Shown here: positions 1 to 64,000 of the stretch, piece by piece | Layout of the letters: each line of letters begins with the position of its first letter | Position numbering within the stretch: position 1 is the stretch's first letter | From: Labedella gwakjiensis | GTDB lineage: Bacteria; Actinomycetota; Actinomycetes; Actinomycetales; Microbacteriaceae | Length of the DNA stretch: 64,000 nt | Reading direction: 5' to 3' | Assembly (NCBI RefSeq): GCF_003014675.1 | Contig: NZ_PYAU01000001.1 | Coordinates: forward strand, 992,001-1,056,000 | Position numbers and translations under genes: made by a program | Notes under the pieces: generated by a model | Told to the model about the DNA's origin: nothing | The model's input: only the letters and a program-made list of their open reading frames with translations | Database searches by the model: none

Positions 1-691
1 CGAACGGCGTCGCGGGGCGGTCGAGCACGGCGCGCGTGGGTCCCGCGTCGACGACACGTCCCGCCTCGAGCACGACGACCCGGTCGGCGAGTGTGTACGC
101 GTCGAGCACGTCGTGGGTCACGATGATCGCGGTCCGGTCGCGCAGCACCTCGCGCAGCATGCGCCGGATCGCGGGCGCGACCGACACATCGAGCGCGGCC
201 ATCGGCTCGTCGAGCAGCAACAGCTCCGGTTCGGTCGCGAGGGCGCGCGCCACCGCGACGCGCTGCGCCTGGCCCCCGGACAATTCGGCGGGGCGTCGCT
301 CCGCGAGCTCGGAGGCGTCCACCCGCTCGAGCCAGGCAACGGCCCGGTTCCGCGCATCGGCTCGGGACGACCCGGTGCTCCGCGGTCCGAACGCCACGTT
401 CTCGCGCACCGACAGATGGGGGAAGAGGAGCGCATCCTGCGCGAGCATCGAGACGCCGCGCTTCCACGCGGGCAGGGCGACGCGGCGGCGACCGGGCTCT
501 GTGTCGAACAAGACGCGGCCGCCGAGCGTCGCGCGCCCGCGGTCCGGCGAGAGGAGGCCGGCGGTGAGGTTCAGGAGTGTCGACTTGCCCGCACCGTTCG
601 GTCCGAGGATCGCGACGGTCTCGCCGTCCGCGACGGTGATCTCGGCCTCGAATCCGCGAGCGCCCACAGCTGCCTTGAGCCCGAAGGTCAT
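1..691 (-). CDS. modC: Molybdate ABC transporter ATP-binding protein, partial (C-terminus off the left edge)
   Basis: This is the nucleotide-binding subunit that powers molybdate uptake through ModB. About 230 residues are visible. The Walker A loop GPNGAGKST is near residue 35, the ABC signature LSGGQAQR near residue 130, and Walker B (LLLLDEPM) and the H-loop (VTHD) follow. The ATG at 691 overlaps the modB stop as ATGA, so translation is probably coupled. The family is usually about 350 residues with a C-terminal Mop/TOBE domain; that part lies outside the window. The order modA-modB-modC directly after a Mop-domain regulator supports molybdate over sulfate or other oxyanions. Confidence 0.9.
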
Positions 692-1569
692 GAGACTCCC
701 CCGTCGAACCGTCGACCGTTCGCCTCGCCCACCCGATGCGCCACGGCGACGACGATCACGGCCACCACCACGAGCACGAGAGAGAGCGCGACGGCCGCGT
801 CCGGGTCGGTCTCCCGCTGCAAGTAGATCTCGAGCGGGAGGGTGCGCGTGACACCCTGGAGCGAGCCGGCGAACGTGAGTGTGGCACCGAACTCGCCGAG
901 CGCACGGGCGAACGACAGCACCGCACCCGAGACGAGCGCCGGCAGCACGAGCGGCAGCGTGACGCGGCGCAGCACGGTGGTCGGTCGGGCTCCCAGGGTC
1001 GCGCTGACCGCCTCGAAGCGTGTACCGACGGAGCGCAGCGCGCCCTCGAGACTGAGCACGAGGAACGGGAGCGCCACGAACGTCTGCGCGAGCACGACGG
1101 CGGTGGTCGAGAACGCGATCGTCACCCCGAACGCCTCGAAGCCCTGCCCGAGCAGCCCGCGGCGCCCGAACGTGTACAGCAGCGCGATGCCGCCCACAAC
1201 GGGCGGCAGCACGAGCGGGAGCAGAACGAGCGAGCGCAGGATCCGCTGCCCCCGGAACTCCGTGCGAGCGAGCACGATCGCCATCGGCACCCCGAACACG
1301 ACGCACAACGCCGTCGCGGCGAGCGAGGTGCGTAGGCTCAGCGCGAGCGCATCGAGCGACGAGGGCGACGTGACGAGCGGCACGAATTCGGCCCAATTCA
1401 CGCGCAGCACCATCGCGAGGAGCGGCACGAGGACGAACGCGGCTCCGACCCCTGCGACGGCGACCACCCATCCGGGCACGCCCAAGGCGGCGGAGCGAGC
1501 CGCGCCGACGCGAGCGGGGCCCGCCGGGCGCCTAGGGCTGGCCGAAACCGGCGGCTTCGAGGACGTCAC
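688..1569 (-). CDS. modB: Molybdate ABC transporter permease
   Basis: This is a 293-residue inner-membrane permease of the ModB/CysT-like type that forms the molybdate channel. It has a short polar N-terminus (about 30 residues) followed by hydrophobic segments spread along the chain. The conserved EAA-type cytoplasmic loop appears around [15 protein letters not shown], and the [14 protein letters not shown] stretch is typical of ModB. The ATG overlaps the end of modA by 38 bases. A shorter start inside the polar N-terminus is possible, but no better ribosome-binding site is visible there. It sits between modA and modC in one operon. Confidence 0.9.
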
Positions 1570-2335
1570 GACCGACCTCCCCCGTCACGAACTCGACGAA
1601 CGCCTCGGCCAGGTCGGCATCGGCCGACGCCGCGAGGGGGGCGATCGGGTACACGTTGACGGCCTCGTCGGACTCCGGGAAGTCGATCCCCTCCACCGCG
1701 TCTCCCGCGGCGATCACGTCGGTGACGTAGACGAGACCGGCGTCGGCCTCCCCGCTCGTCACCTTGCCGAGCACGTCCGTGACGGACGACTCCTCGCTCA
1801 CCGGCGCGATGTCCACGCCCGTCGTCTTCTCGAGGGTGGCCGTCGCCGCACCGCACGGCACCTGGGGGGCGCAGATCACCGTCTTCACACCCGGCTTCGC
1901 GAGGTCGGCGAACGTCTCCACCTCGGCGGGGTTGTCCGGCGGCGTCACGATCTCCAGGGTGTTGGTGGCGAAGTCCACGGCGTCGGCCGCATCGACGAGC
2001 CCTTCCTCTGTCAGCTTCGCCATGTTCTTCTCGTCCGCCGACGCGAAGACGTCGGCCGGTGCGCCTTCGACGATCTGCGTGACGAGGTCGGAGGACCCGG
2101 CGAACGTCAGCGACACCGTGACGTCCGGATGCGCCGACTCGAACTGCTCCTTCAGGTCCGTGAAGGTGGCTTGCAGTGAGGCCGCAGCGAACACCGTGAT
2201 GGTTCCGTCGAGGGCGTCGGCCTGGGCGCTCGCGTCGGGGTCGGACGCCGGGGCGGTCGAGCCGGAGCAGCCGGCGAGAGCGACGACGGCGAGGGACGCG
2301 AGCAGCGCCACGGCGGCTCTCGAGGATCGGATCAC
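1532..2335 (-). CDS. modA: Molybdate ABC transporter substrate-binding lipoprotein
   Basis: This is the extracellular molybdate-binding lipoprotein (267 residues). I chose the GTG at 2335 because it is preceded by GGAAAGG at good spacing and gives a compact lipoprotein signal: positive residues, a hydrophobic core and the lipobox LAGC. The mature protein shows the ModA pattern [16 protein letters not shown] and [12 protein letters not shown], which line the oxyanion site, then a [10 protein letters not shown] segment. A longer reading with an upstream ATG would add an arginine-rich N-terminus that looks like out-of-frame translation of the preceding gene. The start lies 2 bases after the stop of the regulator gene, so the four genes form one operon. 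Confidence 0.9.
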
Positions 2336-2337
2336 GG

Positions 2338-2742
2338 TCAGGCCTTTCCGCCGGGAGTCTCGACGATGACGTTCGTGGCCTTCATGACGGCGATCGCGAC
2401 GGACCCGGGTTCGAGCCCGAGCTCGCGCACCGCCTCGCTGCTCATGAGGGAGACGATGCGGTGCGGCCCGCACTGCAGCTCCACCTGCGCCATGACCGTG
2501 TCGGCGATGATCTCGGTGACGACGCCGACGAGCCGGTTCCGCGCCGAGCGACCGATCTCCGACGGGTCCGCGGGCAGCACAGCGTTCTCGCGCGCGAGCC
2601 GCGCGACCGCGAGGGCGTCCACGACGGTGCGTCCGCTGCCGTCCTTCTCGCTCGCGAGGACGCCGGTGTCGACCCAGCGCCGCACCGTGTCATCGCTCAC
2701 CCCGAGGAACCGCGAAGCGTCCTTGATCCGTATCTGCGTCAC
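2338..2742 (-). CDS. Molybdenum-responsive regulator: helix-turn-helix plus Mop/TOBE domain
   Basis: This is a 134-residue protein with a MerR/excisionase-like DNA-binding helix-turn-helix at residues 1-50 (IRIKDASRFLGVSDDTVRRWVD) and a single molybdate-binding Mop/TOBE domain at about 65-130 (SARNRLVGVVTEIIADTVMAQVEL). The architecture matches the small HTH-Mop proteins found at the head of actinobacterial mod operons and probably senses molybdate to control this operon; that role is inferred. It starts with GTG. A TAGGAT box at 2750-2755 is about 7 bases from the start, which would give a leaderless mRNA. The promoter must lie in the 44-base gap and may reach into the 3' end of the next gene. 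Confidence 0.8.
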   Translation of the reverse strand: MTQIRIKDASRFLGVSDDTVRRWVDTGVLASEKDGSGRTVVDALAVARLARENAVLPADPSEIGRSARNRLVGVVTEIIADTVMAQVELQCGPHRIVSLMSSEAVRELGLEPGSVAIAVMKATNVIVETPGGKA

Positions 2743-2786
2743 GAAGACGATCCTACGTGTGCAGATGCGGAGAGGATACCCCGTCT

Positions 2787-4013
2787 TCAGCGACGACGCG
2801 CGCCGGTGATCTCCGTGCGGGCGAGCGCCGAGCGAATGTCGGCGACGAGGTCGTCGGCGTCCTCGAGGCCGACGGACAGGCGCAGATGACCGTAGGTGCG
2901 GAAGCCCTCCGGATAGCCGTCGCTCCCGCCGCGCGCACCCGGCCCCACGTGCACGATGAGCGACTCGTCGTGCCCGAGCGAGACCGCGGACGTGATCACG
3001 CGCAGGTTCGACACGAAGCGGTTCTGCGTCGCGGGATCGCCGTCGAGGGCGAACGCGAGCATCGCGCCGTATCCGCGCCCGCCGAACTGCCGGGTCGCGA
3101 GCGCGTGCTGGGCGTGCCCCTCGAGACCCGGGAACTCGACGAACGCGATCCGCGGGTCGTCGGCGAGTACGCGGGCGACCCGCTGGGCGGACGCGAGATG
3201 CTGCGCGAGACGGAGCGGCAGCGTGACGGAGCCGCGCATGATGAGCCAGGCGTTGAACGGGGAGATGACGCCGCCCACGTCCACGAGGGCGTCGTGTCGG
3301 ATCCGGTCGACGAGGGCGGACGAGCCGATCACCGCTCCGCCCATCGCATCTCCGTGGCCGTTGATGTATTTCGTGAGCGAGTGGACGACGAGATCCGCGC
3401 CGTCCGCGAGCGCGCGGTAGAACGGCGGCGGAGTGAAGGTGGCGTCCACGGTGAGGAGCGCACCCGCGTCGTGAGCGATGGCGGCGAGCGCCCCGACGTC
3501 CGCCACCGTTGTCGTGGGGTTCGCGATCGTCTCCGCGTGCAGGATGCGGGTGTTCGGCCGGATCGCCGACCGGACCGCGTCCAGGTCGGAGACGTCGACG
3601 AACGTCGCCTCGACGCCGTAGCGCTCGGGCAGGAGTTCGGAGAACAGCCGCCAGACCGCCTCGTACGTCACGTTCGAGACGACGACGTGGTCGCCCGATC
3701 TCAGGAGCGTGAAGAACACGGCGTGCAGTGCGGCGACCCCGGTGGCGAAGGCCGCCGCCTCCTCTCCCCCCTCCAGCGCGGCGAGCTTCGCCTCGAGCGC
3801 GAGCTGGTTGACTCCCCCGTTCCGCGTGTACATGAGGACGTCCGTGCCGGACCAGTTCATCGCGGCCGGGTCATCCGGCAGCAGATAGGAGTTCGCCATG
3901 ACGATCGGCGTGCGGATGGCGCCGGAGCCGGCGTCGATCATGTTGCCGGCGTGCACGGCCGCGGTGTGGTCGCCGATCGAGCTGACGTCGTCCTTGTCCG
4001 GCTGCGTGGTCAT
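2787..4013 (-). CDS. PLP-dependent trans-sulfuration-type enzyme (cystathionine/methionine gamma-lyase family)
   Basis: This is a 408-residue fold-type I PLP enzyme of the Cys/Met metabolism family, acting on sulfur amino acids such as cystathionine, homocysteine or methionine in the cytoplasm. Visible motifs are the N-terminal TAAVHAG, the TRNGGVNQLALEAKLAALEGGE segment that binds the cofactor of the partner subunit, the PLP-binding Asp in LLTVDATFTPP, and the Schiff-base lysine K215 in HSLTKYINGHGD. The C-terminus has the family's RLSVGLED motif. Whether it is a gamma-lyase, a beta-lyase or a gamma-synthase cannot be decided from sequence alone. The ATG at 4013 directly abuts GGAGG, an unusually close ribosome-binding site. 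Confidence 0.85.
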   Translation of the reverse strand: MTTQPDKDDVSSIGDHTAAVHAGNMIDAGSGAIRTPIVMANSYLLPDDPAAMNWSGTDVLMYTRNGGVNQLALEAKLAALEGGEEAAAFATGVAALHAVFFTLLRSGDHVVVSNVTYEAVWRLFSELLPERYGVEATFVDVSDLDAVRSAIRPNTRILHAETIANPTTTVADVGALAAIAHDAGALLTVDATFTPPPFYRALADGADLVVHSLTKYINGHGDAMGGAVIGSSALVDRIRHDALVDVGGVISPFNAWLIMRGSVTLPLRLAQHLASAQRVARVLADDPRIAFVEFPGLEGHAQHALATRQFGGRGYGAMLAFALDGDPATQNRFVSNLRVITSAVSLGHDESLIVHVGPGARGGSDGYPEGFRTYGHLRLSVGLEDADDLVADIRSALARTEITGARRR

Positions 4014-4113
4014 CCTCCGACCGTACCGAACCCCGCCAGCACATCTCGCGAGGTGTCGCAATCTGTCGTGCTCAGCGCCGCATCGGCAACAGAACGCGAC
4101 ACAACAGGGGAGG

Positions 4114-4884
4114 TCAGGGGCGGAGGGTGAGGATCTCGGCACCGTCCTCGGTGATCGCGATCGTGTGCTCGCTGTGCGCCGTGCGGCAGCCCGTGGCACT
4201 CCGCAGCGTCCAGCCGTCGGCGTCGGTGACGAGCACATCGGTGTCGGCCATGACCCAGGGCTCGATGGCGAGGAGGAGGCCGGGACGCAGGCGATACCCC
4301 CGGCCGGGGCGGCCCGCGTTCGCGATGTGCGGGTCCTGATGCATCGTCGACCCGACTCCGTGGCCCCCGAACTCGAGGTTGATCGGATATCCGGCGTCGG
4401 AGAGGACCGCGCCGATCGCGTGCGAGAGGTCGCCGATGCGAGCACCCGGACGCGCGACCTCGATGGCGGCGGCGAGGGCGCGCTCGGTCGCGTCGATCAT
4501 CGCGAGGCTCGCCGCGGGCCGTGCTGCACCGACGAGGAAGGACACGGCGGAGTCCGCGACGATGCCGTCGAGCGACACCGCGAGGTCGAGGGTGAGCAGG
4601 TCGCCGTCCGCAAGAGCATAGTCGCGCGGTCGGCCGTGCAGGACGGCGTCGTTGACCGACGTGCAGATGTAGTGGGCGAACGGACCGTCGCCGAACGACG
4701 GCGCGTAGTCGACGTAGCACGAGACGGCTCCGGCCTCGAGGATCATCTCCCGCGCCCAGCGGTCGATGTCGAGCAGGTTCGTCCCCACCCGGACGCGGCC
4801 CCTCAGCGCCTGCAGGATACGGCCGACGAGCGCACCCGTCGCCCGGGCGCGGCTCAGCTCGATGGGGCTGACGATCTCGATCAT
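4114..4884 (-). CDS. map: Type I methionine aminopeptidase
   Basis: This is a 256-residue metallo-aminopeptidase that removes the initiator methionine from nascent proteins. All five metal ligands of the pita-bread fold are seen in order: Asp in LLTLDLAVSLDG, Asp in IVADSAVSF, His in FGGHGVGSTMHQDP, Glu in LLAIEPWVM and Glu in HSEHTIAITEDG. The substrate-pocket His is in VNDAVLHGRP, where most family members have VNEVVCHG. It has no SH3-like or zinc-finger N-terminal extension. It diverges from a small XRE regulator across a perfect palindrome, so it may be a regulated second MetAP rather than the housekeeping copy; that is inference. Confidence 0.9.
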   Translation of the reverse strand: MIEIVSPIELSRARATGALVGRILQALRGRVRVGTNLLDIDRWAREMILEAGAVSCYVDYAPSFGDGPFAHYICTSVNDAVLHGRPRDYALADGDLLTLDLAVSLDGIVADSAVSFLVGAARPAASLAMIDATERALAAAIEVARPGARIGDLSHAIGAVLSDAGYPINLEFGGHGVGSTMHQDPHIANAGRPGRGYRLRPGLLLAIEPWVMADTDVLVTDADGWTLRSATGCRTAHSEHTIAITEDGAEILTLRP

Positions 4885-4914
4885 GGTGTCCTCGTATTCA
4901 TAGCACCAATAACT

Positions 4915-4938
4915 ATACCGGGATGATCATCCCGGTAT
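4915..4938. promoter_or_regulatory. Perfect 24-bp palindrome between map and the XRE gene (probable operator)
   Basis: The half-site is ATACCGGGATGA followed immediately by its exact reverse complement. On the minus strand it ends in TATAGT, a good -10 box for map. On the plus strand it runs into TTACAAT just ahead of the XRE start codon. An operator here could therefore shut both promoters at once. The neighbouring XRE protein is the natural candidate ligand. Confidence 0.75.
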
Positions 4939-4950
4939 TACAATAGGAGC

Positions 4951-5229
4951 ATGGTCCGTCTGCCCCTGTCCCCCTCCGAGGTCGAGCGCGGCCAGCGCCT
5001 CGGCGCCCTCCTGCGTAGAGCCCGCGGCGAGCGCTCGATGCTCGACGTCGCCCTCGATGCGGGCGTGTCACCCGAGACGCTGAGGAAGATCGAGTCGGGG
5101 CGCGTCGCGACGCCGTCCTTCCCCACGATCGCGGCGATCGCCGACGTGCTCGGCCTCTCGCTCGACGCCGTCTGGTCCGAGATCGACGGGTCGGCGCGCC
5201 CGGTCGCACGCAAGCGCCTCGCGTCCTGA
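4951..5229 (+). CDS. Small XRE-family helix-turn-helix regulator
   Basis: This 92-residue protein is almost entirely one XRE/Cro-type helix-turn-helix domain. Residues 14-70 carry GQRLGALLRRARGERSML, with recognition helix VSPETLRKIESGR and the closing AIADVLGLSLDAV. There is no ligand-binding domain. AGGAG lies only one base before the ATG. The gene is divergent from map across the 24-bp palindrome, so autoregulation and control of map are likely but inferred. Confidence 0.8.
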   Translation: MVRLPLSPSEVERGQRLGALLRRARGERSMLDVALDAGVSPETLRKIESGRVATPSFPTIAAIADVLGLSLDAVWSEIDGSARPVARKRLAS

Positions 5230-5263
5230 CGATGGACGCCCGTCGGCGACCATCACCCTGACG

Positions 5264-6331
5264 TCAGGCGCGGGAGGCCCGCGACCGAGCCGGCGCCACG
5301 GGCGCGTCCGCGTCGACCACGCGCGGGGGCGCGACGCTGCCGCGCACGATGAGTTCGGTGGGGCGCAGCGGCGGGTCCGGGGTCTCCTCGTCGCCGAGCA
5401 CCGAGAGGACGAGGGTCATGGCGTCGCGACCGAGTCCGCGGAAGTCCTGCCGCACCGTCGAGAGCGGCGGCGAGAGGAACTCGGCCTCCGGCTGATCGTC
5501 GAATCCGATGACGCTCACGTCACCCGGGACGTCGAGTCCGGCCACGGCGAACGCGCGCATGACGCCGATCGCCATCTGGTCGTTGGACACGAACACCGCG
5601 GTGAAGTCGCGCTGTTCGGCGAGCACCCTCCCGATCTCGAAACCGCTCTCCGGAGACCAATCGCCCTCGAGCGGCTCCCGCGCCACGAGCCCGCGGTCGG
5701 AAAGGCCCGTGAACCACGCTCGCGCACGCTCCGACGCGTCCATCGACCCCTCGGGCCCGCGCACGTGCCGGATCTCGCGATGCCCGAGCTCCACGAGGTA
5801 GTCGACGGCAGCCCGTGCCCCGGCGAACTGGTCGAGCGTCACGCGGTGACGCACGCCGCGCTGCTCCGAGGCCACGGTGACGAGCGGCACGCCGAGCTCG
5901 ACACCCTCGAGCGCATCGACGCCCGCGCGGTCGGTGGCGATGAGCACGATCGCCTCCACGTTCTGACGCACCAGGAGCTCGGCGGCGGCGCGCAGCTCGG
6001 AGACGTCGGTGCGCATCATGCTCGCCGTGATCACGGCATACCTCGCGTCGCGCGCGGCCGCGTTGAAGTGCAGCGCCGTCGAGGACGGCCCACGCTCGGC
6101 GGCCCCGGTGACCACGAGGCCGATCGTGCGCGAGCGGCGCGTGACGAGCGCGCGGGCCGCGGGCGACGGCACGTACCGGAGCTGCGCTATCGCCTTCTCG
6201 ACACGTTCACGCGTGACCGGACGCACGTTCGGCAGGTCGTTGAGGACCCGCGACACCGTCTGGTGCGACACCCCGGCGAGCCGCGCGACATCGAAGATCG
6301 TCGCGGCCCGCGCTTTCTCGGGTTCACTCAC
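5264..6331 (-). CDS. LacI-family transcriptional regulator of the sugar importer
   Basis: This is a 355-residue repressor. The LacI helix-turn-helix and hinge occupy residues 9-65 (TIFDVARLAGVSHQTVSRVLND, then YVPSPAARALVTRRSRTIGL), followed by a periplasmic-binding-protein-like sugar domain with the typical GFDDQPEAEFLSPPLSTVRQD motif. It lies 96 bp after the last permease of the YtfQ/R/T-YjfF-type operon on the same strand, so it may be co-transcribed or use its own promoter in that gap. Two LacI-type operator candidates upstream of the binding-protein gene (11360-11373 and 11448-11461) are its likely targets. The C-terminus ends in an Arg/Ala-rich tail. Confidence 0.88.
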   Translation of the reverse strand: MSEPEKARAATIFDVARLAGVSHQTVSRVLNDLPNVRPVTRERVEKAIAQLRYVPSPAARALVTRRSRTIGLVVTGAAERGPSSTALHFNAAARDARYAVITASMMRTDVSELRAAAELLVRQNVEAIVLIATDRAGVDALEGVELGVPLVTVASEQRGVRHRVTLDQFAGARAAVDYLVELGHREIRHVRGPEGSMDASERARAWFTGLSDRGLVAREPLEGDWSPESGFEIGRVLAEQRDFTAVFVSNDQMAIGVMRAFAVAGLDVPGDVSVIGFDDQPEAEFLSPPLSTVRQDFRGLGRDAMTLVLSVLGDEETPDPPLRPTELIVRGSVAPPRVVDADAPVAPARSRASRA

Positions 6332-6427
6332 CGTCGGCTCCTCGTCGGCGCCAGCGCGCGCCTCTCGTCAGGGTAGCGCCTCGTTCCTGTGTCACGGCGG
6401 ACAGGGTTAGGGTCAGGGTCGCAGCGG

Positions 6428-7477
6428 TCAGCGCCGCCGGGATGTCAGCACCTTCTGCAGGATGATGAACACGAGCAGGAGACCGCCGATGAAGATGCGC
6501 GTCCACCAGCTCGAGAGGGTGCCCTCGAACGTGATGATCGTCTGGATGATCCCCAGCACGAGCACACCCAGCACGGAGCCGAGAACGAAGCCGAAGCCGC
6601 CCGTGAGGAGCGTGCCGCCGATGACGACGGCGGCGATCGCGTCGAGCTCGGTGCCGATGGCGCTCAGCGGGTAGCCGGAGAGCGTGTAGAAGGTGAAGAG
6701 CACGCCGGCGAGACCCGAGCAGAACCCGCTGATCACGTAGACGATGACCTTGGTGCGCGCGACGGGGAGGCCCATGAGCATGCCGGAGTGCTCGCCGCCG
6801 CCGATCGCGTACACCGTGCGGCCGAAGCGCGTGTAGTGCAGCACCCACACGGCGATCGCGATCACGACGAGCACGATCACGACGCTCGGCGTGATGCTGA
6901 GGCCGCCGCCGAGCGGGATCCGCGTCACGGCGAACGCCACGAAGGTGGGCTCGGTGATGGAGATCGAGTTCTGCGAGATCACGTAGCAGAGGCCGCGGGC
7001 GAGGAACATCGCGGCGAGCGTCGCGATGAACGGCTGCACCTCGAAGATGTGGATCATGAGCCCCACGAGGAGGCCGAGCACGCTCGTGATCACGAGGATC
7101 AAGGGGATGACGACACCCGGCGACCATCCGCTCTGCAGCAGGCTCGCGGCGATCATGCCGGACAGGGCGACGACGGCGCCGACCGAGAGGTCGATGCCGC
7201 CCGTGAGGATCACGAACGTCATGCCCACGGCGAGCACGATGAGGTACGCGTTGTCGACGAAGAGGTTGAGGAACACCTGTCCGGAGAGGAAAGCCGGGTA
7301 CCGGGCTCCTCCGATCGCGAAGACCGCGACGAAGAGGATGGCCGTGACGAGCACGGGTCCGGACTTCGGGCTCGTGAAGGCGTCGCGGACGCGGTCGAGG
7401 ACGGAACGGCGGGCGGCGGGGCGGGGCACGAACGGGGCGTCGGGGCGCGGGGCGCGCTCGGGGGCGATGGTGCTCAT
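6428..7477 (-). CDS. Sugar ABC transporter permease, YjfF-like
   Basis: This is a 349-residue permease of the BPD_transp_2 (ribose/galactose-type) family. About 38 polar N-terminal residues precede the first membrane helix, and roughly 8-10 helices follow. The conserved VGMTFVILTGGIDLSVGAVVALSG segment is the hallmark of the family. The start is the ATG that overlaps the preceding permease stop (ATGA); the open frame continues upstream but only as a shadow of that gene. It is paired with the YtfT-like permease to form the channel, as in the E. coli galactofuranose importer. Substrate assignment rests on similarity only. Confidence 0.88.
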   Translation of the reverse strand: MSTIAPERAPRPDAPFVPRPAARRSVLDRVRDAFTSPKSGPVLVTAILFVAVFAIGGARYPAFLSGQVFLNLFVDNAYLIVLAVGMTFVILTGGIDLSVGAVVALSGMIAASLLQSGWSPGVVIPLILVITSVLGLLVGLMIHIFEVQPFIATLAAMFLARGLCYVISQNSISITEPTFVAFAVTRIPLGGGLSITPSVVIVLVVIAIAVWVLHYTRFGRTVYAIGGGEHSGMLMGLPVARTKVIVYVISGFCSGLAGVLFTFYTLSGYPLSAIGTELDAIAAVVIGGTLLTGGFGFVLGSVLGVLVLGIIQTIITFEGTLSSWWTRIFIGGLLLVFIILQKVLTSRRR

Positions 7478-8520
7478 GATGTGGCCACCCCCGCTCCGAC
7501 TCGCGGCGTGAGCCGTCTGCGCCATCTCCCGAACGCCGCCGTCGTGGCGGGCGACTGCAGGAGGCACACGATCGTGACGACGGCGGCCTTGAACACCATC
7601 GTGACGATGGGCGAGATGCCCACCGTGTAGACGGTGGTCACGAGGGTCTGGATTACGAGGGCGCCGACGAGCGTGCCGACGAGCGAGTAGCGGCCGCCCG
7701 CGAGCGACGTGCCGCCGATCACGACGGCGAGGATCGCGTCGAGCTCGATGAAGAGGCCCGTGTTGTTGGCATCGGCGGCCGTCTGGTTGGCCGTGAGGAT
7801 GAGGCCCGCGATCGCTGCGCACAGGGCGCAGAACGTATAGACGGCGAAGAGCAGGCCGCGGGCACGGACGCCGGCCTGCCGGCTCGCCTCCGGGTTGATG
7901 CCGACGGCTTCGATGAGCATGCCGAGCGCCGTGCGTCGGGTGAGGAGGGCTGCGATCGCGAAGATCACGGCGGCGATGAGCACCGCGACGGGCACGCCGA
8001 GCGCGAAGCCCGACCCGAGCGCCTTGAACGGCGGCGAGTTCACGGTGAGGATCTGACCCTCCGTGATGAGCATCGCGATGCCGCGGCCGGCGGTCATGAG
8101 GACGAGGGTCGCGATGATCGGCTGGATCCCGATCACCGACACGAGGAAGCCGTTCCACACCCCGAGGACGAGGGCGATCACCACGGCGACGGCGACGGCC
8201 GTCGCGACGGTCGCGATGCTGCCCGGAGTGGACGAGCCGAGGATGATCGAGCACGCGACGGCACCGGAGATGGCGCACACGGCGCCGACGGAGAGGTCGA
8301 TGCCACGGGTCGCGATGACGAGCGTCATGCCGATCGCGATGATGAGCGTCGGCGCACCGTTGCGCAGGATGTCGATGACGGAGCCGAAGAGGTGGCCGTC
8401 CTTCACCGTGATGGAGAGGAAGCCGGGGAAGGCGATGACGTTGACGATGACGAGCACGACGAGCATGGCGATGGGCCAGAACAGGCGGCTCGAGAAGGCG
8501 CGGGCGACGAAGGCGTTCAC
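7474..8520 (-). CDS. Sugar ABC transporter permease, YtfT-like
   Basis: This is a 348-residue BPD_transp_2-family permease with about ten hydrophobic segments. The family signature IAIGMTLVIATRGIDLSVGAVCAISG sits near residue 60, and VIGGTSLAGGRYSLVGTLVGALVI lies towards the C-terminus. It starts with a GTG that overlaps the ATPase stop (GTGA), and its own stop overlaps the next start (ATGA), so ATPase and both permeases are tightly coupled. The two-permease layout with one double ATPase and a soluble binding protein is that of the YtfQRT-YjfF furanose importer. Confidence 0.88.
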   Translation of the reverse strand: MNAFVARAFSSRLFWPIAMLVVLVIVNVIAFPGFLSITVKDGHLFGSVIDILRNGAPTLIIAIGMTLVIATRGIDLSVGAVCAISGAVACSIILGSSTPGSIATVATAVAVAVVIALVLGVWNGFLVSVIGIQPIIATLVLMTAGRGIAMLITEGQILTVNSPPFKALGSGFALGVPVAVLIAAVIFAIAALLTRRTALGMLIEAVGINPEASRQAGVRARGLLFAVYTFCALCAAIAGLILTANQTAADANNTGLFIELDAILAVVIGGTSLAGGRYSLVGTLVGALVIQTLVTTVYTVGISPIVTMVFKAAVVTIVCLLQSPATTAAFGRWRRRLTPRVGAGVATS

Positions 8521-10178
8521 GCTCCGTCTCCTCTCTGTGATGGGGAAGCGTGTGATGCGGTGACCGCGACGGCATCGTCGTCGGTCCGGACGGTGGGGAT
8601 GTCGGGTTCGTCGACGGCCGAGCCGTCCGCGATCAGGGCGAGGAGTTCGTCGACGGTGAGGCCGTCGTTCTCGATGTCGGCCACGAGGTGGCGGTCGCGC
8701 ATCACGGCGATGCGGTGCGAGAGGCGCAGCACCTCCTCGATCTCGGCGGAGATGAAGACGACGCTCATCCCGTTCTCGGCGAGCGAGTACACGAGCTTCT
8801 GGATCTCGGCCTTCGCGCCGATGTCGATGCCGCGCGTGGGCTCGTCGAGGATGAGGAGACGGGGTGCGATCGCGAGCCAGCGGGCGAGGAGCACCTTCTG
8901 CTGGTTGCCTCCCGACAGGTTGCGCACGAGCGCGTCGGGGTTCGCCGGTCGCACGTTGAGGGTCTCGATGTAGCTGCGGGTGAGCTCCTCCTGCCGCTTC
9001 TTCGGGATCGGACGGAACCAGCCGCGGTCGGCCTGCAGCGCGAGGATGATGTTGTCGCGCACGGTGAGGTCGCCGATGATGCCCTCCTCTCGCCGGTTCT
9101 CCGACGAGTACGCGATGCGCTTCGAGATGGCCTGGCGCGGGGTGCGGAGTCGGACCGGCTTGCCGCCGATCCGCACGTCCGCCCCGGAATCAGCGCGGTC
9201 GATGCCCCCGAGGAGCCGGGCGAGCTCGGTGCGCCCCGAGCCGAGGAGGCCAGCGAGGCCGACGACCTCGCCCTCCCCGATCGTGACGTCGACGGGATCG
9301 ATCGTGCCGCGCTTGCCGAGGCCCGTCGCGACGACGAACGCGGGGACCGCGGCGTCGTCCTCCTCGTTCGCCGTCTGCTTGACGCGCTTCTCGAGGTCGT
9401 CGAGGGTCGCGAGCTCCTTGCCGATCATCTTCTGCACGAGGTCGATGCGCAGGAGCTCCTCCGTGAGGTACTCCCCCACGAGCTGGCCGTTGCGCAGCAC
9501 GGTGAGGCGGTCGGTGATCTCGTAGATCTGGTCGAGGAAGTGGGAGACGAAGAGGATCGCCACCCCGTCCTCCTTGAGAGTGCGGATCACGCGGAAGAGC
9601 TCGGCGACCTCGTCGGCGTCGAGGCTCGACGTGGGCTCGTCGAGCACGAGCACACGCGCGTCCACGTCGATCGCCCGGGCGATGGCGATGAGCTGCTGCA
9701 CCGCGAGCGAGTGGGAGCCGAGCAGCGAACCGGGGTCGATGTCGAGGCGGAGCTGCGTGAGCAGTTCGGCGGCCCTGGCACGCATGGCCTTCCAGTGGAT
9801 GGAGCCGAACCGGCGCGGCTCGCGGCCGAGCATGATGTTCTCGGCGACCGAGAGGTTGGGGAGCAGGTTCACCTCCTGGTACACCGTCGCGATCCCGGCG
9901 TCCTGCGCATGCGCCGGACCGGCGAACGACACGGGCGAGCCGTTCAGGGCGATCGTGCCCTCGTCGATCCCGTAGACGCCGGTGAGCGCCTTGATGATCG
10001 TGGACTTGCCTGCTCCGTTCTCGCCCATGAGCGAGTGGACCTCGCCGGGGAACATGCGGAAGCTGACGCGGTCGAGCGCCTTCACTCCGGGGAACGAGAT
10101 GGAGACGTCCGTCATCTCGACGATCGGTTCCGGGTGGGCTGCGGGGGCCGGTGGTCTCGCCTGGGCCGTGTCGAGCAT
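8517..10178 (-). CDS. Sugar ABC transporter ATP-binding protein with two nucleotide-binding domains, YtfR-like
   Basis: This is a 553-residue cytoplasmic ATPase with two fused ABC domains. Domain 1 has Walker A GENGAGKST near residue 60 and Walker B VLVLDEPTSS. Its signature region reads SHSLAVQQL, degenerate as is usual in the first domain of this family. Domain 2 has GLLGSGRTEL in place of a full Walker A, signature LSGGNQQK and Walker B LLILDEPTRG. I chose the ATG at 10178 because GGAGAG precedes it and the protein begins right before the first domain. It follows the binding-protein gene after a strong stem-loop. Confidence 0.9.
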   Translation of the reverse strand: MLDTAQARPPAPAAHPEPIVEMTDVSISFPGVKALDRVSFRMFPGEVHSLMGENGAGKSTIIKALTGVYGIDEGTIALNGSPVSFAGPAHAQDAGIATVYQEVNLLPNLSVAENIMLGREPRRFGSIHWKAMRARAAELLTQLRLDIDPGSLLGSHSLAVQQLIAIARAIDVDARVLVLDEPTSSLDADEVAELFRVIRTLKEDGVAILFVSHFLDQIYEITDRLTVLRNGQLVGEYLTEELLRIDLVQKMIGKELATLDDLEKRVKQTANEEDDAAVPAFVVATGLGKRGTIDPVDVTIGEGEVVGLAGLLGSGRTELARLLGGIDRADSGADVRIGGKPVRLRTPRQAISKRIAYSSENRREEGIIGDLTVRDNIILALQADRGWFRPIPKKRQEELTRSYIETLNVRPANPDALVRNLSGGNQQKVLLARWLAIAPRLLILDEPTRGIDIGAKAEIQKLVYSLAENGMSVVFISAEIEEVLRLSHRIAVMRDRHLVADIENDGLTVDELLALIADGSAVDEPDIPTVRTDDDAVAVTASHASPSQRGDGA

Positions 10179-10229
10179 GGTCTCTCCATCGAGGTGCTGT
10201 GCGGTTCGGGTGGTGAAAAGTCGAGAGAG

Positions 10230-10263
10230 CGGCGGGTGGTCGGCCGGAGCCGACCACCCGCCG
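10230..10263. terminator. Intercistronic stem-loop after the binding-protein gene
   Basis: A perfect 15-bp GC-rich stem (outermost pair C10230-G10263) closes a CGGA tetraloop, directly after the sugar-binding-protein stop and about 50 bases before the ATPase start on the minus strand. There is no U-run, so it is more likely a partial terminator or an mRNA 3'-end stabiliser that keeps binding-protein levels above those of the membrane parts. Confidence 0.7.
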
Positions 10264-10269
10264 GGTGGA

Positions 10270-11256
10270 TCAGTACTGGCGGTCGGGCAGGGCCTCGACG
10301 GCCTGCTCCTGCGTGAAGGTCGTCTCCTCGGTGATGATGCGCTTCTCGGGCGTCTCACCATCGTTGATCTGCTTCACGATGTCGACGAGCTGCGCACCCA
10401 GGAGCGGCGAGCATTCGACGATGAAGTTGATCTTGCCATCGGCGAGCGCCTGCATGCCGTCCTTCACCGCGTCGACCGTGACGATCTTGATGTCCTCGCC
10501 CGGGGTGAGGCCGGCGGCCTCGATCGCCTCGATCGCGCCGAGACCCATGTCGTCGTTGTGCGCGTAGATGAGGTCGATGTCCGGGTTGGACTTCAGGAGC
10601 GCCTCGGTGACCTGCTTGCCGCCGGCGCGGGTGAAGTCACCGGTCTGGCTCGCGACGATCTCGAACTTGTCGTCGGCGCCGATCACGTCGGCGAAGCCCT
10701 CGGCGCGGTCGATCGCCGGAGCGGCGCCCGTCGTGCCCTCGAGCTGCGCGATCTTCACGTCGTCGTCGCTTCCCGAGTACTCCTCGACGACCCAGTCGCC
10801 GGCCTTCTTGCCCTCTTCGACGAAGTCGGATCCGAGGAACGAGACGTACAGCGAGTCGTCGGCGGAGTCGACGGCGCGGTCCGTGAGGACCACGGGGATG
10901 CCGGCGGCCTTGGCCTCGTTGAGAACGGCGTCCCAACCGGACTCGACGACCGGGGAGAACGCGATGATGTCGACCTGCTGCTGGATGTAGGAGCGGATCG
11001 CCTTGATCTGGTTCTCCTGCTTCTGCTGCGCGTCGGAGAACTTGAGTTCGATCCCGGCGTCCTTGAAGGCCGCCTGGATGTCGGTGGTGTTGGCGGTGCG
11101 CCAGCCGCTCTCGGCGCCGACCTGCGAGAACCCGACGACGAGTTCGTCGAGGGCCTTGGGTCCGTCGCTCGTGCCGCCGGCGTTTCCGCCCGCACAACCG
11201 GTGAGGGCGAGGAGCAGGGCACCGGCCGCGGCCAGCCCGATGGAACGCTTCTTCAT
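10270..11256 (-). CDS. Sugar ABC transporter substrate-binding lipoprotein, YtfQ-like
   Basis: This is a 328-residue lipoprotein with a classic signal (MKKRSIGLAAAGALLLAL, lipobox LTGC) and a type I periplasmic-binding fold of the Peripla_BP_4 class. Regions typical of the YtfQ galactofuranose binder are GFSQVGAESGWRTANTTDIQ at the mature N-terminus, AFSPVVESGWDAVLNEAKAAGIPVVLTDR and YAHNDDMGLGAIEAIE. It heads the operon SBP-ATPase-permease-permease-(LacI). Galactofuranose or another furanose, such as arabinofuranose, is the probable ligand by family. Confidence 0.88.
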   Translation of the reverse strand: MKKRSIGLAAAGALLLALTGCAGGNAGGTSDGPKALDELVVGFSQVGAESGWRTANTTDIQAAFKDAGIELKFSDAQQKQENQIKAIRSYIQQQVDIIAFSPVVESGWDAVLNEAKAAGIPVVLTDRAVDSADDSLYVSFLGSDFVEEGKKAGDWVVEEYSGSDDDVKIAQLEGTTGAAPAIDRAEGFADVIGADDKFEIVASQTGDFTRAGGKQVTEALLKSNPDIDLIYAHNDDMGLGAIEAIEAAGLTPGEDIKIVTVDAVKDGMQALADGKINFIVECSPLLGAQLVDIVKQINDGETPEKRIITEETTFTQEQAVEALPDRQY

Positions 11257-11359
11257 GTCAGTGAACCTCCTTGTTCGGGTCCGGCCGTGCTGTGTGACCG
11301 CTCCGCGAGGGGGTCTGACACTCGTGCCGGGGACATCGTCGATGATGTCGTTGTGTGGA

Positions 11360-11373
11360 TGTTAGCGATCACA
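11360..11373. promoter_or_regulatory. LacI-type operator candidate 1
   Basis: The 14-bp element TGTTAGCGATCACA lies 104 bases upstream of the YtfQ-like gene. It matches the usual LacI-family layout of two half-sites around a central CG and shares TGT-AGCG-TCA with a second copy 88 bp away. The downstream LacI protein is the likely binder. Confidence 0.5.
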
Positions 11374-11447
11374 ATTACCGGAGCACAAGAGGCCGTTACC
11401 AGCTCGTGACCCGCGTTATTCCGGGCGTGTGATCGGTTTTCGTCGAT

Positions 11448-11461
11448 TGTGAGCGCTCAAC
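11448..11461. promoter_or_regulatory. LacI-type operator candidate 2
   Basis: TGTGAGCGCTCAAC holds a perfect 10-bp core, TGAGCGCTCA. It sits in the 287-bp divergent gap between the sugar importer and the PatB-type gene. A wider inverted pair, TGTGATCG at 11428-11435 and CGATCACA at 11466-11473, brackets it. The rest of this gap shows nothing else I can name. Confidence 0.5.
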
Positions 11462-11543
11462 ACATCGATCACATCCCGTCCGCACGGCGTCGCACGAGGT
11501 AACAGGGCGGGCCCGAACGGCGGCGGGGCGGGAGGATGGGGCG

Positions 11544-12734
11544 ATGGTGACGAGCTGGCGCGACGATCCGTCCGACGGGCACGCGTTCGACGCGCTCACC
11601 ACCACCGATCTCGACGTGTCGTCGAGCCGCAAGTGGAGCCTCCATCCCGGCACGATCGGCGCGTGGGTGGCCGAGATGGACTTCGGCACGGCCCCCGCCG
11701 TCACCGCCGCGCTGCAACGCTCGATCGAGGGCGGGGTGTTCGGCTACCTCTCCCCCGCGACGGCGCGCGACATGGCGGACGCGACCGCCGAGTGGATGGG
11801 TGAGGAGTACGACTGGTCGGTCGACCCGGAGCGCGTGCACCATGTCTCGGACGTGATGGCTGCGCTCGGCGTCGCCATCACGGAGTACTCGCCGGCGGGC
11901 TCCCCCGTCATCGTGCCGACGCCCGCCTACATGCCGTTCCTGACCTACCCGCCCACGCTCGGGCGGCCGGTCGTCGAGGTTCCGGGCATCGTGGAGGACG
12001 GTCGGTGGCGGCACGACCTCGACGCGATCGACCGCGCCTTCGCGGACGGCGCCGGCACGCTCGTGCTCTGCAATCCGCAGAACCCCACGGGTACCGTGTT
12101 CGAGCGGGAAGAGCTCGAAGCGATCGCCGAGGTCGTGGAACGGCACGGCGGCCGGGTCTTCGCGGACGAGATCCACGCGCCGTTGCGCTTCGACGGACGG
12201 CGCCACATCCCGTACGCGTCGATCTCGGAGGCCGCCGCCGGCCACACCGTCACCGGCACGAGCGCGTCGAAGGCGTGGAACGTCCCCGGGCTCAAGGCGG
12301 CTCAGCTCATCGTGTCGAACGACGCCGATCAGGAGCACTACGGCCGCTTCGGTTTCGCCGTGCAGCACGGCGCCGCGACCCCCGGCGTGATCGCCGCGAC
12401 GGCCGCGTACCGAGAGGGGCGCGAGTGGCTCGCCGACGTGGTCGACTACCTCGACGGCAACAGGCGCCTGCTCGCCGAGCTCGTCGCCGAGCATCTCCCC
12501 GGCGCTGTCTACAGGGCTCCGGACGCGACGTACCTCGCCTGGATCGACTGCCGCGGACTCGGGATCGACGGATCGCCCGCCGCGTTCTTCCGCGAGCACG
12601 CGGGAGTGACGCTCACCGACGGCGCGCTCTGCGGCGCGGGCGCCGAGGGCTTCGTGCGCCTGGTCTTCGCGATGCCGCGTCCCCTCCTGGTGCAGGCGAT
12701 CACCGCGATGGGGGCGGCGGTCCGCGTACTCTGA
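11544..12734 (+). CDS. PatB/MalY-type aminotransferase-fold C-S lyase (cystathionine beta-lyase-like)
   Basis: This is a 396-residue fold-type I PLP enzyme of the MalY/PatB subgroup, which cleaves cystathionine or other cysteine S-conjugates. Markers are WVAEMDFGTAPAV near the N-terminus, the GYLSPATARD segment, VIVPTPAYMPF, LCNPQNPTGTVF, the PLP Asp in VFADEIHAPLRF and the Schiff-base lysine K243 in TSASKAWNVPGLKAAQ. The neighbours give no pathway context. It diverges from the sugar importer. Confidence 0.88.
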   Translation: MVTSWRDDPSDGHAFDALTTTDLDVSSSRKWSLHPGTIGAWVAEMDFGTAPAVTAALQRSIEGGVFGYLSPATARDMADATAEWMGEEYDWSVDPERVHHVSDVMAALGVAITEYSPAGSPVIVPTPAYMPFLTYPPTLGRPVVEVPGIVEDGRWRHDLDAIDRAFADGAGTLVLCNPQNPTGTVFEREELEAIAEVVERHGGRVFADEIHAPLRFDGRRHIPYASISEAAAGHTVTGTSASKAWNVPGLKAAQLIVSNDADQEHYGRFGFAVQHGAATPGVIAATAAYREGREWLADVVDYLDGNRRLLAELVAEHLPGAVYRAPDATYLAWIDCRGLGIDGSPAAFFREHAGVTLTDGALCGAGAEGFVRLVFAMPRPLLVQAITAMGAAVRVL

Positions 12735-12748
12735 GGGTCGACCCGTCC

Positions 12749-12773
12749 CCGCGCCACGAACCCCGTGTCGCGG
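12749..12773 (+). terminator. Stem-loop after the PatB-type gene
   Basis: A 10-bp stem with one mismatch (arms CCGCGCCACG and CGTGTCGCGG, loop AACCC) starts 15 bases after the stop codon. No U-run follows. It is a probable terminator between two same-strand genes separated by 123 bp. Confidence 0.5.
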
Positions 12774-12857
12774 CGGGATATGCCGGCGGGACGGCAGGAA
12801 GAACCCTTCCGGGCGGGCGGTCGCCCTGTTTGACTGAATCGGTCGGCGGGAGATCAG

Positions 12858-13751
12858 ATGCAGGTGACCGTGATCGGCGTCCCGGACAGCGCGGGCGCGT
12901 ACGGGGTGGGTGTCGAGCGGGCGCCGACGGCGCTGCGCGAAGCAGGGCTCCTGGAGGCGCTGCGCGAGAGCGGTCACGAGGTGGTCGATGCCGGCGATCT
13001 GACGGAGAGGACCTGGTCGCCTGACCGCGAGCGTCCCTTCGTCCAGAACCTCGACACCGAGATCGAGGCGGTCCGCGAACTCGCGGCCGCGGCGGCCTCA
13101 GGCCTCGAGAACGGTCGGATCCTCGTCCTCGGCGGCAGCTGCGGCGTGGCTCTCGGGGTCTGCGCGGCTCTCGCAGAGAAGGAGGACCGCGCGCGACTCG
13201 TCTACGTCGACCGCCACCTCGATCTCAACACGCCGCACACGACGCGCGAGGGGTCCCTCAGCTGGATGGGCATGGCGCACGCGCTCGCGCTCGACGGTAC
13301 GGAGGGGTCGCTCGCGAACGCCACCGGGCAGGCGCCCCTCTTGCGCCCGACCGACCTCGTGTACCTCGGGCACGAGCCGATGCAGTCGACCGGGGGTGAG
13401 CGTTCAGCGGTCACCGAGCTGGGGCTGCGGATCGTCACGCAGGACGAACTCGTCGGACACCCGACCGAGGCGGCGCGTTCGGCTCGGACGGCACTGTCCG
13501 CCGGGCCCTTCGCGGTGCACCTCGACGTCGACGTGCTGGACTTCCTCGACGCCCCGATCGCGGAGAACGTGAACGGCCGCAACAGCGGGCCGACGATCGC
13601 GCAGCTGGGACCCGCTCTCGCCGCGCTGTGGAGCGATCCGGACTGTCGCGCGCTGTCGATCGGGCAGCTCGATCCGGCCCACGCTCGCGCGGATCCCACG
13701 GCGATCCCGCGCCTCGTCGCGATGCTCGGGGGCGTGATCGCGGCGGCCTGA
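12858..13751 (+). CDS. Arginase/agmatinase-superfamily protein with altered metal site
   Basis: This is a 297-residue ureohydrolase-fold protein. Family landmarks are GVPDSAGAYGVGVERAPTALRE at the N-terminus, an Asp-His-Asp cluster D118-R-H120-L-D122 in place of the usual DAHxD, and D223-V-D225 in HLDVDVLDFLD. The canonical GGDHS motif, which supplies a manganese-ligand histidine, reads GGSC here (S94, C95). Metal binding, and so hydrolysis of a guanidino substrate, may be changed or lost. I recall actinobacterial and fungal relatives with GGNC at this point, so this may be a distinct subfamily. GGGAG precedes the ATG. Confidence 0.75.
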   Translation: MQVTVIGVPDSAGAYGVGVERAPTALREAGLLEALRESGHEVVDAGDLTERTWSPDRERPFVQNLDTEIEAVRELAAAAASGLENGRILVLGGSCGVALGVCAALAEKEDRARLVYVDRHLDLNTPHTTREGSLSWMGMAHALALDGTEGSLANATGQAPLLRPTDLVYLGHEPMQSTGGERSAVTELGLRIVTQDELVGHPTEAARSARTALSAGPFAVHLDVDVLDFLDAPIAENVNGRNSGPTIAQLGPALAALWSDPDCRALSIGQLDPAHARADPTAIPRLVAMLGGVIAAA

Positions 13752-13827
13752 TGAGCCGCCACGCGGACCCCGTCCGTCCTGTGGAGAAGATCGTCAGGAT
13801 GTCGGTGGTGGCGGGGATCCTCGATGC

Positions 13828-14862
13828 ATGAGCGCACTTGTTCCCGACGATTACGCGGCCACCCTCGACGACCTGAAGCGGCAGGTGCATACTGCCCGTT
13901 TTGCTGCCCAGAGAAGGGTCAACACCGAGTTGCTTCTCCTCTGGTGGCATATCGGCAACACGATCCTGGAACGGCAGCAGCACGAGGCATGGGGCAGTGG
14001 TGTGCTCGCCCGCCTTGCTGATGATCTTCGTTCCGAGTTTCCGTCGATGAGGGGGTTCTCCCGACGCAATCTCCTCTACATGCAGGCCTTCGCACGGGCT
14101 TGGCCGAGCGCGGACGCAATTGTGCAACAGCCTGTTGCACAATTGCCGTGGGGTCATGTCACAGAGCTCCTCGACAAGCTCGACGACCAGGGTCTCCGGG
14201 ACTGGTACGCCGCGAAGGACGTCGCACACGGCTGGTCCCGCGCGGTCCTCGCCCACCAGATCACCACCCGACTCCACACGCGCGAAGCAGCGGCGCCCAC
14301 CAACTTCGTCGGCGCGCTCTCGCAGCCCGACTCGGAGCTCGCCCAACAGATCACCCGTGACCCGTACGCTCTCGACTTCCTCGCCGTCGACGGGGATGCG
14401 CCCGAGCGCCAGCTGGAAGAGCGGCTCGTCGACCGCATCGTCGACACGCTCCGCGAGCTCGGGCCCGGATTCGCCTTCGTCGGGCGGCAGGTCCACTTCG
14501 ACGTGGAGGGTGACGACTTCTACGTAGACCTCCTCTTCTTCCACGTCCAGCAGCTCCGCTACGTGGTCGTCGAGCTCAAGACGACCGTCTTCGATCCACG
14601 CGACACCGGACAGCTCGGCTTCTACGTGGCCCTCGTCGACGACAAGTTGCGCATCCCCGGCACCCATCAGCCGACCGTCGGCATCCTCCTGGTCGCCGGG
14701 AAGAACGACGCCGTCGTCCGCTACGCTCTCGCGTCGACGGCGCAGCCGGTGGCCGTCAGCCGGTACGAACTCGCCGAGGAGGCGCAGGCCGCACTTCCGG
14801 ACGAGGCGACGATCGTCGGGGCGTTCTCCCGCGAACTCGCTCGGGGCGCTGACGTCGGATGA
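13828..14862 (+). CDS. DUF1016 (YhcG-like) protein with C-terminal PD-(D/E)XK nuclease-like domain
   Basis: This is a 344-residue protein. Residues 10-160 form the DUF1016 N-terminal region (LLWWHIGNTILERQ, FSRRNLLYMQAFARAWP, IVQQPVAQLPWGHV). Residues 175-330 form a PD-(D/E)XK-like domain with D234 (YVDLLFF) and E249-L-K251 (VVVELK). YhcG-type proteins are widespread, patchily distributed and often found in variable regions; their function is not settled, and a nucleic-acid-processing or defence role is plausible. The first third uses AT-ending codons more than its neighbours, including a run within a perfect 31-bp palindrome, so recent transfer is possible. Confidence 0.82.
   Translation: MSALVPDDYAATLDDLKRQVHTARFAAQRRVNTELLLLWWHIGNTILERQQHEAWGSGVLARLADDLRSEFPSMRGFSRRNLLYMQAFARAWPSADAIVQQPVAQLPWGHVTELLDKLDDQGLRDWYAAKDVAHGWSRAVLAHQITTRLHTREAAAPTNFVGALSQPDSELAQQITRDPYALDFLAVDGDAPERQLEERLVDRIVDTLRELGPGFAFVGRQVHFDVEGDDFYVDLLFFHVQQLRYVVVELKTTVFDPRDTGQLGFYVALVDDKLRIPGTHQPTVGILLVAGKNDAVVRYALASTAQPVAVSRYELAEEAQAALPDEATIVGAFSRELARGADVG
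14116..14146. repeat. Perfect 31-bp inverted repeat inside the DUF1016 coding region
   Basis: Arms of 15 bases (GCAATTGTGCAACAG and its exact reverse complement) flank one central C. The element begins exactly at codon 97 and encodes AIVQQPVAQL, a conserved stretch of the family. The codons used (ATT, CAA, CCT, GTT, GCA, TTG) are rare in this GC-rich genome. Confidence 0.85.
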
Positions 14863-15755
14863 GCCTGGAGGCCGAGCGCAAGGCTCGGCCCGCGTCGATC
14901 CGCGTGTGGCACAGTCGCTCTGTGATCACTCCTCCTGCAGACGCGCCCGGTACGACGATCATCGCGGGGTGCGGGAAGCTCGGCACGGCGCTCGGCGAGC
15001 GCCTCGTCGCCGCGGGCGGCCGCGTGGTGGCCCTCCGGCGCGACGTGAGCTCGCTGCCGAATGCCTTCACGTCGATCTCGGTCGACCTCACCGCCCCGAT
15101 CGACGAGCCTCTTACCGCCGCGGACGCGCTCGTCATCACCCTCACCCCGAGCGCCGTGGACGGCGACTACAGCTCAGCCCTCGCGGGGCTCGCCGCAGCG
15201 CTACCGACTCCCCCCGGCCGGACGGTCTTCGTGTCGACCACGGGGGTCTTCGACGGCTGGAGCGGGCGCCAGCCGATCACGGAGGACGACATCCCGACGG
15301 GCGAGACGGAACGTTCGCAGATGCTGCTCGACGCGGAGACCGCCGCCGTCGAGCAGTTCGACGCGATCATCCTCCGACCGGTCGGCATCTACGGGCCGGG
15401 ACGCGACTTCCTCATCCGGCAGACCCTCTCGGCGCCCACCATCGACGCCGGGCGCATCACGAACCGCATCCACGAAAGCGACCTCGCCCGAGCGCTCGAG
15501 ACCCTCCTCACGATGGCGGAGCCGCCTCGCGTGCTGCACGCCGTGGACGAGGAGCCCGTGGCGCTCCGGGAGGTCGTCGACCACATCGCGTCCCTCCTCG
15601 GCGTCACGGCTCCGTCCGGCGACGGCGACGGCGGACGACTGCACGGCAACGTCTTCGACGGCGCCGCCCTGCACGCGCTCCTCGGCCACCTCGACTACCC
15701 GGACTACCGCGCCGGCTACGACGAGCTCGTCGCCGACTACCAGCGCGGGGCCTGA
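14859..15755 (+). CDS. NAD(P)-binding epimerase/dehydratase-like protein
   Basis: This is a Rossmann-fold protein of the extended SDR / NAD-dependent epimerase type, 298 residues from the ATG that overlaps the preceding stop (ATGA). The dinucleotide motif is IIAGCGKLGTALGERL, with cysteine and lysine inside the glycine loop. FVSTTGVFDGWSGRQPITEDD and ILRPVGIYGPGRDFLIRQ resemble YeeZ/SDR-a proteins. The first 21 residues look non-family, so the real start may be the GTG at 14922, giving 277 residues. The usual YxxxK catalytic pair is not evident, so enzymatic activity is uncertain. Confidence 0.75.
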   Translation: MSLEAERKARPASIRVWHSRSVITPPADAPGTTIIAGCGKLGTALGERLVAAGGRVVALRRDVSSLPNAFTSISVDLTAPIDEPLTAADALVITLTPSAVDGDYSSALAGLAAALPTPPGRTVFVSTTGVFDGWSGRQPITEDDIPTGETERSQMLLDAETAAVEQFDAIILRPVGIYGPGRDFLIRQTLSAPTIDAGRITNRIHESDLARALETLLTMAEPPRVLHAVDEEPVALREVVDHIASLLGVTAPSGDGDGGRLHGNVFDGAALHALLGHLDYPDYRAGYDELVADYQRGA

Positions 15756-15834
15756 GCCGCGCGCTCACCCCGACGGGGCGCGCTCGGGGCGGGGCAGCTG
15801 GAGGCCGCCCTGTTCGCTCGCCCCGGACACGGTG

Positions 15835-16635
15835 TCAGGGGATGAGGTAGTCGCTGTCGCGTGCGTCGGTGATGAGCATGTGCCCCGGCGCGTGCCCGAT
15901 GGCGAGCGGCGGGCGCGACCGCATGACGGCCGCCTGCGGAGTGACGCCGCACGCCCAGAACACGGGGATGTGGCCGTCGGGGATGCTCACGGCGTCACCG
16001 AAGTCGGGGGCGCCGAGGTCCGCGATGCCGAGCTCCTCCGGATTGCCGACGTGCACGGGAGCGCCGTGGACGGCGGGGTAGCGCGACGTGATGCGCACGG
16101 CGTCCGCCACCTGCGACGCGGGGATCGGACGCATCGACACCACGAGCGGACCCGACATCGCACCGGCCGGCGCGCACTCCCGGTTGGTGCGGTACATCGG
16201 CACGTTCACGCCCTGATCGATGTGCGCGATGCTGATGCCGCCGTCCTGCAGCGCCGACTCGAACGTGAACGAGCAGCCGATGATGAACGTCACGAGGTCG
16301 TCACGCCAATGCTCCGAGAGATCGGTCGGCTCGTCCACCTTCACACCGTCGCGGTAGACCGTGTACTTCGGGACGTCGGTGCGGATGTCGCCTCCGCCCA
16401 GCAGCGGCCCCGTCGTCTCCCCCGCCTCGAGCACGCCGAGGATCGGACACGGCTTCGGATTGCGCTGCGCGAACAGCAGGAAGTCGAACGCGTGCTCGCG
16501 TGGGATGGCCAGGATGTTCGCTTGCGCGAAACCGCGGGACCAGCCCGCCGTGGGTTCGACCAATCCGTTGCGGAACATCTCACGGGCGTGGGCCGGCGAG
16601 GTCGCGGCGCGGTCGAGGACATCGAGAAGGGCCAT
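15835..16635 (-). CDS. DUF1445 / D-glutamate cyclase-like putative hydro-lyase
   Basis: This is a 266-residue protein of the DUF1445 (YcsI-type) family, annotated as putative hydro-lyases and related to mammalian D-glutamate cyclase. Recognisable stretches are [30 protein letters not shown] near residue 40, [53 protein letters not shown] and the C-terminal [13 protein letters not shown]...APGHMLITD. The length matches the family. It neighbours an MFS exporter on the same strand, 49 bp away, which might supply or remove its substrate; that link is speculative. Confidence 0.85.
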
Positions 16636-16684
16636 ACGGTCAACGCTACCGGTGCCATCCGCTCATCCTGTGGGACCCGCGGGC

Positions 16685-17884
16685 TCACCGGGCAGCGAAG
16701 GCGGTCCGTCGTCCCGCCACCACGAGGAGGAGGGCGACGCATCCCAGCACGATCATGACGACGGGAAGGACGAGGCCGTCGAGGGATCCGATCACGGCAG
16801 CCCCGAGGACGCCGCCCGCGAAGATGGCGAGGTTGAAGGCCACCGGGAGGAACGAGTTGGCGACGTCCGAGTTCGCGCCGCCGGCGATCGTCAGGACCGA
16901 CTGCAGTTGCGCTGCCGCTCCGCCGAACGCGGTGCCCCACAGCACCGTCGCGACGAGGACGGCGGGCGCGAGGGCATGCGCGACGAGGAGCACGCCCCCG
17001 GCGACGATGAACACCCCGATGCTCACGTGGAGGAGAGCTCTCGGGTGACGGTCGATGACGATCGCCGTCACGACGATCCCGAGGACCGATGCCAGCCCGT
17101 AGACGAGGAGCAGGAGCTCGGGCGCGACGCCCGCACCCGAGTCCCGGAGGTAGGGGGCGACGTAGGTGTAGACGGTGGTGTGCGCGAGCATCCACGCGAC
17201 GATGACCGCGAGGACGATCGAGACGCCCGGCAGCCCGAGTACCCCGCGCAACGGCAGCCGGTCAGCCGGCGGTTGACCGGGCGCGTCGGGCACGATGAGC
17301 GCGACGAGCCCGAGGACGACGAGGGCGGCGAGAGACAGCCCGGCGAACGACCACCGCCAGTCGACGATGCTCCCGACCCATGCGCCGAGCGGGGTCCCGA
17401 GGGCGAGGCCCGCTGGGGCCCCGACCGAGACGATGGACAGGGCGAGGCCCCCGCGCGCGTCCGGGCTGATCCTCCGGCCGTAGGCCGCGAGCATTCCCCA
17501 GATCACCCCGGTGAAGGCGCCGGCGAAGAACCGCGACACGAGGGAGAGCACGACGTCGTCGGATAGGGCGGTGACGCCGTTCGTCAGGAGGAGCCCCGTG
17601 ATCGCGCCGAGGAGGAGCGGCTTGCGTCTCATCCCTCTCGTGAGGCTGATCGCCGGAATCGTCACGATCACGGTCCCGAGCGCCCAGACGCTGATGAACT
17701 GCCCGACGATCCCCTCCGACGTGCCGAGGTCGCCTGCGATCACCGTCAACAGCCCCGCCGGCATGGTCTCGCCGGCGATGAGGATGAAGCCCATGGCGGC
17801 GAGGAGGCCGAGCGCAGCCCACGGCATGCGCTGGGGGTTCGCCGGTGTCGACGCCGGCAACGATGCGGTGTCCTGTGCGGTCAC
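16685..17884 (-). CDS. MFS transporter, DHA1-type exporter
   Basis: This is a 399-residue, 12-helix major facilitator protein of the drug:H+ antiporter / AraJ-YdhP-like group. After a 20-residue polar N-terminus, helix 1 begins at WAALGLLAAMGFILIAGETMPAGLLTVIAGDLGTSEG, followed by the short basic loop RGMRRKPLLL and helix 4 with RFFAGAFTGVIWGM. I chose the GTG at 17884 because AGGAG lies 6 bases upstream; the frame opens further but without a better site. Substrate is unknown. It diverges from an SDR gene across a 175-bp gap. Confidence 0.82.
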   Translation of the reverse strand: MTAQDTASLPASTPANPQRMPWAALGLLAAMGFILIAGETMPAGLLTVIAGDLGTSEGIVGQFISVWALGTVIVTIPAISLTRGMRRKPLLLGAITGLLLTNGVTALSDDVVLSLVSRFFAGAFTGVIWGMLAAYGRRISPDARGGLALSIVSVGAPAGLALGTPLGAWVGSIVDWRWSFAGLSLAALVVLGLVALIVPDAPGQPPADRLPLRGVLGLPGVSIVLAVIVAWMLAHTTVYTYVAPYLRDSGAGVAPELLLLVYGLASVLGIVVTAIVIDRHPRALLHVSIGVFIVAGGVLLVAHALAPAVLVATVLWGTAFGGAAAQLQSVLTIAGGANSDVANSFLPVAFNLAIFAGGVLGAAVIGSLDGLVLPVVMIVLGCVALLLVVAGRRTAFAAR

Positions 17885-17931
17885 GGTGGTCTCCTGCTCT
17901 CGTCGCGCCACCGGGAGGTCGGCGACGTCTC

Positions 17932-18027
17932 GACGAGTCTGTTCCCGAGCCGCGGAGGGCGGGAGTCCCGCACGAGGGATGCACCGGGAGGGGACCCCTC
18001 GGGCGACTCACCGGTGTCAGACTCGTC
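17932..18027. promoter_or_regulatory. Divergent promoter region with an inverted pair of CAGACTCGTC elements
   Basis: One 10-bp copy (17932-17941) faces the MFS gene and its exact inverse (18018-18027) faces the SDR gene. Each is 30-50 bases upstream of a start codon. They may be -10 regions (CAGACT) or half-sites of a shared regulator. The interval between them has no other clear signal. Confidence 0.4.
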
Positions 18028-18058
18028 AGCATCGCCGTCAGCAGCCGAAAGGAACGAC

Positions 18059-18787
18059 ATGTCACGCATCCTCGTCACGGGAGCCGCGTCCGGACTCGGA
18101 GCCGGTGCGGCCCGAGAGCTCCTCGCCGCCGGCCACGATGTGGTCGTGCACGCGCGCACGGAGGAACGGGCGGAGTCGATCCGGGATGTGCTCGAGCGCG
18201 GGGGCCGGCTCGTGACGGCAGACCTGAGCGACCTCGAGGCCACGCGCGATCTCGCAACCCAGGTGGAGCGTCTCGGGGGCGTCGACGCGATCATCCACAA
18301 CGCCGGAGTGCTCGACGGCCGGCGGATCCTCCCCGTCAACGTCGTGGCCCCCTACCTCCTCACGGCCCTCGTCCCCGCCCGTCGTCTCGTCTTCCTGAGC
18401 AGCGGCATGCACAACGGGGGTCGGGCCACGGTCGCAGGGCTCGACTGGAGCGGTGGGAAGACCTCGGCGTCGTATTCCGACAGCAAGCTCCTCGTGACGA
18501 CGCTGGCGTTCGCCGCGTGGCGCCGGCTCGACGTGCAGTCGAGCCACGCCGTCGACCCCGGCTGGGTGCCGACCGCGATGGGCGGCCCGGGGGCACCGGA
18601 CGATCTCGAGGCCGGCCACCAGACGCAGGCGTGGCTCGCGGCCGGAGAGGAGCCGGAGACCGACGGTTCCGCGTACTGGTACCACCGGACGCAGCGCACA
18701 CCCCACCCGTCGACGCGCGACGAACGGTTCCAGGACGAACTCCTCGAGGCGCTCGCGGCGCACACCGGTGTGGCGCTCCCCGCCTGA
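18059..18787 (+). CDS. Short-chain dehydrogenase/reductase
   Basis: This is a 242-residue SDR with cofactor motif VTGAASGLGAGAARELLAAGH at residues 6-26, NAG in IIHNAGVLDG, catalytic Ser in LVFLSSGMHNGG and the tyrosine-lysine pair in SASYSDSKLLV. I chose the ATG at 18059 because GAAAGGA precedes it; the in-frame upstream ATG would add 15 unrelated residues. It is slightly shorter than typical SDRs and lacks a clear substrate clue. It diverges from the MFS exporter. Confidence 0.82.
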   Translation: MSRILVTGAASGLGAGAARELLAAGHDVVVHARTEERAESIRDVLERGGRLVTADLSDLEATRDLATQVERLGGVDAIIHNAGVLDGRRILPVNVVAPYLLTALVPARRLVFLSSGMHNGGRATVAGLDWSGGKTSASYSDSKLLVTTLAFAAWRRLDVQSSHAVDPGWVPTAMGGPGAPDDLEAGHQTQAWLAAGEEPETDGSAYWYHRTQRTPHPSTRDERFQDELLEALAAHTGVALPA

Positions 18788-18852
18788 GCCGCCCCGCTCT
18801 CCCGCCCCGCTGAGCCGCCCCGCCTCCGTTCCGGCCTCCACCCCGGAAACGT

Positions 18853-18920
18853 CGAGCGCTACAGGAAGCGCCCAGCGCCACACGAACAGGTGTGGCGCTG
18901 GGCGCAAACTGTAGCGCTCG
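18853..18920. terminator. Long bipartite stem-loop in a convergent gap (bidirectional terminator or repeat element)
   Basis: Outer arms CGAGCGCTACAG (18853-18864) and their complement (18909-18920) enclose inner 16-bp arms starting GCGCCCAGCG (18868-18883 with 18890-18905), with a GAACAG loop. The only unpaired stem positions are GAA opposite AAA. It lies between the convergent SDR and alcohol dehydrogenase genes. The rest of the 191-bp gap shows nothing else. Confidence 0.75.
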
Positions 18921-18978
18921 GCGGCGGTCAGGCCCGGCCGACGCGGTCAGGGCAGGCCGACAGCAATCCCGACGCGGG

Positions 18979-20043
18979 TCAGGCGGCGGGGGCCTCCTCC
19001 GTCTCCAGCGTCTTCGTGTCGATGACGAAGCGGTAGCGCACGTCGCTCTTCAGCACGCGCTCGTACGCGTCGTTGATCTCGTCGGCGGCGATCATCTCGA
19101 TCTCCGGTGCGATGCCGTTCTCGGCGCAGAAGTCGAGCATCTCCTGCGTCTCCCCGATGGACCCGATGCCCGAGCCGGCGAACGAGAGACGGTTCCGGAA
19201 CAGCGAGAACACCTGGAGCGGGAGCGGCTCGCCCGGCGCACCGACGTTCACGAGCGCACCATCGAGGCGCAGCAGGCCGAGGTACTTCGAGAGGTCGAGG
19301 GTCGCGCTCACCGTGTTGAGGATGAGGTCGAACTGGTTCGCGAGGGTCTCGAAGGTCTTCTCGTCGCTCGTCGCGTAGTAGTGGTCGGCACCGAACCGCT
19401 TGCCGTCCTCCTCCTTGGAGAGGGTCTGCGAGAGCACGGTGACCTCTGCACCCATGGCGTGTGCGATCTTCACGCCCAGGTGACCGAGGCCGCCCATGCC
19501 GACGACGGCGACGCGCTTGCCCGGGCCCGCGTTCCAGTGGGCGAGGGGCGAGTAGGTCGTGATGCCGGCGCACAGCAGCGGAGCGGCGGCCTCGTACGGG
19601 ATCGCCTCGGGCACGCGGAGGACGAAGTCCTCGTCCACCACGACGTGCGTCGAGTAGCCGCCCTGCGTGATGGTGCCGTCGCGGTCGGTGCTCGCGTACG
19701 TTCCGGTGTTGCCCTTGAGGCAGTAGTTCTCCATGCCGGCGAGGCAGTTCTCGCACTCGCGGCACGAGTTGACCATGCAGCCGACGCCGACGCGGTCGCC
19801 CACGGCGTGCTTCGACACGTCGGAACCGACCTCGACGACCTCGCCGACGATCTCGTGACCGACGACCTGCGGGTACTCGATGGCGCCCCAGTCACCGCGC
19901 ACGGTGTGGATATCGGAGTGGCAGATGCCGGCGTAGCGGATGGCGATGAGGACGTCCTTCGGGCCGACGTCGCGGCGCTCGATGGTCGTGGGGACGAGGG
20001 GCTCGGTGGCGGACGGTGCGGCGTAGGCGTTGACGGTGAGCAT
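18979..20043 (-). CDS. Zinc-dependent NAD(P) alcohol dehydrogenase, YahK/CAD-like aldehyde reductase
   Basis: This is a 354-residue medium-chain dehydrogenase. The catalytic zinc site shows Cys in [17 protein letters not shown] and His-Glu in [10 protein letters not shown]. The structural zinc site is [15 protein letters not shown]. Rossmann motif [13 protein letters not shown] is near residue 180 and is followed by [14 protein letters not shown], typical of NADPH-dependent cinnamyl-alcohol-type and YahK aldehyde reductases. AAGGAG precedes the ATG. The next gene upstream on the same strand is an SDR and then an MmyB-type XRE regulator, a common pairing for aldehyde or electrophile detoxification. 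Confidence 0.9.
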
Positions 20044-20113
20044 GTGTCTCCTTGTGGGATCGGGGGTGTCGTCGTGTGGGTCGGAAGACGTGCGGGTCAG
20101 TCCAGGATGGGGG

Positions 20114-20776
20114 TCAGTCGAGCGGCTTGACGTACGTGCGGAACTCGCCGCGCTCGGAGTGGATCGTCCAGAGCTTCTCGGCGAGCGCCTCGGGCTCGTG
20201 GTCGGGGTCTCCCCCGCCGATGCCGAGCGGGATGATGAGCTGCCCGACGTGGATGTTCTCCTCCTCGAGCGCGTCGTGGAGGAGCTGTGCGTAGGCGCTC
20301 TCGCCGGCGAAGGCGACGGACGTGCCGGTCACCTTGGCGCCGGGTCGCACGGCGCTCGCGCCGTTGACGAAGAGGATCGTGCCCTGCCCGATCACACGCA
20401 TGCCGGGGATCACGTGGCGGGCGGCGGTGACGGGTCCGTAGATCGAGAACTCGACGGGGCCGACGAGGTCGGCGACCGACGTCTCGAGCACGGTCCGCAT
20501 GTACTCCTTGGCCGGCAGCGGGCTGTACTGGAGCACCTCGATGGGACCGAGGGCGGCGGTCGCGGCCTCGAGGGCGTCGGTCAGCGACTCGGGCTCGCGG
20601 ACGTTGGCGGTGAAGCCCGCAGCCGTGATGCCCTCCTCACCGAGGGTCGCGGCGAGCGCGTCGACGCGCTCCTGGTTGCGGGAGATGAGGGCGACGGAGA
20701 AGCCCTCGCGTCCGAAGCGGCGGGCGACCGAGAGTCCGAGTCCTTTGCCCGCTCCGATGATGGCGATGGTGGTCAT
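20114..20776 (-). CDS. SDR-family oxidoreductase
   Basis: This is a 220-residue Rossmann protein with the cofactor loop [20 protein letters not shown] at the extreme N-terminus and NQERVDAL as the second strand. Later landmarks are [16 protein letters not shown] and [10 protein letters not shown]. The classic YxxxK is replaced by [11 protein letters not shown], so catalysis by the standard mechanism is doubtful. It lies between the alcohol dehydrogenase (70 bp downstream) and the MmyB-type regulator. The 93-bp gap upstream holds two direct copies of GTGTCGATGGT. Confidence 0.72.
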
Positions 20777-20869
20777 GTGTCAGCGTCCTTCGTGTCGATG
20801 GTCGTGGCGTGTCGATGGTGATGGCGGCGCCTCCGGAACGTGCGCCATGAGCACGATCGGGGCCGATGG

Positions 20870-21763
20870 TCAGATGGCGGAGTCCTGGCGCGGCGACTCG
20901 GCGTCGACGTGCTGCGTCGCCGCCCAGCTCGCGAGGAGGCGCAGTCGCTCCGCCGACGGGGATCCGGGCTCCGCGGTGTAGACGAGCATGACGAGACCGG
21001 GCTCCGCGGTGATCGCGAGCTCCTCGTAGGCGAGCGTGAGGTCGCCGACGAGCGGGTGCCGGAAGCGCTTCGTGCCCGCGCCGTGCCGACGGACGTCGTG
21101 CGCTCCCCAGATGCGGCGGAAGGTGTCGCTCTGCGTCGACAGCTCTCCGACGAGATCCTGCAGCGCCTTGTCGTGCGGATCGCGTCCGGCCTCTGCGCGC
21201 ATCATGCCGACGCACATCTCGGCGAACAGTTCCCAGTCGGGGTAGAAGTCGCGCGACGCGGGGTCGAGGAACTGGAATCGGGCGAGGTTCGGGGTGCGGC
21301 CTCCCTCGCCGATCACCGGCGAGTAGAAGGCGCGGCCCAAGGCGTTCGTCGCGAGGAGGTCCTGGCGGGAGTTGCGCACGAACGCCACGCCGTCGGTGAT
21401 CGCCTCGAGCGCCCACTGGAGGCTGGGCCGCGCCGTGGGCGGGCTCGACGCACGGCGGCGGGGCCGGCCCGAGGCGGGGGTGCCGTCTGCTGCGCGGGCG
21501 AGGTCGTAGAGGTGCGCGGTCTCGGCGTCGTCGAGCTGCAGAGCGCGCGCGATGGCGTCGAGGACGGAGGAGGATGCGCCGGCGATCGTGCCGCGTTCGA
21601 GCCGCGAGTAGTATTCGACGCTCACGCCGGCGAGCATCGCGACCTCGGAGCGGCGGAGTCCCGGGACGCGGCGGTTCGGCCCGGCGGGCAGCCCCGCGGC
21701 CTCCGGCGTCGTCTTCGCGCGACGCGACATGAGGAACTCACGCACCTCTGCTCGATTGTCCAT
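20870..21763 (-). CDS. XRE regulator with MmyB-like ligand-binding domain
   Basis: This is a 297-residue regulator. Residues 1-75 are an XRE helix-turn-helix of the MmyB subtype (REFLMSRRAKTTPEAAGLP, VPGLRRSEVAMLAGVSVEYYSRLERG). Residues 105-275 are the PAS-like MmyB domain that binds fatty-acid-like ligands (QWALEAITDGVAFVRNSRQDLLATNALGRAFYSPV, LVMLVYTAEPGSPSAERLRLLASW). Such regulators usually control an adjacent dehydrogenase gene, here probably the SDR and alcohol dehydrogenase downstream. A 23-bp element related to two others in the window lies 34 bases upstream. Confidence 0.85.
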   Translation of the reverse strand: MDNRAEVREFLMSRRAKTTPEAAGLPAGPNRRVPGLRRSEVAMLAGVSVEYYSRLERGTIAGASSSVLDAIARALQLDDAETAHLYDLARAADGTPASGRPRRRASSPPTARPSLQWALEAITDGVAFVRNSRQDLLATNALGRAFYSPVIGEGGRTPNLARFQFLDPASRDFYPDWELFAEMCVGMMRAEAGRDPHDKALQDLVGELSTQSDTFRRIWGAHDVRRHGAGTKRFRHPLVGDLTLAYEELAITAEPGLVMLVYTAEPGSPSAERLRLLASWAATQHVDAESPRQDSAI

Positions 21764-21796
21764 GTCTGAAGGCTACGTCCGCGTCCTGAACGGAGG

Positions 21797-21819
21797 GAGG
21801 CCCTCGCGGTACACCCCTC
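21797..21819 (-). promoter_or_regulatory. Candidate MmyB-type regulator operator
   Basis: Read on the minus strand, the element starts GAGGGGTGTACCGCGAGG. It matches the 23-bp elements at 26812 and 28963 at about 17 positions, including GAGGGGTG. It sits 34 bases upstream of the MmyB-type gene and overlaps the short inverted pair GTAC-A-CCCC / GGGGTAC. Confidence 0.4.
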
Positions 21820-21874
21820 GACGGGGTACGGGACGAGTCGATGCCGCCCGTGGCCGCGAGAGCCGGGGCACCCG

Positions 21875-21893
21875 TCGACAGGCTCAGGGACCG
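21875..21893. repeat. Copy of the TTCGACAGGCTCAG-type intergenic repeat
   Basis: TCGACAGGCTCAGGGACCG matches one arm of the inverted repeat at 40397-40458. Here it is a single arm and it supplies the stop codon of the WYL regulator (TCA at 21884-21886 on the plus strand). Confidence 0.65.
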
Positions 21894-22882
21894 AGGGGAC
21901 GGGCGCCGCGCGCCGCACGCGCGGAGCGCTCAGCGACGGCTGCGAAAGCGGCGCGGAGGTCCGCCGGCTCGACCGCACTCAGCTCCGCCTCGAATCGCAG
22001 GAACTCGGCTGCGAGGGCGCCCCACGACCAGGCGCCGAGCCGTACACGGCTGCGATCCGGTCCGACTGCCTCCGCACTGCCGTCGCCCAGGTACGGGACC
22101 ACCGCCGCCAGGGGCAGGTCGAGCGTCGCCTCCCCCCAGCAGGCCCAGGTATCCGCCCCCGTCGATCCCATGAAGCGGGCCGACAGGAACCGGGCGGGGT
22201 CGCCGCCCGGCACCGTGCGCGGCGTGAACCGCCGACCGTTGTGGCTGCGCGGGCGGATCCGGTCGGCGCGGTAGACGCGCCAGTCCTCCCTCTCCGTCGT
22301 GTAGCCGATGAGATACCAACGCCCCGAATGCAGGAGGAGGTGGTGCGGCTCCGTCCGGCGGACCGGCTCCTCGGCGCCGGAGGACGACGGCGAGGCGTAG
22401 TCGAAGCGCAGCTCCTCCCCCGCGGTGATCGCCTCGCCGATCCGGAGCAGCACGTCGGGGTCGACCTGCGCCGTCCGGCGGCCGGCGGCATCCGCGGCCT
22501 CGAGGTTCCCGACGCGGTGCACGAGCCTCGACGGCAGGAGCCGGGTCACCGTTCCGAGGGCTCGTGCCGCGGCCTCTTCGATGTCGATGCCGAGGGACCC
22601 GGCGGCGCGGAGCGTGAGGGCGATGGCGACCGCCTGCTCCTCGTCGAACACGAGCGGCGGGAGCTGCGACCCGGCCTGCAGGCGGTAGCCGCCGTCCGGT
22701 CCGCGCGTGGCCTCGATCGAGTAGTCGAGTTCGCGGAGTCGGTCGATGTCGCGGCGGATGGTGCGCTCGCTCACGTCGAGGCGGTGCGCGAGCACGGGCG
22801 CCGGCCAGTCGCGGCGCGCCTGCAGCAGGGAGAGCAGCGCGAGCAGGCGACGCGACGTCGACGGCGAATCGGACACGGGCAT
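21884..22882 (-). CDS. WYL-domain transcriptional regulator (YafY-like)
   Basis: This is a 332-residue regulator with an N-terminal winged helix of the HTH_11 type at residues 8-65 (RRLLALLSLLQARRDWPAPVLAHRLDVSERTIRRDIDRLRELDY). A WYL domain spans residues 140-230 (LRFDYASPSSS, HHLLLHSGRWYLIGYTTEREDWRVYRADRI), with a C-terminal WCX extension. I chose the ATG at 22882; the in-frame upstream extension looks like non-coding sequence. It diverges from the PhnB-like gene across 118 bp, an arrangement common for YafY-type regulators and a small VOC protein, which is the likely target. Confidence 0.85.
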   Translation of the reverse strand: MPVSDSPSTSRRLLALLSLLQARRDWPAPVLAHRLDVSERTIRRDIDRLRELDYSIEATRGPDGGYRLQAGSQLPPLVFDEEQAVAIALTLRAAGSLGIDIEEAAARALGTVTRLLPSRLVHRVGNLEAADAAGRRTAQVDPDVLLRIGEAITAGEELRFDYASPSSSGAEEPVRRTEPHHLLLHSGRWYLIGYTTEREDWRVYRADRIRPRSHNGRRFTPRTVPGGDPARFLSARFMGSTGADTWACWGEATLDLPLAAVVPYLGDGSAEAVGPDRSRVRLGAWSWGALAAEFLRFEAELSAVEPADLRAAFAAVAERSARAARGARPLGP

Positions 22883-23000
22883 GATCCGATCATGCCGCAC
22901 ATACCGGACGATCCCTGACCGGTACCGCTGAGAGGCTTCATTCAGCCCCGGAATCGCGGGGATCACGAGAGCCGCTCGGCTCCCACCATGAGGAGACACC

Positions 23001-23456
23001 ATGTCCGTCAGCGCCACCACCCACCTCAACTTCCACGGCGACGCCCGCGAGGCCCTCGACTTCTATGCGTCGGCCTTCGGCGGCCAGGCCACGATCAGCA
23101 CCTACGGCGACTTCGGCATGCCGGCCGGCCTCCCGGACACGGACAAGGTCGTCTTCGGACTCGTCTTCGCCCCCAACGGGTTCTCCGTCATGGCCTACGA
23201 CGTGCCCGGAACGGACTCCCCGCGCGCGGTCGGAACGACCCGCCGGGAGAACGGCACGACGATCACGGACGAGCCGTTCTTCATCGCCCTCCGCGGCGAG
23301 ACGCTCGACGAGGTCTCCGGCCACTGGGACGCTCTCGCCGAGGGCGCGACCATCGTGGAGCCGCTCGCCGCCTCGGCGTGGTCGGCCGGCTTCGGGATGC
23401 TCACCGACCGCTTCGGCGTGACGTGGGCCGTGAGCGTCGACGCGGCGCAGGGCTGA
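23001..23456 (+). CDS. PhnB-like VOC (glyoxalase-fold) protein
   Basis: This is a 151-residue vicinal-oxygen-chelate protein of the PhnB/3-demethylubiquinone-methyltransferase-like group. The pattern TTHLNFHGDAREALDFYASAFGG at the N-terminus and the closing WSAGFGMLTDRFGVTWAVSV are characteristic. The metal-ligand positions are weak, as in most PhnB proteins, so its activity is unknown. GGAG lies just ahead of the ATG. It is probably controlled by the divergent WYL regulator. Confidence 0.82.
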   Translation: MSVSATTHLNFHGDAREALDFYASAFGGQATISTYGDFGMPAGLPDTDKVVFGLVFAPNGFSVMAYDVPGTDSPRAVGTTRRENGTTITDEPFFIALRGETLDEVSGHWDALAEGATIVEPLAASAWSAGFGMLTDRFGVTWAVSVDAAQG

Positions 23457-23487
23457 CGCCGCGGCGCCTCGTCCGTCCCCGGAGAGG

Positions 23488-24288
23488 TCACTCCTCCGTG
23501 AGGAACTCCAGCGCGAGCCGGCGGAAGTCGCGCGAGCCGGGCGCGTTGAAGTGGTGCCGACCGGGGATCTCGACGAACCGGCCGCGCGGTGCGGCGGCGG
23601 CGAGCGCGCGTGAACCCTCGATGATCGCGTCGAGGGAACCGGTGGCGAACAGGATCTCCTGAGCCGGAGCGTGTGCGGGGTCGGGGTCGGCCGCCCCCGA
23701 TGCCCGCATCCCTCCCGCGATCGCGAGGAGCGCGCGCACGTCGTTGCCGGCGACGCGTTCCATGAGCTGGAGGTAGTTCATCGTGACCTTGTCGGTCACC
23801 GGCGTGCCGTGGTCGACGAGCGCTCTGACCTGATCGAGGTCGAGCCGCGCGAGGGGTACGCCGTCGGGCACTCCGCCGAGGACGACCTTCGTGAGCCGGT
23901 CCTGGAGATCCTGCGCGACCTCCCACCCGACGCGCGCACCGAGCGAGTAGCCGACGTAGGACGCCGAGTCGACGAGGTAGGTGTCGAGGACGTTCTCGAT
24001 GTCACGAGCGAGGACGGACAGCTCGTAGTCGCGGGGCTCGAGCGGCTTGTCCGACTGGCCGTGCCCCCGCTGGTCGAGCGCCAGGACGCGGAATCCGGCG
24101 CGCTGCAGATCACGCACCCATCCGGTGTTGACCCAGTTGTCGCGGGTGCTCGATGCGAAGCCGTGGACCAGCACGACCGTCGGATCGGAGTCGTGACCCC
24201 ACGAATAGGTCGCGATCCGGAAGCCGTCGGCCGACATCACGACCTGCGGGTCGGGCATCTGCGTCAGATCGGAGAGGGGTGTCGTCAT
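23488..24288 (-). CDS. Alpha/beta hydrolase
   Basis: This is a 266-residue alpha/beta hydrolase of the epoxide-hydrolase/haloperoxidase-like type. The oxyanion-hole region is VVLVHGFASSTRDNW, with LDQRGHGQSDKP following. The nucleophile elbow is YVGYSLGARVGWEVAQDL (Ser in GYSLG), and the catalytic histidine is in EIPGRHHFNAPGSRDF near the C-terminus. I chose the internal ATG at 24288; the frame extends upstream without family similarity. The substrate is unknown. Confidence 0.82.
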   Translation of the reverse strand: MTTPLSDLTQMPDPQVVMSADGFRIATYSWGHDSDPTVVLVHGFASSTRDNWVNTGWVRDLQRAGFRVLALDQRGHGQSDKPLEPRDYELSVLARDIENVLDTYLVDSASYVGYSLGARVGWEVAQDLQDRLTKVVLGGVPDGVPLARLDLDQVRALVDHGTPVTDKVTMNYLQLMERVAGNDVRALLAIAGGMRASGAADPDPAHAPAQEILFATGSLDAIIEGSRALAAAAPRGRFVEIPGRHHFNAPGSRDFRRLALEFLTEE

Positions 24289-24361
24289 TCGTTCGTCCGT
24301 CGTTTCGATGTGTGGGCGCTCGATGGGTGGCGGGACCAGCGCATGACCCATCGTGCCCGAT

Positions 24362-25240
24362 TCAGGAGCCGAAGATGCGCACGTAGTCCACCACCATCTC
24401 GGCCGGGAAGGTGGTGGACGCGTCGGGCGAGCCTGGCCAGTCGCCGCCCGCGGCGACGTTCAACAGGACGTGCATGTCCTGCTCGAACACCCAGTCGCCC
24501 GGGTCGGGGAGGTCGTCGGGGGTCAGGGTGAGGTAGTCCTCGCCGTCGACGGACCACGTGATCGCCTCCGGCCGCTTGTCGACGGCGTATACGTGGAACT
24601 CGTCACCCGACGGCTCCCCGAGGTCGAACGCCGCGCCGATCCCGTCCTCGTTGAAATAGCTGGGCCCGTGGGCGGTGCCGTACACCGTGTCCGGCTCCCC
24701 TCCGACGACCTCGGCGACATCGATCTCGCCCTGCGCCGGCCAGGTCTCGCCGTTGTTCCCGAGCATCCAGATCGCCGGGAGCAGCCCCGTGCCGTTCGGG
24801 ATGCGCGCCCTCACCTCGACCCGCCCGGTCTCGAGTGCGACGGTCCCCTCGGTCGTGAGCCGGGCGGACGTGTACGGGCAGGACGGCACGGTGACGCACG
24901 GCAGATCCGCATCCGGCTCGGCGGGCAACGCCGCGATCACGAGGTGGCCGTCGCCGTCGAGCGAGGAGTTCTCGGGGGCGTCGGTGTAGAACTGGAGCTC
25001 GTTGTTGCCCCAGCCCTCGTCGTCGAGGTTGCCCGTCTGCGTGACCCACACCGCATCGTCGGGGCGCCGACCCTCTGGGCCGTCGAACTCGTCGGCCCAG
25101 AGGAGCTCATCCGTGGGTGTCGCGCTCGACTCGGGCTCCCCCGTGTCGGCCGTCGGCGAGGGCGACTCGGACGCGCACCCGGTCACGGTCGCCGCCACCA
25201 GAAGCGCAGCCGCCGCAGCCCGCACCCATGTCACCGTCAT
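24362..25240 (-). CDS. Secreted GH16-family glycoside hydrolase lipoprotein
   Basis: This is a 292-residue lipoprotein: signal peptide with lipobox VTGC, a Ser/Thr/Pro-rich linker to about residue 45, then a concanavalin-like GH16 domain (LLWADEFDGPEG to the C-terminal VVDYVRIFGS). The catalytic motif is E172-I-D174-V-A-E177, the ExDxxE layout of beta-glucanases and laminarinases. IWMLGNNGETWPAQG and HVLLNVAAGGDWPG are further GH16 signatures. It probably cleaves beta-1,3- or mixed-linkage glucans outside the cell. It stands alone, without a transporter next to it. Confidence 0.9.
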   Translation of the reverse strand: MTVTWVRAAAAALLVAATVTGCASESPSPTADTGEPESSATPTDELLWADEFDGPEGRRPDDAVWVTQTGNLDDEGWGNNELQFYTDAPENSSLDGDGHLVIAALPAEPDADLPCVTVPSCPYTSARLTTEGTVALETGRVEVRARIPNGTGLLPAIWMLGNNGETWPAQGEIDVAEVVGGEPDTVYGTAHGPSYFNEDGIGAAFDLGEPSGDEFHVYAVDKRPEAITWSVDGEDYLTLTPDDLPDPGDWVFEQDMHVLLNVAAGGDWPGSPDASTTFPAEMVVDYVRIFGS

Positions 25241-25284
25241 CCCCTCACGCTACTGCGACGACCGCCCCGTCCTAGAGTGAGCGG

Positions 25285-25611
25285 ATGACGTCGAGCGAGC
25301 AGCAGCCGAGCCCCCGGGCCGTCTCCGTCGTCCTCCGCGTGATCGCCGGCCTCATCGGCGCAGCGGCCCTCGTCGTCTTCGTCGCCGCGGTGTGGCTCGT
25401 GCTCGGAAGCCGCCTCGGGCCGCCCGAGCGGGACATGCACGGCTACGGGCTCATCGTCGGCACGGCCCTCGCGATACCGGCGGGCCTGCTCGCCGCCGTC
25501 GTCCTCCCGCTCGTCTTCCGTGGTCGACGGCGGGTCATCGCCTACAGGGTGAGTGCGATCGCGCTCCTGGCGTCGATCGTCGGTCTCGTCGTCTCGCTCG
25601 TCACCGCCTGA
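25285..25611 (+). CDS. Small membrane protein of unknown function
   Basis: This 108-residue protein has three predicted membrane helices (about residues 12-36, 48-70 and 82-106) separated by short loops, SRLGPPERDMHGYG and RGRRRVIAYR. I recognise no domain. It diverges from the GH16 gene with a 44-bp gap and is followed on the same strand by the PRISE-type reductase. Confidence 0.6.
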   Translation: MTSSEQQPSPRAVSVVLRVIAGLIGAAALVVFVAAVWLVLGSRLGPPERDMHGYGLIVGTALAIPAGLLAAVVLPLVFRGRRRVIAYRVSAIALLASIVGLVVSLVTA

Positions 25612-25679
25612 TCGGGGCGCGGCCACGCGCGGATCCCGCTCGAGGGGAATTCGACCGGGTCGGACGCGTTGACCCGAGG

Positions 25680-26795
25680 ATGACCTCTTCGACCGATCGC
25701 TCCCCCGCGCCCACCCCCACCACCGACTCCGCGAACGGACGCCGCGCGCTCGTCGTCGGCGCGACGGGCATCGGCGGCTCGGCCCTCGTCGACCTGCTGT
25801 CGGCGGACGGCTGGTCCGTCGCCGCCCTCTCCCGCCGCCCCATCGCCGAACGCCCGGGGGTGCGCGCGCTCTCCGCCGACCTCCGCTCCGCCGACAGCCT
25901 CGCGAACACGCTCGCGGACGAGCGGCCGACGCACGTGTTCTTCACCGCGTGGTCGCGGCAGGAGACGGAGGAGCAGAACATCGCCGTCAACGGCGGCATG
26001 GTGCGCGACCTGCTCGCCGCCCTCGCGCACGCGCCGCTCGAGCACGTCGCCCTCGTCACCGGCCTCAAGCACTACCTCGGCCCGTTCGAGGCGTACGGGC
26101 AGGGGAACATGCCCGACACCCCCTTCCACGAGGAGGAGGCCCGACTCGACGCCCCCAACTTCTACTACGCGCAGGAGGACGAACTCTTCGCGGCCGCCGA
26201 GCGTCAGGGCTTCACGTGGTCGGTGCACCGCTCCCACACCGTGATCGGCCACGCCGTGGGCAACGCCATGAACATGGGACTGACGCTCGCCGTCGCGGCG
26301 TCGATCGCGCGCGAGCAGGGCACACCGTTCGTCTTCCCCGGTTCGCTCACGCAGTGGAACGGCCTCACCGACATGACGGACGCCACGATCCTCGCCGAGC
26401 AGATGGTGTGGGCGGGCACGAGCGACGCGGGGCGCAACGAGGCCTTCAACGTCGTCAACGGCGACGTGTTCCGCTGGCGCTGGATGTGGTCGCGGATCGC
26501 CGAGTACTTCGGCGTGGAACCGGTCGGTCCCGGCGAGGTGCCGCAGCCGCTCGAGGAGCAGATGGCCGGAGCGGACGAGGTCTGGCAGCGCATCGTGACG
26601 GAGCACGGGCTCGTCGAGGCGGACCTCGAGCGACTCGCGTCGTGGTGGCACACCGACGCGGACCTGGGCCGTGAGATCGAGGTCGTGACGGACATCGGCA
26701 AGTCGCGGCTCGCCGGGTTCACGTCGTTCCACCGCACGGTCGACTCGTTCACGGCTCTCTTCGACCGCTACCGCGCGGAGCGCCTCATCCCGTAG
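25680..26795 (+). CDS. PRISE-type SDR (progesterone 5-beta-reductase/iridoid synthase-like)
   Basis: This is a 371-residue SDR of the PRISE group, which reduces activated C=C bonds of enones with NADPH. It shows ALVVGATGIGGSALVDLL, an ALSRRPI segment after strand 2, FFTAWSRQETEEQNIAVNGGMVRDLL, LVTGLKHYLGPFEAY and the diagnostic FYYAQEDELFAAAERQGF, in which the catalytic tyrosine replaces YxxxK. The ATG abuts CGAGG, leaving almost no spacer. It is followed by the second MmyB-type regulator on the same strand. Confidence 0.85.
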   Translation: MTSSTDRSPAPTPTTDSANGRRALVVGATGIGGSALVDLLSADGWSVAALSRRPIAERPGVRALSADLRSADSLANTLADERPTHVFFTAWSRQETEEQNIAVNGGMVRDLLAALAHAPLEHVALVTGLKHYLGPFEAYGQGNMPDTPFHEEEARLDAPNFYYAQEDELFAAAERQGFTWSVHRSHTVIGHAVGNAMNMGLTLAVAASIAREQGTPFVFPGSLTQWNGLTDMTDATILAEQMVWAGTSDAGRNEAFNVVNGDVFRWRWMWSRIAEYFGVEPVGPGEVPQPLEEQMAGADEVWQRIVTEHGLVEADLERLASWWHTDADLGREIEVVTDIGKSRLAGFTSFHRTVDSFTALFDRYRAERLIP

Positions 26796-26811
26796 GGCTG
26801 CAGCTGGCCCG

Positions 26812-26834
26812 GAGGGGTGGATCGGCGGGTCCTG
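26812..26834 (+). promoter_or_regulatory. Candidate MmyB-type operator upstream of the XRE gene
   Basis: This 23-bp element starts GAGGGGTGGATCG and ends TCCTG. It matches the element at 28963-28985 at 20 of 23 positions and lies 70 bases upstream of the XRE start, consistent with autoregulation. The rest of this 108-bp gap shows no other clear motif. Confidence 0.5.
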
Positions 26835-26903
26835 GTTCCGCGTGGCCGGCGCGGGTAGGAAGGTGGGGGGGACCGCACCGCGCGGACGGACGAGGGGGCG
26901 CAC

Positions 26904-27746
26904 ATGATCGACCGCGACGGACTGGCGACGTTCCTGCGACGGCGACGGGAGTCGCTGCAACCCGAGGACGTCGGCCTCTCGCGCGGACAGCGGCGGCGGA
27001 CGAGCGGGCTGCGCCGCGAGGAGGTCGCGGCGCTCTGCCACATGTCGACGGACTACTACGCGCGCCTCGAGCGTGGAACCGGCCCGCACCCGTCGGAGCA
27101 GATGATCGCGTCGATCGCCCAGGGGCTGCACCTCACGCTCGGAGAGCGCGACCATGTCTTCCGCCTCGCCGGGCACAACCCGCCCCCGCGCGGGGCCGCG
27201 AGCGACCACGTGAGCCCCGGCCTCCTCCGCATCCTCGACCGCCTCGACGACACCCCGGCGGAGATCGTTACGGAGCTCGGCGAGACCCTGCGTCAGACCC
27301 GCATGGGTGTCGCCCTCCTCGGAGACGCCTCCGAGCGCACCGGTCCGTCGCGGAGCCTCGGCTACCGCTGGTTCACGGAGCGCGCCCTCCGAGAGGCGTA
27401 CCCACCGGAGGAGGAGCTCGTCCTCTCCCGGCTCTACGCGTCCGGTCTCCGCGAGATCGTCACGATGCGCGGACCGGACTCGCGCGCCGCCCGACTCGCC
27501 GCCCTGCTCGCCGAGCGCGACGAGCACTTCCGCACCCTGTGGGACGACCACGAGGCAGGGCTCCGCCCGCCGGAGATCAAGCGGTTCCTCCACCCGGAGG
27601 TGGGAGCGCTCGAGCTCGCATGCCAGACCCTCCTCGACCCGGACCAGTCCCACCGATTGCTCGTCTACACCGCGATCCCGGGGAGTGAGAGCGCCGAGAA
27701 GCTGCAACTGCTCGGGGTGATCGGAGCCCAGTCGCTCTCCTCCTGA
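26904..27746 (+). CDS. XRE regulator with MmyB-like ligand-binding domain (second copy)
   Basis: This is a 280-residue paralogue of the regulator at 20870-21763. The helix-turn-helix is at residues 5-75 (FLRRRRESLQPEDVGLSRGQRRRTSGLRREEVAALCHMSTDYYARLERG). The MmyB domain is at 100-265 (RILDRLDDTPAEIVTELGETLRQTRMGVALLGD, LLVYTAIPGSESAEKLQLLGVIG). Its likely target is the SDR gene at 29065, which carries a near-identical upstream element, although two genes lie between them. Confidence 0.85.
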   Translation: MIDRDGLATFLRRRRESLQPEDVGLSRGQRRRTSGLRREEVAALCHMSTDYYARLERGTGPHPSEQMIASIAQGLHLTLGERDHVFRLAGHNPPPRGAASDHVSPGLLRILDRLDDTPAEIVTELGETLRQTRMGVALLGDASERTGPSRSLGYRWFTERALREAYPPEEELVLSRLYASGLREIVTMRGPDSRAARLAALLAERDEHFRTLWDDHEAGLRPPEIKRFLHPEVGALELACQTLLDPDQSHRLLVYTAIPGSESAEKLQLLGVIGAQSLSS

Positions 27747-27762
27747 CCGCCAGCAGAACGGG

Positions 27763-28332
27763 CTAGCGCCGGGCGGCGGGCGTCGTCCCGATGGCCACGA
27801 GATACCGGCAGCCACCGTCGGCGGGCGCGCGGAACACGCAATCGCGTGGTTCCGCGAGCTGAAGGCAGTCCCCCTCCGTCAGCGTGTGGAGCTCGTCGCC
27901 CTCTTGGAAGGACAGGGTGCCCGACAACACCCAGATCTGCTGATCGATGAAGCGGTACGAATCGGCCGGGTAGGCGACCTCGGCACCCGCCGGGAGGTCT
28001 ACCTCCACGAGTTCGATCGCCGTCGCGGCTCCGGGCGAGACGGCCGTGCGCGTGAACCCCGTGCCCGGGTCGGTCCACAGCGTCTGGTCGGCCCGGCGGG
28101 CGAGCCGGGAACCGGTCCCCTCCGCTCGAGCGATCAGCCCCGACAGGGTGAGACCGAGAGCCGTCGCGAGCCGCGCGAGCAGGGCAGCCGTCGGCTGCAC
28201 CTCGTTCCGCTCGATCTTCGAGATCATCGCGCGGGACACACCGGACAGGTCGGCGAGCTGCGCCGGCGTCAGCGAACGCTCGACGCGGGCCGTTCGCACC
28301 GCTCGTGCGATGTCATCGTTGAGCTCGCCCAT
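27763..28332 (-). CDS. XRE-cupin transcriptional regulator
   Basis: This is a 189-residue regulator with an XRE helix-turn-helix at residues 8-65 (RAVRTARVERSLTPAQLADLSGVSRAMISKIERNEVQPTAALLARLATALG) and a C-terminal cupin at 105-185 (ELVEVDLPAGAEVAYP, QIWVLSGTLSFQEGDELHTLTEGDCLQL). It was started at the ATG at 28332, where the helix-turn-helix begins. It diverges from the acetyltransferase across a 63-bp gap filled by an interrupted palindrome that covers both promoters; it is the likely repressor. Confidence 0.85.
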   Translation of the reverse strand: MGELNDDIARAVRTARVERSLTPAQLADLSGVSRAMISKIERNEVQPTAALLARLATALGLTLSGLIARAEGTGSRLARRADQTLWTDPGTGFTRTAVSPGAATAIELVEVDLPAGAEVAYPADSYRFIDQQIWVLSGTLSFQEGDELHTLTEGDCLQLAEPRDCVFRAPADGGCRYLVAIGTTPAARR

Positions 28333-28358
28333 TCGTCGCCACTTCCTCGAGATCCGTA

Positions 28359-28390
28359 TTGACACCATAGTAGCCCGCTGGCCTACTATG
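28359..28390 (+). promoter_or_regulatory. Promoter of the acetyltransferase gene with overlapping operator palindrome
   Basis: TTGACA (28359-28364) and TACTAT (28384-28389) form a -35/-10 pair with a 19-base spacer; the ATG is 6 bases after the -10, so the mRNA is probably leaderless. An interrupted palindrome, CATAGTAG (28366-28373) and CTACTATG (28383-28390), covers the spacer and the -10. Its left arm also provides a -10 for the divergent XRE-cupin gene. Confidence 0.65.
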
Positions 28391-28395
28391 CGAGC

Positions 28396-28935
28396 ATGAC
28401 CGACCTTCGACACATCCGTCCCGCCACCGCCGAAGACGGAGCCGCCTGCGCCCGCATCTACGCGCCCTACGTCACCGACTCGGCGATCACGTTCGAGCTG
28501 GAGCCCCCGTCCGGCGACACGATGGCGGAGCGCATCGAGACCGCGACTCGGAAGCACGCCTGGCTCGTGATCGAAGACGAGCACGGCGTCTTCGGCTACG
28601 CCTACGCCGGCGCGTTCCATCCGCGTGCCGCCTACCGCTGGAGCTGCGAGGTGAGCGTCTACCTCGACCGCGATCGGCGCGGATCCGGGATCGGTCGCGC
28701 GCTCTACGAGGAACTGCTCGCCGTCCTGCGCCGACGTGGTTATCGGCAGGCGACAGCGTGCATCACCCTGCCGAACCCCGCGAGCGAGCGACTGCACGAG
28801 CGGTTCGGCTTCGCACCTGTCGGCGTTTTCCGGGACATCGGCTGGAAGGACGACCGCTGGCACGACGTCGCCTGGTCGCAGCTCGATCTCGTGGCGGATG
28901 CCGGCGGGTCGACCGCTCCCGGCGAGATCGCCTGA
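28396..28935 (+). CDS. GNAT acetyltransferase, phosphinothricin acetyltransferase (Pat/Bar)-like
   Basis: This is a 179-residue N-acetyltransferase. The Pat/Bar pattern is clear: IRPATAEDGAACARIYAPYVTDSAITFELEPPS at the start, YAYAGAFHPRAAYRWSCEVSVYLD in the middle, acetyl-CoA-binding DRRGSGIGRALYEELL and FGFAPVGVFRDIGWKDDRWHDVAWSQL at the end. The family acetylates phosphinothricin, methionine sulfoximine or related amines. It appears to be translated from a leaderless mRNA and is probably repressed by the divergent XRE-cupin protein. Confidence 0.85.
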   Translation: MTDLRHIRPATAEDGAACARIYAPYVTDSAITFELEPPSGDTMAERIETATRKHAWLVIEDEHGVFGYAYAGAFHPRAAYRWSCEVSVYLDRDRRGSGIGRALYEELLAVLRRRGYRQATACITLPNPASERLHERFGFAPVGVFRDIGWKDDRWHDVAWSQLDLVADAGGSTAPGEIA

Positions 28936-28962
28936 CGACAGCTCGTCGACGGAGTCGTTCGC

Positions 28963-28985
28963 GAGGGGTGGATCGTCAGGCCCTG
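28963..28985 (+). promoter_or_regulatory. Candidate MmyB-type operator upstream of the SDR gene
   Basis: This 23-bp element starts GAGGGGTGGATCG and ends in CAGGCCCTG, near-identical to 26812-26834 (20 of 23). It lies 80 bases upstream of the SDR start codon. No other long motif in the window matches as well. Confidence 0.5.
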
Positions 28986-29064
28986 AATACGACGGACGGG
29001 AACGCCGAGCATGGGACTCACACGAACACCGGCGGCCCCGAGCCGCCCACCGACGGGAGACCCC

Positions 29065-29994
29065 ATGCCTCGTACGACCGACATCACCGTTCCCGATCTC
29101 ACCGGCACGCTCGCCGTCGTCACGGGGGCGAGCGACGGCATCGGCCGCGTCATCGCCACGCGCCTCGCGCAGGCGGGGGCCGACCTCGTCATGCCCGTCC
29201 GCTCGGCGGCGAAGGGGGAGACGGCGGCCGCGCGCATCCGCGACCTGGCCCCCGCCTCCCGGGTCGACGTCCGATCATTCGACCTCTCGTCGCTCGACTC
29301 CGTCGCCGCATTCACCGACACCCTGCGCACGGAAGGCCGGCCCGTCGACATCCTCGTCAACAACGCCGGAGTGATGAACCCTCCGAGCCGACAGACCACG
29401 GCCGACGGTTTCGAGCTGCAGTTCGGCACGAACCACCTCGGGCACGTCGCCCTCACGCTCGGGCTCCTGCCGCTCCTCCGAGAGGGCAAGGCGCGCGTGA
29501 CGCACCAGACGAGCATCGCGGCACGCAGCGCCGGCATCAACTGGGACGACCTGCAGTGGGAGCGGTCGTACGACGTGATGAAGGCGTACAGCCAGTCGAA
29601 ACTCGCCGTTGGCCTCTTCGCCCGCGAGCTGGACGCCCGCAGCCGGGCGGAGGGCTGGGGCATCTCGAGCACGGTGTCACACCCGGGCGTCTCCCCCACG
29701 AACCTGCTGTCCGCCCAGCCGGGACTCGGCCGGCCGCGCGACACGACCGAGGTGCGCGTGATCCGGCTGCTCTCCCGCCTCGGCGTCGTCGGCACGCCCG
29801 AGACGGCGGCCCTCCCCGCCCTCCTCGCGGCGACGGACCCCTCGGCGCGCGCCGACGAGCTCTTCGGCCCGAAGCGCCAGATCGGCGGTGCGCCCGCACG
29901 CAGCGGACTGTGGAAGCCGCTGCGCGACATGGACGCCGCCCGTCGCCTGTGGGATGTGTCGGTCGATCTCGTGGGCGCGCGCTTCGCCGTGTGA
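29065..29994 (+). CDS. Short-chain dehydrogenase (retinol-dehydrogenase-like)
   Basis: This is a 309-residue SDR with cofactor motif [71 protein letters not shown] and the YSQSKLAV active-site stretch, a pattern shared with retinol-dehydrogenase-like and protochlorophyllide-reductase-like SDRs. GGGAG lies at good distance from the ATG at 29065; the frame extends 18 residues upstream without family similarity. The 23-bp element upstream links it to the MmyB-type regulator at 26904. Confidence 0.83.
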
Positions 29995-30005
29995 CGCCGG
30001 CGCAT

Positions 30006-30038
30006 CGCCCCCTCGGCGGCCATCCGACCGAGGGGGCG
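30006..30038 (+). terminator. Stem-loop after the SDR gene
   Basis: An 11-bp perfect stem (CGCCCCCTCGG and its complement) with an 11-base loop starts 11 bases after the stop. It separates the SDR gene from the glycan operon. Confidence 0.6.
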
Positions 30039-30110
30039 GCTGCAGAGAACGCCCCCTCCGCGAAAAAGTGCCGATTCGATCTTGCGCGATCGGATGGAGT
30101 CGACGTAGCA

Positions 30111-30140
30111 TCGAACCGGTTCGACTCGAACCGGTTCGAC
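30111..30140. promoter_or_regulatory. Two tandem palindromic LacI-type operators
   Basis: A 15-bp unit, TCGAACCGGTTCGAC, is repeated twice without a gap. Each unit holds a perfect 14-bp palindrome with the AACCGGTT core common for LacI-family proteins. A possible -10 (TACACT, 30141-30146) follows at once, so the operator covers the -35 region. The LacI gene starts 42 bases downstream. Confidence 0.75.
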
Positions 30141-30182
30141 TACACTCGGTCGAACGCGCACCACTTCGAGCAATGAGGCTAA

Positions 30183-31199
30183 ATGGTCACCATCGGCGAC
30201 GTCGCCAGTGCAGCGGGGGTCTCCCGCAGCACGGCGTCCTACGCACTGTCCGGCAAGCGGACCATCTCCCCCGAGGTGCGCGCGAAGGTCCTGCTCGCCG
30301 TCGAGAGCCTCGGTTACACGCCCAACGCCGGAGCCCGCGCCCTCGCCACGTCGCAGACGCGCGTCCTCGCCCTCCTCGGCCAGTTCCTCCCCGACGAGTT
30401 CGCACCAGCCATGCTGCAGTACATCCTCGGCGTCACGAACCGTGCCCGGGAGCTCGGCTACGACACCCTCCTCGTCTCGGAGGACGACGGCGCGGCCGCC
30501 CTCAAGCGCATCTCCGACTCACGCATGGTCGACGGCTTCGTGCTCCTGAACGTCGCGGAACACGACACGCGCCTCCCCCTGCTCCGCTCGGCCCCGCAGC
30601 CCGGCGCCCTCGTCGGGCTCCCGGGGTCACCGGACGGCCTTGACGTCTTCGACCTCGACTTCGACGCGACCGGGTCCTTCATGGTCGACACGCTCCACGA
30701 CCTCGGCCACCGCGAGCTCATCCTCGTCTCGCAGCCGGAGCACGTGGTCGAGAGAGGCGGCGCGTACGTGTGGCGCCTCCGGGACGGCGCCAAGCGCCGC
30801 GCCGACGAGCTCGGCGTGCGCATCCACACGTTCTTCGGCTCGTCGAGCCAGCCGCAGATCGGCGCCGACCTGCACCGCTTCCTCGACGCCCACCCCGACG
30901 CGACGGGTCTGCTGCTCAACAACGAGGCCGCAGCCGCCGCGCTCCCCTCCGTGCTGGTCGCCCGGGGGATGACCTCCCCCGAGGACCTCTCGGTCATCGG
31001 CCGATACTCCGACGACTTCGCCCGCACCTTCTCGCTGCCGTTCTCGGCCGTCGACAGCGCGGCGGAGGAGCTCGGCCGGCGCGCCGTCGAGCAGCTCGTG
31101 CATCGCATCGAGGGCGGCCACGCCGCCACTCCCGCCCATCTCGAGCTGATCGCCCCTGTGCTCGACGACCGGGGAAGCATCGCCGCTCCCCGCCCCTGA
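30183..31199 (+). CDS. LacI-family regulator of the arabinofuranoside operon
   Basis: This is a 338-residue repressor with the LacI helix-turn-helix and hinge at residues 1-60 (VTIGDVASAAGVSRSTASYALSGKR, YTPNAGARALAT) and a sugar-binding domain ending ISPEVR-type family features and SVIGRYSDDFARTFSLPFSAVDSAAEELGRRAVEQL. The usual inducer-loop GFDD is GRYSD here, so the ligand may be unusual, for example an oligosaccharide. It heads the operon of binding protein, permeases and glycosidases and probably represses it and itself through the two palindromes upstream. Confidence 0.88.
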   Translation: MVTIGDVASAAGVSRSTASYALSGKRTISPEVRAKVLLAVESLGYTPNAGARALATSQTRVLALLGQFLPDEFAPAMLQYILGVTNRARELGYDTLLVSEDDGAAALKRISDSRMVDGFVLLNVAEHDTRLPLLRSAPQPGALVGLPGSPDGLDVFDLDFDATGSFMVDTLHDLGHRELILVSQPEHVVERGGAYVWRLRDGAKRRADELGVRIHTFFGSSSQPQIGADLHRFLDAHPDATGLLLNNEAAAAALPSVLVARGMTSPEDLSVIGRYSDDFARTFSLPFSAVDSAAEELGRRAVEQLVHRIEGGHAATPAHLELIAPVLDDRGSIAAPRP

Positions 31200-31310
31200 C
31201 CCCACCGACACCACCGACACCACCCCCACCCCACCACCCCGGTCCCTCGACGCCCTCGAGGGGACCGTCGTCCGTCGACCCGTCGGACGCACCACGAAGG
31301 AGAAACCCGC

Positions 31311-32570
31311 ATGATTGCAAAGAAGCTGCATGTTCCGTTGGCCCTCGCGACGACCGCGCTCGCGGCCGTCGCCCTGGCCGGCTGCTCGACCGGCGGCTCC
31401 GGCGGCGGAGACGACGCCGCGTCCGGCACCTACACCTGGTGGGACCCGTACCCCCAGCACGAGGAGGGCTCCGACTGGGCCAATCGTGTGCAGGCGTGCG
31501 GCGACGAGGCCGGCGTGACCATCGAGCGCACCGCGTACGACACCACGGCCCTCACCAACCAGGCGCTCCTCGCGGCGCAGGAGAACAACTCCCCCGACGT
31601 GATCCTGCTCGACAACCCCGCCGTCTCGACGCTCGCGGAGACCGGCATGGTCTCCACGGTCGAGGAGCTCGGGCTCGACGTCTCCGACATTGACGAGAAC
31701 CTCCTCGCCGCCGGCGAGCTCGACGGCGAGACCTACGGCATCCCGATCGGCGCGAACACCCTCGCCCTCTACTACAACGCCGACATCCTCTCCGCGGCCG
31801 GCGTGGACCCCGCGTCGATCACCGACTGGGACAGCCTCGACGCGGCCCTCGCGAAGGTCAACGACACCGGCAAGCGCGGCATCACGTTCTCGGCCCTCAA
31901 CACCGAGGAGGGCACGTTCCAGTTCCTCCCGTGGTTCTGGGGCGCAGGAGCCGACCTCACCGAGCTCAACTCGTCGGAGGCCGTCGAGGCCCTGAACCTG
32001 TGGAAGGGCTGGCTCGACAAGGGTTACGCGCCCAACTCGGTCATCACCAACTCGCAGAACACCGTCTGGGAGGAGTTCCTCACCGGTGAGTTCGCGTTCG
32101 CCGAGAACGGCACGTGGCAGGTCAACAGCGCGGCGGACGCCGGCTTCGAGACGGGCGTCATCACGCTCCCCGCGAAGGACGGCGGCGCCGCCCCTGCTCC
32201 GACCGGCGGCGAGTTCGTGATCGCCCCCGTCCAGTCGGACACCGCACGCTACGACGTGACGCGGAAGATCATCGAGTGCATGACGACCCCAGAGGGCTTC
32301 GTGGAGACGGCGAACACGTTCGCGTACTACATCCCCCCGACAGCTGACGGCCAGGACGCCCTGCTCGAGGAGCACCCGGAGCTCGACACCTGGGTCTCCG
32401 CCGTGCAGGCCGCGAAGGGACGCACGAGCGACAACCTCGGAACCGACTACCCGAAGATCTCCGAGCAGCTGTGGACCGCCGTCCAGAGCGCACTGTCCGG
32501 AGCGGAGGACCCCCAGGCCGCGCTCGACGCCGCCCAGGACGCCGCTGCCACAGAGACCGACGGCAACTAG
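31311..32570 (+). CDS. CUT1-type sugar ABC transporter substrate-binding lipoprotein
   Basis: This is a 419-residue extracellular solute-binding protein (SBP_bac_1 family) with a lipobox LAGC at residue 25, Gly/Ser/Asp linker and typical regions YTWWDPYPQHEEGSDW, SPDVILLDNPAVSTLAETGM, GETYGIPIGANTLALYYNADIL and WEEFLTGEFAFAENGTWQV. AAGGAG is 8 bases ahead of the ATG. Aromatic residues in the presumed cleft (WWDPY, FLPWFWGAG) fit an oligosaccharide. The 111-bp gap before it holds CCACCGACA direct repeats and a small hairpin (GGTCCCTCGA with TCGAGGGGACC). Confidence 0.88.
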   Translation: MIAKKLHVPLALATTALAAVALAGCSTGGSGGGDDAASGTYTWWDPYPQHEEGSDWANRVQACGDEAGVTIERTAYDTTALTNQALLAAQENNSPDVILLDNPAVSTLAETGMVSTVEELGLDVSDIDENLLAAGELDGETYGIPIGANTLALYYNADILSAAGVDPASITDWDSLDAALAKVNDTGKRGITFSALNTEEGTFQFLPWFWGAGADLTELNSSEAVEALNLWKGWLDKGYAPNSVITNSQNTVWEEFLTGEFAFAENGTWQVNSAADAGFETGVITLPAKDGGAAPAPTGGEFVIAPVQSDTARYDVTRKIIECMTTPEGFVETANTFAYYIPPTADGQDALLEEHPELDTWVSAVQAAKGRTSDNLGTDYPKISEQLWTAVQSALSGAEDPQAALDAAQDAAATETDGN

Positions 32571-32583
32571 CCGCCGCCGATAC

Positions 32584-32615
32584 CCCGGGGCGGGAGCCGC
32601 CGCTCCCGCCCCGGG
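32584..32615 (+). terminator. Intercistronic stem-loop after the binding-protein gene
   Basis: A perfect 14-bp stem (arm CCCGGGGCGGGAGC) closes a CGCC tetraloop 13 bases after the binding-protein stop. It is in the same position as the hairpin in the YtfQ-type operon and has no U-run. It probably limits read-through or protects the upstream message. Confidence 0.7.
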
Positions 32616-32626
32616 CCCAACCGGCC

Positions 32627-32652
32627 CGTGTGGGCCCGCACCGGCCCACACG
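32627..32652 (+). terminator. Second intercistronic stem-loop before the permease gene
   Basis: A perfect 10-bp stem (CGTGTGGGCC and its complement) with loop CGCACC lies between the first hairpin and the permease start. Together the two hairpins fill most of the 115-bp gap. Confidence 0.6.
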
Positions 32653-32685
32653 CGCCCCACCTCGCGACACAGAACCGAAGGCATC

Positions 32686-33657
32686 ATGACCACCTCCCTC
32701 ACCCGCCGTCCGGCGCCGGGCACCGACACCGTCTCGGTGACCGTGCCCGACCCGCGCAAGCGACGGCCCTCGCGCCTCCTCGGCTCGCGGTGGGTCGCCT
32801 TCGGCTTCGCGGCCCCTCTCATCGCGTACCTGCTCGTCTTCTACGCGTTCCCCCTCATCCGCAGCGTGGACCTCAGCATCCACGACTACACGATCCGCGC
32901 CTTCGTGCAGGGCAACGCGGAATTCGTGGGTTTCGACAACTACGCGGCCATCCTGAGCAGCCCGCTCTTCGGCCAGGCGCTCGTCAACACCACCCTCTTC
33001 GTGGTGGTGTCCCTGCTCTTCCAGTACGCGATCGGCCTCGCCCTCGCGGTGTTCTTCCGCAGCAACTTCCCTCTCTCCGGACTGCTCCGCGGACTCTTCC
33101 TCGTACCGTGGCTGCTGCCGCTCATCGTGTCGGCGTCCGTGTGGTCGTGGATGCTCAACAGTGACAGCGGCATCGTGAACTCGGTGATCGTGGCGTTCGG
33201 CGGCGAGCAGATCAACTGGCTCACGTCGCCGGAGACGGCGCTCACCTCGGTGATCATCGCGAACATCTGGCTCGGCATCCCCTTCAACCTCGTGATCCTC
33301 TACGCGGGACTGCAGAACATCTCGCTCGACGTGTACGAGGCGGCCTCTCTCGACGGAGCGGGTGCCTGGCGGCAGTTCTGGAGCATCACGTTCCCGCTCC
33401 TCAAGCCCGTGTCCGCGATCACACTCCTCCTGGGACTCGTCTACACGCTCAAGGTCGTCGACATCATCTGGATCATGACCGCTGGAGGCCCGGCGAACTC
33501 GTCGACCACGCTCGCCATCTGGTCCTACCGCGAGGCCTTCGGAACGGGACAGCCCGACCTCTCCCCCGCGGCGGCCGTCGGCAACCTGCTCATCGTGATC
33601 GCCCTGATCTTCGGATTCTTCTACCTCCGCATCCAGCGCCGGGAGGCGAACTCATGA
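32686..33657 (+). CDS. Sugar ABC transporter permease (MalF/UgpA-like)
   Basis: This is a 323-residue CUT1 permease. A 35-residue polar N-terminus is followed by six membrane helices. The EAA loop is YEAASLDGAGAWRQFWSITFPLLKP near residue 225. GAAGG precedes the ATG. Its stop overlaps the start of the second permease (ATGA). Neither permease nor binding protein is accompanied by an ATPase, so a shared MsiK/UgpC-type ATPase encoded elsewhere is expected. Confidence 0.9.
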   Translation: MTTSLTRRPAPGTDTVSVTVPDPRKRRPSRLLGSRWVAFGFAAPLIAYLLVFYAFPLIRSVDLSIHDYTIRAFVQGNAEFVGFDNYAAILSSPLFGQALVNTTLFVVVSLLFQYAIGLALAVFFRSNFPLSGLLRGLFLVPWLLPLIVSASVWSWMLNSDSGIVNSVIVAFGGEQINWLTSPETALTSVIIANIWLGIPFNLVILYAGLQNISLDVYEAASLDGAGAWRQFWSITFPLLKPVSAITLLLGLVYTLKVVDIIWIMTAGGPANSSTTLAIWSYREAFGTGQPDLSPAAAVGNLLIVIALIFGFFYLRIQRREANS

Positions 33658-34472
33658 CCGCTCGTCGTTCGTGGTGGAAGCTCGCGCTCGGCGTGATCTT
33701 CACAGCCCTCATGCTCTTCCCCGTCTACTGGATGGTCAACGTGTCGCTCACGCGCACGCAGGACCTCCGGCTGAGCCCACCGCACATCTTCCCGGTGAAC
33801 CCGACGCTCGAGGGCTTCGAGGCCGTCATCCGCCAGCAGCTCCCCAACCTCGGGACGAGCCTCCTCATCGGTCTCGGCTGCGTCGTCCTCACCGTCGTCA
33901 TCGCCGCCCCGGCGGCGTACGCGATCGCCCTGCTCAACCTCCGCGGCGGGCGCACCCTCAACTTCATCCTGCTCGTGGCGCAGATGATCCCCGGCGTCGT
34001 CATGGCGATGGGCTTCTACGCCATCTACGTGCGCGCAGGTCTCCTCAACAGCGTGTGGGGGCTGATCCTCGCGGACTCGACGATCGCCGTCCCGTTCGGG
34101 GTGCTGCTGTTCACCGCGTTCATGAGCGGACTCCCGCGCGAGCTGCTGCAGGCCGCGAAGGTCGACGGCGCGAACGCCTGGCGCACGTTCGTCTCGATCG
34201 TGCTGCCGATGAGCCGCAACTCGGTGCTCACGGTCTCGCTCTTCGCGTTCCTCTGGGCCTGGTCGGACTTCATCTTCGCGTCGACGCTCGCGCGCAACAG
34301 CGAGCTGCGGCCCGTGACCCTCGGCATCTACGCCTACATCGGCAACAACACCACCCAGTGGAACGCGATCATGGCCACTGCCGTCGTCGCCTCCATCCCC
34401 GCGGCCATCCTCCTCGTGGTGGCCCAGCGATACGTCGCCGCCGGCGTGACCGCCGGCGCCGTGAAGGACTGA
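33654..34472 (+). CDS. Sugar ABC transporter permease (MalG/UgpE-like)
   Basis: This is a 272-residue CUT1 permease with six membrane helices and the EAA loop LLQAAKVDGANAWRTFVSIVLPMSR near residue 165. It begins with TARRSWWKLALGVIFTALMLFPVYWMVNVSLTR, typical of the MalG partner. It is coupled to the preceding permease by ATGA and lies 3 bases from the GH127 gene. Confidence 0.9.
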   Translation: MTARRSWWKLALGVIFTALMLFPVYWMVNVSLTRTQDLRLSPPHIFPVNPTLEGFEAVIRQQLPNLGTSLLIGLGCVVLTVVIAAPAAYAIALLNLRGGRTLNFILLVAQMIPGVVMAMGFYAIYVRAGLLNSVWGLILADSTIAVPFGVLLFTAFMSGLPRELLQAAKVDGANAWRTFVSIVLPMSRNSVLTVSLFAFLWAWSDFIFASTLARNSELRPVTLGIYAYIGNNTTQWNAIMATAVVASIPAAILLVVAQRYVAAGVTAGAVKD

Positions 34473-34475
34473 CCC

Positions 34476-36470
34476 GTGACCTCGACCTCCTCCATCGCCT
34501 CCTCCTCGACGGCGACGCCGTCATCGGCCGCCGTCCCGGTGGCCCCCGAGAACTCCGCCAGACGAGGGACCGCCGTCGCCGACGTGCGGCTCTCGCCGAA
34601 CGGCTTCTGGGGTCGCCGCCAGGAGGTGAACGGTGCGGCCACGCTCGCGCACTGCCTCGACTGGATCGAGCGGCTCGGCTGGCTCGAGAACATCGATCGC
34701 GTGGCCCGCGGCGAGGTCACGGTGGAGCGCGCCGGATGGCAGTTCTCCGACTCCGAGATCTACAAGCTGCTCGAGGCGATGGCGTGGGAGCTCGGGCGTC
34801 GCGACGACGCGGAGCTCGAGGCGACGTTCGCGTCCGTCGTGGCCCGCGTGGCGGCCGCGCAGGACGACGACGGCTACCTCGGCACCGCCTTCGGCCACCC
34901 GGGACTCCCTCCCCGCTACAGCGACCTCGCGATGGGGCACGAGCTCTACAACATGGGCCACCTGCTCCAGGCCGCCGTCGCGCGCGTGCGCACGGCGGGC
35001 GACGACCTCCTGGTGGAGGTGGCCCGCCGGGCTGCCGACCACATCTGCCGCGAGTTCGGCGGGGACGGGCGGGACGGCATCTGCGGTCACCCGGAGATCG
35101 AGGTGGGCCTCGCCGAGTTCGGCCGAGCCGTGGGCGAGCCGCGCTACCTCGCGCAGGCCCGCTTGTTCGTCGATCGCCGCGGCCACGGGAGCCTCCCCGT
35201 CCCGCCGCTGCAGTCGGCCGAGTACTTCCAGGACGACACCCCCGTGATCGACGCCGAGGCTCTCCGCGGTCACGCCGTCCGCGCCCTCTACCTGTCGGCC
35301 GGAGCCGTCGACGTGGCCGTGCACGACGGCGACGTCGCGCTCCTCGACGCGCTCCGCGGCCAGTGGGACCACACGGTGGAGCGCCGCACCTACCTCACGG
35401 GTGGCATGGGATCCCGCCACCAGGACGAAGGCTTCGGCGACGACTTCGAGCTCCCCACCGACCGCGCCTACTGCGAGACGTGCGCCGGCGTCGCCTCCGT
35501 CATGTTCTCGTGGCGGCTCTACCTGGCCACGGGCGAGGTGCGCTACGCCGACCTCATCGAGCGCACGCTCTTCAACGTGATCGCGACGTCGCCGGCCGCC
35601 GACGGCCGGTCCTTCTTCTACGCGAACCCGCTCCACCAGCGCGAGGCCGGGGCCGTTCCGACGGACGGCGTGAACGCGCGGGCCGAGGGCGGCACGCGCG
35701 CCCCGTGGTTCGAGGTGTCGTGCTGCCCCACGAACGTCGCGAGGACGTTCGCGTCGCTCCCCGCGTACGTGGCCGCTGTCGACAGCTCGGGCGACGGTTC
35801 GACCGACGGAGACGTCGCCGTGCTCATGCAGTACGCGGACGGACGCGCCGTGATCGGCGACGTCGTGCTCGACGTGCAGACGCGCTACCCGGACGACGGC
35901 CTCATCCGCATCACGGTGCTCGAGGCGCCGGACGCCGAGAGCACCCTGCGTCTGCGCGTGCCCGCTTGGGCGAGCGACGCCGTGCTGACCGAGCCGGGAG
36001 CGGAGTCGCACCCGGTCGCACCCGGCTGGGCGGACGTGCGCCGCGCCTTCGTGTCCGGAGACGTCGTCACGCTCGACCTGCGCCTCGCCCCCCGCTTCAC
36101 GTTCCCCGATCCCCGCATCGACGCGGTGCGCGGCACGGTGGCCGTCGAACGCGGCCCCCTCGTGCTGTGCCTCGAATCGACAGACCTCCCCGGCGACGCC
36201 ACGATCGACGACGTGAGCGTCGACACCACGTCGGCCCCCATCGCGAGCGGCGACGGCGCGTCCGTCACCGCGATCGTCGCCGACCCCGACGAGCGGACAC
36301 CCGGCGCCCTGCCCTTCACCTCGGCGCCGGCGACACCCCTCCGGGCGGGCGCCACCGAGCTCGCGCTCGTCCCCTACCACCGATGGGCCGAACGCGGCCC
36401 GTCGACCATGCGTGTGTTCATCCCGACGGCGGACGGGACGGACTCCACAGCGGCCACCGACGGGCGGTAG
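34476..36470 (+). CDS. GH127 glycoside hydrolase (beta-L-arabinofuranosidase family)
   Basis: This is a 664-residue cytoplasmic enzyme (no signal peptide) of the DUF1680/GH127 family, whose founder HypBA1 releases L-arabinose from beta-1,2-linked arabinofuranosyl ends. The zinc-thiolate active site is present: E334 and C336 in AYCETCAGVASVMFSWRL, and C416-C417 in EVSCCPTNVARTFASLP, where the first Cys of the pair is the nucleophile in HypBA1. FWGRRQEVNG, SDSEIYKLLEAMAW, YLTGGMGSRHQDEGFGDDFELP and VERGPLVLCLE are further family signatures. It starts with GTG 3 bases after the permease stop. Confidence 0.9.
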   Translation: MTSTSSIASSSTATPSSAAVPVAPENSARRGTAVADVRLSPNGFWGRRQEVNGAATLAHCLDWIERLGWLENIDRVARGEVTVERAGWQFSDSEIYKLLEAMAWELGRRDDAELEATFASVVARVAAAQDDDGYLGTAFGHPGLPPRYSDLAMGHELYNMGHLLQAAVARVRTAGDDLLVEVARRAADHICREFGGDGRDGICGHPEIEVGLAEFGRAVGEPRYLAQARLFVDRRGHGSLPVPPLQSAEYFQDDTPVIDAEALRGHAVRALYLSAGAVDVAVHDGDVALLDALRGQWDHTVERRTYLTGGMGSRHQDEGFGDDFELPTDRAYCETCAGVASVMFSWRLYLATGEVRYADLIERTLFNVIATSPAADGRSFFYANPLHQREAGAVPTDGVNARAEGGTRAPWFEVSCCPTNVARTFASLPAYVAAVDSSGDGSTDGDVAVLMQYADGRAVIGDVVLDVQTRYPDDGLIRITVLEAPDAESTLRLRVPAWASDAVLTEPGAESHPVAPGWADVRRAFVSGDVVTLDLRLAPRFTFPDPRIDAVRGTVAVERGPLVLCLESTDLPGDATIDDVSVDTTSAPIASGDGASVTAIVADPDERTPGALPFTSAPATPLRAGATELALVPYHRWAERGPSTMRVFIPTADGTDSTAATDGR

Positions 36471-36523
36471 CCGCTGCACCGCGCCGGTCCCCACCGGCAT
36501 CAGAAACAGAGAGGTTTCACCAC

Positions 36524-39500
36524 ATGATGCGCGATGCACCATCGCATACACATGTCCGTCGACGCGTCGCCGCCTTCTCCACCGCCCTCGCGGTTGGAGT
36601 GGGCGTCGTCGCCGCCGGAGCAGCCAGTCCGGCATCGGCGGCTGTCCCCACCCCCGACCTGCACTACTCCATGGACGACGTCACCGGCACGACCGTGCCC
36701 GACTCCTCGGGGAACGACCGCAACGGCACGATCAGTGGCAGCACTGCCGTGATCGCGTCGGACGACGGCTCGGCCCTCGACCTCACGGGCGGACACGTCG
36801 TGCTCCCCACCGAGATCCTCGACGGCGCGACCGACCTCACCGTCGCCACACGCGTCCGCTGGGACGGCGGGGCCGCCTGGCAGTGGCTCTTCGGCCTCGG
36901 TTCCGACAACTCCCACTACCTCTTCACATCGCCGTCGAGCGGAGAGGGGAAGCTCCGCACCGCCATCACCCGCGCCGGCGGCGGCTCGAACGAGCAGACG
37001 GTGACCGGCAGCGGCCCGCTCAAGACGGGCGAGTGGGTAGACCTCACCGTCACCCTCGACACCACGGCCGACCGGCTCGTGACCTACATCGACGGCGCCG
37101 CCGTCTCGAGCGTCGCCACCGATGTGACAGCTGGAGAACTCCTCACCGACTCGGCGACGAGCGGCGGATTCATCGGCAAGTCGTTCTACCCGGACCCCGC
37201 CTTCGACGGCGCGATCGACGACTTCCAGGTCTTCCGTTCGGCGCTCACCGCCGAGCAGGTCGCCGAGCTGTCGGGCGCCGAGGCGCCGACCCTCGAGTCC
37301 CTCACCACGACGAGTTTCGAGGTGCGCACGCGCGTCGACGAGGCTCCGGTGCTTCCGGCCGTCGTCCGCGGCGTGTACTCCGACGACGTCGAGCGCGACG
37401 TGCCGATCACGTGGGAGGACGTGCCCGCGTCGTCCTACGCCCAGTCGGGCGTGTTCACCGTCGCGGGAGTCGCGGCCGACATCGACGTGACCGTCGAGGT
37501 CACGGTGACGCGCGGCGAGGTCCGCATCGACATGGCCGAGAACACGGGCGACGTCTACGGCGGAGCCTCCGGCGTGCTCTACGGGCTCTACGGCGACGAC
37601 ATGCCCACCTCCAACCTCGTCGAGGGCATGGACGTGCGCACCGTCGCGACGAAGGCGCAGGACGGCGGCCAGCACCCCGGCTCCGACGCGCTCGAGATCC
37701 TCCCGACGCTCACGGCGTCCGGCGGCGACGTGTACCTCCGCGTCACCGACTACTACCGCGGTTTCCCCTACCAGTGGCCGGGCGACACTCCCGAGGAGAA
37801 GCTCGCCGACTATCGGACGGTGCTCGACGAGCAGCTCGCGATGATCGCGACGATCCCGGCGGAGCAGCGCGAGCACCTCGTGATCGAACCCTTCAACGAG
37901 CCGGAGGGCAACATGTTCGGCACCGGCGAGTGGAGCCTCGACGGCACCTCCTGGCTCGACGACCCCACGGACTACTTCGCCGCATGGGACAGCACCTATG
38001 CGCGCATCAAGGAGGCCTTCCCCGACATGCGCGTCGCCGGCCCCGGACTGAGCGTGCTGTTCTCGCAGACGCAGGGCTTCCTCTCCCACACGGTGGAGGC
38101 CGGGACCGTTCCGGACATCATCACGTGGCACGAGCTGAGCGACCCGGCGACCATCCGCACATCGGTCGACCGCTTCCGCGACTGGGAGGCCACGGCCTTC
38201 GAGGGATCGTCGTACGAGGGCACGGAGCTGCCCATCAACATCAACGAGTACGCGTTCAACTACCACACCTCCGTCCCCGGTCAGATGATCCAGTGGATCT
38301 CCGCGATCGAGGAGAAGAAGGTCGACGCGATGATCGCCTTCTGGAATATCAACGGCAACCTCTCCGACTCGGCCGTGCAGCAGAACCGCGCCAACGGTCA
38401 GTGGTGGCTGTACAACTCCTACGCGCAGATGTCCGGCCACACGGTGGAACTCACTCCTCCGTCGCCCGGCGAGAGCTACACGCTGCAGGGCGTGTCGTCG
38501 CTCGACGAGGAGAAGAAGATCTCGCGCACCATCATCGGAGGCGCCGACGGCGCCGCTCCCGTCGACTTCGTCGACGTGCCGGCCGACGTGTTCGGATCGA
38601 CGGCTCGCGTGCAGGTGCGGGAGATCCCGTGGACCGGTCAGATCGGTGACTCGGAGCAGCCGATCGTGCTGTCCGACCGGATCGCCGAGGTGGCGGACGG
38701 CACGCTCACGCTCGACTTCGGCGCCGGCGATCTGCCGCAGCTGACGGAGTCGTCCGCGTACGAGATCCTCATCACCCCGGGCGAGGGCGCCGAGGCCACG
38801 GCGGCATCCCCCGCCTGGAACGCCTCGTACGAGGCCGAGGACGCCGCGTTCACGGGCTCGGGCTACTCGAAGAACGGCCCGGAGGGTTCGCCCAACGACG
38901 TGAGCAAGTACTACACGTCCGGCGGATACAACGTCGGCGGGCTGCGCGAGGGCTCGAACGGGAGGCTCTCCTTCACGGTCGACGTCCCCGAGACGGGCGC
39001 GTACGACCTCAGCGTGTTCGCGAACAGCCTCAACACGTACGACCTGATCGCGGAGAACGGGCCGACGAACGTCTTCCTCACGGTCGACGGCGCAGCGGAG
39101 CAGGAGGTGTTCCTCCCGCTCGGCTACAAGTGGGTCGTGTGGGACCACGCCGACACCACCGTGCAGTTGACGGCCGGGACGCACACGATCTCGCTCGCCA
39201 CGACCGATCTCGCCGGCACCGAGAGCACGAAGGGCGACGCGCTCATCGACCGCATCACCCTCGAGCGCTCGGCGTCCGCTGACGCGGTCACCGACTACGA
39301 GGCCGAGTACGCCGATCACACAGGCACACCGACCGCGACGGGCGTGCAGCTCGCGTCCGACGAGTCCGCGACGTTCTGGGTCTACGGAGAGGAGGACGCC
39401 GAGGCCACCCTCGAGGTGCTCGGCTCCGGCAGCGGTTCGGTGAGCCTCAACGGTGACGCCGTGCTCGATCTCTCCTCGGGTGAGGCCGCGGCCGAGCAGC

Positions 39501-40351
39501 GCCAGAGCGGAACCCCCGCCTCGGCGGTTCAGCTGCAGGGCGGCATCAACAAGATCGTGGTGACGGGTGAGGCGACGATCGACCGGATCCGGATCGCCGC
39601 ATCGCAGGATCAGCTCTCCTCCACCGAATACCAGGCGGAGGACGCGGAGCTCTCGGGCGACGCGACCACGTCGGAGCTCGGGCTCGCCGAGGGCGGACTC
39701 GCCGTCGATGGGCTCGGCGGGGAGCCGGGCAACGACAATGCCGTGACCTTCACGGTGCAGGCGGACTCCGCCGGTCGCTACGCCATGGTCGTCCGGTTCT
39801 CGAACCCCGAGCAGGTGCCGGCGACGCACTACAACCCCAACCCGATGGCGCGTCACGCCGACATCAGCGTCAACGGAGGGGCATCCGAGCGGGTGCTCTT
39901 CGTCCCCACGTTCCACGAGAACAACTTCTGGGAGCGCACGATCGTGCTCGATCTGGAAGAGGGCGAGAACACCATCCGCTTCGGAGCGGAGGAGCAGCCG
40001 AACTTCGACGGGGTGACGTACGCCCAGGACAACTTCCCCGGGATCCCGCTGCGCTCGGCCGAGGCTCCGATCCTCGACCGCATCACCGTGTCGGAGCTGT
40101 CGGCCGCGGCGGAGACGCCCGTCGTCGTGACGCCGACCGACCCGGAGCCGGGCACGCCGGGCGGCGGAGGCGGTGACGGCGGCAACGGTGCGGGTGCCGG
40201 CGACCCGGACGGGAACGGGAACGCCGCTCCCGGTTCCGGCGACGGTCTCGCCTCCACGGGGTCGTCCCCGCTCGGCGCGCTCATCGCCGGGCTCGTCCTC
40301 CTCCTCGCGGGAGCGCTGGCGGCGCGCCGTCGCCGGTCCGCGATCGGCTGA
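36524..40351 (+). CDS. Cell-wall-anchored multidomain glycoside hydrolase (LamG, Ig-like, clan GH-A-like catalytic domain, three CBM6/35-like modules, LAxTG-type anchor)
   Basis: This is a 1275-residue secreted protein: signal peptide 1-39 (cleavage near ASPASA), LamG-like sandwich about 45-250 (LHYSMDDVTGTTVPDSSGNDRNG), Ig-like domain about 255-330, then a TIM-barrel-type catalytic region about 335-680. Likely acid/base is E459 in EPFNEPEGNMF and likely nucleophile E575 in ININEYAF, the clan GH-A arrangement; GH39 is the closest I can suggest, with low certainty. Three beta-sandwich modules follow, opening with YEAED (769), YEAEY (925) and YQAED (1036). The C-terminus has a Gly/Pro/Asp linker, LASTG at 1242, a hydrophobic helix and RRRR, a class E-type sortase signal. 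GAGAGG precedes the ATG. Confidence 0.82.
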   Translation: MMRDAPSHTHVRRRVAAFSTALAVGVGVVAAGAASPASAAVPTPDLHYSMDDVTGTTVPDSSGNDRNGTISGSTAVIASDDGSALDLTGGHVVLPTEILDGATDLTVATRVRWDGGAAWQWLFGLGSDNSHYLFTSPSSGEGKLRTAITRAGGGSNEQTVTGSGPLKTGEWVDLTVTLDTTADRLVTYIDGAAVSSVATDVTAGELLTDSATSGGFIGKSFYPDPAFDGAIDDFQVFRSALTAEQVAELSGAEAPTLESLTTTSFEVRTRVDEAPVLPAVVRGVYSDDVERDVPITWEDVPASSYAQSGVFTVAGVAADIDVTVEVTVTRGEVRIDMAENTGDVYGGASGVLYGLYGDDMPTSNLVEGMDVRTVATKAQDGGQHPGSDALEILPTLTASGGDVYLRVTDYYRGFPYQWPGDTPEEKLADYRTVLDEQLAMIATIPAEQREHLVIEPFNEPEGNMFGTGEWSLDGTSWLDDPTDYFAAWDSTYARIKEAFPDMRVAGPGLSVLFSQTQGFLSHTVEAGTVPDIITWHELSDPATIRTSVDRFRDWEATAFEGSSYEGTELPININEYAFNYHTSVPGQMIQWISAIEEKKVDAMIAFWNINGNLSDSAVQQNRANGQWWLYNSYAQMSGHTVELTPPSPGESYTLQGVSSLDEEKKISRTIIGGADGAAPVDFVDVPADVFGSTARVQVREIPWTGQIGDSEQPIVLSDRIAEVADGTLTLDFGAGDLPQLTESSAYEILITPGEGAEATAASPAWNASYEAEDAAFTGSGYSKNGPEGSPNDVSKYYTSGGYNVGGLREGSNGRLSFTVDVPETGAYDLSVFANSLNTYDLIAENGPTNVFLTVDGAAEQEVFLPLGYKWVVWDHADTTVQLTAGTHTISLATTDLAGTESTKGDALIDRITLERSASADAVTDYEAEYADHTGTPTATGVQLASDESATFWVYGEEDAEATLEVLGSGSGSVSLNGDAVLDLSSGEAAAEQRQSGTPASAVQLQGGINKIVVTGEATIDRIRIAASQDQLSSTEYQAEDAELSGDATTSELGLAEGGLAVDGLGGEPGNDNAVTFTVQADSAGRYAMVVRFSNPEQVPATHYNPNPMARHADISVNGGASERVLFVPTFHENNFWERTIVLDLEEGENTIRFGAEEQPNFDGVTYAQDNFPGIPLRSAEAPILDRITVSELSAAAETPVVVTPTDPEPGTPGGGGGDGGNGAGAGDPDGNGNAAPGSGDGLASTGSSPLGALIAGLVLLLAGALAARRRRSAIG

Positions 40352-40396
40352 CCCCGGCGCACCGCACGATCCTGCGGACCACCCCCGCCACACGGT

Positions 40397-40458
40397 CGCT
40401 GAGCCTGTCGAAGCGGCTCTCGTTCTCGAGAAGCCGACACCCTTCGACAGGCTCAGCG
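40397..40458. repeat. Inverted intergenic repeat of the TTCGACAGGCTCAG family (possible bidirectional terminator)
   Basis: Perfect 17-bp arms CGCTGAGCCTGTCGAAG (40397-40413) and their complement (40442-40458) flank a 28-base centre that itself holds CGGCT/AGCCG and TTCTCGAGAA. It lies between the convergent hydrolase and malate synthase genes. A partial extra copy (CTCAGGGACCG) follows at about 40470. I recall such repeats in many Micrococcales genomes. Confidence 0.75.
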
Positions 40459-40486
40459 CAGGCGTTCCTCAGGGACCGTTGTGCGG

Positions 40487-42106
40487 TCAAGCCGCGGCCG
40501 CGACCGGAGTGGGCGACTCCACGAGGTAGCGGGAGTACGCCGTGACCGTGAGGAAGGTGGGGTACTGCTCGCCCAGCGCGACCTCCCGGAAGACGTCGAC
40601 CGCGTCGTCGAAGCGATCGGTGCCGCTGCGCTCCAACGACGCGAGGACGTCCGCGATGAACCCCTCGACGAGCTCCGCCGTGATCTGCGACCCCTCGGCC
40701 GTGATCGTGTCCTGGTGGATCCACTGCCAGATCTGGCTGCGGCTGATCTCCGCCGTCGCCGCGTCCTCCATGAGACCGTCGATCGCCGCGGCTCCGACAC
40801 CGCGCAGCCAGCTCTCGATGTAGCGGACGGCGATGGACACGTTGTCGCGCACCCCCGACTCCGTGACAGCGCCCTGCAGGGAGCGGACGTCGAGCAGTTG
40901 CGCCGCCGTCACGTGCACGTCGTCGCGGAGGCGGTCCACCTGGTTCGCCCGGTCGCCGAGCACCGCGTCGAACTCGGCGCGCGCCGTGGGGATGAGGTCG
41001 GGGTGCGCCACCCACGAGCCGTCGAAGCCGTCGGCCGCCTCGCGCCGCTTGTCCTCCGCGACCTTCTCGAGCGCCCGCGCCGTGGCCTCCGGGTCCCGGC
41101 GGTTGGGGATGAACGCGCTCATCCCGCCGATCGCGTGCGCGCCCCGCTTGTGGCATGTCTGCACGAGCAGCTCGGTGTACGCGCGCATGAACGGGACCGT
41201 CATGGTGACCTCGATGCGGTCGGGCATCACGTACCACTTCCCGCGACCGCGGTAGTTCTTGATGATCGAGAAGATGTAGTCCCAGCGCCCCGCGTTGAGG
41301 CCCGCGCAGTGCTCCCGCAGCTCGTAGAGGATCTCCTCCATCTCGAACGCAGCGGGGAACGTCTCGATGAGGACGGTCGCCCGGATCGTGCCGTGCTCGA
41401 TCCCGAGCGCCTCCTCGGAGAACGTGAAGATGTCGTTCCACAAGCGCGCCTCGAGGTGCGACTCGATCTTCGGCAGGTACAGGTACGGTCCTGCGCCGTT
41501 CTCGATGAGCCGCTGCGCGTTGTGGAAGAAGAACAGTCCGAAGTCGACGAGCGAACCGGACGCCGCCATCGCGATGCCCGACCGGTCCGTGAACCGCAGG
41601 TGCTTCTCGACGAGGTGCCAGCCGCGGGGCCGCATGACGATCGTGGGGGTCGTCTCGCCGACCGTGTACCGCCGGCCGTCGGGGCTCTCGTGGGTGAGCT
41701 GTCCGCGCACCGCGTCGAAGAGCGTCAGCTGACCGCCGACGACGTTGGCCCACATGGGCGAGGTGGCGTCCTCCTGGTCGGCGAGCCACACGTCTGCCCC
41801 GCTGTTGAGGGCGTTGATCGCCATCTTGCGGTCCGTCGGCCCGGTGATCTCCACGTGGCGCCGGTCGAGGCCCGGCCCGGGGCCTGCGACGCGCCAGCTC
41901 GCGTCGTCGCGGATCGCCTGCGTTTCCGCCAGGAAGCGCAGGTCGCGACCGTTGCCGAGGTCGAAGCGGCGCTGCATGCGGGCGGCGAGCCTGTCGTGGC
42001 GGGCTCCGGCGAACCGCAGGTGCAGCTCGTCGAGGAAGGAGAGGGCCTCGGGCGTGAGGATCTCGTCGAAGCGGCGGCCGCTCGGGCCGGTGATGTCGAT
42101 GGTCAT
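40487..42106 (-). CDS. aceB: Malate synthase A
   Basis: This is a 539-residue enzyme that condenses glyoxylate with acetyl-CoA to malate, the second step of the glyoxylate bypass. Form A hallmarks are seen: WLADQEDATSPMWANVVGGQLTL, TPTIVMRPRGWHLVEKH, YLYLPKIESHLEARLWND, ATVLIETFPAAFEMEEILYELREHCAGLNAGRWDYIFSIIKNY and HKRGAHAIGGMSAFIPNRRDPEA. The length agrees with type A (about 530). It lies 26 bases after aceA on the same strand, so the two form an operon. Confidence 0.95.
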   Translation of the reverse strand: MTIDITGPSGRRFDEILTPEALSFLDELHLRFAGARHDRLAARMQRRFDLGNGRDLRFLAETQAIRDDASWRVAGPGPGLDRRHVEITGPTDRKMAINALNSGADVWLADQEDATSPMWANVVGGQLTLFDAVRGQLTHESPDGRRYTVGETTPTIVMRPRGWHLVEKHLRFTDRSGIAMAASGSLVDFGLFFFHNAQRLIENGAGPYLYLPKIESHLEARLWNDIFTFSEEALGIEHGTIRATVLIETFPAAFEMEEILYELREHCAGLNAGRWDYIFSIIKNYRGRGKWYVMPDRIEVTMTVPFMRAYTELLVQTCHKRGAHAIGGMSAFIPNRRDPEATARALEKVAEDKRREAADGFDGSWVAHPDLIPTARAEFDAVLGDRANQVDRLRDDVHVTAAQLLDVRSLQGAVTESGVRDNVSIAVRYIESWLRGVGAAAIDGLMEDAATAEISRSQIWQWIHQDTITAEGSQITAELVEGFIADVLASLERSGTDRFDDAVDVFREVALGEQYPTFLTVTAYSRYLVESPTPVAAAA

Positions 42107-42132
42107 GATGTCGTCCTGTCCTTCTCAGCGTG

Positions 42133-43440
42133 TCAGTGGAACTGTTCGGATTCGGTGCTGCCCACGAGAGCGAGGGTCGCGCTCGTGGGGTTGAGGGCGG
42201 TGGAGACCCGGTCGAAGTACCCGGTGCCCACCTCGCGCTGGTGCCGCGTGGCGGTGTAGCCGTCGGCCTCCGAGGCGAACTCCGCCTCCTGCAGCTCCAC
42301 GTAGGCGCTCATGTGGCGACGCGAGTAATCGCGGGCGAGCGTGTACATGGAGTGGTTGAGGGCGTGGAAGCCCGCGAGGGTGATGAACTGGAACGCGTAC
42401 CCCATGGCGGCGAGCTCCCGCTGGAAGCGGGCGATCTGGTCGTCGTCGAGGTGGCGCTTCCAGTTGAACGACGGCGAGCAGTTGTACGCGAGCTTCTTGC
42501 CCGGGAACTCCGCGTGGATGCTCTCGGCGAAGGTCCGCGCGAGCTCGATGTCGGGCTCGGCGCTCTCGACCCACAGCAGGTCGGCGTAGGGAGCGTACGC
42601 ATGGCCGCGGGCCAGGACGGTCTCGATGCCGGGACGCGTCTCGTAGAAACCCTCAGCGGTGCGCTCCCCGGTGAGGAAGGGGCGGTCGCGCTCGTCGACG
42701 TCGCTCGTGACGAGGTTCGCGGCGAGCGAGTCGGTGCGGGCCACGATCACGGTGGGCACCCCGGCCACGTCGGCGGCGAGCCGCGCGGCGTTGAGGGTGC
42801 GGATGTGCTGCGCCGTGGGCACGAGGACCTTCCCGCCCATGTGGCCGCACTTCTTCTCACTCGCGAGCTGGTCCTCCCAGTGCACGCCGGCCGCTCCCGC
42901 CTCGATCATCGACGACATCAGCTCGAAGGCGTTGAGCGGTCCGCCGAAGCCTGCCTCCGCGTCGGCGACGATCGGGGCGAGCCAATCGATTCCCGAACCG
43001 CCGCTGGTCGACCCGTCGGCCGACTCGATCTGGTCGGCGCGCAGCAGGGCGTTGTTGATGCGGCGGACGACGGCCGGGACGGAGTTCGCGGGGTAGAGAC
43101 TCTGATCCGGGTACGTCTGGCCGGAGAGGTTCGCGTCGGCGGCGACCTGCCAGCCCGAGAGGTAGATGGCCTTGAGGCCGGCGCGCACCTGCTGGACGGC
43201 CTGGTTTCCGGTGAGGGCGCCGAGGGCCGGCACCCACTCCTCGGAGTGGATGAGCCGCCACAGGTTCTCGGCCCCGCGGCGGGCGAGGGTGCGCTCCTCG
43301 CGGACGGTGCCGCGCAGCGAGACGACGTCGGCGGCGGTGTAGTCGCGCTCGACGCCCATCCAGCGGGCGTCGGTCTTCCAGCGCGACTCGAGCTCCGAAG
43401 CGGTCTCCGTGACGTCGCCGGGGCGGTGGGTCTCGTTCAT
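42133..43440 (-). CDS. aceA: Isocitrate lyase
   Basis: This is a 435-residue enzyme splitting isocitrate into glyoxylate and succinate. The catalytic loop KKCGH is intact (C198 in [17 protein letters not shown]). Other markers are [71 protein letters not shown] and [29 protein letters not shown]. Its length matches short-form actinobacterial/proteobacterial enzymes. It diverges from a RamB-like regulator, the known acetate-metabolism control in corynebacteria. Confidence 0.95.
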
Positions 43441-43523
43441 CGTGTCCTCCTCTGATCCGCCTCATCGGTGGGGCGTTCCCCCACTGTGCGACCGATCGGA
43501 GTGCTCTTCTTCGACTCCGGTGA

Positions 43524-43555
43524 CAGAAATTCGGCTGTTTTTCTGCTTGCCAGAA
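43524..43555. promoter_or_regulatory. Probable RamB-type operator region between aceA and the regulator gene
   Basis: Three spaced copies of one pentamer occur: CAGAA (43524-43528), TTCTG (43541-43545) and CAGAA (43551-43555). The last two form TTCTG-N5-CAGAA. TTGCCA (43547-43552) and GATGCT (43570-43575) could be a -35/-10 pair with a 17-base spacer for the regulator gene, so the site would overlap its own promoter. Confidence 0.5.
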
Positions 43556-43580
43556 GAACGCGGTCGGGCGATGCTGGACC

Positions 43581-45056
43581 ATGGCCACCGACGCCCGGTT
43601 CCCGACGCAGGATGACGACATGCTCGATTCCCTGACCATCGGACGCCGCATCCGCCAGGCCCGCACCGACCGCGGGATGACCCTGGAGGCGCTCGGCGCG
43701 GCCGTCGGCCGGGCGGCGAGCCAGATCAGCGTGCTCGAGAACGGCCGCCGGTCGCCGCGACTCTCCGAGCTGCAGGCCGTGGCGCGTGCGATCGGCGTGC
43801 CCCTCGACGACCTCCTCTCCCCCGAGGCGCCGACTCCGCGCGCGGCGCTCGAGATCGCCCTCGAACGCGCGCAGCGGTCCCCGCTCTACACGTCGCTCGG
43901 GCTACCGCCGCTCCCACCCCGGAAGTCGCTGAGCGACGACGCGATCACCGCGGTACTCGGTCTCCACAGCGAACTGGAACGGCTCCACCGGGAGCGCGCT
44001 GCGACACCCGAGGAAGCGCGACGCGCGAACACGGAGCTCCGGAAGGAGCAGCGCCGCCACGCCAACCACTTCCCCGAGCTCGAGGCCACGGCCGCCCGGC
44101 TCCTGCAGGCCGTCGGCCACGCGGGAGGCCCCCTCTCGCAACGGGTCGCGTCGAGCCTCGCCACGCACCTCGGCTTCTCGCTCCACTACGTCTCCGACCT
44201 GCCGGCGTCCACGCGCAGCGTGACGGACCTCGAGAACGGGCGCCTCTACCTGCCGGTGCGGCAGCGGGCGGGCGCGGACCCCCGATCGGCTCTCCTCCAG
44301 GCGCTCGCAGCCGTGGTGCTCGAGGCCGGGGAACCGACCGACTACGAGGACTTCCTCCGGCAGCGTGTGGAGACGAACTACCTCGCGGGCGCGCTCATGA
44401 TCCCCGAAGCGAGTGCCGTCGACTTCCTCACGGCCGCAAAGGCGCAGCGGGAGCTGTCGGTCGAGGACCTCCGCGACGCCTTCGCCGTGACGTACGAGAC
44501 GGCGGCGCACCGCTTCACGAACCTCGCAACCGTGCACCTCGACATCCCCGTGCACTTCCTCAAGGTGCACGCGAGCGGCGCCATCTCGAAGGCGTACGAG
44601 AACGACAGCGCCGCCTTCCCCACCGACGCGCTCGGCGCCGTCGAAGGCCAGCTCGTATGCCGGTGGTGGAGCGCCCGTCAGGTCTTCGCCGTCGAGGACC
44701 GCTTCAGTCCGTACCACCAGTACACGGACAAGCCGGGCGGCACGTACTGGTGCACGTCGAGCATCCAGTCGAGCAGCCGCGGCGACTTCTCGGTGAGCGT
44801 CGGCACGCCGTTCGCGACCGCGAAGTGGTTCCGCGGGCGCGACACGACGAACCGTCAGACGTCCCGCTGCCCCGACCCGTCGTGCTGCCGACTCCCGCCG
44901 GAAGAGCTGACCGACCGTTGGTCGGGCGCGTCGTGGCCGAGCGCACGCATCGAGGCGTCGCTGCTCGCGGCCCCGCCCGTCGGCACGTTCACGGGGGTGG
45001 ACCACACCGACGTCTACGAGTTCCTGGAGCGCCACGCCCCGCGCGACAGCGTGTGA
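43581..45056 (+). CDS. RamB-like regulator of acetate/glyoxylate metabolism (XRE plus short-chain fatty acyl regulator domains)
   Basis: This is a 491-residue regulator with an XRE helix-turn-helix at about residues 20-75 (IGRRIRQARTDRGMTLEALGAAVGRAASQISVLENGRR), an ImmA/IrrE-like middle region (NYLAGALMIPEASAVDFLTAA, TYETAAHRFTNLATVHLDIPVHFLKVHASGAISKAYEND) and a C-terminal cysteine-containing domain (WCTSSIQ, SRCPDPSCCRLPPEEL), as in corynebacterial RamB. Being divergent from aceA it probably controls aceA-aceB. The ATG at 43581 would suit a leaderless mRNA; ATG 43620, with AGGA upstream, gives a start closer to known homologues. Confidence 0.82.
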   Translation: MATDARFPTQDDDMLDSLTIGRRIRQARTDRGMTLEALGAAVGRAASQISVLENGRRSPRLSELQAVARAIGVPLDDLLSPEAPTPRAALEIALERAQRSPLYTSLGLPPLPPRKSLSDDAITAVLGLHSELERLHRERAATPEEARRANTELRKEQRRHANHFPELEATAARLLQAVGHAGGPLSQRVASSLATHLGFSLHYVSDLPASTRSVTDLENGRLYLPVRQRAGADPRSALLQALAAVVLEAGEPTDYEDFLRQRVETNYLAGALMIPEASAVDFLTAAKAQRELSVEDLRDAFAVTYETAAHRFTNLATVHLDIPVHFLKVHASGAISKAYENDSAAFPTDALGAVEGQLVCRWWSARQVFAVEDRFSPYHQYTDKPGGTYWCTSSIQSSSRGDFSVSVGTPFATAKWFRGRDTTNRQTSRCPDPSCCRLPPEELTDRWSGASWPSARIEASLLAAPPVGTFTGVDHTDVYEFLERHAPRDSV

Positions 45057-45130
45057 GTGTCACCTTCTCGACACCTCGCCTCCCGTCGACAGACACAGGA
45101 CCGTGCTGTCCCCCGACGAAACCGTCGTAG

Positions 45131-45219
45131 GATGTGAGCATCTGAGGTAAAAACGCCTGTTCCCCCAGGCGCGCACACGCGGATCCGAGAGGACCGCCAC
45201 TTCTTCATCTGAAGGAGTG
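45131..45219 (+). promoter_or_regulatory. Highly structured 5' leader of the DHA2 exporter gene with sequestered ribosome-binding site
   Basis: Four consecutive hairpins are readable: GATG-TGAG-CATC (45131-45142); CGCCTG/CAGGCG with loop TTCCCC (45154-45171); GCGGATCC/GGACCGC with one bulged A and a GAGA tetraloop (45179-45197); and CACTTCTTC/GAAGGAGTG with loop ATCT (45198-45219). The last is a 9-bp stem with one G-U pair that locks up the Shine-Dalgarno GAAGGAG. I cannot match it to a named riboswitch class. Confidence 0.6.
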
Positions 45220-45227
45220 TGCTCTCA

Positions 45228-46691
45228 ATGACCACCGAATCACCCCACACCACCACGACCGCAACCGCGGTCGCGCCGCGCCGACTGCGCGAGGCGTGGA
45301 TCGCCCTCGCCGGGCTCGCGGCCGTCTTCCTCGTCGAGATGCTCGACAACTCGATCCTCACCGTGGCCCTCCCCACGATCGGGCGCGACCTGGACGCCTC
45401 GACGACGGACCTGCAGCTCGTGACGAGCGCGTACTCCATCGTCTTCGGTGGACTCATGCTCGCCCTGAGCGCCCTCGCCGACCGCGTGGGTCGGCGACGG
45501 ATCATGCTCGCAGGACTCGTGCTCCTCGCCGCGGCCAGCCTCTCGACCGCCGCCGTCACGACACCGGAGCAACTCATCGCCGTCCGCGCCGCCATGGGCG
45601 TCGCCGCCGCGATGACGACACCCGGTTCGCTCGCCCTCGCGTTCCGTCTCTTCGACGACGACACCCTCCGGGTCCGGGCGATGACCGTCATCTCGACGGT
45701 CGGCCTCGTGGGCCTCGCCGTCGGCCCCACCGTCGGCGGGCTCGCTCTCACGGTCGCGCCGTGGCAGGCACTGTTGATCGCCGACGCACCGATCGCCGTC
45801 GTCGCCCTCGTGTGCATCGGCACCGGAATCCGCGCAGACGACCCGGCCGACCTGCACCGCGACCCGATCGACGTGGCCGGGGCAGCCCTCGGCACACTCA
45901 CGATCGTCCTCGCACTCGTCGCCCCGACGCTCTTCGTCGAATCCGGATCGGGGTCGTGGATGCCGTGGGCGGCACTCGTCGCCGCTGTCGTCGCGGCCGC
46001 CGCGTTCGTCGCCCGCGAGCGGACGGCGACACATCCCCTCCTCGACCTCGAGCTCATCGCTCGCCCGCTCGTATCGAGCGGCCTGCTCCTCAAGTCCGCC
46101 GCCGGGCTGGCGACGGCAGGGCTCGGCTACCTCGTGACACTGCAGCTCCAGCTCGACTGGGGGTGGACGGCCGCGCAGGCCGCGATCGGGATGCTCCCCC
46201 AGGTGATCGTGCTCATCGCGGGCGGGGCGCTCGTCGGCCCGCTCATGAGACGGGTCGGCATGGACGGCGCGTCCTGGATGGGCGCCGTCGTGGTGGTCGC
46301 CGGGCTCGGTGTCTTCGCTCTGCTCGGCCGCTCCGGCTACGGGTGGGTCGCGCTCGCCCTCGTTTTCGTGGCCGCCGGGATGCGCGTGGTCGGCGTCGTC
46401 GCCGGCACGAACGTCATGCGCGGACTCCCCGCGAACCGCACCACCATCGGGGCTGCACTCGTGGACACGTCGAGCGAGGTGACGACGGCCGCCGCGATCG
46501 CGATCGCCGGGACGATCATCGCGGCGATGTTCAGCGGCAGCATCGCGACCCCGGGGTGGACGGCGGCGCAGGCCGACCAGTTCCGCACCGCTGTCGCGCT
46601 CGGCTCCACGGTCCTCACGCTCATCGCCGCCGCCCTCGTCGGCGTCGGCATCGCGCGCGGTCGCACGTCACGGAACGATCCCGTGGGTTAG
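45228..46691 (+). CDS. MFS multidrug exporter, DHA2 (EmrB/QacA) type
   Basis: This is a 487-residue transporter, 14 helices expected. DHA2 motif C-like and A-like regions are visible: FLVEMLDNSILTVALPTIGRDLDASTTDLQLVTSAY in helix 1, ALADRVGRRRIML in loop 2-3 and GLVGLAVGPTVGGLAL in helix 5. The ATG at 45228 lies 10 bases after GAAGGAG; a GTG at 45219 inside the hairpin is the alternative. The strongly folded leader suggests induced translation. Its stop codon is the first triplet boundary of the next gene's operator. Confidence 0.85.
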   Translation: MTTESPHTTTTATAVAPRRLREAWIALAGLAAVFLVEMLDNSILTVALPTIGRDLDASTTDLQLVTSAYSIVFGGLMLALSALADRVGRRRIMLAGLVLLAAASLSTAAVTTPEQLIAVRAAMGVAAAMTTPGSLALAFRLFDDDTLRVRAMTVISTVGLVGLAVGPTVGGLALTVAPWQALLIADAPIAVVALVCIGTGIRADDPADLHRDPIDVAGAALGTLTIVLALVAPTLFVESGSGSWMPWAALVAAVVAAAAFVARERTATHPLLDLELIARPLVSSGLLLKSAAGLATAGLGYLVTLQLQLDWGWTAAQAAIGMLPQVIVLIAGGALVGPLMRRVGMDGASWMGAVVVVAGLGVFALLGRSGYGWVALALVFVAAGMRVVGVVAGTNVMRGLPANRTTIGAALVDTSSEVTTAAAIAIAGTIIAAMFSGSIATPGWTAAQADQFRTAVALGSTVLTLIAAALVGVGIARGRTSRNDPVG

Positions 46692-46714
46692 TATCTGCGT
46701 ATGAACGCAGATAC
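46691..46714. promoter_or_regulatory. ArsR-type operator overlapping the start codon
   Basis: Perfect 10-bp arms, GTATCTGCGT and ACGCAGATAC, flank ATGA, whose ATG is the start codon of the ArsR-type gene. TAGTAT (46690-46695) in the left arm can serve as the -10, with transcription beginning at or next to the ATG (leaderless). Confidence 0.75.
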
Positions 46715-47072
46715 GCAGCAATGCGGCAGAAGCCCCGAGAGCCCGTACGTCGAGCTCGCCGTCGAGGTCTTCGCGATGCTCGCCGACGCCACCCGGGTGC
46801 GCATCATCCTCGCGCTCCGCGACGGCGAGCTGTCCGTCAACCACCTGGCCGACATCGTCGACAAGTCGTCGGCCGCGGTCTCCCAGCACCTCGCGAAGCT
46901 GCGGCTCGCGCGCATCGTGTCGACGCGGCAGGACGGGACTCGCGTGTTCTATCGGCTCACCGACGAGCACGCGAGCCGACTCGTGAGCGAAGCCATCTTC
47001 CAGGCTGAACACGCGCTCACCAACGCCCCGGGACACCACGCCACGGGCACGCCCGCGCCCGCGCCGCGGTGA
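46701..47072 (+). CDS. ArsR/SmtB-family metal-sensing repressor
   Basis: This is a 123-residue winged-helix protein (LADATRVRIILALRDGELSVNHLADIVDKSSAAVSQHLAKLRLARIVSTRQDGTRVFYRL). The alpha-5 metal site of CzrA/NmtR (Asp-x-His-x10-His-x2-His) is represented by D88, H90, Q101 and H104, so one ligand is changed. C8 near the N-terminus and a GHH near the C-terminus could add ligands, as in NmtR. It overlaps the His-tailed EamA gene (GTGA), which makes that transporter the likely target; zinc, nickel or cobalt are the candidate inducers. Confidence 0.85.
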   Translation: MNADTQQCGRSPESPYVELAVEVFAMLADATRVRIILALRDGELSVNHLADIVDKSSAAVSQHLAKLRLARIVSTRQDGTRVFYRLTDEHASRLVSEAIFQAEHALTNAPGHHATGTPAPAPR

Positions 47073-48121
47073 TCGCCTCCCTGCGACACCGCGGCGTGCA
47101 GGCGGCACTCCTCGCGGCCGTGCTCTTCGGCGCCGGGACACCCGTGGCCAAGTCCCTCCTCGACGCCGACGTGAGCCCGTGGCTCCTCGCCGGACTCCTC
47201 TACTGCGGCTCAGGGATCGGGCTCGGCGTGCTGAGGATCGTCCGCCGATCGCCGCGCGTGCGACTCGCGCGCACCGACGTCCCGCCTCTCGCGGGCGCAA
47301 TCCTCTTCGGCGGCATCCTGGGCCCGGTCCTCCTGCTGCTCGGGCTCTCGTCGATGCCGGCCTCCGGCGCCTCCCTGCTTCTCAACGCCGAGGGCGTCTT
47401 CACGGCCGTTCTCGCCTGGGTCGTCTTCCGTGAGAACGTCGACCGGCGCATCGCCCTCGGCATGGTCGCGATCGTGGCGGGAGCCGTCGTGCTCAGCGCG
47501 CCCTCCGGGGCGGTGATCTCGAGCCCGTGGCCGGCCCTCGCGATCCTCGGCGCCTGCCTCTGCTGGGGACTCGACAACAACCTCACGCGCAAGGTCGCAC
47601 TGACGGACGCGACCTGGCTCGCGGCGATCAAGGGTGGCGTGGCCGGGCCCGTCAATCTCGCGCTCGCGTTCGCGCTCGGCGCGCAGATCCCCGGGGCCGC
47701 GAACATCGCGGCCGCCATGGTCGCCGGGTTCTTCGCCTACGGGGTGAGCCTCGTGCTCTTCATCGTCGCGATGCGCCACGTGGGCACGTCCCGCGCCGGT
47801 GCGTACTTCTCGATCGCCCCGTTCTTCGGAACGGCCCTCGCGATCGTCCTCGGCGACCCGCTCACGTGGCCGGTCGTCGTCGCGGGCGCACTCATGGCGC
47901 TCGGCGTCTGGCTGCATCTCACGGAACGCCACGAGCACGAGCACACGCACGAGGCGATCACGCACTCCCATCGACACACCCACGACGAGCACCACCAGCA
48001 CGACCACGCGCCGGGCCAGGAGGTCGCCGCGGGAGCGTGGCACACCCACGAGCACACCCACGAACCGATCACCCACACGCACGAGCACTACCCGGACAGC
48101 CACCACCGGCATCGGCACTGA
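47069..48121 (+). CDS. EamA-family (DMT) transporter with a histidine-rich C-terminal tail
   Basis: This is a 350-residue protein: ten hydrophobic helices with two EamA repeats (AALLAAVLFGAGTPVAKSLL, then WPALAILGACLCWGLDNNLTRK and HVGTSRAGAYFSIAPFFGTALAI). A soluble tail of about 64 residues from residue 287 holds 23 histidines. The tail contains an internal duplication, THEHTHE(A/P)ITH(S/T)H. EamA proteins usually carry metabolites, but the tail and the coupled ArsR-type sensor suggest a divalent metal. It starts with GTG overlapping the regulator stop. Confidence 0.82.
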   Translation: MIASLRHRGVQAALLAAVLFGAGTPVAKSLLDADVSPWLLAGLLYCGSGIGLGVLRIVRRSPRVRLARTDVPPLAGAILFGGILGPVLLLLGLSSMPASGASLLLNAEGVFTAVLAWVVFRENVDRRIALGMVAIVAGAVVLSAPSGAVISSPWPALAILGACLCWGLDNNLTRKVALTDATWLAAIKGGVAGPVNLALAFALGAQIPGAANIAAAMVAGFFAYGVSLVLFIVAMRHVGTSRAGAYFSIAPFFGTALAIVLGDPLTWPVVVAGALMALGVWLHLTERHEHEHTHEAITHSHRHTHDEHHQHDHAPGQEVAAGAWHTHEHTHEPITHTHEHYPDSHHRHRH

Positions 48122-48131
48122 TGAGGGCACT

Positions 48132-48167
48132 GACCAGGGGGCACCGACCAGGGGTGCTGACCAGGGG
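48132..48167. repeat. Three direct GACCAGGGG repeats
   Basis: GACCAGGGG occurs at 48132, 48146 and 48159, spacing 14 and 13 bases, directly after the EamA stop and about 40 bases before the DUF3562 gene. They may be regulator half-sites. GATAGT near 48191 could be the -10 for a leaderless downstream gene. Confidence 0.5.
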
Positions 48168-48203
48168 GTATTGCCGCGGCATCCCATCGCGGATAGTTGA
48201 AGC

Positions 48204-48431
48204 ATGTCGAGGTTCAAGCCGCAGGACGAGTACGAGGCGCTCGTCTACGTGATCGACCTCTTGGCACGGCGTCACCCATCGGTCCCCGAGGACGACATCG
48301 TGCGGATGGTGGCCGAGGAACTGGAGCGGACGAGCGGCGCGGCCCTCCGCAGCTACATCCCGGAACTCGTGGAACGCAACACCCGACGCCGCCTGCGCGA
48401 GTATCCGTCGGCGGAATCGGCGACCGCCTGA
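48204..48431 (+). CDS. Stand-alone DUF3562 three-helix-bundle protein
   Basis: This is a 75-residue, mostly helical protein (EYEALVYVIDLLARRHP, EDDIVRMVAEELERTS, YIPELVERNTRRRLREY). It matches the three-helix-bundle dimerisation module that is fused to the N-terminus of some actinobacterial arsenate reductases; the same pattern opens the ArsC at 54070 in this window. Its role alone is unknown. It lacks cysteines and histidine clusters. The start is ATG with no clear Shine-Dalgarno. Confidence 0.7.
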   Translation: MSRFKPQDEYEALVYVIDLLARRHPSVPEDDIVRMVAEELERTSGAALRSYIPELVERNTRRRLREYPSAESATA

Positions 48432-48455
48432 GCGGAACGGCAGCCGTGATCCCGG

Positions 48456-49091
48456 TCAGACGCCGCGGTCGGGGGCGGTCATGTCGCCGGTGCGCACGTC
48501 GCCCCCCGGTCCGTACCGGAGCAGCACCGTTCCCTTCTCGGACGAAACGGGCGGTTCGAGGAGAGTGAGCCCGACGGGCGGGCCGTCGTCGGGGAAGAGT
48601 CGCTTCCCCGCGCCGATCACGATCGGGTGGATCCACAGGTTGAGCACGTCGAACAGGCCCTCGCGCACGAGGGTGCGGGAGAAGTCGATGCTCCCGATGA
48701 CGTGCACGTTCGCGTGTCGCTCGCGCAGGTCGGCGATCGCTGCAGGAAGGTCGTCGCCCAGCAGCTCGGAGCCCCGCCACGGCAGGTCGATGGCGCTCCT
48801 CGAGGCCACGTACTTCGGGATCTCGGCGAACTTCCGGGCGATCGGCGAATCGGAGCCGTCGAGTTGCTGCGGCCAGTACGCGGCGAAGATGTCGTACGTC
48901 TTGCGGCCGAGCAGGAGCGCGTCCATCGCCTCGATGCCCTCCCACACCTGCGCCCCCGCGATGTCGTCGAGCAAGGGCGCCTGCCAGCCGCCGAACACGA
49001 AGCCGCCTTCGCGGTCCTCGTCAGGTGTACCAGGGGCCTGCTGCACCCCGTCGAGCGTGCTGAAGAGGTCGATACTGATGCGCCCGGTCAC
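48456..49091 (-). CDS. Dihydrofolate reductase-family protein (RibD C-terminal-like)
   Basis: This is a 211-residue protein with the RibD_C/DHFR-like fold seen as ISIDLFSTLDGVQQAPG at the start, ALLLGRKTYDIFAAYWP, KYVASRSAIDLPWRGSELL, NVHVIGSIDFSRTLVREGLFDVLNLWIHPIVIGAGKRLFPD and LTLLEPPVSSEKGTVLLRY. Such stand-alone proteins are common in actinobacteria and of unknown substrate. I chose the GTG at 49091, which overlaps the stop of the upstream gene (GTGA); an in-frame ATG 15 bases earlier is possible. Confidence 0.85.
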   Translation of the reverse strand: MTGRISIDLFSTLDGVQQAPGTPDEDREGGFVFGGWQAPLLDDIAGAQVWEGIEAMDALLLGRKTYDIFAAYWPQQLDGSDSPIARKFAEIPKYVASRSAIDLPWRGSELLGDDLPAAIADLRERHANVHVIGSIDFSRTLVREGLFDVLNLWIHPIVIGAGKRLFPDDGPPVGLTLLEPPVSSEKGTVLLRYGPGGDVRTGDMTAPDRGV

Positions 49092-50077
49092 GAGGCGTCG
49101 TCCCACCAGTCGAGCACCCGGGTGCCGATGAGCGTGAGCCAGCGCGACGGCTGGCCCTGGGGGACGTCGACGTCGAACCAGGTGCGGCCCGCGAGGGGCA
49201 CCCCCTGCAGCCAGGTGCCGTCCGGCTGCCGCGCCTGCCTGACCACCTCGATCGCCTCGGCCAACCGGGGATCGGGCGGGGTGCCGTCCCAGAGGGACGC
49301 GCTGCGGAAGTGATCGAGTGCCGCGAGAGCGCTGTACCGGAAGCGATCGGGGTAGACGAACTGCGTCACGAACGGCGAAACGACCTCGCCCGTGGACGCG
49401 CGGAACATCAGGCGGCGCTCCAGCAGGTACTCCTCACCACCGTGTCGCGCCTCCGCCACGCTGTCGTCGAGAGTGAACCGCTCGTACGCCAGGAGTCCGC
49501 GCACGGCGTTGAGGGTGGAGTGGAACGACGAGCGCGTCGACAGCGTGCCGTCGGAGCTCTGGCCCGGGTCCTCCGCCGCACAGTTCCAGCCTCCGTCGGC
49601 CAGCCGGTGCTCGCGGAACCACGCGGCCAGAGACGACACGTCCACGCCGAGCCAGGCTCCCGTCGCGATGGTGAACGCGTTGATGCACACGTCGACCTCG
49701 CCACCCCAGTACGGCAGGTCGTCGTAGTCCCACCGGCTGTTCGCCTCGATCCTCTCGGCGGTGTCGCCGAGCACGGCGGCGTCGACTCCCCACTCGCGCA
49801 GGTCTTTGAGCGCCCATGTGGTGGCGGTCCACGGCTGACCGGGCTGCTTCGCCTCCTCGCTCTCGAAGAAGCCCGCCGGCACGTACGAGCCGCCGGCCCA
49901 CTGCCCGTCCGGATCCTGCTTCGAGAGCAGCTCGGCCCCGAAGCCCTCCGTGGCGACGCGCGCCCTCGTGGCCTCCCACGCCCGCGGGGGCGCGCCCACG
50001 AGATCGCGTTCGACCTGCCAGCGCGCAGCCGGATCGGAGTCGAGCAGCCAGTCGAGAACGCGCGGATCGATCGTCAT
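49088..50077 (-). CDS. Squalene-cyclase/prenyltransferase-like alpha-alpha toroid protein
   Basis: This is a 329-residue protein with repeated QW-like helical motifs (QDPDGQWAGGSY, EHRLADGGWNCAAEDPG, ARQPDGTWLQGVP), the pattern of terpenoid cyclases/prenyltransferase beta-subunit toroids. The catalytic DxDD of squalene-hopene cyclases is absent. Homologues are annotated only as hypothetical or squalene-cyclase-like. I chose the ATG at 50077 (MTIDPRVLDWLLDSDP); the frame begins 10 residues earlier. It is coupled to the RibD-like gene by GTGA. Confidence 0.75.
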   Translation of the reverse strand: MTIDPRVLDWLLDSDPAARWQVERDLVGAPPRAWEATRARVATEGFGAELLSKQDPDGQWAGGSYVPAGFFESEEAKQPGQPWTATTWALKDLREWGVDAAVLGDTAERIEANSRWDYDDLPYWGGEVDVCINAFTIATGAWLGVDVSSLAAWFREHRLADGGWNCAAEDPGQSSDGTLSTRSSFHSTLNAVRGLLAYERFTLDDSVAEARHGGEEYLLERRLMFRASTGEVVSPFVTQFVYPDRFRYSALAALDHFRSASLWDGTPPDPRLAEAIEVVRQARQPDGTWLQGVPLAGRTWFDVDVPQGQPSRWLTLIGTRVLDWWDDAS

Positions 50078-50099
50078 GCCCGGCACGCTACTCCGGACC

Positions 50100-50136
50100 T
50101 CCGACACCGGGAAGGGGGTGGGATTCCGACACCGGG
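50100..50136. promoter_or_regulatory. Direct repeats in the divergent gap
   Basis: TCCGACACCGGG occurs twice (50100-50111 and 50125-50136), 25 bp apart. A third partial copy, TCCGACAGG, begins at 50181. The 120-bp gap serves two divergent genes, so the repeats may be activator or repressor sites on one face of the helix. Confidence 0.4.
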
Positions 50137-50197
50137 TCCGGGCACTTCCCCGGGGGTTTCCCGGGTATCTGTCAAAGAACTCCGACAGGATCGGGGC

Positions 50198-51082
50198 ATG
50201 CCCGACTTCAAGCGACTCCTCGGTGCCGCCGCGAAAGCGCTCGGCGACTCGTCCTCCTCGTCTTCACCCACGAATCAGCGGAACGGCTCTTCGACGGACT
50301 GGAAGAACATCGTCCGCACGGCCGCCGACAAGCTGACGGGCGACGAGCAGAACTCGCGGAATACCCCGCGTGGCGGCGCCGACAGCCCGTCCGCCTACCG
50401 CCCGACGAACGATCGGTGGAGCGGTGGCGCCCCCGCCGGCCGCACGTCCGGTTCCCAGCCCACCGAGGCCGACCGGATCGCCCTCGGCAAGTACGACTAC
50501 CTCCTCCAGACCGCCCCTCCCGGGCAGCTCGAGCAGGTCCATCACGAGGCCTTCGAACGACTCACCCCGGCCCAGCGGCAGCAGCTGCAGGACAGGTTGA
50601 CCGAGGAGCTCCCGGCCCACGAGCGCCCGCTCAGCGGGTCGACGGGCGACCTGGCCCGCGCCGCGACGCGCGGCGAGACGGCCCACCCCGGACTCATGAA
50701 GCGGGTCTTCGACGCCCGACGCTCGTCGAGCGGTCGCGGCCGCTCCGGCATGGGCTCCTTCGCCACGGGCGCCGCGGCCGGGGCGGGAGTCGCCGCGATC
50801 GGTGGCATCGCGCTCACCGTCGCGGGCGCCGCGGCCGTCAGCAGCGTGGCCGGCCCGCTGCTCTCTAACGCCCTCGCGTCGGGTGTCGACTTCGGCGGCC
50901 TCGCCGACGGCTTCGGCTTCGAGGGCATCGCTGGCCTGACCGAGGGAGTCGGCGGCCTCACCGAGGGCGTCGACGGTCTCGCCCAGAGCGGCGAGGAGTA
51001 CGTCGGCGGTCTCGGCGACCAGCTCGGCGAAGCCGCTCAGGGCTTCGAGATCCCGGGACTCGGTGACCTCTTCGGCCGCTGA
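50198..51082 (+). CDS. Uncharacterised protein with polar N-terminus and Gly/Ala-rich hydrophobic segment
   Basis: This is a 294-residue protein I do not recognise with certainty. It has a short amphipathic start (PDFKRLLGAAAKALGDS), a long Ser/Asn/Gly/Pro-rich disordered part to about residue 85, a helical domain 88-165 (ALGKYDYLLQTAPPGQLEQVHHEAFERLTPAQRQQLQDRLTEELP) and a Gly/Ala-rich hydrophobic segment 185-225 that may span or insert in the membrane. The last part repeats GLTEGVGGLTEGVDGL. I recall homologues in Microbacteriaceae labelled cation-transporting ATPase, but no ATPase motif is present. AGGA precedes the ATG. Confidence 0.65.
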   Translation: MPDFKRLLGAAAKALGDSSSSSSPTNQRNGSSTDWKNIVRTAADKLTGDEQNSRNTPRGGADSPSAYRPTNDRWSGGAPAGRTSGSQPTEADRIALGKYDYLLQTAPPGQLEQVHHEAFERLTPAQRQQLQDRLTEELPAHERPLSGSTGDLARAATRGETAHPGLMKRVFDARRSSSGRGRSGMGSFATGAAAGAGVAAIGGIALTVAGAAAVSSVAGPLLSNALASGVDFGGLADGFGFEGIAGLTEGVGGLTEGVDGLAQSGEEYVGGLGDQLGEAAQGFEIPGLGDLFGR

Positions 51083-51115
51083 CCCCGCGCCGCGCCCCAC
51101 CCCGCGGCCACTCAG

Positions 51116-51175
51116 GTAGTCCCTTTGCGCGCGCTTATACCCCTATACCGATATCACAGCGCGCAAACGGACTAC
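51116..51175. terminator. Long stem-loop in a convergent gap (bidirectional terminator or repeat element)
   Basis: A 17-bp stem with a single C-C mismatch (left arm GTAGTCC-C-TTTGCGCGC, 51116-51132; right arm 51159-51175) closes an AT-richer 26-base loop. The right arm contains the stop codon of the oxidoreductase on the minus strand. The layout resembles the element at 18853-18920. Confidence 0.7.
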
Positions 51176-52569
51176 TTCGCGACAGCAGGAGGGGCGGAGG
51201 CGGTCGTGACGTCGCGGGTCCAGGCCTGCGTGGCGACCTGTACCGCATCCCACGGCGAGCCGAGCGGCGGCGTGTACGACAGGTCGAGGTCGCTCATCCC
51301 CTCCACCGTCATGCCGTGGTGGAGCGCCGTGGCGTAGGTGTCGACCCGCTTCGCGATCTCCGCGCCACGCGTCCCGACGAGCTGCGCACCGAGGAGCCGA
51401 CCGTCAGCGGTGTCGCCCGTGATGCGGATGCTGATCGGCGTCGCGCCCGGGTAGTAGCGCTTGTGGTCGTCCGCGATCGCGGTTCCGCTGTGCGGCTGCA
51501 GGCCGGCCGCGAGCGCCTCGTGATCGCGAAGCCCCGTTCGGGCGGCGACCACGTCGAACACCTTGACGACCTGCGTGCCGAGGCTGCCCGCGAACCGGGC
51601 GTCTCCGCCGATCGCGTTCTCCCCGGCCACGCGCCCCTGCTTGTGCGACGTCGTGCCGAGCGGCAGGTATGTGACGCCGAGGAGACGGTGGTGTGTCACG
51701 ATGCCATCGCCCGCCGCCCAGACGTGCGGGAGCCCCGTGCGCATGTGGTCGTCGACGACCACGGCGCCACCGGCCCCGAGGCTCGCCCCCGCGTCGGCGA
51801 GCAGGCGCGTGTTCGGCCGCACACCCACCACGACGAGCACGAGGTCGGCCGATCGCGCGAACGACTCGCCGTGCCGCGAGCCCGTCACCGTGAGCGTGCC
51901 ATCCGTCGACTCCACCCCGTCCACGCGGGTATCCGTCACCACGTCGACACCGTGGCGGTCGAGTTCGTCGTGCACGAGCGCTCCGAGCTCGGGATCGAGC
52001 GTCGAGAGCACTTCGGGCCCCCGCTGGAGTTGGGTCACGCGAAGCCCGCGGACGGTGAGAGCCTCCGCCATCTCGAGGCCGACGTAGCCAGCCCCGACGA
52101 TGATCGCCGACTCCGGGGCGTGCTCGTCGAGATAGCGCTCGAGGGCGAAGGTGTCGCCCATCGAATGCAGGAGGTGCACGCCGTCGTCCGGACCGAGCTC
52201 GTCGAGCCCCGCGATTCCGGCGGTCGAGGGGGACGCCCCGGCGCCGACCATGAGCTCGTCGTACGCAATCGTCGACTCGTCACCGGCGGCGTCACGCACG
52301 GTCAGTCGTCGGCCGCCCACGTCGATGCCGGTCGCGAGCGTGTCGAGCCGCAACTGCATTCCCGTGGCCTCCAGGTCGGCGTGCGTCCGGTGAGCGAGCG
52401 ACTGCCACGGCTGCACCTCCCGCGAGAAGTAGTAGGGGATGCCGCAGATGGAGAAGTTCGGATACGCGTCGGCGACCACGACGGTCACGTCGACGGACGG
52501 GTCGAGTTCGCGGGCGCGCAGAGCTGTGGAGATTCCGGCGTCGCTTCCGCCGATGACGAGGAGATGCAT
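51172..52569 (-). CDS. FAD-dependent pyridine nucleotide-disulfide oxidoreductase (CoA-disulfide reductase-like)
   Basis: This is a 465-residue flavoprotein with FAD motif LLVIGGSDAGISTALRARELDP at the N-terminus, the single redox cysteine in YPNFSICGIPYYFSREV (CoADR/Nox position), NAD-binding IIVGAGYVGLEMAEALTVRG, VWAAGDGIVTHHRLLG for FAD, and a C-terminal dimerisation domain (VKVFDVVAARTGLRDHEA). I chose the ATG at 52569 with GAAAGG upstream. It follows the AqpS-like channel, 10 bp away, in an arsenic locus, where such reductases are frequent; a thiol-redox role in arsenate reduction is inferred. Confidence 0.85.
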   Translation of the reverse strand: MHLLVIGGSDAGISTALRARELDPSVDVTVVVADAYPNFSICGIPYYFSREVQPWQSLAHRTHADLEATGMQLRLDTLATGIDVGGRRLTVRDAAGDESTIAYDELMVGAGASPSTAGIAGLDELGPDDGVHLLHSMGDTFALERYLDEHAPESAIIVGAGYVGLEMAEALTVRGLRVTQLQRGPEVLSTLDPELGALVHDELDRHGVDVVTDTRVDGVESTDGTLTVTGSRHGESFARSADLVLVVVGVRPNTRLLADAGASLGAGGAVVVDDHMRTGLPHVWAAGDGIVTHHRLLGVTYLPLGTTSHKQGRVAGENAIGGDARFAGSLGTQVVKVFDVVAARTGLRDHEALAAGLQPHSGTAIADDHKRYYPGATPISIRITGDTADGRLLGAQLVGTRGAEIAKRVDTYATALHHGMTVEGMSDLDLSYTPPLGSPWDAVQVATQAWTRDVTTASAPPAVAK

Positions 52570-52579
52570 GGGGCGCCTT

Positions 52580-53335
52580 TCAGAGGGCGGGGTTGACGGA
52601 GGTCGGGACGACGACGTCTCCCGCACGGCGGGAGGCATCGGGGTAGAGGAGGACCACGGCGGTGAGCCCGATCGCGCCGCCGATGAGCTGCATGAGGATG
52701 AACAGCGGTGCGGAGCCGGGAGCGATGCCCGCGAAGGTGTCGCTGAACATGCGACCGATCGTCACGGCGGGATTCGCGAACGAGGTGGAGCTCGTGAACC
52801 AGTAGGCCGCGCCGATGTAGGCGCCGACGGCGGCCGCCGTCACCACTCCGCGGCCCGATCGGGCGAGGGCGACGATGAGGAAAACGAGCCCGGCGGTCGC
52901 GACGATCTCACCGATCAGTCGACCCCCGGTGGCGCGATCGGTCGTCGCGATCTGCGTGGGGACGTCGAACATGACGTTCGCGAGCACCGTGCCCGCGAAC
53001 GCGCCGGTCACCTGCGTCACGAGGTACGGGAGCACGTCGCGGAGCGGCAGCCCCGTGCCCCGCCGCGCGCCGAGGACCCCGTCCACGAGCGTGACGATGG
53101 GGTTGAAATGCGCGCCGGACACCGGCCCGAACATCAGGATGAGCACAGCGAGACCGAGGGCGGTCGCGGTGCTGTTCTCGAGCAGTTGCAGCCCGACGTC
53201 GTCGGGCGACAGGGTCGACGCCGCGATCCCCGACCCGACGACGATCGTGAGCAGGAGGGCGGTGCCGAGGAACTCGGCCCCGAGGCGGCGGGCGAGGTGC
53301 GGGCGGGCGGAGGCCGGGGTGTGGGGTGCGTTCAT
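52580..53335 (-). CDS. MIP-family channel, AqpS-like (arsenic-locus aquaglyceroporin)
   Basis: This is a 251-residue six-helix channel with two half-helix loops, SGAHFNPIVTLVDG (first motif NPI rather than NPA) and SFANPAVTIGRMFSDTFAGIAP. The residue pattern around the second loop matches the AqpS group found in ars operons, which lets As(III) leave the cell down its gradient after arsenate reduction. No Acr3 or ArsB pump is seen in the locus, so this channel is the only evident exit. It diverges from the ArsR-ArsC fusion gene. Confidence 0.85.
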   Translation of the reverse strand: MNAPHTPASARPHLARRLGAEFLGTALLLTIVVGSGIAASTLSPDDVGLQLLENSTATALGLAVLILMFGPVSGAHFNPIVTLVDGVLGARRGTGLPLRDVLPYLVTQVTGAFAGTVLANVMFDVPTQIATTDRATGGRLIGEIVATAGLVFLIVALARSGRGVVTAAAVGAYIGAAYWFTSSTSFANPAVTIGRMFSDTFAGIAPGSAPLFILMQLIGGAIGLTAVVLLYPDASRRAGDVVVPTSVNPAL

Positions 53336-53348
53336 GTCGGACTCATCT

Positions 53349-53379
53349 TGACCGACGGATTTACTTCAGTCAATATTGA
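53349..53379 (+). promoter_or_regulatory. Promoter and operator of the ArsR-ArsC fusion gene
   Basis: TTGACC (53349-53354) and CAATAT (53371-53376), spaced 16 bases, form a plausible promoter. A perfect 10-bp palindrome, TCAATATTGA (53370-53379), covers the -10 and ends 4 bases before the ATG, so the mRNA is nearly leaderless. The site also lies between the divergent channel gene and this gene, so one repressor could control both. Confidence 0.55.
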
Positions 53380-53383
53380 GACA

Positions 53384-54058
53384 ATGAACACTGAGCGAAC
53401 TGACGACACGGAACGGCGCGCGGCGACGCACGCCGCCCTCGGCGATGCCGCCCGCCTCCACATCGTCGACCTCCTGACGCTCGGGGACCTCTCCCCCACC
53501 GAGATCCGGATCGCGCTCGGTATGCCGGCGAATCTCGTGACGCACCACCTCAACGTGCTCGAGTCGGTGGGGCTCGTCTCCCGCTCGCGCTCCGAGGCGG
53601 ACAAGCGGCGCAGCTACGTGCACCTCACGAGCGATGCCCTCGGGGGCCTCGTGCCCGGGGCCTCCGCTCGAGCGGATCGCGTGGTCTTCGTCTGCACGGC
53701 GAACTCCGCCCGATCGCAACTCGCAGCCGCTCTCTGGCAGCAGCACTCCGACATCCCGAGCGCTTCCGGCGGCACGCACCCCGCCGACCGCATCGACCCG
53801 GGCGCCATCGCCACCGCCGGTCGCCACGACCTCGCACTCGCAGACGAGTCGCCTCACGCCCTCAGCGACGTGCGCTCACCCACCGACTTCGTCATCACCG
53901 TCTGCGACAACGCCCACGAGGAATTGGGCGCCACCGGCGACCTCCACTGGTCGATCCCGGACCCGGTTCGACTCGGCACCGTCGCCGCGTTCGACACCAC
54001 CTACGCCGAGCTGCAACGACGCATCTCGGATCTGGCACAGCGGCTCGCCGCGTCCTGA
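53384..54058 (+). CDS. ArsR-ArsC fusion: winged-helix repressor plus low-molecular-weight-phosphatase-type arsenate reductase
   Basis: This is a 224-residue fusion. Residues 5-88 form an ArsR winged helix (THAALGDAARLHIVDLLTLGDLSPTEIRIALGMPANLVTHHLNVLESVGLV). It contains no cysteine, so it lacks a classic As(III) site. Residues 96-224 form an LMW-PTP/ArsC domain with P-loop C104-TANSA-R110 and a second cysteine C174 (TVCDNAHEELG). The catalytic half might itself act as the arsenic sensor for the DNA-binding half; that is inference. The ATG at 53384 was chosen because the ArsR domain begins there. Confidence 0.82.
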   Translation: MNTERTDDTERRAATHAALGDAARLHIVDLLTLGDLSPTEIRIALGMPANLVTHHLNVLESVGLVSRSRSEADKRRSYVHLTSDALGGLVPGASARADRVVFVCTANSARSQLAAALWQQHSDIPSASGGTHPADRIDPGAIATAGRHDLALADESPHALSDVRSPTDFVITVCDNAHEELGATGDLHWSIPDPVRLGTVAAFDTTYAELQRRISDLAQRLAAS

Positions 54059-54069
54059 AAGGATCCACC

Positions 54070-54726
54070 GTGAACCCCATCCTGACCCTCGACCAGCAGC
54101 ACGCTCTCAAGACGGCCGCGACCCGCCTCGAGCGCGACTTCGCCGGCGTCTTCAACAGGGAGACCATCGAGCGCTTCCTCCTCTCCTCCTACGACCAGTT
54201 CGCGGGAGGGGCGCGCATCACGAACTTCCTGCCGCTCATCGCTGAGCGGTTCGCCCGCCAGCGACTGAGCGCCCTTGCACGGGTGGAGGGCAAGCACGAC
54301 GACGGCAAGCCCACCGTGCTGTTCCTCTGCGTGCAGAACGCCGGACGTTCGCAGATGGCCCTCGGCTTCTTCGAGCACTATGCCGGGGACGACGCCGTCG
54401 CCTGGTCCGGTGGGTCCGAGCCAGGCGAGCGCGTGAACGGCGAGGCGATCGCCGCGATGGCGGAGCGAGGCATCGACATCTCGCACGAGTACCCGAAGCC
54501 CTGGACCGACGAGGTCGTGCGTGCCGCCGACGTCGTGATCACGATGGGCTGCGGAGACGCCTGCCCGATCTTCCCAGGGAAGCGCTACGAGGAGTGGGTG
54601 CTCGACGACCCGCACGGCCTCACGGCCACCGACATCCGCCCCATCCGCGACGAGATCGAGCGCCGCGTGCTCGCCCTCCTCGGCGAGCTGAGCGTCACAC
54701 CCCATTTCACGCGCACCTCCGCCTGA
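54070..54726 (+). CDS. Arsenate reductase with N-terminal DUF3562 three-helix bundle
   Basis: This is a 218-residue protein. Residues 5-68 are the three-helix-bundle module (ALKTAATRLERDFAGVFNRETIERFLLSSYDQF, NFLPLIAERFARQRLSALA), and residues 80-210 are an LMW-PTP-type ArsC. The P-loop is C87-VQNAGRS, and a resolving-cysteine segment carries C161 and C165 (MGCGDACPIFPG), suggesting a thioredoxin-coupled three-cysteine mechanism. RPIRDEIERRVLALL closes the domain. It starts 11 bases after the fusion gene, in one operon with the next ArsC. Confidence 0.87.
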   Translation: MNPILTLDQQHALKTAATRLERDFAGVFNRETIERFLLSSYDQFAGGARITNFLPLIAERFARQRLSALARVEGKHDDGKPTVLFLCVQNAGRSQMALGFFEHYAGDDAVAWSGGSEPGERVNGEAIAAMAERGIDISHEYPKPWTDEVVRAADVVITMGCGDACPIFPGKRYEEWVLDDPHGLTATDIRPIRDEIERRVLALLGELSVTPHFTRTSA

Positions 54727-54755
54727 CCAGCCGCACCACCGAACGAAAGCGATCC

Positions 54756-55151
54756 ATGAGCGACAAGCCCACCGTCCTGTTCATCTGCCAGCACAACGCC
54801 GGCCGCTCCCAGCTGGGCGCCGCCCTGCTCGAGTATCTCGGCGGCGATCGGTACACCGCGACGTCGGCCGGCCTCTCGCCCGCCGACGTCGTGAACCCTG
54901 CCGTGGCCACGACCGTCGCCGAGCTCGGCGTCGACATCTCGGGCAACGTGCCGCGCGCCGTCACGACGGAGGACCTCGAACAGGCAGACATCGTCGTGCT
55001 CATGAAGCCGGGACTCGCGCTGCCCGCGACCCCCACGGGTGAGGTGCTCGAGTGGTCGTTCCCCAACCCCGAGGCGTGGGACGCGGACGCCGTTCGCCCG
55101 CTCCGCGAGGCGGTCGCGACGAAGATCGAGGGGACGCTGCTCGCGCGCTGA
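54756..55151 (+). CDS. Single-cysteine arsenate reductase (arsenate-mycothiol transferase-like)
   Basis: This is a 131-residue LMW-PTP-fold ArsC with P-loop C11-QHNAGRS near the N-terminus, TSAGLSPADVVNPAVATTVAELGVDISGNVPRAVT and DIVVLMKPG. C11 is the only cysteine, the situation in corynebacterial ArsC1/ArsC2, which pass arsenate to mycothiol and are recycled by mycoredoxin; an equivalent role here is inferred. It is the third arsenate-reductase-type gene in a row. The frame extends upstream only as an overlap with the previous gene. Confidence 0.87.
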   Translation: MSDKPTVLFICQHNAGRSQLGAALLEYLGGDRYTATSAGLSPADVVNPAVATTVAELGVDISGNVPRAVTTEDLEQADIVVLMKPGLALPATPTGEVLEWSFPNPEAWDADAVRPLREAVATKIEGTLLAR

Positions 55152-55168
55152 GCCGTCGAGGATCCCTG

Positions 55169-55211
55169 AGAAGCCGCCGCCCCATCGACTCACGATGGGG
55201 CGGCGGCTTCT
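55169..55211. terminator. Strong bidirectional terminator between the arsC operon and the flavoprotein gene
   Basis: A perfect 19-bp stem (left arm begins AGAAGCCGCCGCC) with loop ACTCA lies in the convergent gap. On the plus strand the stem ends in CTTCTT and on the minus strand in CTTCTC, so it can act for both genes. Confidence 0.85.
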
Positions 55212-55228
55212 TGGTGAGCGTCAGCCGA

Positions 55229-56581
55229 TCACGAGACGGTGGCGGGCGCCCGTCCGATCTCCACACTCTGCACGGTGGGGACAGCGCAGCACGAGGCGCC
55301 GATCCCGGCCCCCGTCGAGTCGAACAGCCCGGCCCCGCCGCACACTCCCGTGTCCGGCAGCTGCAGGTCGATCCGCCGGGCGGCCTCGTGGTCCCCGGCG
55401 AGCTCAGCGACGACCGAGCGCACCTGCTCGTAGCCGGTCATCGCGAGGAACGTCGGCGCCCGACCGTACGACTTCGCCCCCACGAGGTAGAAGTCCGACT
55501 CGGGGTGCGCGAGGTCCGCGGCGCCCGTCGCCCGCACGGATCCGCACGAATGCACGTTCGGGTCGACCTCCGTCGCGAGGCGCACGGGCGCCTGCAGGGT
55601 CGCGTCGAGCTCGAGCCGCAGCTCGGAGAGGAACGACAGGTCCGGTCGGAATCCGGTGAGCACGAGCACACGATCCGAGGGCGGCAGCTCCCGGCCGTCC
55701 TCCGCGACGAGCACCGTGGCGTCGCCGGACCGGGCGATCCGCTCGACCCGGAAGCCGGTGACGAGCGTGACGAGCCCGGCGTCGACCATCTCCTTCGCCG
55801 TGATGCCGAGCTGGCCGCGCTCGGGCAGCTCGTCCGCGGCTCCCCCTCCGAACGCGGTGCCGGCCGACCCGCGTCGCACCGCCCACGTGACGGTCGTTCC
55901 CGGGGTCCGGCGGGCGATGCGTGCGAGCGCGATCACGGCCGTGACCGCCGAGTGCCCTGAGCCGACGACGACCGTGTGGGAGCCGGCGAAGCCGTCGCGG
56001 CGGCGGAGATCGGGGATGCGGTACTCGAGCGCGTCGGCCGCGGCGCGCTCGCCGAGTGCCGGAAGCCCGTCGGCGCCCGCAGGATTCGGGGTGCTCCACG
56101 TGCCGGATGCGTCGATCACGGCGCGCGCGTCGAGGCGCTCCTCGGCGCCGTCCGGTCCGGTGACGTGCACCGTGAACGGCTGCGCGCCGCGATCGGCGTC
56201 GACGAGGCGGTCCCGCCCGCGGCGCGACACCCCCGTGACGCGTGTGCCGTAGCGGACCCGGTCACCAAGCGCATCGGCGAGCGGGGCGAGGTATGACGCG
56301 ATCCACTGCGCGCCGGTGGGGTAGCCCGCCGTCGGACGCTCCCAACCGGTGGGTTCGAGCAGTCGGGCCGCAGCGGCGTCGATGAGCTCCGGCCACCCCG
56401 AGAACAGCCGGACATGTCCCCACTCGGCCACCGCCGAGGCCGGCCCGTCGCCGGCCTCGAGCGCGAGCACGGGAACGCCCCGCTCCACGAGGTGCGCGGC
56501 CGCGGCGAGCCCCTGCGGGCCTGCTCCGATCACGACGACGGGGAGGGTCGAGCCTGCGGAGTCCGCACGAGAGATGTCCAT
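55229..56581 (-). CDS. FAD/NAD(P)-binding monooxygenase-like flavoprotein (ArsO-like)
   Basis: This is a 450-residue flavoprotein with FAD motif VVVIGAGPQGLAAAAHLVERG, a LFSGWPELID segment, NADP motif TVVVGSGHSAVTAVIALARI and LVLTGFRPDLSF. The C-terminus carries C-x-x-x and CC elements (VCGGAGLF, ASCCAV). Proteins of this type accompany arsR in many actinobacteria under the name ArsO or FAD-dependent oxidoreductase; oxidation of trivalent arsenicals is one proposal. The ATG at 56581 is divergent from the As(III)-type ArsR, which likely represses it. Confidence 0.8.
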   Translation of the reverse strand: MDISRADSAGSTLPVVVIGAGPQGLAAAAHLVERGVPVLALEAGDGPASAVAEWGHVRLFSGWPELIDAAAARLLEPTGWERPTAGYPTGAQWIASYLAPLADALGDRVRYGTRVTGVSRRGRDRLVDADRGAQPFTVHVTGPDGAEERLDARAVIDASGTWSTPNPAGADGLPALGERAAADALEYRIPDLRRRDGFAGSHTVVVGSGHSAVTAVIALARIARRTPGTTVTWAVRRGSAGTAFGGGAADELPERGQLGITAKEMVDAGLVTLVTGFRVERIARSGDATVLVAEDGRELPPSDRVLVLTGFRPDLSFLSELRLELDATLQAPVRLATEVDPNVHSCGSVRATGAADLAHPESDFYLVGAKSYGRAPTFLAMTGYEQVRSVVAELAGDHEAARRIDLQLPDTGVCGGAGLFDSTGAGIGASCCAVPTVQSVEIGRAPATVS

Positions 56582-56600
56582 GCTCCGACTGTGGTCGTCA

Positions 56601-56618
56601 TATCGACATCTGTCAATA
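56601..56618. promoter_or_regulatory. ArsR operator between the flavoprotein and arsR genes
   Basis: The near-perfect dyad TATCGACATCTGTCAATA has arms TATCGACA and TGTCAATA, symmetric at 7 of 8 positions around TC. It includes TTGACA read on the minus strand. The arsR start is 21 bases away, so one site can regulate both divergent genes. Confidence 0.65.
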
Positions 56619-56638
56619 CGACGTGCCAGACTGGGGCG

Positions 56639-56980
56639 ATGACCTCCGAGCTCCTCCTCGCCCCGTCCGCCGCCTGCTGCGCAACGCCGGCCGACGGCGC
56701 GATCGACCGCGATGGTGCCGAGCGAGTGGCCCGCGTGTTCAAGGCGCTCGGCGACCCGACGAGAGTGCGACTCCTCTCCCTCATTGCCGCGGCCGGCGGA
56801 GGCGAGGCGTGCATCTGCGACCTCACCGACCCTGTCGGCCTCTCGCAGCCCACCGTCTCCCACCACATGAAGCAGCTCGTCGAGGCCGGACTCGCCACCC
56901 GCGAGCAGCGCGGTCGCTGGGCGTACTTCCGCGCCGTCCCTCACGCACTCGAGCACGCCGTCGCCACCCTGGCGCGCTGA
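56639..56980 (+). CDS. arsR: ArsR-family As(III)-sensing repressor
   Basis: This is a 113-residue winged-helix repressor (VFKALGDPTRVRLLSLIAAAGGGEACICDLTDPVGLSQPTVSHHMKQLVEAGLATREQRGRWAYFR). It has two cysteine sets: an N-terminal pair C13-C14, equivalent to the Cys15-Cys16 site of corynebacterial ArsR, and C58-x-C60 at the start of the DNA-binding helix, as in classical ArsR. That supports As(III)/Sb(III) sensing. The frame opens further upstream, but the family begins here. Translation may be leaderless (CAGACT at 56627-56632). Confidence 0.88.
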   Translation: MTSELLLAPSAACCATPADGAIDRDGAERVARVFKALGDPTRVRLLSLIAAAGGGEACICDLTDPVGLSQPTVSHHMKQLVEAGLATREQRGRWAYFRAVPHALEHAVATLAR

Positions 56981-57094
56981 CGACGGTCGCCGCTCCGTCC
57001 GGCACCTTCCTCTCCAGCCGGGGAGCGGTCACGACTCGGCATCCATTCAGCCCCGCCTCTTCCGCGACCGCGGCGCGAGTGCTGTCATGGTGCC

Positions 57095-57364
57095 ATGACG
57101 CGCAGACCACGACCGGCGGCACGGGCCGCGGTGTTCGGCGCGCTCGCCGCCGTCGTCGTCACGGTGCTCCTGTTCCCGTTCGTCTCGGGCGGCTGGTGCG
57201 CCGACGCCACGGACCCCGACGCGTCGGTGTGCGGTACCTTCCAACGCTCGATCGTCGGCATCGACACGTCGATCTGGTTCTGGCTCGGGGGTCTCGCCGT
57301 CGTCGGCTTCTTCACCGTCCTCGCCATCAACAGGACGGCGACGGGACAGCCGCCCACGTCCTGA
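57095..57364 (+). CDS. Small membrane protein of unknown function
   Basis: This is an 89-residue protein with two membrane helices (about residues 10-32 and 58-78). The outside loop between them, GGWCADATDPDASVCGTFQRS, has two cysteines that could form a disulfide. I recognise no family. It stands between arsR and the CmtR-like gene on the same strand. Confidence 0.55.
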   Translation: MTRRPRPAARAAVFGALAAVVVTVLLFPFVSGGWCADATDPDASVCGTFQRSIVGIDTSIWFWLGGLAVVGFFTVLAINRTATGQPPTS

Positions 57365-57466
57365 CGACGGCAGGGCGGCAGGGAGCGCAGCGGCCCGGTC
57401 ATCGCGTCACGCGCCTCGAGCCCGCCGCACGAGAGGCCCGGCACACGGTCCGACCAGCGCGTTCAA

Positions 57467-57482
57467 TACAGGGAAACCTGTA
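57467..57482. promoter_or_regulatory. Operator palindrome upstream of the CmtR-like gene
   Basis: TACAGG and CCTGTA flank GAAA symmetrically. The final TA begins TACCAT (57481-57486), a possible -10 that is 7 bases from the GTG start, so the mRNA is probably leaderless and the operator covers the core promoter. Confidence 0.6.
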
Positions 57483-57493
57483 CCATCGGGGAC

Positions 57494-57838
57494 GTGTCCA
57501 GCCTCTCAGCCTCAGCCTCCCTCACCCACACGGCCGCACTCGCGCGGCTCGGCCACGCTCTGTCGGACGCCACGCGCGCGGGCGTGCTGCTCGCGCTCCG
57601 CGAGGCCCCGGCCTACCCGTCGGACCTCGCCGATGCGCTCGGCGTCTCGCGCCAGGTGATGTCGAACCAGCTCGCGTGCCTGCGCGGGTGCGGGCTCGTC
57701 GAATCGATGCCCGATGGACGCCGCGCCTGGTATCGCCTGGCCGACCCGCACCTCGCCCCGGCGCTCGACGAGCTCCTGCGCGTCGTGCTGTACGTCGAAC
57801 CCGATTGCTGCGACGGCGACGGGTGCACCTGCTCGTGA
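57494..57838 (+). CDS. CmtR-like (Cd/Pb-sensing) ArsR-family repressor
   Basis: This is a 114-residue repressor. The CmtR metal signature C62-LRG-C66 lies in the recognition-helix region (SNQLACLRGCGLVES), matching Cys57 and Cys61 of mycobacterial CmtR. The tail DCCDGDGCTCS holds four more cysteines (105, 106, 111, 113), one of which would replace Cys102. It starts with GTG and overlaps the transporter gene by GTGA. Cadmium or lead are the likely inducers by family. Confidence 0.88.
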   Translation: MSSLSASASLTHTAALARLGHALSDATRAGVLLALREAPAYPSDLADALGVSRQVMSNQLACLRGCGLVESMPDGRRAWYRLADPHLAPALDELLRVVLYVEPDCCDGDGCTCS

Positions 57839-58536
57839 GTACGGCCAGCGCCACCACCATCGAACGCCGCCGCGTCCTGACCCGCCGCATCCGGTGGATC
57901 GTCGGAATCACCATCGCCTACAACCTCGTCGAGGCCGTGATCGCGATCGCCGCCGGCACGGTCGCATCGTCCGCCGCGCTGATCGGCTTCGGCCTCGACT
58001 CCACGATCGAGGTCCTCTCGGCCGCCGCCGTCGCGTGGCAGTTCTCGCGGCGCGACCCGGAGCGATGGGAGAGGGGCACCCTGCGTGTCATCGCGATCGC
58101 GTTCTTCGCCCTCGCGCTCTACGTCAGCGTCACGTCCGCCGCGGCACTCCTCGGCCTCGTCCACCCCGAGCACTCGGCGGTCGGCATCGCCCTCGCCGCC
58201 GTCAGCGTCGCCGTGATGCCGTTCCTGTCGTTCGCCGAACGCCGTGCCGGCCGCGAACTCGGCTCGGCGGCAGCGGTCGCGGATTCGAATCAGACGCTCA
58301 TCTGCACATACCTCTCGGCCGCGGTCCTCGTGGGCCTCGTCGCGAACAGCCTCCTCGGCTGGTGGTGGGCGGACGCCGTCGCCGGCCTGGTCATCGCGGC
58401 CTTCGCCATCCGAGAGGGACTCGAGGCGTGGCGGGAAGACGCGTGCGCGACCTCGGTCGGCATGCTCCTCGAGGAGCACGCCGATGACGACGGCCACGAC
58501 GACCGCCGGAATGCACACGCGACGCCCACGACCTAG
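57835..58536 (+). CDS. CDF-like cation efflux transporter
   Basis: This is a 233-residue protein with about six membrane helices that begins right after the CmtR-like gene, overlapping by GTGA. IAYNLVEAVIAIAAGTVASSAALIGFGLDSTIEVLSAAAVAWQFSRR corresponds to CDF helices 1-2 (Asp and Glu in DSTIE), and WWADAVAGLVIAAFAIREGLEAW to helix 5, where Asp is a metal ligand. The cytoplasmic domain of typical CDF proteins is missing; a short His/Asp-rich end (EEHADDDGHDDRRNAH) replaces it. It is probably a Cd/Zn/Pb exporter under CmtR-like control. Confidence 0.83.
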   Translation: MSTASATTIERRRVLTRRIRWIVGITIAYNLVEAVIAIAAGTVASSAALIGFGLDSTIEVLSAAAVAWQFSRRDPERWERGTLRVIAIAFFALALYVSVTSAAALLGLVHPEHSAVGIALAAVSVAVMPFLSFAERRAGRELGSAAAVADSNQTLICTYLSAAVLVGLVANSLLGWWWADAVAGLVIAAFAIREGLEAWREDACATSVGMLLEEHADDDGHDDRRNAHATPTT

Positions 58537-58562
58537 CCCGATCGCGGGAGCCGTGTGACCGA

Positions 58563-58580
58563 CGTGCTCGGCAGAGCACG
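58563..58580. terminator. Stem-loop between convergent genes
   Basis: A perfect 7-bp stem (CGTGCTC and its complement) with GGCA loop lies in the 64-bp gap between the cation exporter and the amino-acid ATPase gene. It is a modest terminator candidate. Confidence 0.5.
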
Positions 58581-58600
58581 GAGGGGTCAGCGCCTTCGGG

Positions 58601-59398
58601 TCAGAGCACCTTCGAGAGGAACTGGCGGGTGCGCTCGTGCGCCGGCCGCTCGAAGACCTGGGTCGGTTCGCCGCTCTCGATGATCCGACCGCCGTCCATC
58701 ACGATCACGCGATCGGCGACCTCTCGCGTGAAGCCCATCTCGTGGCTCACGATGATCATCGTCATCCCGGCGTCGGCGAGGTCACGCATGACGGCGAGCA
58801 CCTCACCCACCATCTCCGGGTCCAGGGCGCTCGTCGGCTCGTCGAAGAGCATGAGGTCCGGGCGCGTCGCGAGCGCGCGGGCGATCGCCACCCGCTGCTG
58901 CTGACCGCCGGACAGCGACCGGGTGCGGGCATCGGCCTTGTCGGCGAGCCCGACTCGGTCGAGGAGTTCGCGCGCTCGCGCGATCGCGTCGACCTTCTTC
59001 TCCTTCTTCACCTCCACGACAGCGTGCCAGATGTTCTCGAGCACGCTCATGTGGGGGAAGAGGTTGAAGTGCTGGAAGACGAAGCCGATGTTAGAGCGCT
59101 GCCGCGCGAGTTCCCTCGCCGAGAGTTCGACGCGCTTGCCCCGCGCGTTGGTCCGCTGACCGATGAGCTCGCCGTTGACGCGGATCTCGCCCTCGTCGAT
59201 CGCCTCGAGCCGATTGATGGTGCGCAGGAGGGTGGTCTTGCCCGCACCGGACGGACCGACGAGGACGACGACCTCGCCGCGCGCCACCTCGACGTCGACG
59301 TCCGAGAGGATCAGGCGGTCGCCGAAGGACTTCGAGACCCCGCGGATCTCGACGATCGGTCCGGTACCGGTGGAGACGGGGGAAGTGAACAGGCTCAT
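58601..59398 (-). CDS. Polar amino-acid ABC transporter ATP-binding protein (GlnQ-like)
   Basis: This is a 265-residue ATPase. Walker A is GPSGAGKTT near residue 50, the Q-loop [17 protein letters not shown], signature [15 protein letters not shown], Walker [21 protein letters not shown] and H-loop [17 protein letters not shown]; the last two are hallmarks of the polar amino-acid (PAAT) family. It carries an insertion with KKEKK after the Q-loop. It lies 7 bases after the permease gene. Confidence 0.92.
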
Positions 59399-59405
59399 GA
59401 GGACC

Positions 59406-60218
59406 TCACGCGGCGTCGGTGGTCTGGAGGACGGGGGCTGGGGCCGTCACGGCCCGCTGCCGGCGGGAACGGAGGCCGAAGAGGCGCTTCCACACCGACT
59501 CGGCGCGCGGAAGTCCCGCGCGCGTGTTGAGGGCGTTCTCGATCCCGGTCTGGATGAAGGTCCACACGGTCGTGAGAGCCAGGTAGTAGATGGCGACCAC
59601 GAGGTAGACCTCGAAGACCTTGAAGGTCGCCGAGCTCATCGTGCTACCCACCTGGAACATCTCGGCGACGCCGATGACCGACAGGATCGACGTGCTCTTC
59701 ATCAGCCCGTTGAAGGAGTTCCCGAGCGGCGGCACCATGATGCGGATCGCCTGCGGCACGATGATCTTCCGCATCGAGGCCGTCGGCGTCATCCCGAGCG
59801 ACAGCGCCGCCTCGTTCTGCCCGCGATCGACGGACTCGAGACCTGAACGCACGATCTCACTGATGTAGGCGCTCTCGTTGAGCATGAGCCCGACGATCGC
59901 CGCCTGGACGGCACCGCGGATGAGCGCACCCACGAGGTCGACGTCCTCGAAGCGGAAGAGCCCGGCCGCCGCGAGACCCGTATAGATGATGACGAGCTGC
60001 ACGAGGAGCGGGGTCCCGCGGATGATCCACACGTAGAAGGCCGAGAGCAGCCGCAGCGGAAGGAACCGGCTGCGTCCCATGAGGGCCACGAGGAGACCGA
60101 GCACGAGGGCGAGCGCCATCGAGACCACCGAGATGATGACCGTGAGCGCGAGGCCGCTGAGGAATCGCGGGCTGGGGAGCAGCAGGCTCTCCCAGAAGTA
60201 GGTCCAGTCGAAGTTCAC
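59406..60218 (-). CDS. Polar amino-acid ABC transporter permease (GlnP/HisM-like)
   Basis: This is a 270-residue permease with five or six helices; the conserved region reads [21 protein letters not shown] and the EAA loop [47 protein letters not shown]. There is only one permease gene, so a homodimer is expected. The hydrophilic C-terminus (about 40 residues) is longer than usual. The order is binding protein, permease, ATPase on the minus strand. Confidence 0.92.
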
Positions 60219-60235
60219 ATCGATCTCCCTGTCGG

Positions 60236-60262
60236 GGGCCGAAGGCTCATCACCTCCGGCCC
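60236..60262 (-). terminator. Intercistronic stem-loop after the amino-acid-binding-protein gene
   Basis: A 10-bp stem with one mismatch (arms GGGCCGAAGG and CCTCCGGCCC) and a 7-base loop lies between binding protein and permease genes, in the same place as hairpins in the two sugar importers of this window. Confidence 0.55.
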
Positions 60263-60269
60263 GGTGGTG

Positions 60270-61121
60270 TCACGCGTTGGCGATGTCGGCGCTCTCGAAG
60301 CCCCACTTCGCGAGGATGTCGGCGTAGGTGCCGTCGTCGACCACGCCCGCGAACGCCTCCTCGAGGGCGGCGTGCAGGGCGTCGTTCCCCTTGAGCGACG
60401 CCGCACCGATCTGGATGGAGTCGACGGGTTCACCGACCACGACGAACTGACCGTCCGACTGGGTCTCGTAGTACCCGACGAGCTCGGCGGTGTCCATGAA
60501 GGCGTCGGCCTGGCCGGCGATGACCTGCTGCAGGGCGTCTGCCGCCTTGTCCGTGAGGGTGATGTCGATGGGATCCTCGCCCTTCGTCTCGCACTCGACG
60601 GACTTCTGCTCGAGGAGAGTCGCGCCCGTGGCACCCGTGATGCCGATCGCGGAGACGCCGCACAGCGAGTCGTCGAAGCCCGTGATGCCGGCGGGGTTCT
60701 CCTCGGACACGGCCACGCCGGAGCCGGAGAGCAGGTAGGGGACGAAGTCCGCGACCTCCTCGCGCTCGGGCTTGATGTAGAGCGACGAGATGATGGTGTC
60801 GCACTGCTTCGCCTGCAGCGCGGCGATGAGGCCGGAGAACGCGATCTCCTTGAATTCGATCTCGAGGCCCATCTTCTCGACCATGGCGTCGGCGATCTCG
60901 ACCTCGACACCGACGGGGGTGCCGTCGGCCTCGGTGTAGATGTTCGGCGGCGACTCGAGATTGGCGCACACCGTGAGGGTGCCGTCGGTGACGAGGCCGA
61001 GGTCGTCGCCGGAACCGGAGCCGGATCCGGATGAACCGGTGGTGCCCGACTGAGAACAGCCGGCGAGGGCGACGGCGAGGGCGACGGCTGGAAGGGCGAG
61101 GGCGATGCGGTGTCGGGACAT
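60270..61121 (-). CDS. Polar amino-acid ABC transporter substrate-binding lipoprotein
   Basis: This is a 283-residue SBP_bac_3-family lipoprotein with signal peptide, lipobox LAGC, a Ser/Gly-repeat linker (GSSGSGSGSGDD) and the fold landmarks LTVCANLESPPNIYTEADGTPVGVEVEIADAMVEKMG, CDTIISSLYIKPEREEVADFVPYLLSG and GVSAIGITGATGATLLEQ. Six-residue AGGAGC lies ahead of the ATG at 61121. Two cysteine pairs in the mature protein may form disulfides. The ligand is unknown; the divergent gamma-glutamyltransferase suggests glutamyl compounds or cysteine/cystine. Confidence 0.9.
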   Translation of the reverse strand: MSRHRIALALPAVALAVALAGCSQSGTTGSSGSGSGSGDDLGLVTDGTLTVCANLESPPNIYTEADGTPVGVEVEIADAMVEKMGLEIEFKEIAFSGLIAALQAKQCDTIISSLYIKPEREEVADFVPYLLSGSGVAVSEENPAGITGFDDSLCGVSAIGITGATGATLLEQKSVECETKGEDPIDITLTDKAADALQQVIAGQADAFMDTAELVGYYETQSDGQFVVVGEPVDSIQIGAASLKGNDALHAALEEAFAGVVDDGTYADILAKWGFESADIANA

Positions 61122-61160
61122 GGGGCTCCTTGCGGGGGGAAGTGGCCTGGCGTGCCGCAA

Positions 61161-61191
61161 CATTGACAGTTGGTAGGACCAACTGTCAATG
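61161..61191. promoter_or_regulatory. Perfect symmetric operator-promoter between the ABC importer and the FadR-type gene
   Basis: Arms CATTGACAGTTGGT and its exact complement flank AGG. The centre TTGGTAGGACCAA fits the TGGT-N3-ACCA consensus of GntR regulators of the FadR subfamily. The symmetry puts TTGACA at a -35 position in both directions with TCAATG 17 bases on, so both divergent promoters appear to be built from the same palindrome. Confidence 0.8.
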
Positions 61192-61271
61192 TGTCCATTG
61201 TTTCGATCGCGTAAAAGAACCGCCGAGGACCGCCGGTCGCTGATTGGATTCCCCCAGAAGGAAGGTCCCGC

Positions 61272-62009
61272 ATGGAATGGTCGTCGCTCCGCCGCTCGCC
61301 GTCGCTCTCGGTACCCGATCGCCTGTCCGTGGACATCGAACGGCTCATCCTCGACGGCCAGCTCAAGCCGGGTGACCGCCTGCCGACGGAACGCGAGCTC
61401 GGAGACCTCCTCGGCGTCTCCCGTGTGTCCGTCCGCCAGGCTCTGCACGAGCTCGAGGCCCGCGGACTCATCGATCGCCGCCCCGGTCGCGGCACGATCG
61501 TGCTCGCCCCCGCCGACCGGTCGGGAGAGGCCGGAGACGCCCTCTCGGCCCTGATGATCGCCGCGTCGAGCGGCACCTCCGAGATCGCCCGCATCATGGA
61601 GCTCCGCGCCGTGATCGAGCCCCCGATCGCCGGACTCGCCGCCGCGCGCGTGACCGCGCGGGACACCGAGCAGCTGCGCGCCCTCGTGGAGGAGATGGAG
61701 CAGGAGACGAACCTCAGCCGGTACGCGGAGCTCGACCGTTCGTTCCACCACGCGATCTCCGTCTACACCCACAACCCGCTGCTCGCCCAGCTCACCGAGC
61801 TCATCGCCGAGCAGATCGCACCGAGCCGTCGGAAGTCCCTGCAGACACCCGCCCGCCGGGCGACGTCGAGCGCCGCCCACCGCCGGATCTTCGAGGCGAT
61901 CGCCGCCCACGATCAGGCCGCGGCTGAGCGCGAGGCGCGGCTCCACGTGGAGGGCGTGCTCCACGAGGCGCTCCGCGCATCCTCGGTCGAGACGGAGACG
62001 GCCCCGTGA
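61272..62009 (+). CDS. GntR/FadR-subfamily regulator (FCD domain)
   Basis: This is a 245-residue repressor with a winged helix at residues 12-80 (LSVDIERLILDGQLKPGDRLPTERELGDLLGVSRVSVRQALHELEARGLIDRRPGRGTIV). The FCD ligand domain at 95-235 has the metal-ligand set Asp/His in ELDRSFHHAISVYTHN and AHRRIFEAIAAHD. It probably binds the palindrome upstream and controls both its own operon and the divergent amino-acid importer. GAAGG precedes the ATG. Its stop overlaps the gamma-glutamyltransferase start (GTGA). Confidence 0.9.
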   Translation: MEWSSLRRSPSLSVPDRLSVDIERLILDGQLKPGDRLPTERELGDLLGVSRVSVRQALHELEARGLIDRRPGRGTIVLAPADRSGEAGDALSALMIAASSGTSEIARIMELRAVIEPPIAGLAAARVTARDTEQLRALVEEMEQETNLSRYAELDRSFHHAISVYTHNPLLAQLTELIAEQIAPSRRKSLQTPARRATSSAAHRRIFEAIAAHDQAAAEREARLHVEGVLHEALRASSVETETAP

Positions 62010-63550
62010 CCGGCGGGGCCGTCTCCACGTCGCACCACCTCGCCACGGAGGCCGGCGCACGCGCACTGCGCGACGGAGGCAACGCGATCGACGCGGCGAT
62101 CGCCGCGGCCGCGGCCCTCTGCGTCGTCTACCCGAACAACGTCGCCCTCGGCGGTGACCTCGTGGCCGTCGTGCGCGATCCGCACGGCACCGTCTCGTTC
62201 GTGAACGCCACCGGGCGTGCCGCCCGCGGCGAGAGCCTCGAGGCGCTGCGCGAGCGACACGGCGACCGCCTGCCGGAACGCGGGGTCGACACGATCACGG
62301 TGCCCGGCGGCGTCCGCGGATGGACGACTCTCGCCTCGCTCGGCGCGCGGCTCGGCTGGGACGGCCTGCTCGGCACCGCCCGCGACCTCGCCCGCCACGG
62401 CCACCCGCTCGCCCGCTCCGTCGCGCGGGCCATCCGGATCGACCGCGACGCCCTCGCGGCGGACCCGGGATGCCGGGACCTCTTCCTCCCCGGCGGACGC
62501 GCACTCGACGAGGGCGACGCATTCGTCCAGCCGGCGCTCGCCCGGACCTTCGACGCCCTCGTCGCGGGCGGTCCCGACGCGTTCTACACGGGAGAACTCG
62601 CCGCCTCATGGGTCGGCGGCCTGCGCGACCGCGGCAGCCGCATCGAGCTCGACGAGGTCGCCGGGTACTGTCCCACGGTGTCCGAACCCCTCTCCGCGCA
62701 CATCGCCGGGGTCGATGTCATCACGAGCCCACCGAACACCCAGGGCTTCGCCCTCCTGCGCACACTGCGCGCACTCGAGGCGGAAGCGGTCGCGGACCCA
62801 CTCGGCCGCGACTCCGGGAGGCTCGCCCATCTCTTCCTCGATGCCAACCGGGTCCGTTCGGCGCTCCTCGCCGACCCGGACGTCGCTCCGGTGTCCGTCG
62901 ACGATCTCCTCGACGGTCCCGCTCCGGTGCTCGGCGAGGGGCCGGAGCCGGCCGCTCACGGCGACACCGTCGGACTCGTCGCGGTGAGCGACGACGGCTG
63001 GGCCGTCTCCCTCGTGCAGTCCGTCTACTGGGCGTTCGGCGCGGCCCTCCTCGAACCGACCACAGGTGTGCTGTTCCAGAACCGCGGCACCTCGTTCTCC
63101 CTCGATCCGTCCCGCACGTCTGCGTTCGGCGGCGGACGGCGCCCGCCGCACACCCTCATGCCGGTGCTCGTCGAGCGCGACGGGGAGCTGGCCTTCGCCC
63201 TCGCGACGATGGGTGGACAGGCCCAGGCCCAGATCCACACGCATCTATTGCTTCGCCTGCTCGGCGGGGCATCCCCGATCGAGGCGACGAGTGCGCCGCG
63301 GTGGGTCGTCGGCGCACAGGACGACGGCGACGGCGAACGGACGGTGACGATCGAGTCCGACGTGCCCGCCGCGGTGCGCGCGGCCCTCAGCGCGAGCGGA
63401 CTCGACCCGAAGAGGGTCGCTCCCCGCACGGAGACGATCGGCCACTCGAACGTCGTGGCCACGCTACCGGGCGGCGGTTACGCGGCTGCGAGCGACCCTC
63501 GATCGGACGGTTCGGCGGAGATCGTCGACGGAACGGATGGACGACCATGA
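62006..63550 (+). CDS. Gamma-glutamyltransferase-family protein without signal peptide
   Basis: This is a 514-residue Ntn-hydrolase of the GGT family, which hydrolyses or transfers gamma-glutamyl groups (glutathione, gamma-glutamyl amino acids). Visible are ARALRDGGNAIDAAIAAAAALCVVYPNNVALGGD, the VPGGVRGWTTLASLGARLGW region, SPPNTQGFALLRTLRALE and the likely autoprocessing/nucleophilic T321 in HGDTVGLVAVSDDGWAVSLVQSVY, followed by NRGTSFSLDP and RPPHTLMPVL. It starts at the conserved core with no secretion signal, so it should act in the cytoplasm, unlike many GGTs. It overlaps the regulator (GTGA) and the TSUP gene (ATGA). Confidence 0.88.
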   Translation: MTGGAVSTSHHLATEAGARALRDGGNAIDAAIAAAAALCVVYPNNVALGGDLVAVVRDPHGTVSFVNATGRAARGESLEALRERHGDRLPERGVDTITVPGGVRGWTTLASLGARLGWDGLLGTARDLARHGHPLARSVARAIRIDRDALAADPGCRDLFLPGGRALDEGDAFVQPALARTFDALVAGGPDAFYTGELAASWVGGLRDRGSRIELDEVAGYCPTVSEPLSAHIAGVDVITSPPNTQGFALLRTLRALEAEAVADPLGRDSGRLAHLFLDANRVRSALLADPDVAPVSVDDLLDGPAPVLGEGPEPAAHGDTVGLVAVSDDGWAVSLVQSVYWAFGAALLEPTTGVLFQNRGTSFSLDPSRTSAFGGGRRPPHTLMPVLVERDGELAFALATMGGQAQAQIHTHLLLRLLGGASPIEATSAPRWVVGAQDDGDGERTVTIESDVPAAVRAALSASGLDPKRVAPRTETIGHSNVVATLPGGGYAAASDPRSDGSAEIVDGTDGRP

Positions 63551-64000
63551 CGACCGACGACCAGCTGACCGGCACGGCGAACCGTGTCCGCACGACCACG
63601 GGCGCGCTCATCCTGCTCGGTCTCGTCGCGGGATTCCTGTCCGGACTCTTCGGGGTGGGCGGCGGCGTCATCGTCGTGCCAGCCCTCCTCCTCCTCGGGA
63701 TGGATCAGCGGCTCGCCGCGGGCAGCTCCGTCGCCGCGATCCTCCCCACGTCGATCGTCGGCGCCGTCGGCTACGGCCTCTCCGGCCACATCGACTGGAT
63801 CGCGGGACTCCTCCTGGCGGCGGGCATCGTGATCGGCGCGCAGCTCGGCACGTTCCTGCTGGCGCGCATCCCGAGGGACGTCCTCTTCTGGATCTTCGTG
63901 GCGTTCCTCGCGGCGGTCGTCGTGAGCCTGTGGCTCGTGGTGCCGGAGCGCGGCGCGTCCATCCCGATGAACGTGTGGCTCGGCGCCGCCCTGGTGCTCA
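63547..64000 (+). CDS. TSUP (TauE/SafE) family membrane permease, partial (C-terminus off the right edge)
   Basis: About 151 residues are visible. The family signature GFLSGLFGVGGGVIVVPALLLLGMDQRLAAGSSVAAILPTSIVGA follows a 20-residue polar N-terminus, then further helices (DWIAGLLLAAGIVIGAQLGTFLLARIP). TSUP proteins carry sulfite, sulfoacetate, taurine-derived or other organosulfur anions. The ATG overlaps the gamma-glutamyltransferase stop. The pairing suggests the operon handles a gamma-glutamylated or sulfur compound. Confidence 0.85.
   Translation, partial: MTTDDQLTGTANRVRTTTGALILLGLVAGFLSGLFGVGGGVIVVPALLLLGMDQRLAAGSSVAAILPTSIVGAVGYGLSGHIDWIAGLLLAAGIVIGAQLGTFLLARIPRDVLFWIFVAFLAAVVVSLWLVVPERGASIPMNVWLGAALVL

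Follow-up and report, generated by a model that had tools for sequence, protein, structure and literature searches.

A palindrome within the coding sequence of DUF1016/YhcG nuclease genes varies together with the predicted DNA-reading surface of the encoded protein

Proteins of the DUF1016/YhcG family, a widespread, still uncharacterized nuclease family, probably recognize a palindromic double-stranded DNA site located inside their own coding sequence, as suggested by a palindrome conserved within the gene and by the co-variation of its bases with residues of a predicted DNA-reading surface. No earlier description of an in-gene site of DUF1016/YhcG was found in the literature searched for the palindrome and for links to ParB, in which subscription journals were thinly covered. 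If each protein reads its in-gene site, the targets of most members could be read from their own sequence, and the function of the family would become directly testable. The pairs would also represent a large natural data set on protein–DNA specificity (residue 80 with base 7, 84 with 6, 112 with 4, 109 with 3 and 138 with 2), as well as an example of peptide and binding-site codes that overlap and evolve together.

The window, a stretch of 64,000 nucleotides of the Labedella gwakjiensis genome, contains a DUF1016/YhcG gene at positions 13828–14862 (+ strand), encoding a protein of 344 amino acids and identified from the list of open reading frames, Pfam and PADLOC. Two Pfam domains, both far above the cut-off, are present: DUF1016_N (residues 16–152) and the PD-(D/E)XK nuclease domain YhcG_C (residues 173–319). 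The protein also matches the candidate defence models PDC-S02 of PADLOC (best 2e-130), which describe proteins only, without a DNA site.

A perfect palindrome of 31 bp (14116–14146; no strand is assigned to it or to its parts) lies in frame in this gene, as the sequence-only reading had reported. Its arms, 14116–14130 and 14132–14146, have 15 nt each, are 100% complementary and are separated by a spacer of 1 nt; together they encode residues 97–106 (AIVQQPVAQL) and the first base of the codon for Pro107. The palindrome is supported by an inverted-repeat search, a chance estimate and family-wide conservation. Among the synonymous encodings of this peptide, exactly 1 of 147,456 gives a perfect palindrome. 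Given the peptide and the codon usage of the window, taken from 36 other ORFs chosen by length and codon-position G+C, the chance of a perfect palindrome is 3.8e-14, and that of at least 13 of 15 arm pairs is 1.9e-9. The codons described earlier as rare are indeed so, ATT making up 0.8%, CCT 1.4%, GTT 1.5%, TTG 1.5%, CAA 3.3% and GCA 5.0% of their synonyms in the window ORFs; common codons, GTG (42%) and CAG (97%), are present as well. The claim that the palindrome occupies the most conserved motif of the protein did not hold, since columns 97–106 contain no invariant or near-invariant residue in 41 homologues; residues P107, W108 and H110, directly after the palindrome-coded stretch, are invariant or nearly so in the same set. 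The first third of the gene (region 13800–14200) has a G+C content of 60–62%, compared with about 71% around it.

Conservation of the inverted repeat was assessed in 189 loci from several phyla, with 175 unique DUF1016 ORFs, collected by protein and family searches and supplemented with yhcG of Escherichia coli K-12. The test region was set by protein alignment rather than by hairpin score; 8 of the 175 ORFs, with fewer than 20 residues in it, were dropped, and 200 synonymous codon shuffles of each of the remaining 167 genes served as the null. The mean best stem score was 10.0 in the genes and 4.5 in the shuffles. The observed repeat was reached by no shuffle in 105 of the 167 genes, by at most two in 127 and by at most ten in 147, while 20 genes failed the test, the repeat being degraded in some of them and absent from others. 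At the level of 38 cluster representatives (50% identity), the corresponding numbers were 20, 29 and 35. In a control with one long neighbouring ORF per locus, all 60 shuffles were beaten in 5 of 77 cases, versus 47 of 76 for the DUF1016 genes at these loci. Accordingly, the earlier statement that coding alone cannot explain the palindrome is right: in the comparison it had proposed, the complementarity of homologues lies far above codon-shuffled expectation, and 147 of 167 genes keep the repeat. The computation shows that the palindrome is under selection at the DNA level and that its location in the gene is conserved.

The letters of the repeat often differ between genes, with compensating changes. 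Its structure was analyzed in 145 centre-aligned sites, with base positions (t) counted outward from the centre; sites were included if they had passed the shuffle test and their centre fell on the first codon position, which biases the set to good pairing. Standard pairs are found at t = 3 to 8 in 97–99% of these sites, with three or four pair types per position; t = 10–13 is mostly AATT on either arm, and 140 of the 145 sites have an R-N-Y centre. The family consensus is represented by AATT, eight variable self-complementary bases, RNY, the eight complementary bases and AATT. In the window, family alignment places the centre GCC at 14130–14132, with t = 1 as its R and Y, and the AATT flanks, common family-wide, at 14118–14121 (left, t = 13 to 10) and 14141–14144 (right, t = 10 to 13); alignment and co-variation place the halves of the variable region, hereafter the address, at 14122–14129 (left, t = 9 to 2) and 14133–14140 (right, t = 2 to 9). 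A subgroup of five loci (L129, L134, L135, L136 and L138) has a centre of 5 nt in place of 3 nt, between (TT)GTGCAAG and CTTGCAC(AA). In three loci (L013, L049 and L066), in-frame stop codons precede the palindrome by about 10 codons or fewer.

Additional sites were found in and around the gene. yhcG of E. coli K-12 contains three in-gene palindromes and one 30 bp past the stop codon; an O157-type allele contains one in-gene palindrome, and another allele contains two inside the ORF and one beyond the stop codon. Across 175 loci, with chance palindromes counted, their density per kb is 0.70 inside the gene, 0.35 over the 200 bp preceding the start codon, 0.15 over the 200 bp following the stop codon, and 0.06 and 0.02 at greater distances. 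Searching loci with their own 19-bp core revealed 27 further copies, versus 4 for the reversed core. In 47 loci, compared under loose criteria that admit some chance units, the similarity of sites at t = 2–9 was 0.552 within the same locus and 0.383 between different loci (highest of 500 permutations, 0.455), and similarity within a locus at t = 10–13 was no higher than the family level. Because sites of one locus are alike at t = 2–9 and not beyond the family level at t = 10–13, the bases t = 2–9 are a locus-specific address, as the computation shows. The units within one E. coli gene differ at t = 7–9 yet are nearly symmetric. A second in-frame palindrome of nearly the same address, 186 bp downstream and between the two domains, is present in L056, L059, L067 and L071. 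At locus L080, from a metagenome-assembled genome, about ten palindromes of similar form are scattered through about 4.6 kb on and around the gene; two that are 1.8 kb apart have identical arms.

The predicted structure of the protein comprises a ParB/Noc-like DNA-binding domain and a nuclease core. The former is predicted at residues 34–155 (13927–14292, +), a region covered best by the DNA-binding domains of Noc, ParB and Spo0J (Z 5.7–8.9; moderate support). In the full-length model, the best match of the N-terminal domain is 7nfu_A (Z 8.9, 99 aligned residues, rmsd 3.5). For this domain modelled alone (pLDDT 91.5), the top eleven VIA matches are ParB, Noc and Spo0J proteins (Z 7.5 to 5.7), the next, unrelated one scoring 5.1. 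The top ten Foldseek matches of the domain all belong to the ParB/Noc family, but with weak E-values of 0.49–1.8, and a sequence profile of the domain searched against solved structures gave no ParB among 8 weak matches up to E 10; for these two reasons the ParB/Noc DNA-binding fold of the model is likely rather than proven. The predicted recognition helix includes residues 79–91 (14062–14100, +), and the palindrome encodes two short helices of the predicted structure between it and helix 108–117. The nuclease core, EndoMS/NucS-like in the predicted structure, is formed by residues 188–316 (14389–14775, +), with 5gke_A as the best match (Z 10.9, 112 aligned residues, rmsd 3.1). The accessible text of PMC1189080 names an E-D-ExK motif for the DUF1016/YhcG nuclease family; in 41 homologues, D234 and K251 of its D-ExK part are invariant and E249 is nearly so.

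When address similarity was compared with each alignment column in 103 sequences, overall identity being removed, the best of 301 columns were 138, 219, 84, 194, 169, 80, 159 and 109. Residues 138, 84, 80 and 109 rank 1, 3, 6 and 8 for the address, and 156, 222, 229 and 56 for AATT; residues 194, 219, 159 and 169 in the same top eight lie outside the predicted reading surface. A contact set derived from the literature (76–79, 84, 85, 90, 109 and 112), which relies on a tentative ParB–YhcG residue mapping, exceeded random columns (0 of 5000 draws reached it) and local columns (p 0.0027), gave no signal for the AATT flanks (p 0.49), and gave a signal in either half of the data and a weaker one in the 35 closest sequences (p 0.032); since neither sequences nor pairs are independent in these co-variation tests, the p-values are indicative. 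Mutual information uncorrected for relatedness, unclear by region, had already listed 138, 83, 84 and 109 before the partial correlations were run, and one contact set used for the latter was drawn with knowledge of that list.

At the level of single positions, t = 7 tracks residue 80 with a partial r of 0.60, the next-best column having 0.10. The partners of t = 6 are residues 84 and 81; of t = 5, 114; of t = 4, 112 and 219; of t = 3, 109, 138 and 194; of t = 2, 139, 109 and 138. No residue is clearly tracked by t = 8 and t = 9; t = 8 is nonetheless paired in 142 of 145 sites. Genes encoding Arg80 carry G at t = 7 in 59 of 59 cases and those encoding another residue in 4 of 85, the Arg–G combination occurring in 17 clusters. 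Gly109 is accompanied by C at t = 3 in 73 of 73 sequences, and all 88 sequences with Arg138 have a purine at t = 2. The window gene fits all five rules: t = 7 is G and residue 80 is Arg (codon 14065–14067), t = 6 is C and residue 84 is Tyr, both residues lying in the predicted recognition helix; t = 4 is A with Thr112 and t = 3 is C with Gly109 (codons 109–112, 14152–14163, +); and t = 2 is A with Arg138 (codon 138, 14239–14241, +). In E. coli residue 80 is Lys, which occurs in the sample with both C and G.

The co-variation of the site with the ParB-like surface supports the earlier suggestion that the palindrome may be a binding site for the protein itself. A homodimer, we infer, would bind the two half-sites with its ParB/Noc-like N-terminal domains; in the recognition helix, residue 80 would read t = 7 and residue 84 t = 6, both of them outer bases; among the later residues, 109 would read t = 3, 112 would read t = 4 and 138 would read t = 2; and the AATT flanks would be the part of the site common to the whole family. 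Residue 201 of ParB/Noc presumably corresponds to Gly109 of YhcG, both belonging to a G-H motif. According to the accessible text of PMC7383237, the specificity of ParB and Noc is set by residues 173 and 201, helix residue 173 reading base 1 and residue 201 reading base 6. On our own reading of that text, base 1 would be the outer and base 6 the inner one, so that a helix residue would be paired with the outer base and a later residue with the inner base, as proposed for YhcG. Points that count against self-recognition are the 20 genes failing the shuffle test, the pairing of t = 8 although it tracks no residue clearly, the E. coli units that diverge at t = 7–9 but stay nearly symmetric, the high rank of residues off the reading surface, the poor fit of noncoding copies to the residue rules, the 6 secondary sites of Arg80 genes that lack G and the weak scores of the ParB match.

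The likeliest use of such recognition, put forward tentatively, may be negative autoregulation by a dimer bound to its own gene. Tentative as well, and a little bolder, is the suggestion that the mobile solitary gene encodes a self-addressed nuclease, whose site is written into the codons that specify its DNA-binding domain; reader and address would diversify together, giving many private specificities, and each protein would act on copies of its own gene, leaving those of others alone, for copying, exclusion or self-limitation. That the site is a cleavage target, at which the gene or its incoming copies are cut conditionally, leading to mobility, homing-like copying or exclusion, is possible but rather unlikely, and shares self-recognition with repression. 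Consistent with cleavage are the conserved D-ExK residues and the occurrence of the gene on plasmids and in phage records, with no obvious partner gene in three plasmid records. Sites are present not only just upstream of the start but also just past the stop, where a repressor site would be unexpected; in the orthologue of Labedella endophytica a deletion of 120 bp has its end point within the palindrome; and two E. coli strains have a transposase gene and IS1 at the two edges of palindrome 3. On the other hand, an enzyme that cut constitutively would break the only copy of the gene encoding it, the frames are open in most genes examined, and the L. gwakjiensis genome contains no second copy of the site at up to 3 mismatches. 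The sites inside, upstream and downstream of the gene, its occurrence on chromosomes, plasmids and phages and the conserved nuclease residues fit repression and conditional cutting alike. Repression through a portable operator inseparable from the gene is slightly preferred over conditional cutting of the DNA that carries it, because constant cutting would destroy the carrier.

It is improbable that structure is selected instead of sequence, either as a DNA hairpin or cruciform or as a palindrome maintained by template switching between the arms. The self-complementarity of t = 8 without a matching residue would fit such structure, as would tandem units within genes, 9 pairs of which have different bases at t = 7 and are all still paired, and the concerted change at t = 3–8 in 32 disjoint close pairs (75–99% identity), where 17 differences are compensated and 4 are not; the C-terminal domain was once compared to Holliday-junction resolvases (accessible text of PMC1189080). 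However, the address bases track residues encoded elsewhere in the gene, AATT and RNY are features of sequence, the address is common to sites of the same locus, and comparable repeats are rare in neighbouring ORFs.

Very improbable is the explanation of the residue couplings by contacts within the protein, with the palindrome as a by-product. On the right arm, t = 7 coincides with the middle base of codon 104, and a contact between residues 80 and 104 would therefore mimic a DNA code; moreover, noncoding sites are a poor test of the residue code: in 17 noncoding copies no more than 150 bp from the gene, the residue rules fit no better than the commonest base, and the noncoding sites of L071, L111, L136 and L166 violate two or more rules. 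Against such contacts, the synonymous third base of codon 99 (Val) tracks residue 80, the codon being GTG in all 27 genes that encode Arg80 and GTC in all 44 that do not. Secondary sites, whether they fall on different codons or beyond the gene, also tend to obey residue 80: among 41 such sites in or beside the gene, which are not independent, G at t = 7 is present in 13 of 19 with Arg80 (6 of the 19 lack it) and in 3 of 22 without Arg80.

An mRNA hairpin regulating the gene, another role raised in the sequence-only reading, is barely credible: the window gene could form a stem of at most 14 bp closed by a loop of 3 nt, but G-U cells do not outnumber A-C cells (46 vs 58 at t = 2–14; 4 vs 13 in the core t = 2–8; centres chosen by standard pairs alone, which should not favour A-C over G-U), whereas RNA would favour G-U, which argues for a DNA-level site, and similar palindromes are located on both sides of the ORF, before its start and after its stop. 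Recent transfer, of which the palindrome might be a relic according to the same reading, is not supported, the repeat being family-wide and a congener carrying the gene at the same locus. The site might also serve in recombination or homing, a role named there too.

The proposed system resembles ParB/Spo0J–parS and Noc–NBS in the predicted fold of the N-terminal domain, in the palindromic site and in the apparent setting of specificity by a recognition helix and a later residue; the parS of Bacillus subtilis lies inside the spo0J gene as well. It differs from them in the nuclease C-terminal domain, the longer site with AATT flanks, the clustering of sites at the own gene and the variation of the address from gene to gene; a Pfam scan of the window protein (E 0.001) gave the two DUF1016 domains only and no CTP-binding domain of ParB. 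Palindromes are associated with a gene in RAYT/REP systems also. Rickettsia palindromic elements are palindromes inserted in frame, according to the accessible text of PMC4316617. Unlike both, near-identical YhcG palindromes are not dispersed, the window palindrome being present once in its 3.84-Mb genome at up to 3 mismatches. Homing endonucleases and type II restriction enzymes are nucleases with a long or palindromic target; homing genes interrupt their own target, and restriction enzymes come with a protecting methylase. The candidate YhcG target differs from that of homing endonucleases in being intact inside the ORF and not disrupted by the gene. No annotated methylase was found within 5 kb in three plasmid records, where many genes are hypothetical; an exception, given in the accessible text of PMC1189080, is Methanosarcina acetivorans, where a homologue adjoins a type I restriction cluster.

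Matches to DUF1016/YhcG were found in 13 of 246, 45 of 249, 45 of 148 and 7 of 199 genomes sampled in four phyla, with different E-value limits. Viral contigs searched with the palindrome, its centre base left free, gave 0 stretches; a protein scan of viral contigs gave 2 candidate stretches and no relative; and a phage collection gave no match to a 60-base piece of E. coli yhcG, which started in the right arm of palindrome 3 and included the palindrome incompletely. Two Wolbachia phage WO records (L205 and L206) contain the gene and the palindrome, with different addresses. When two congeners were compared for an empty insertion site, the flank upstream of the gene could not be aligned. The same-locus orthologue of L. 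endophytica (L003/L004/L079) is decayed; its deletion is in frame, with a GTGC microhomology of 4 bp, and the 3' part of the gene is lost. Of 5426 E. coli genomes, 4417 contain yhcG, which is truncated in part of them. Near-identical copies of its palindrome 3 were found at 3377 places in 3376 genomes, and a dispersed repeat was rejected for this palindrome as for that of the window. Among 60 matches to E. coli yhcG, sampled across the list, 10 cover nt 1–406 only. In the strains L190 and L191, yhcG is broken by the transposase gene just past palindrome 3, where the match ends at nt 406, and, at nt 385 in the left edge of this palindrome, by IS1.
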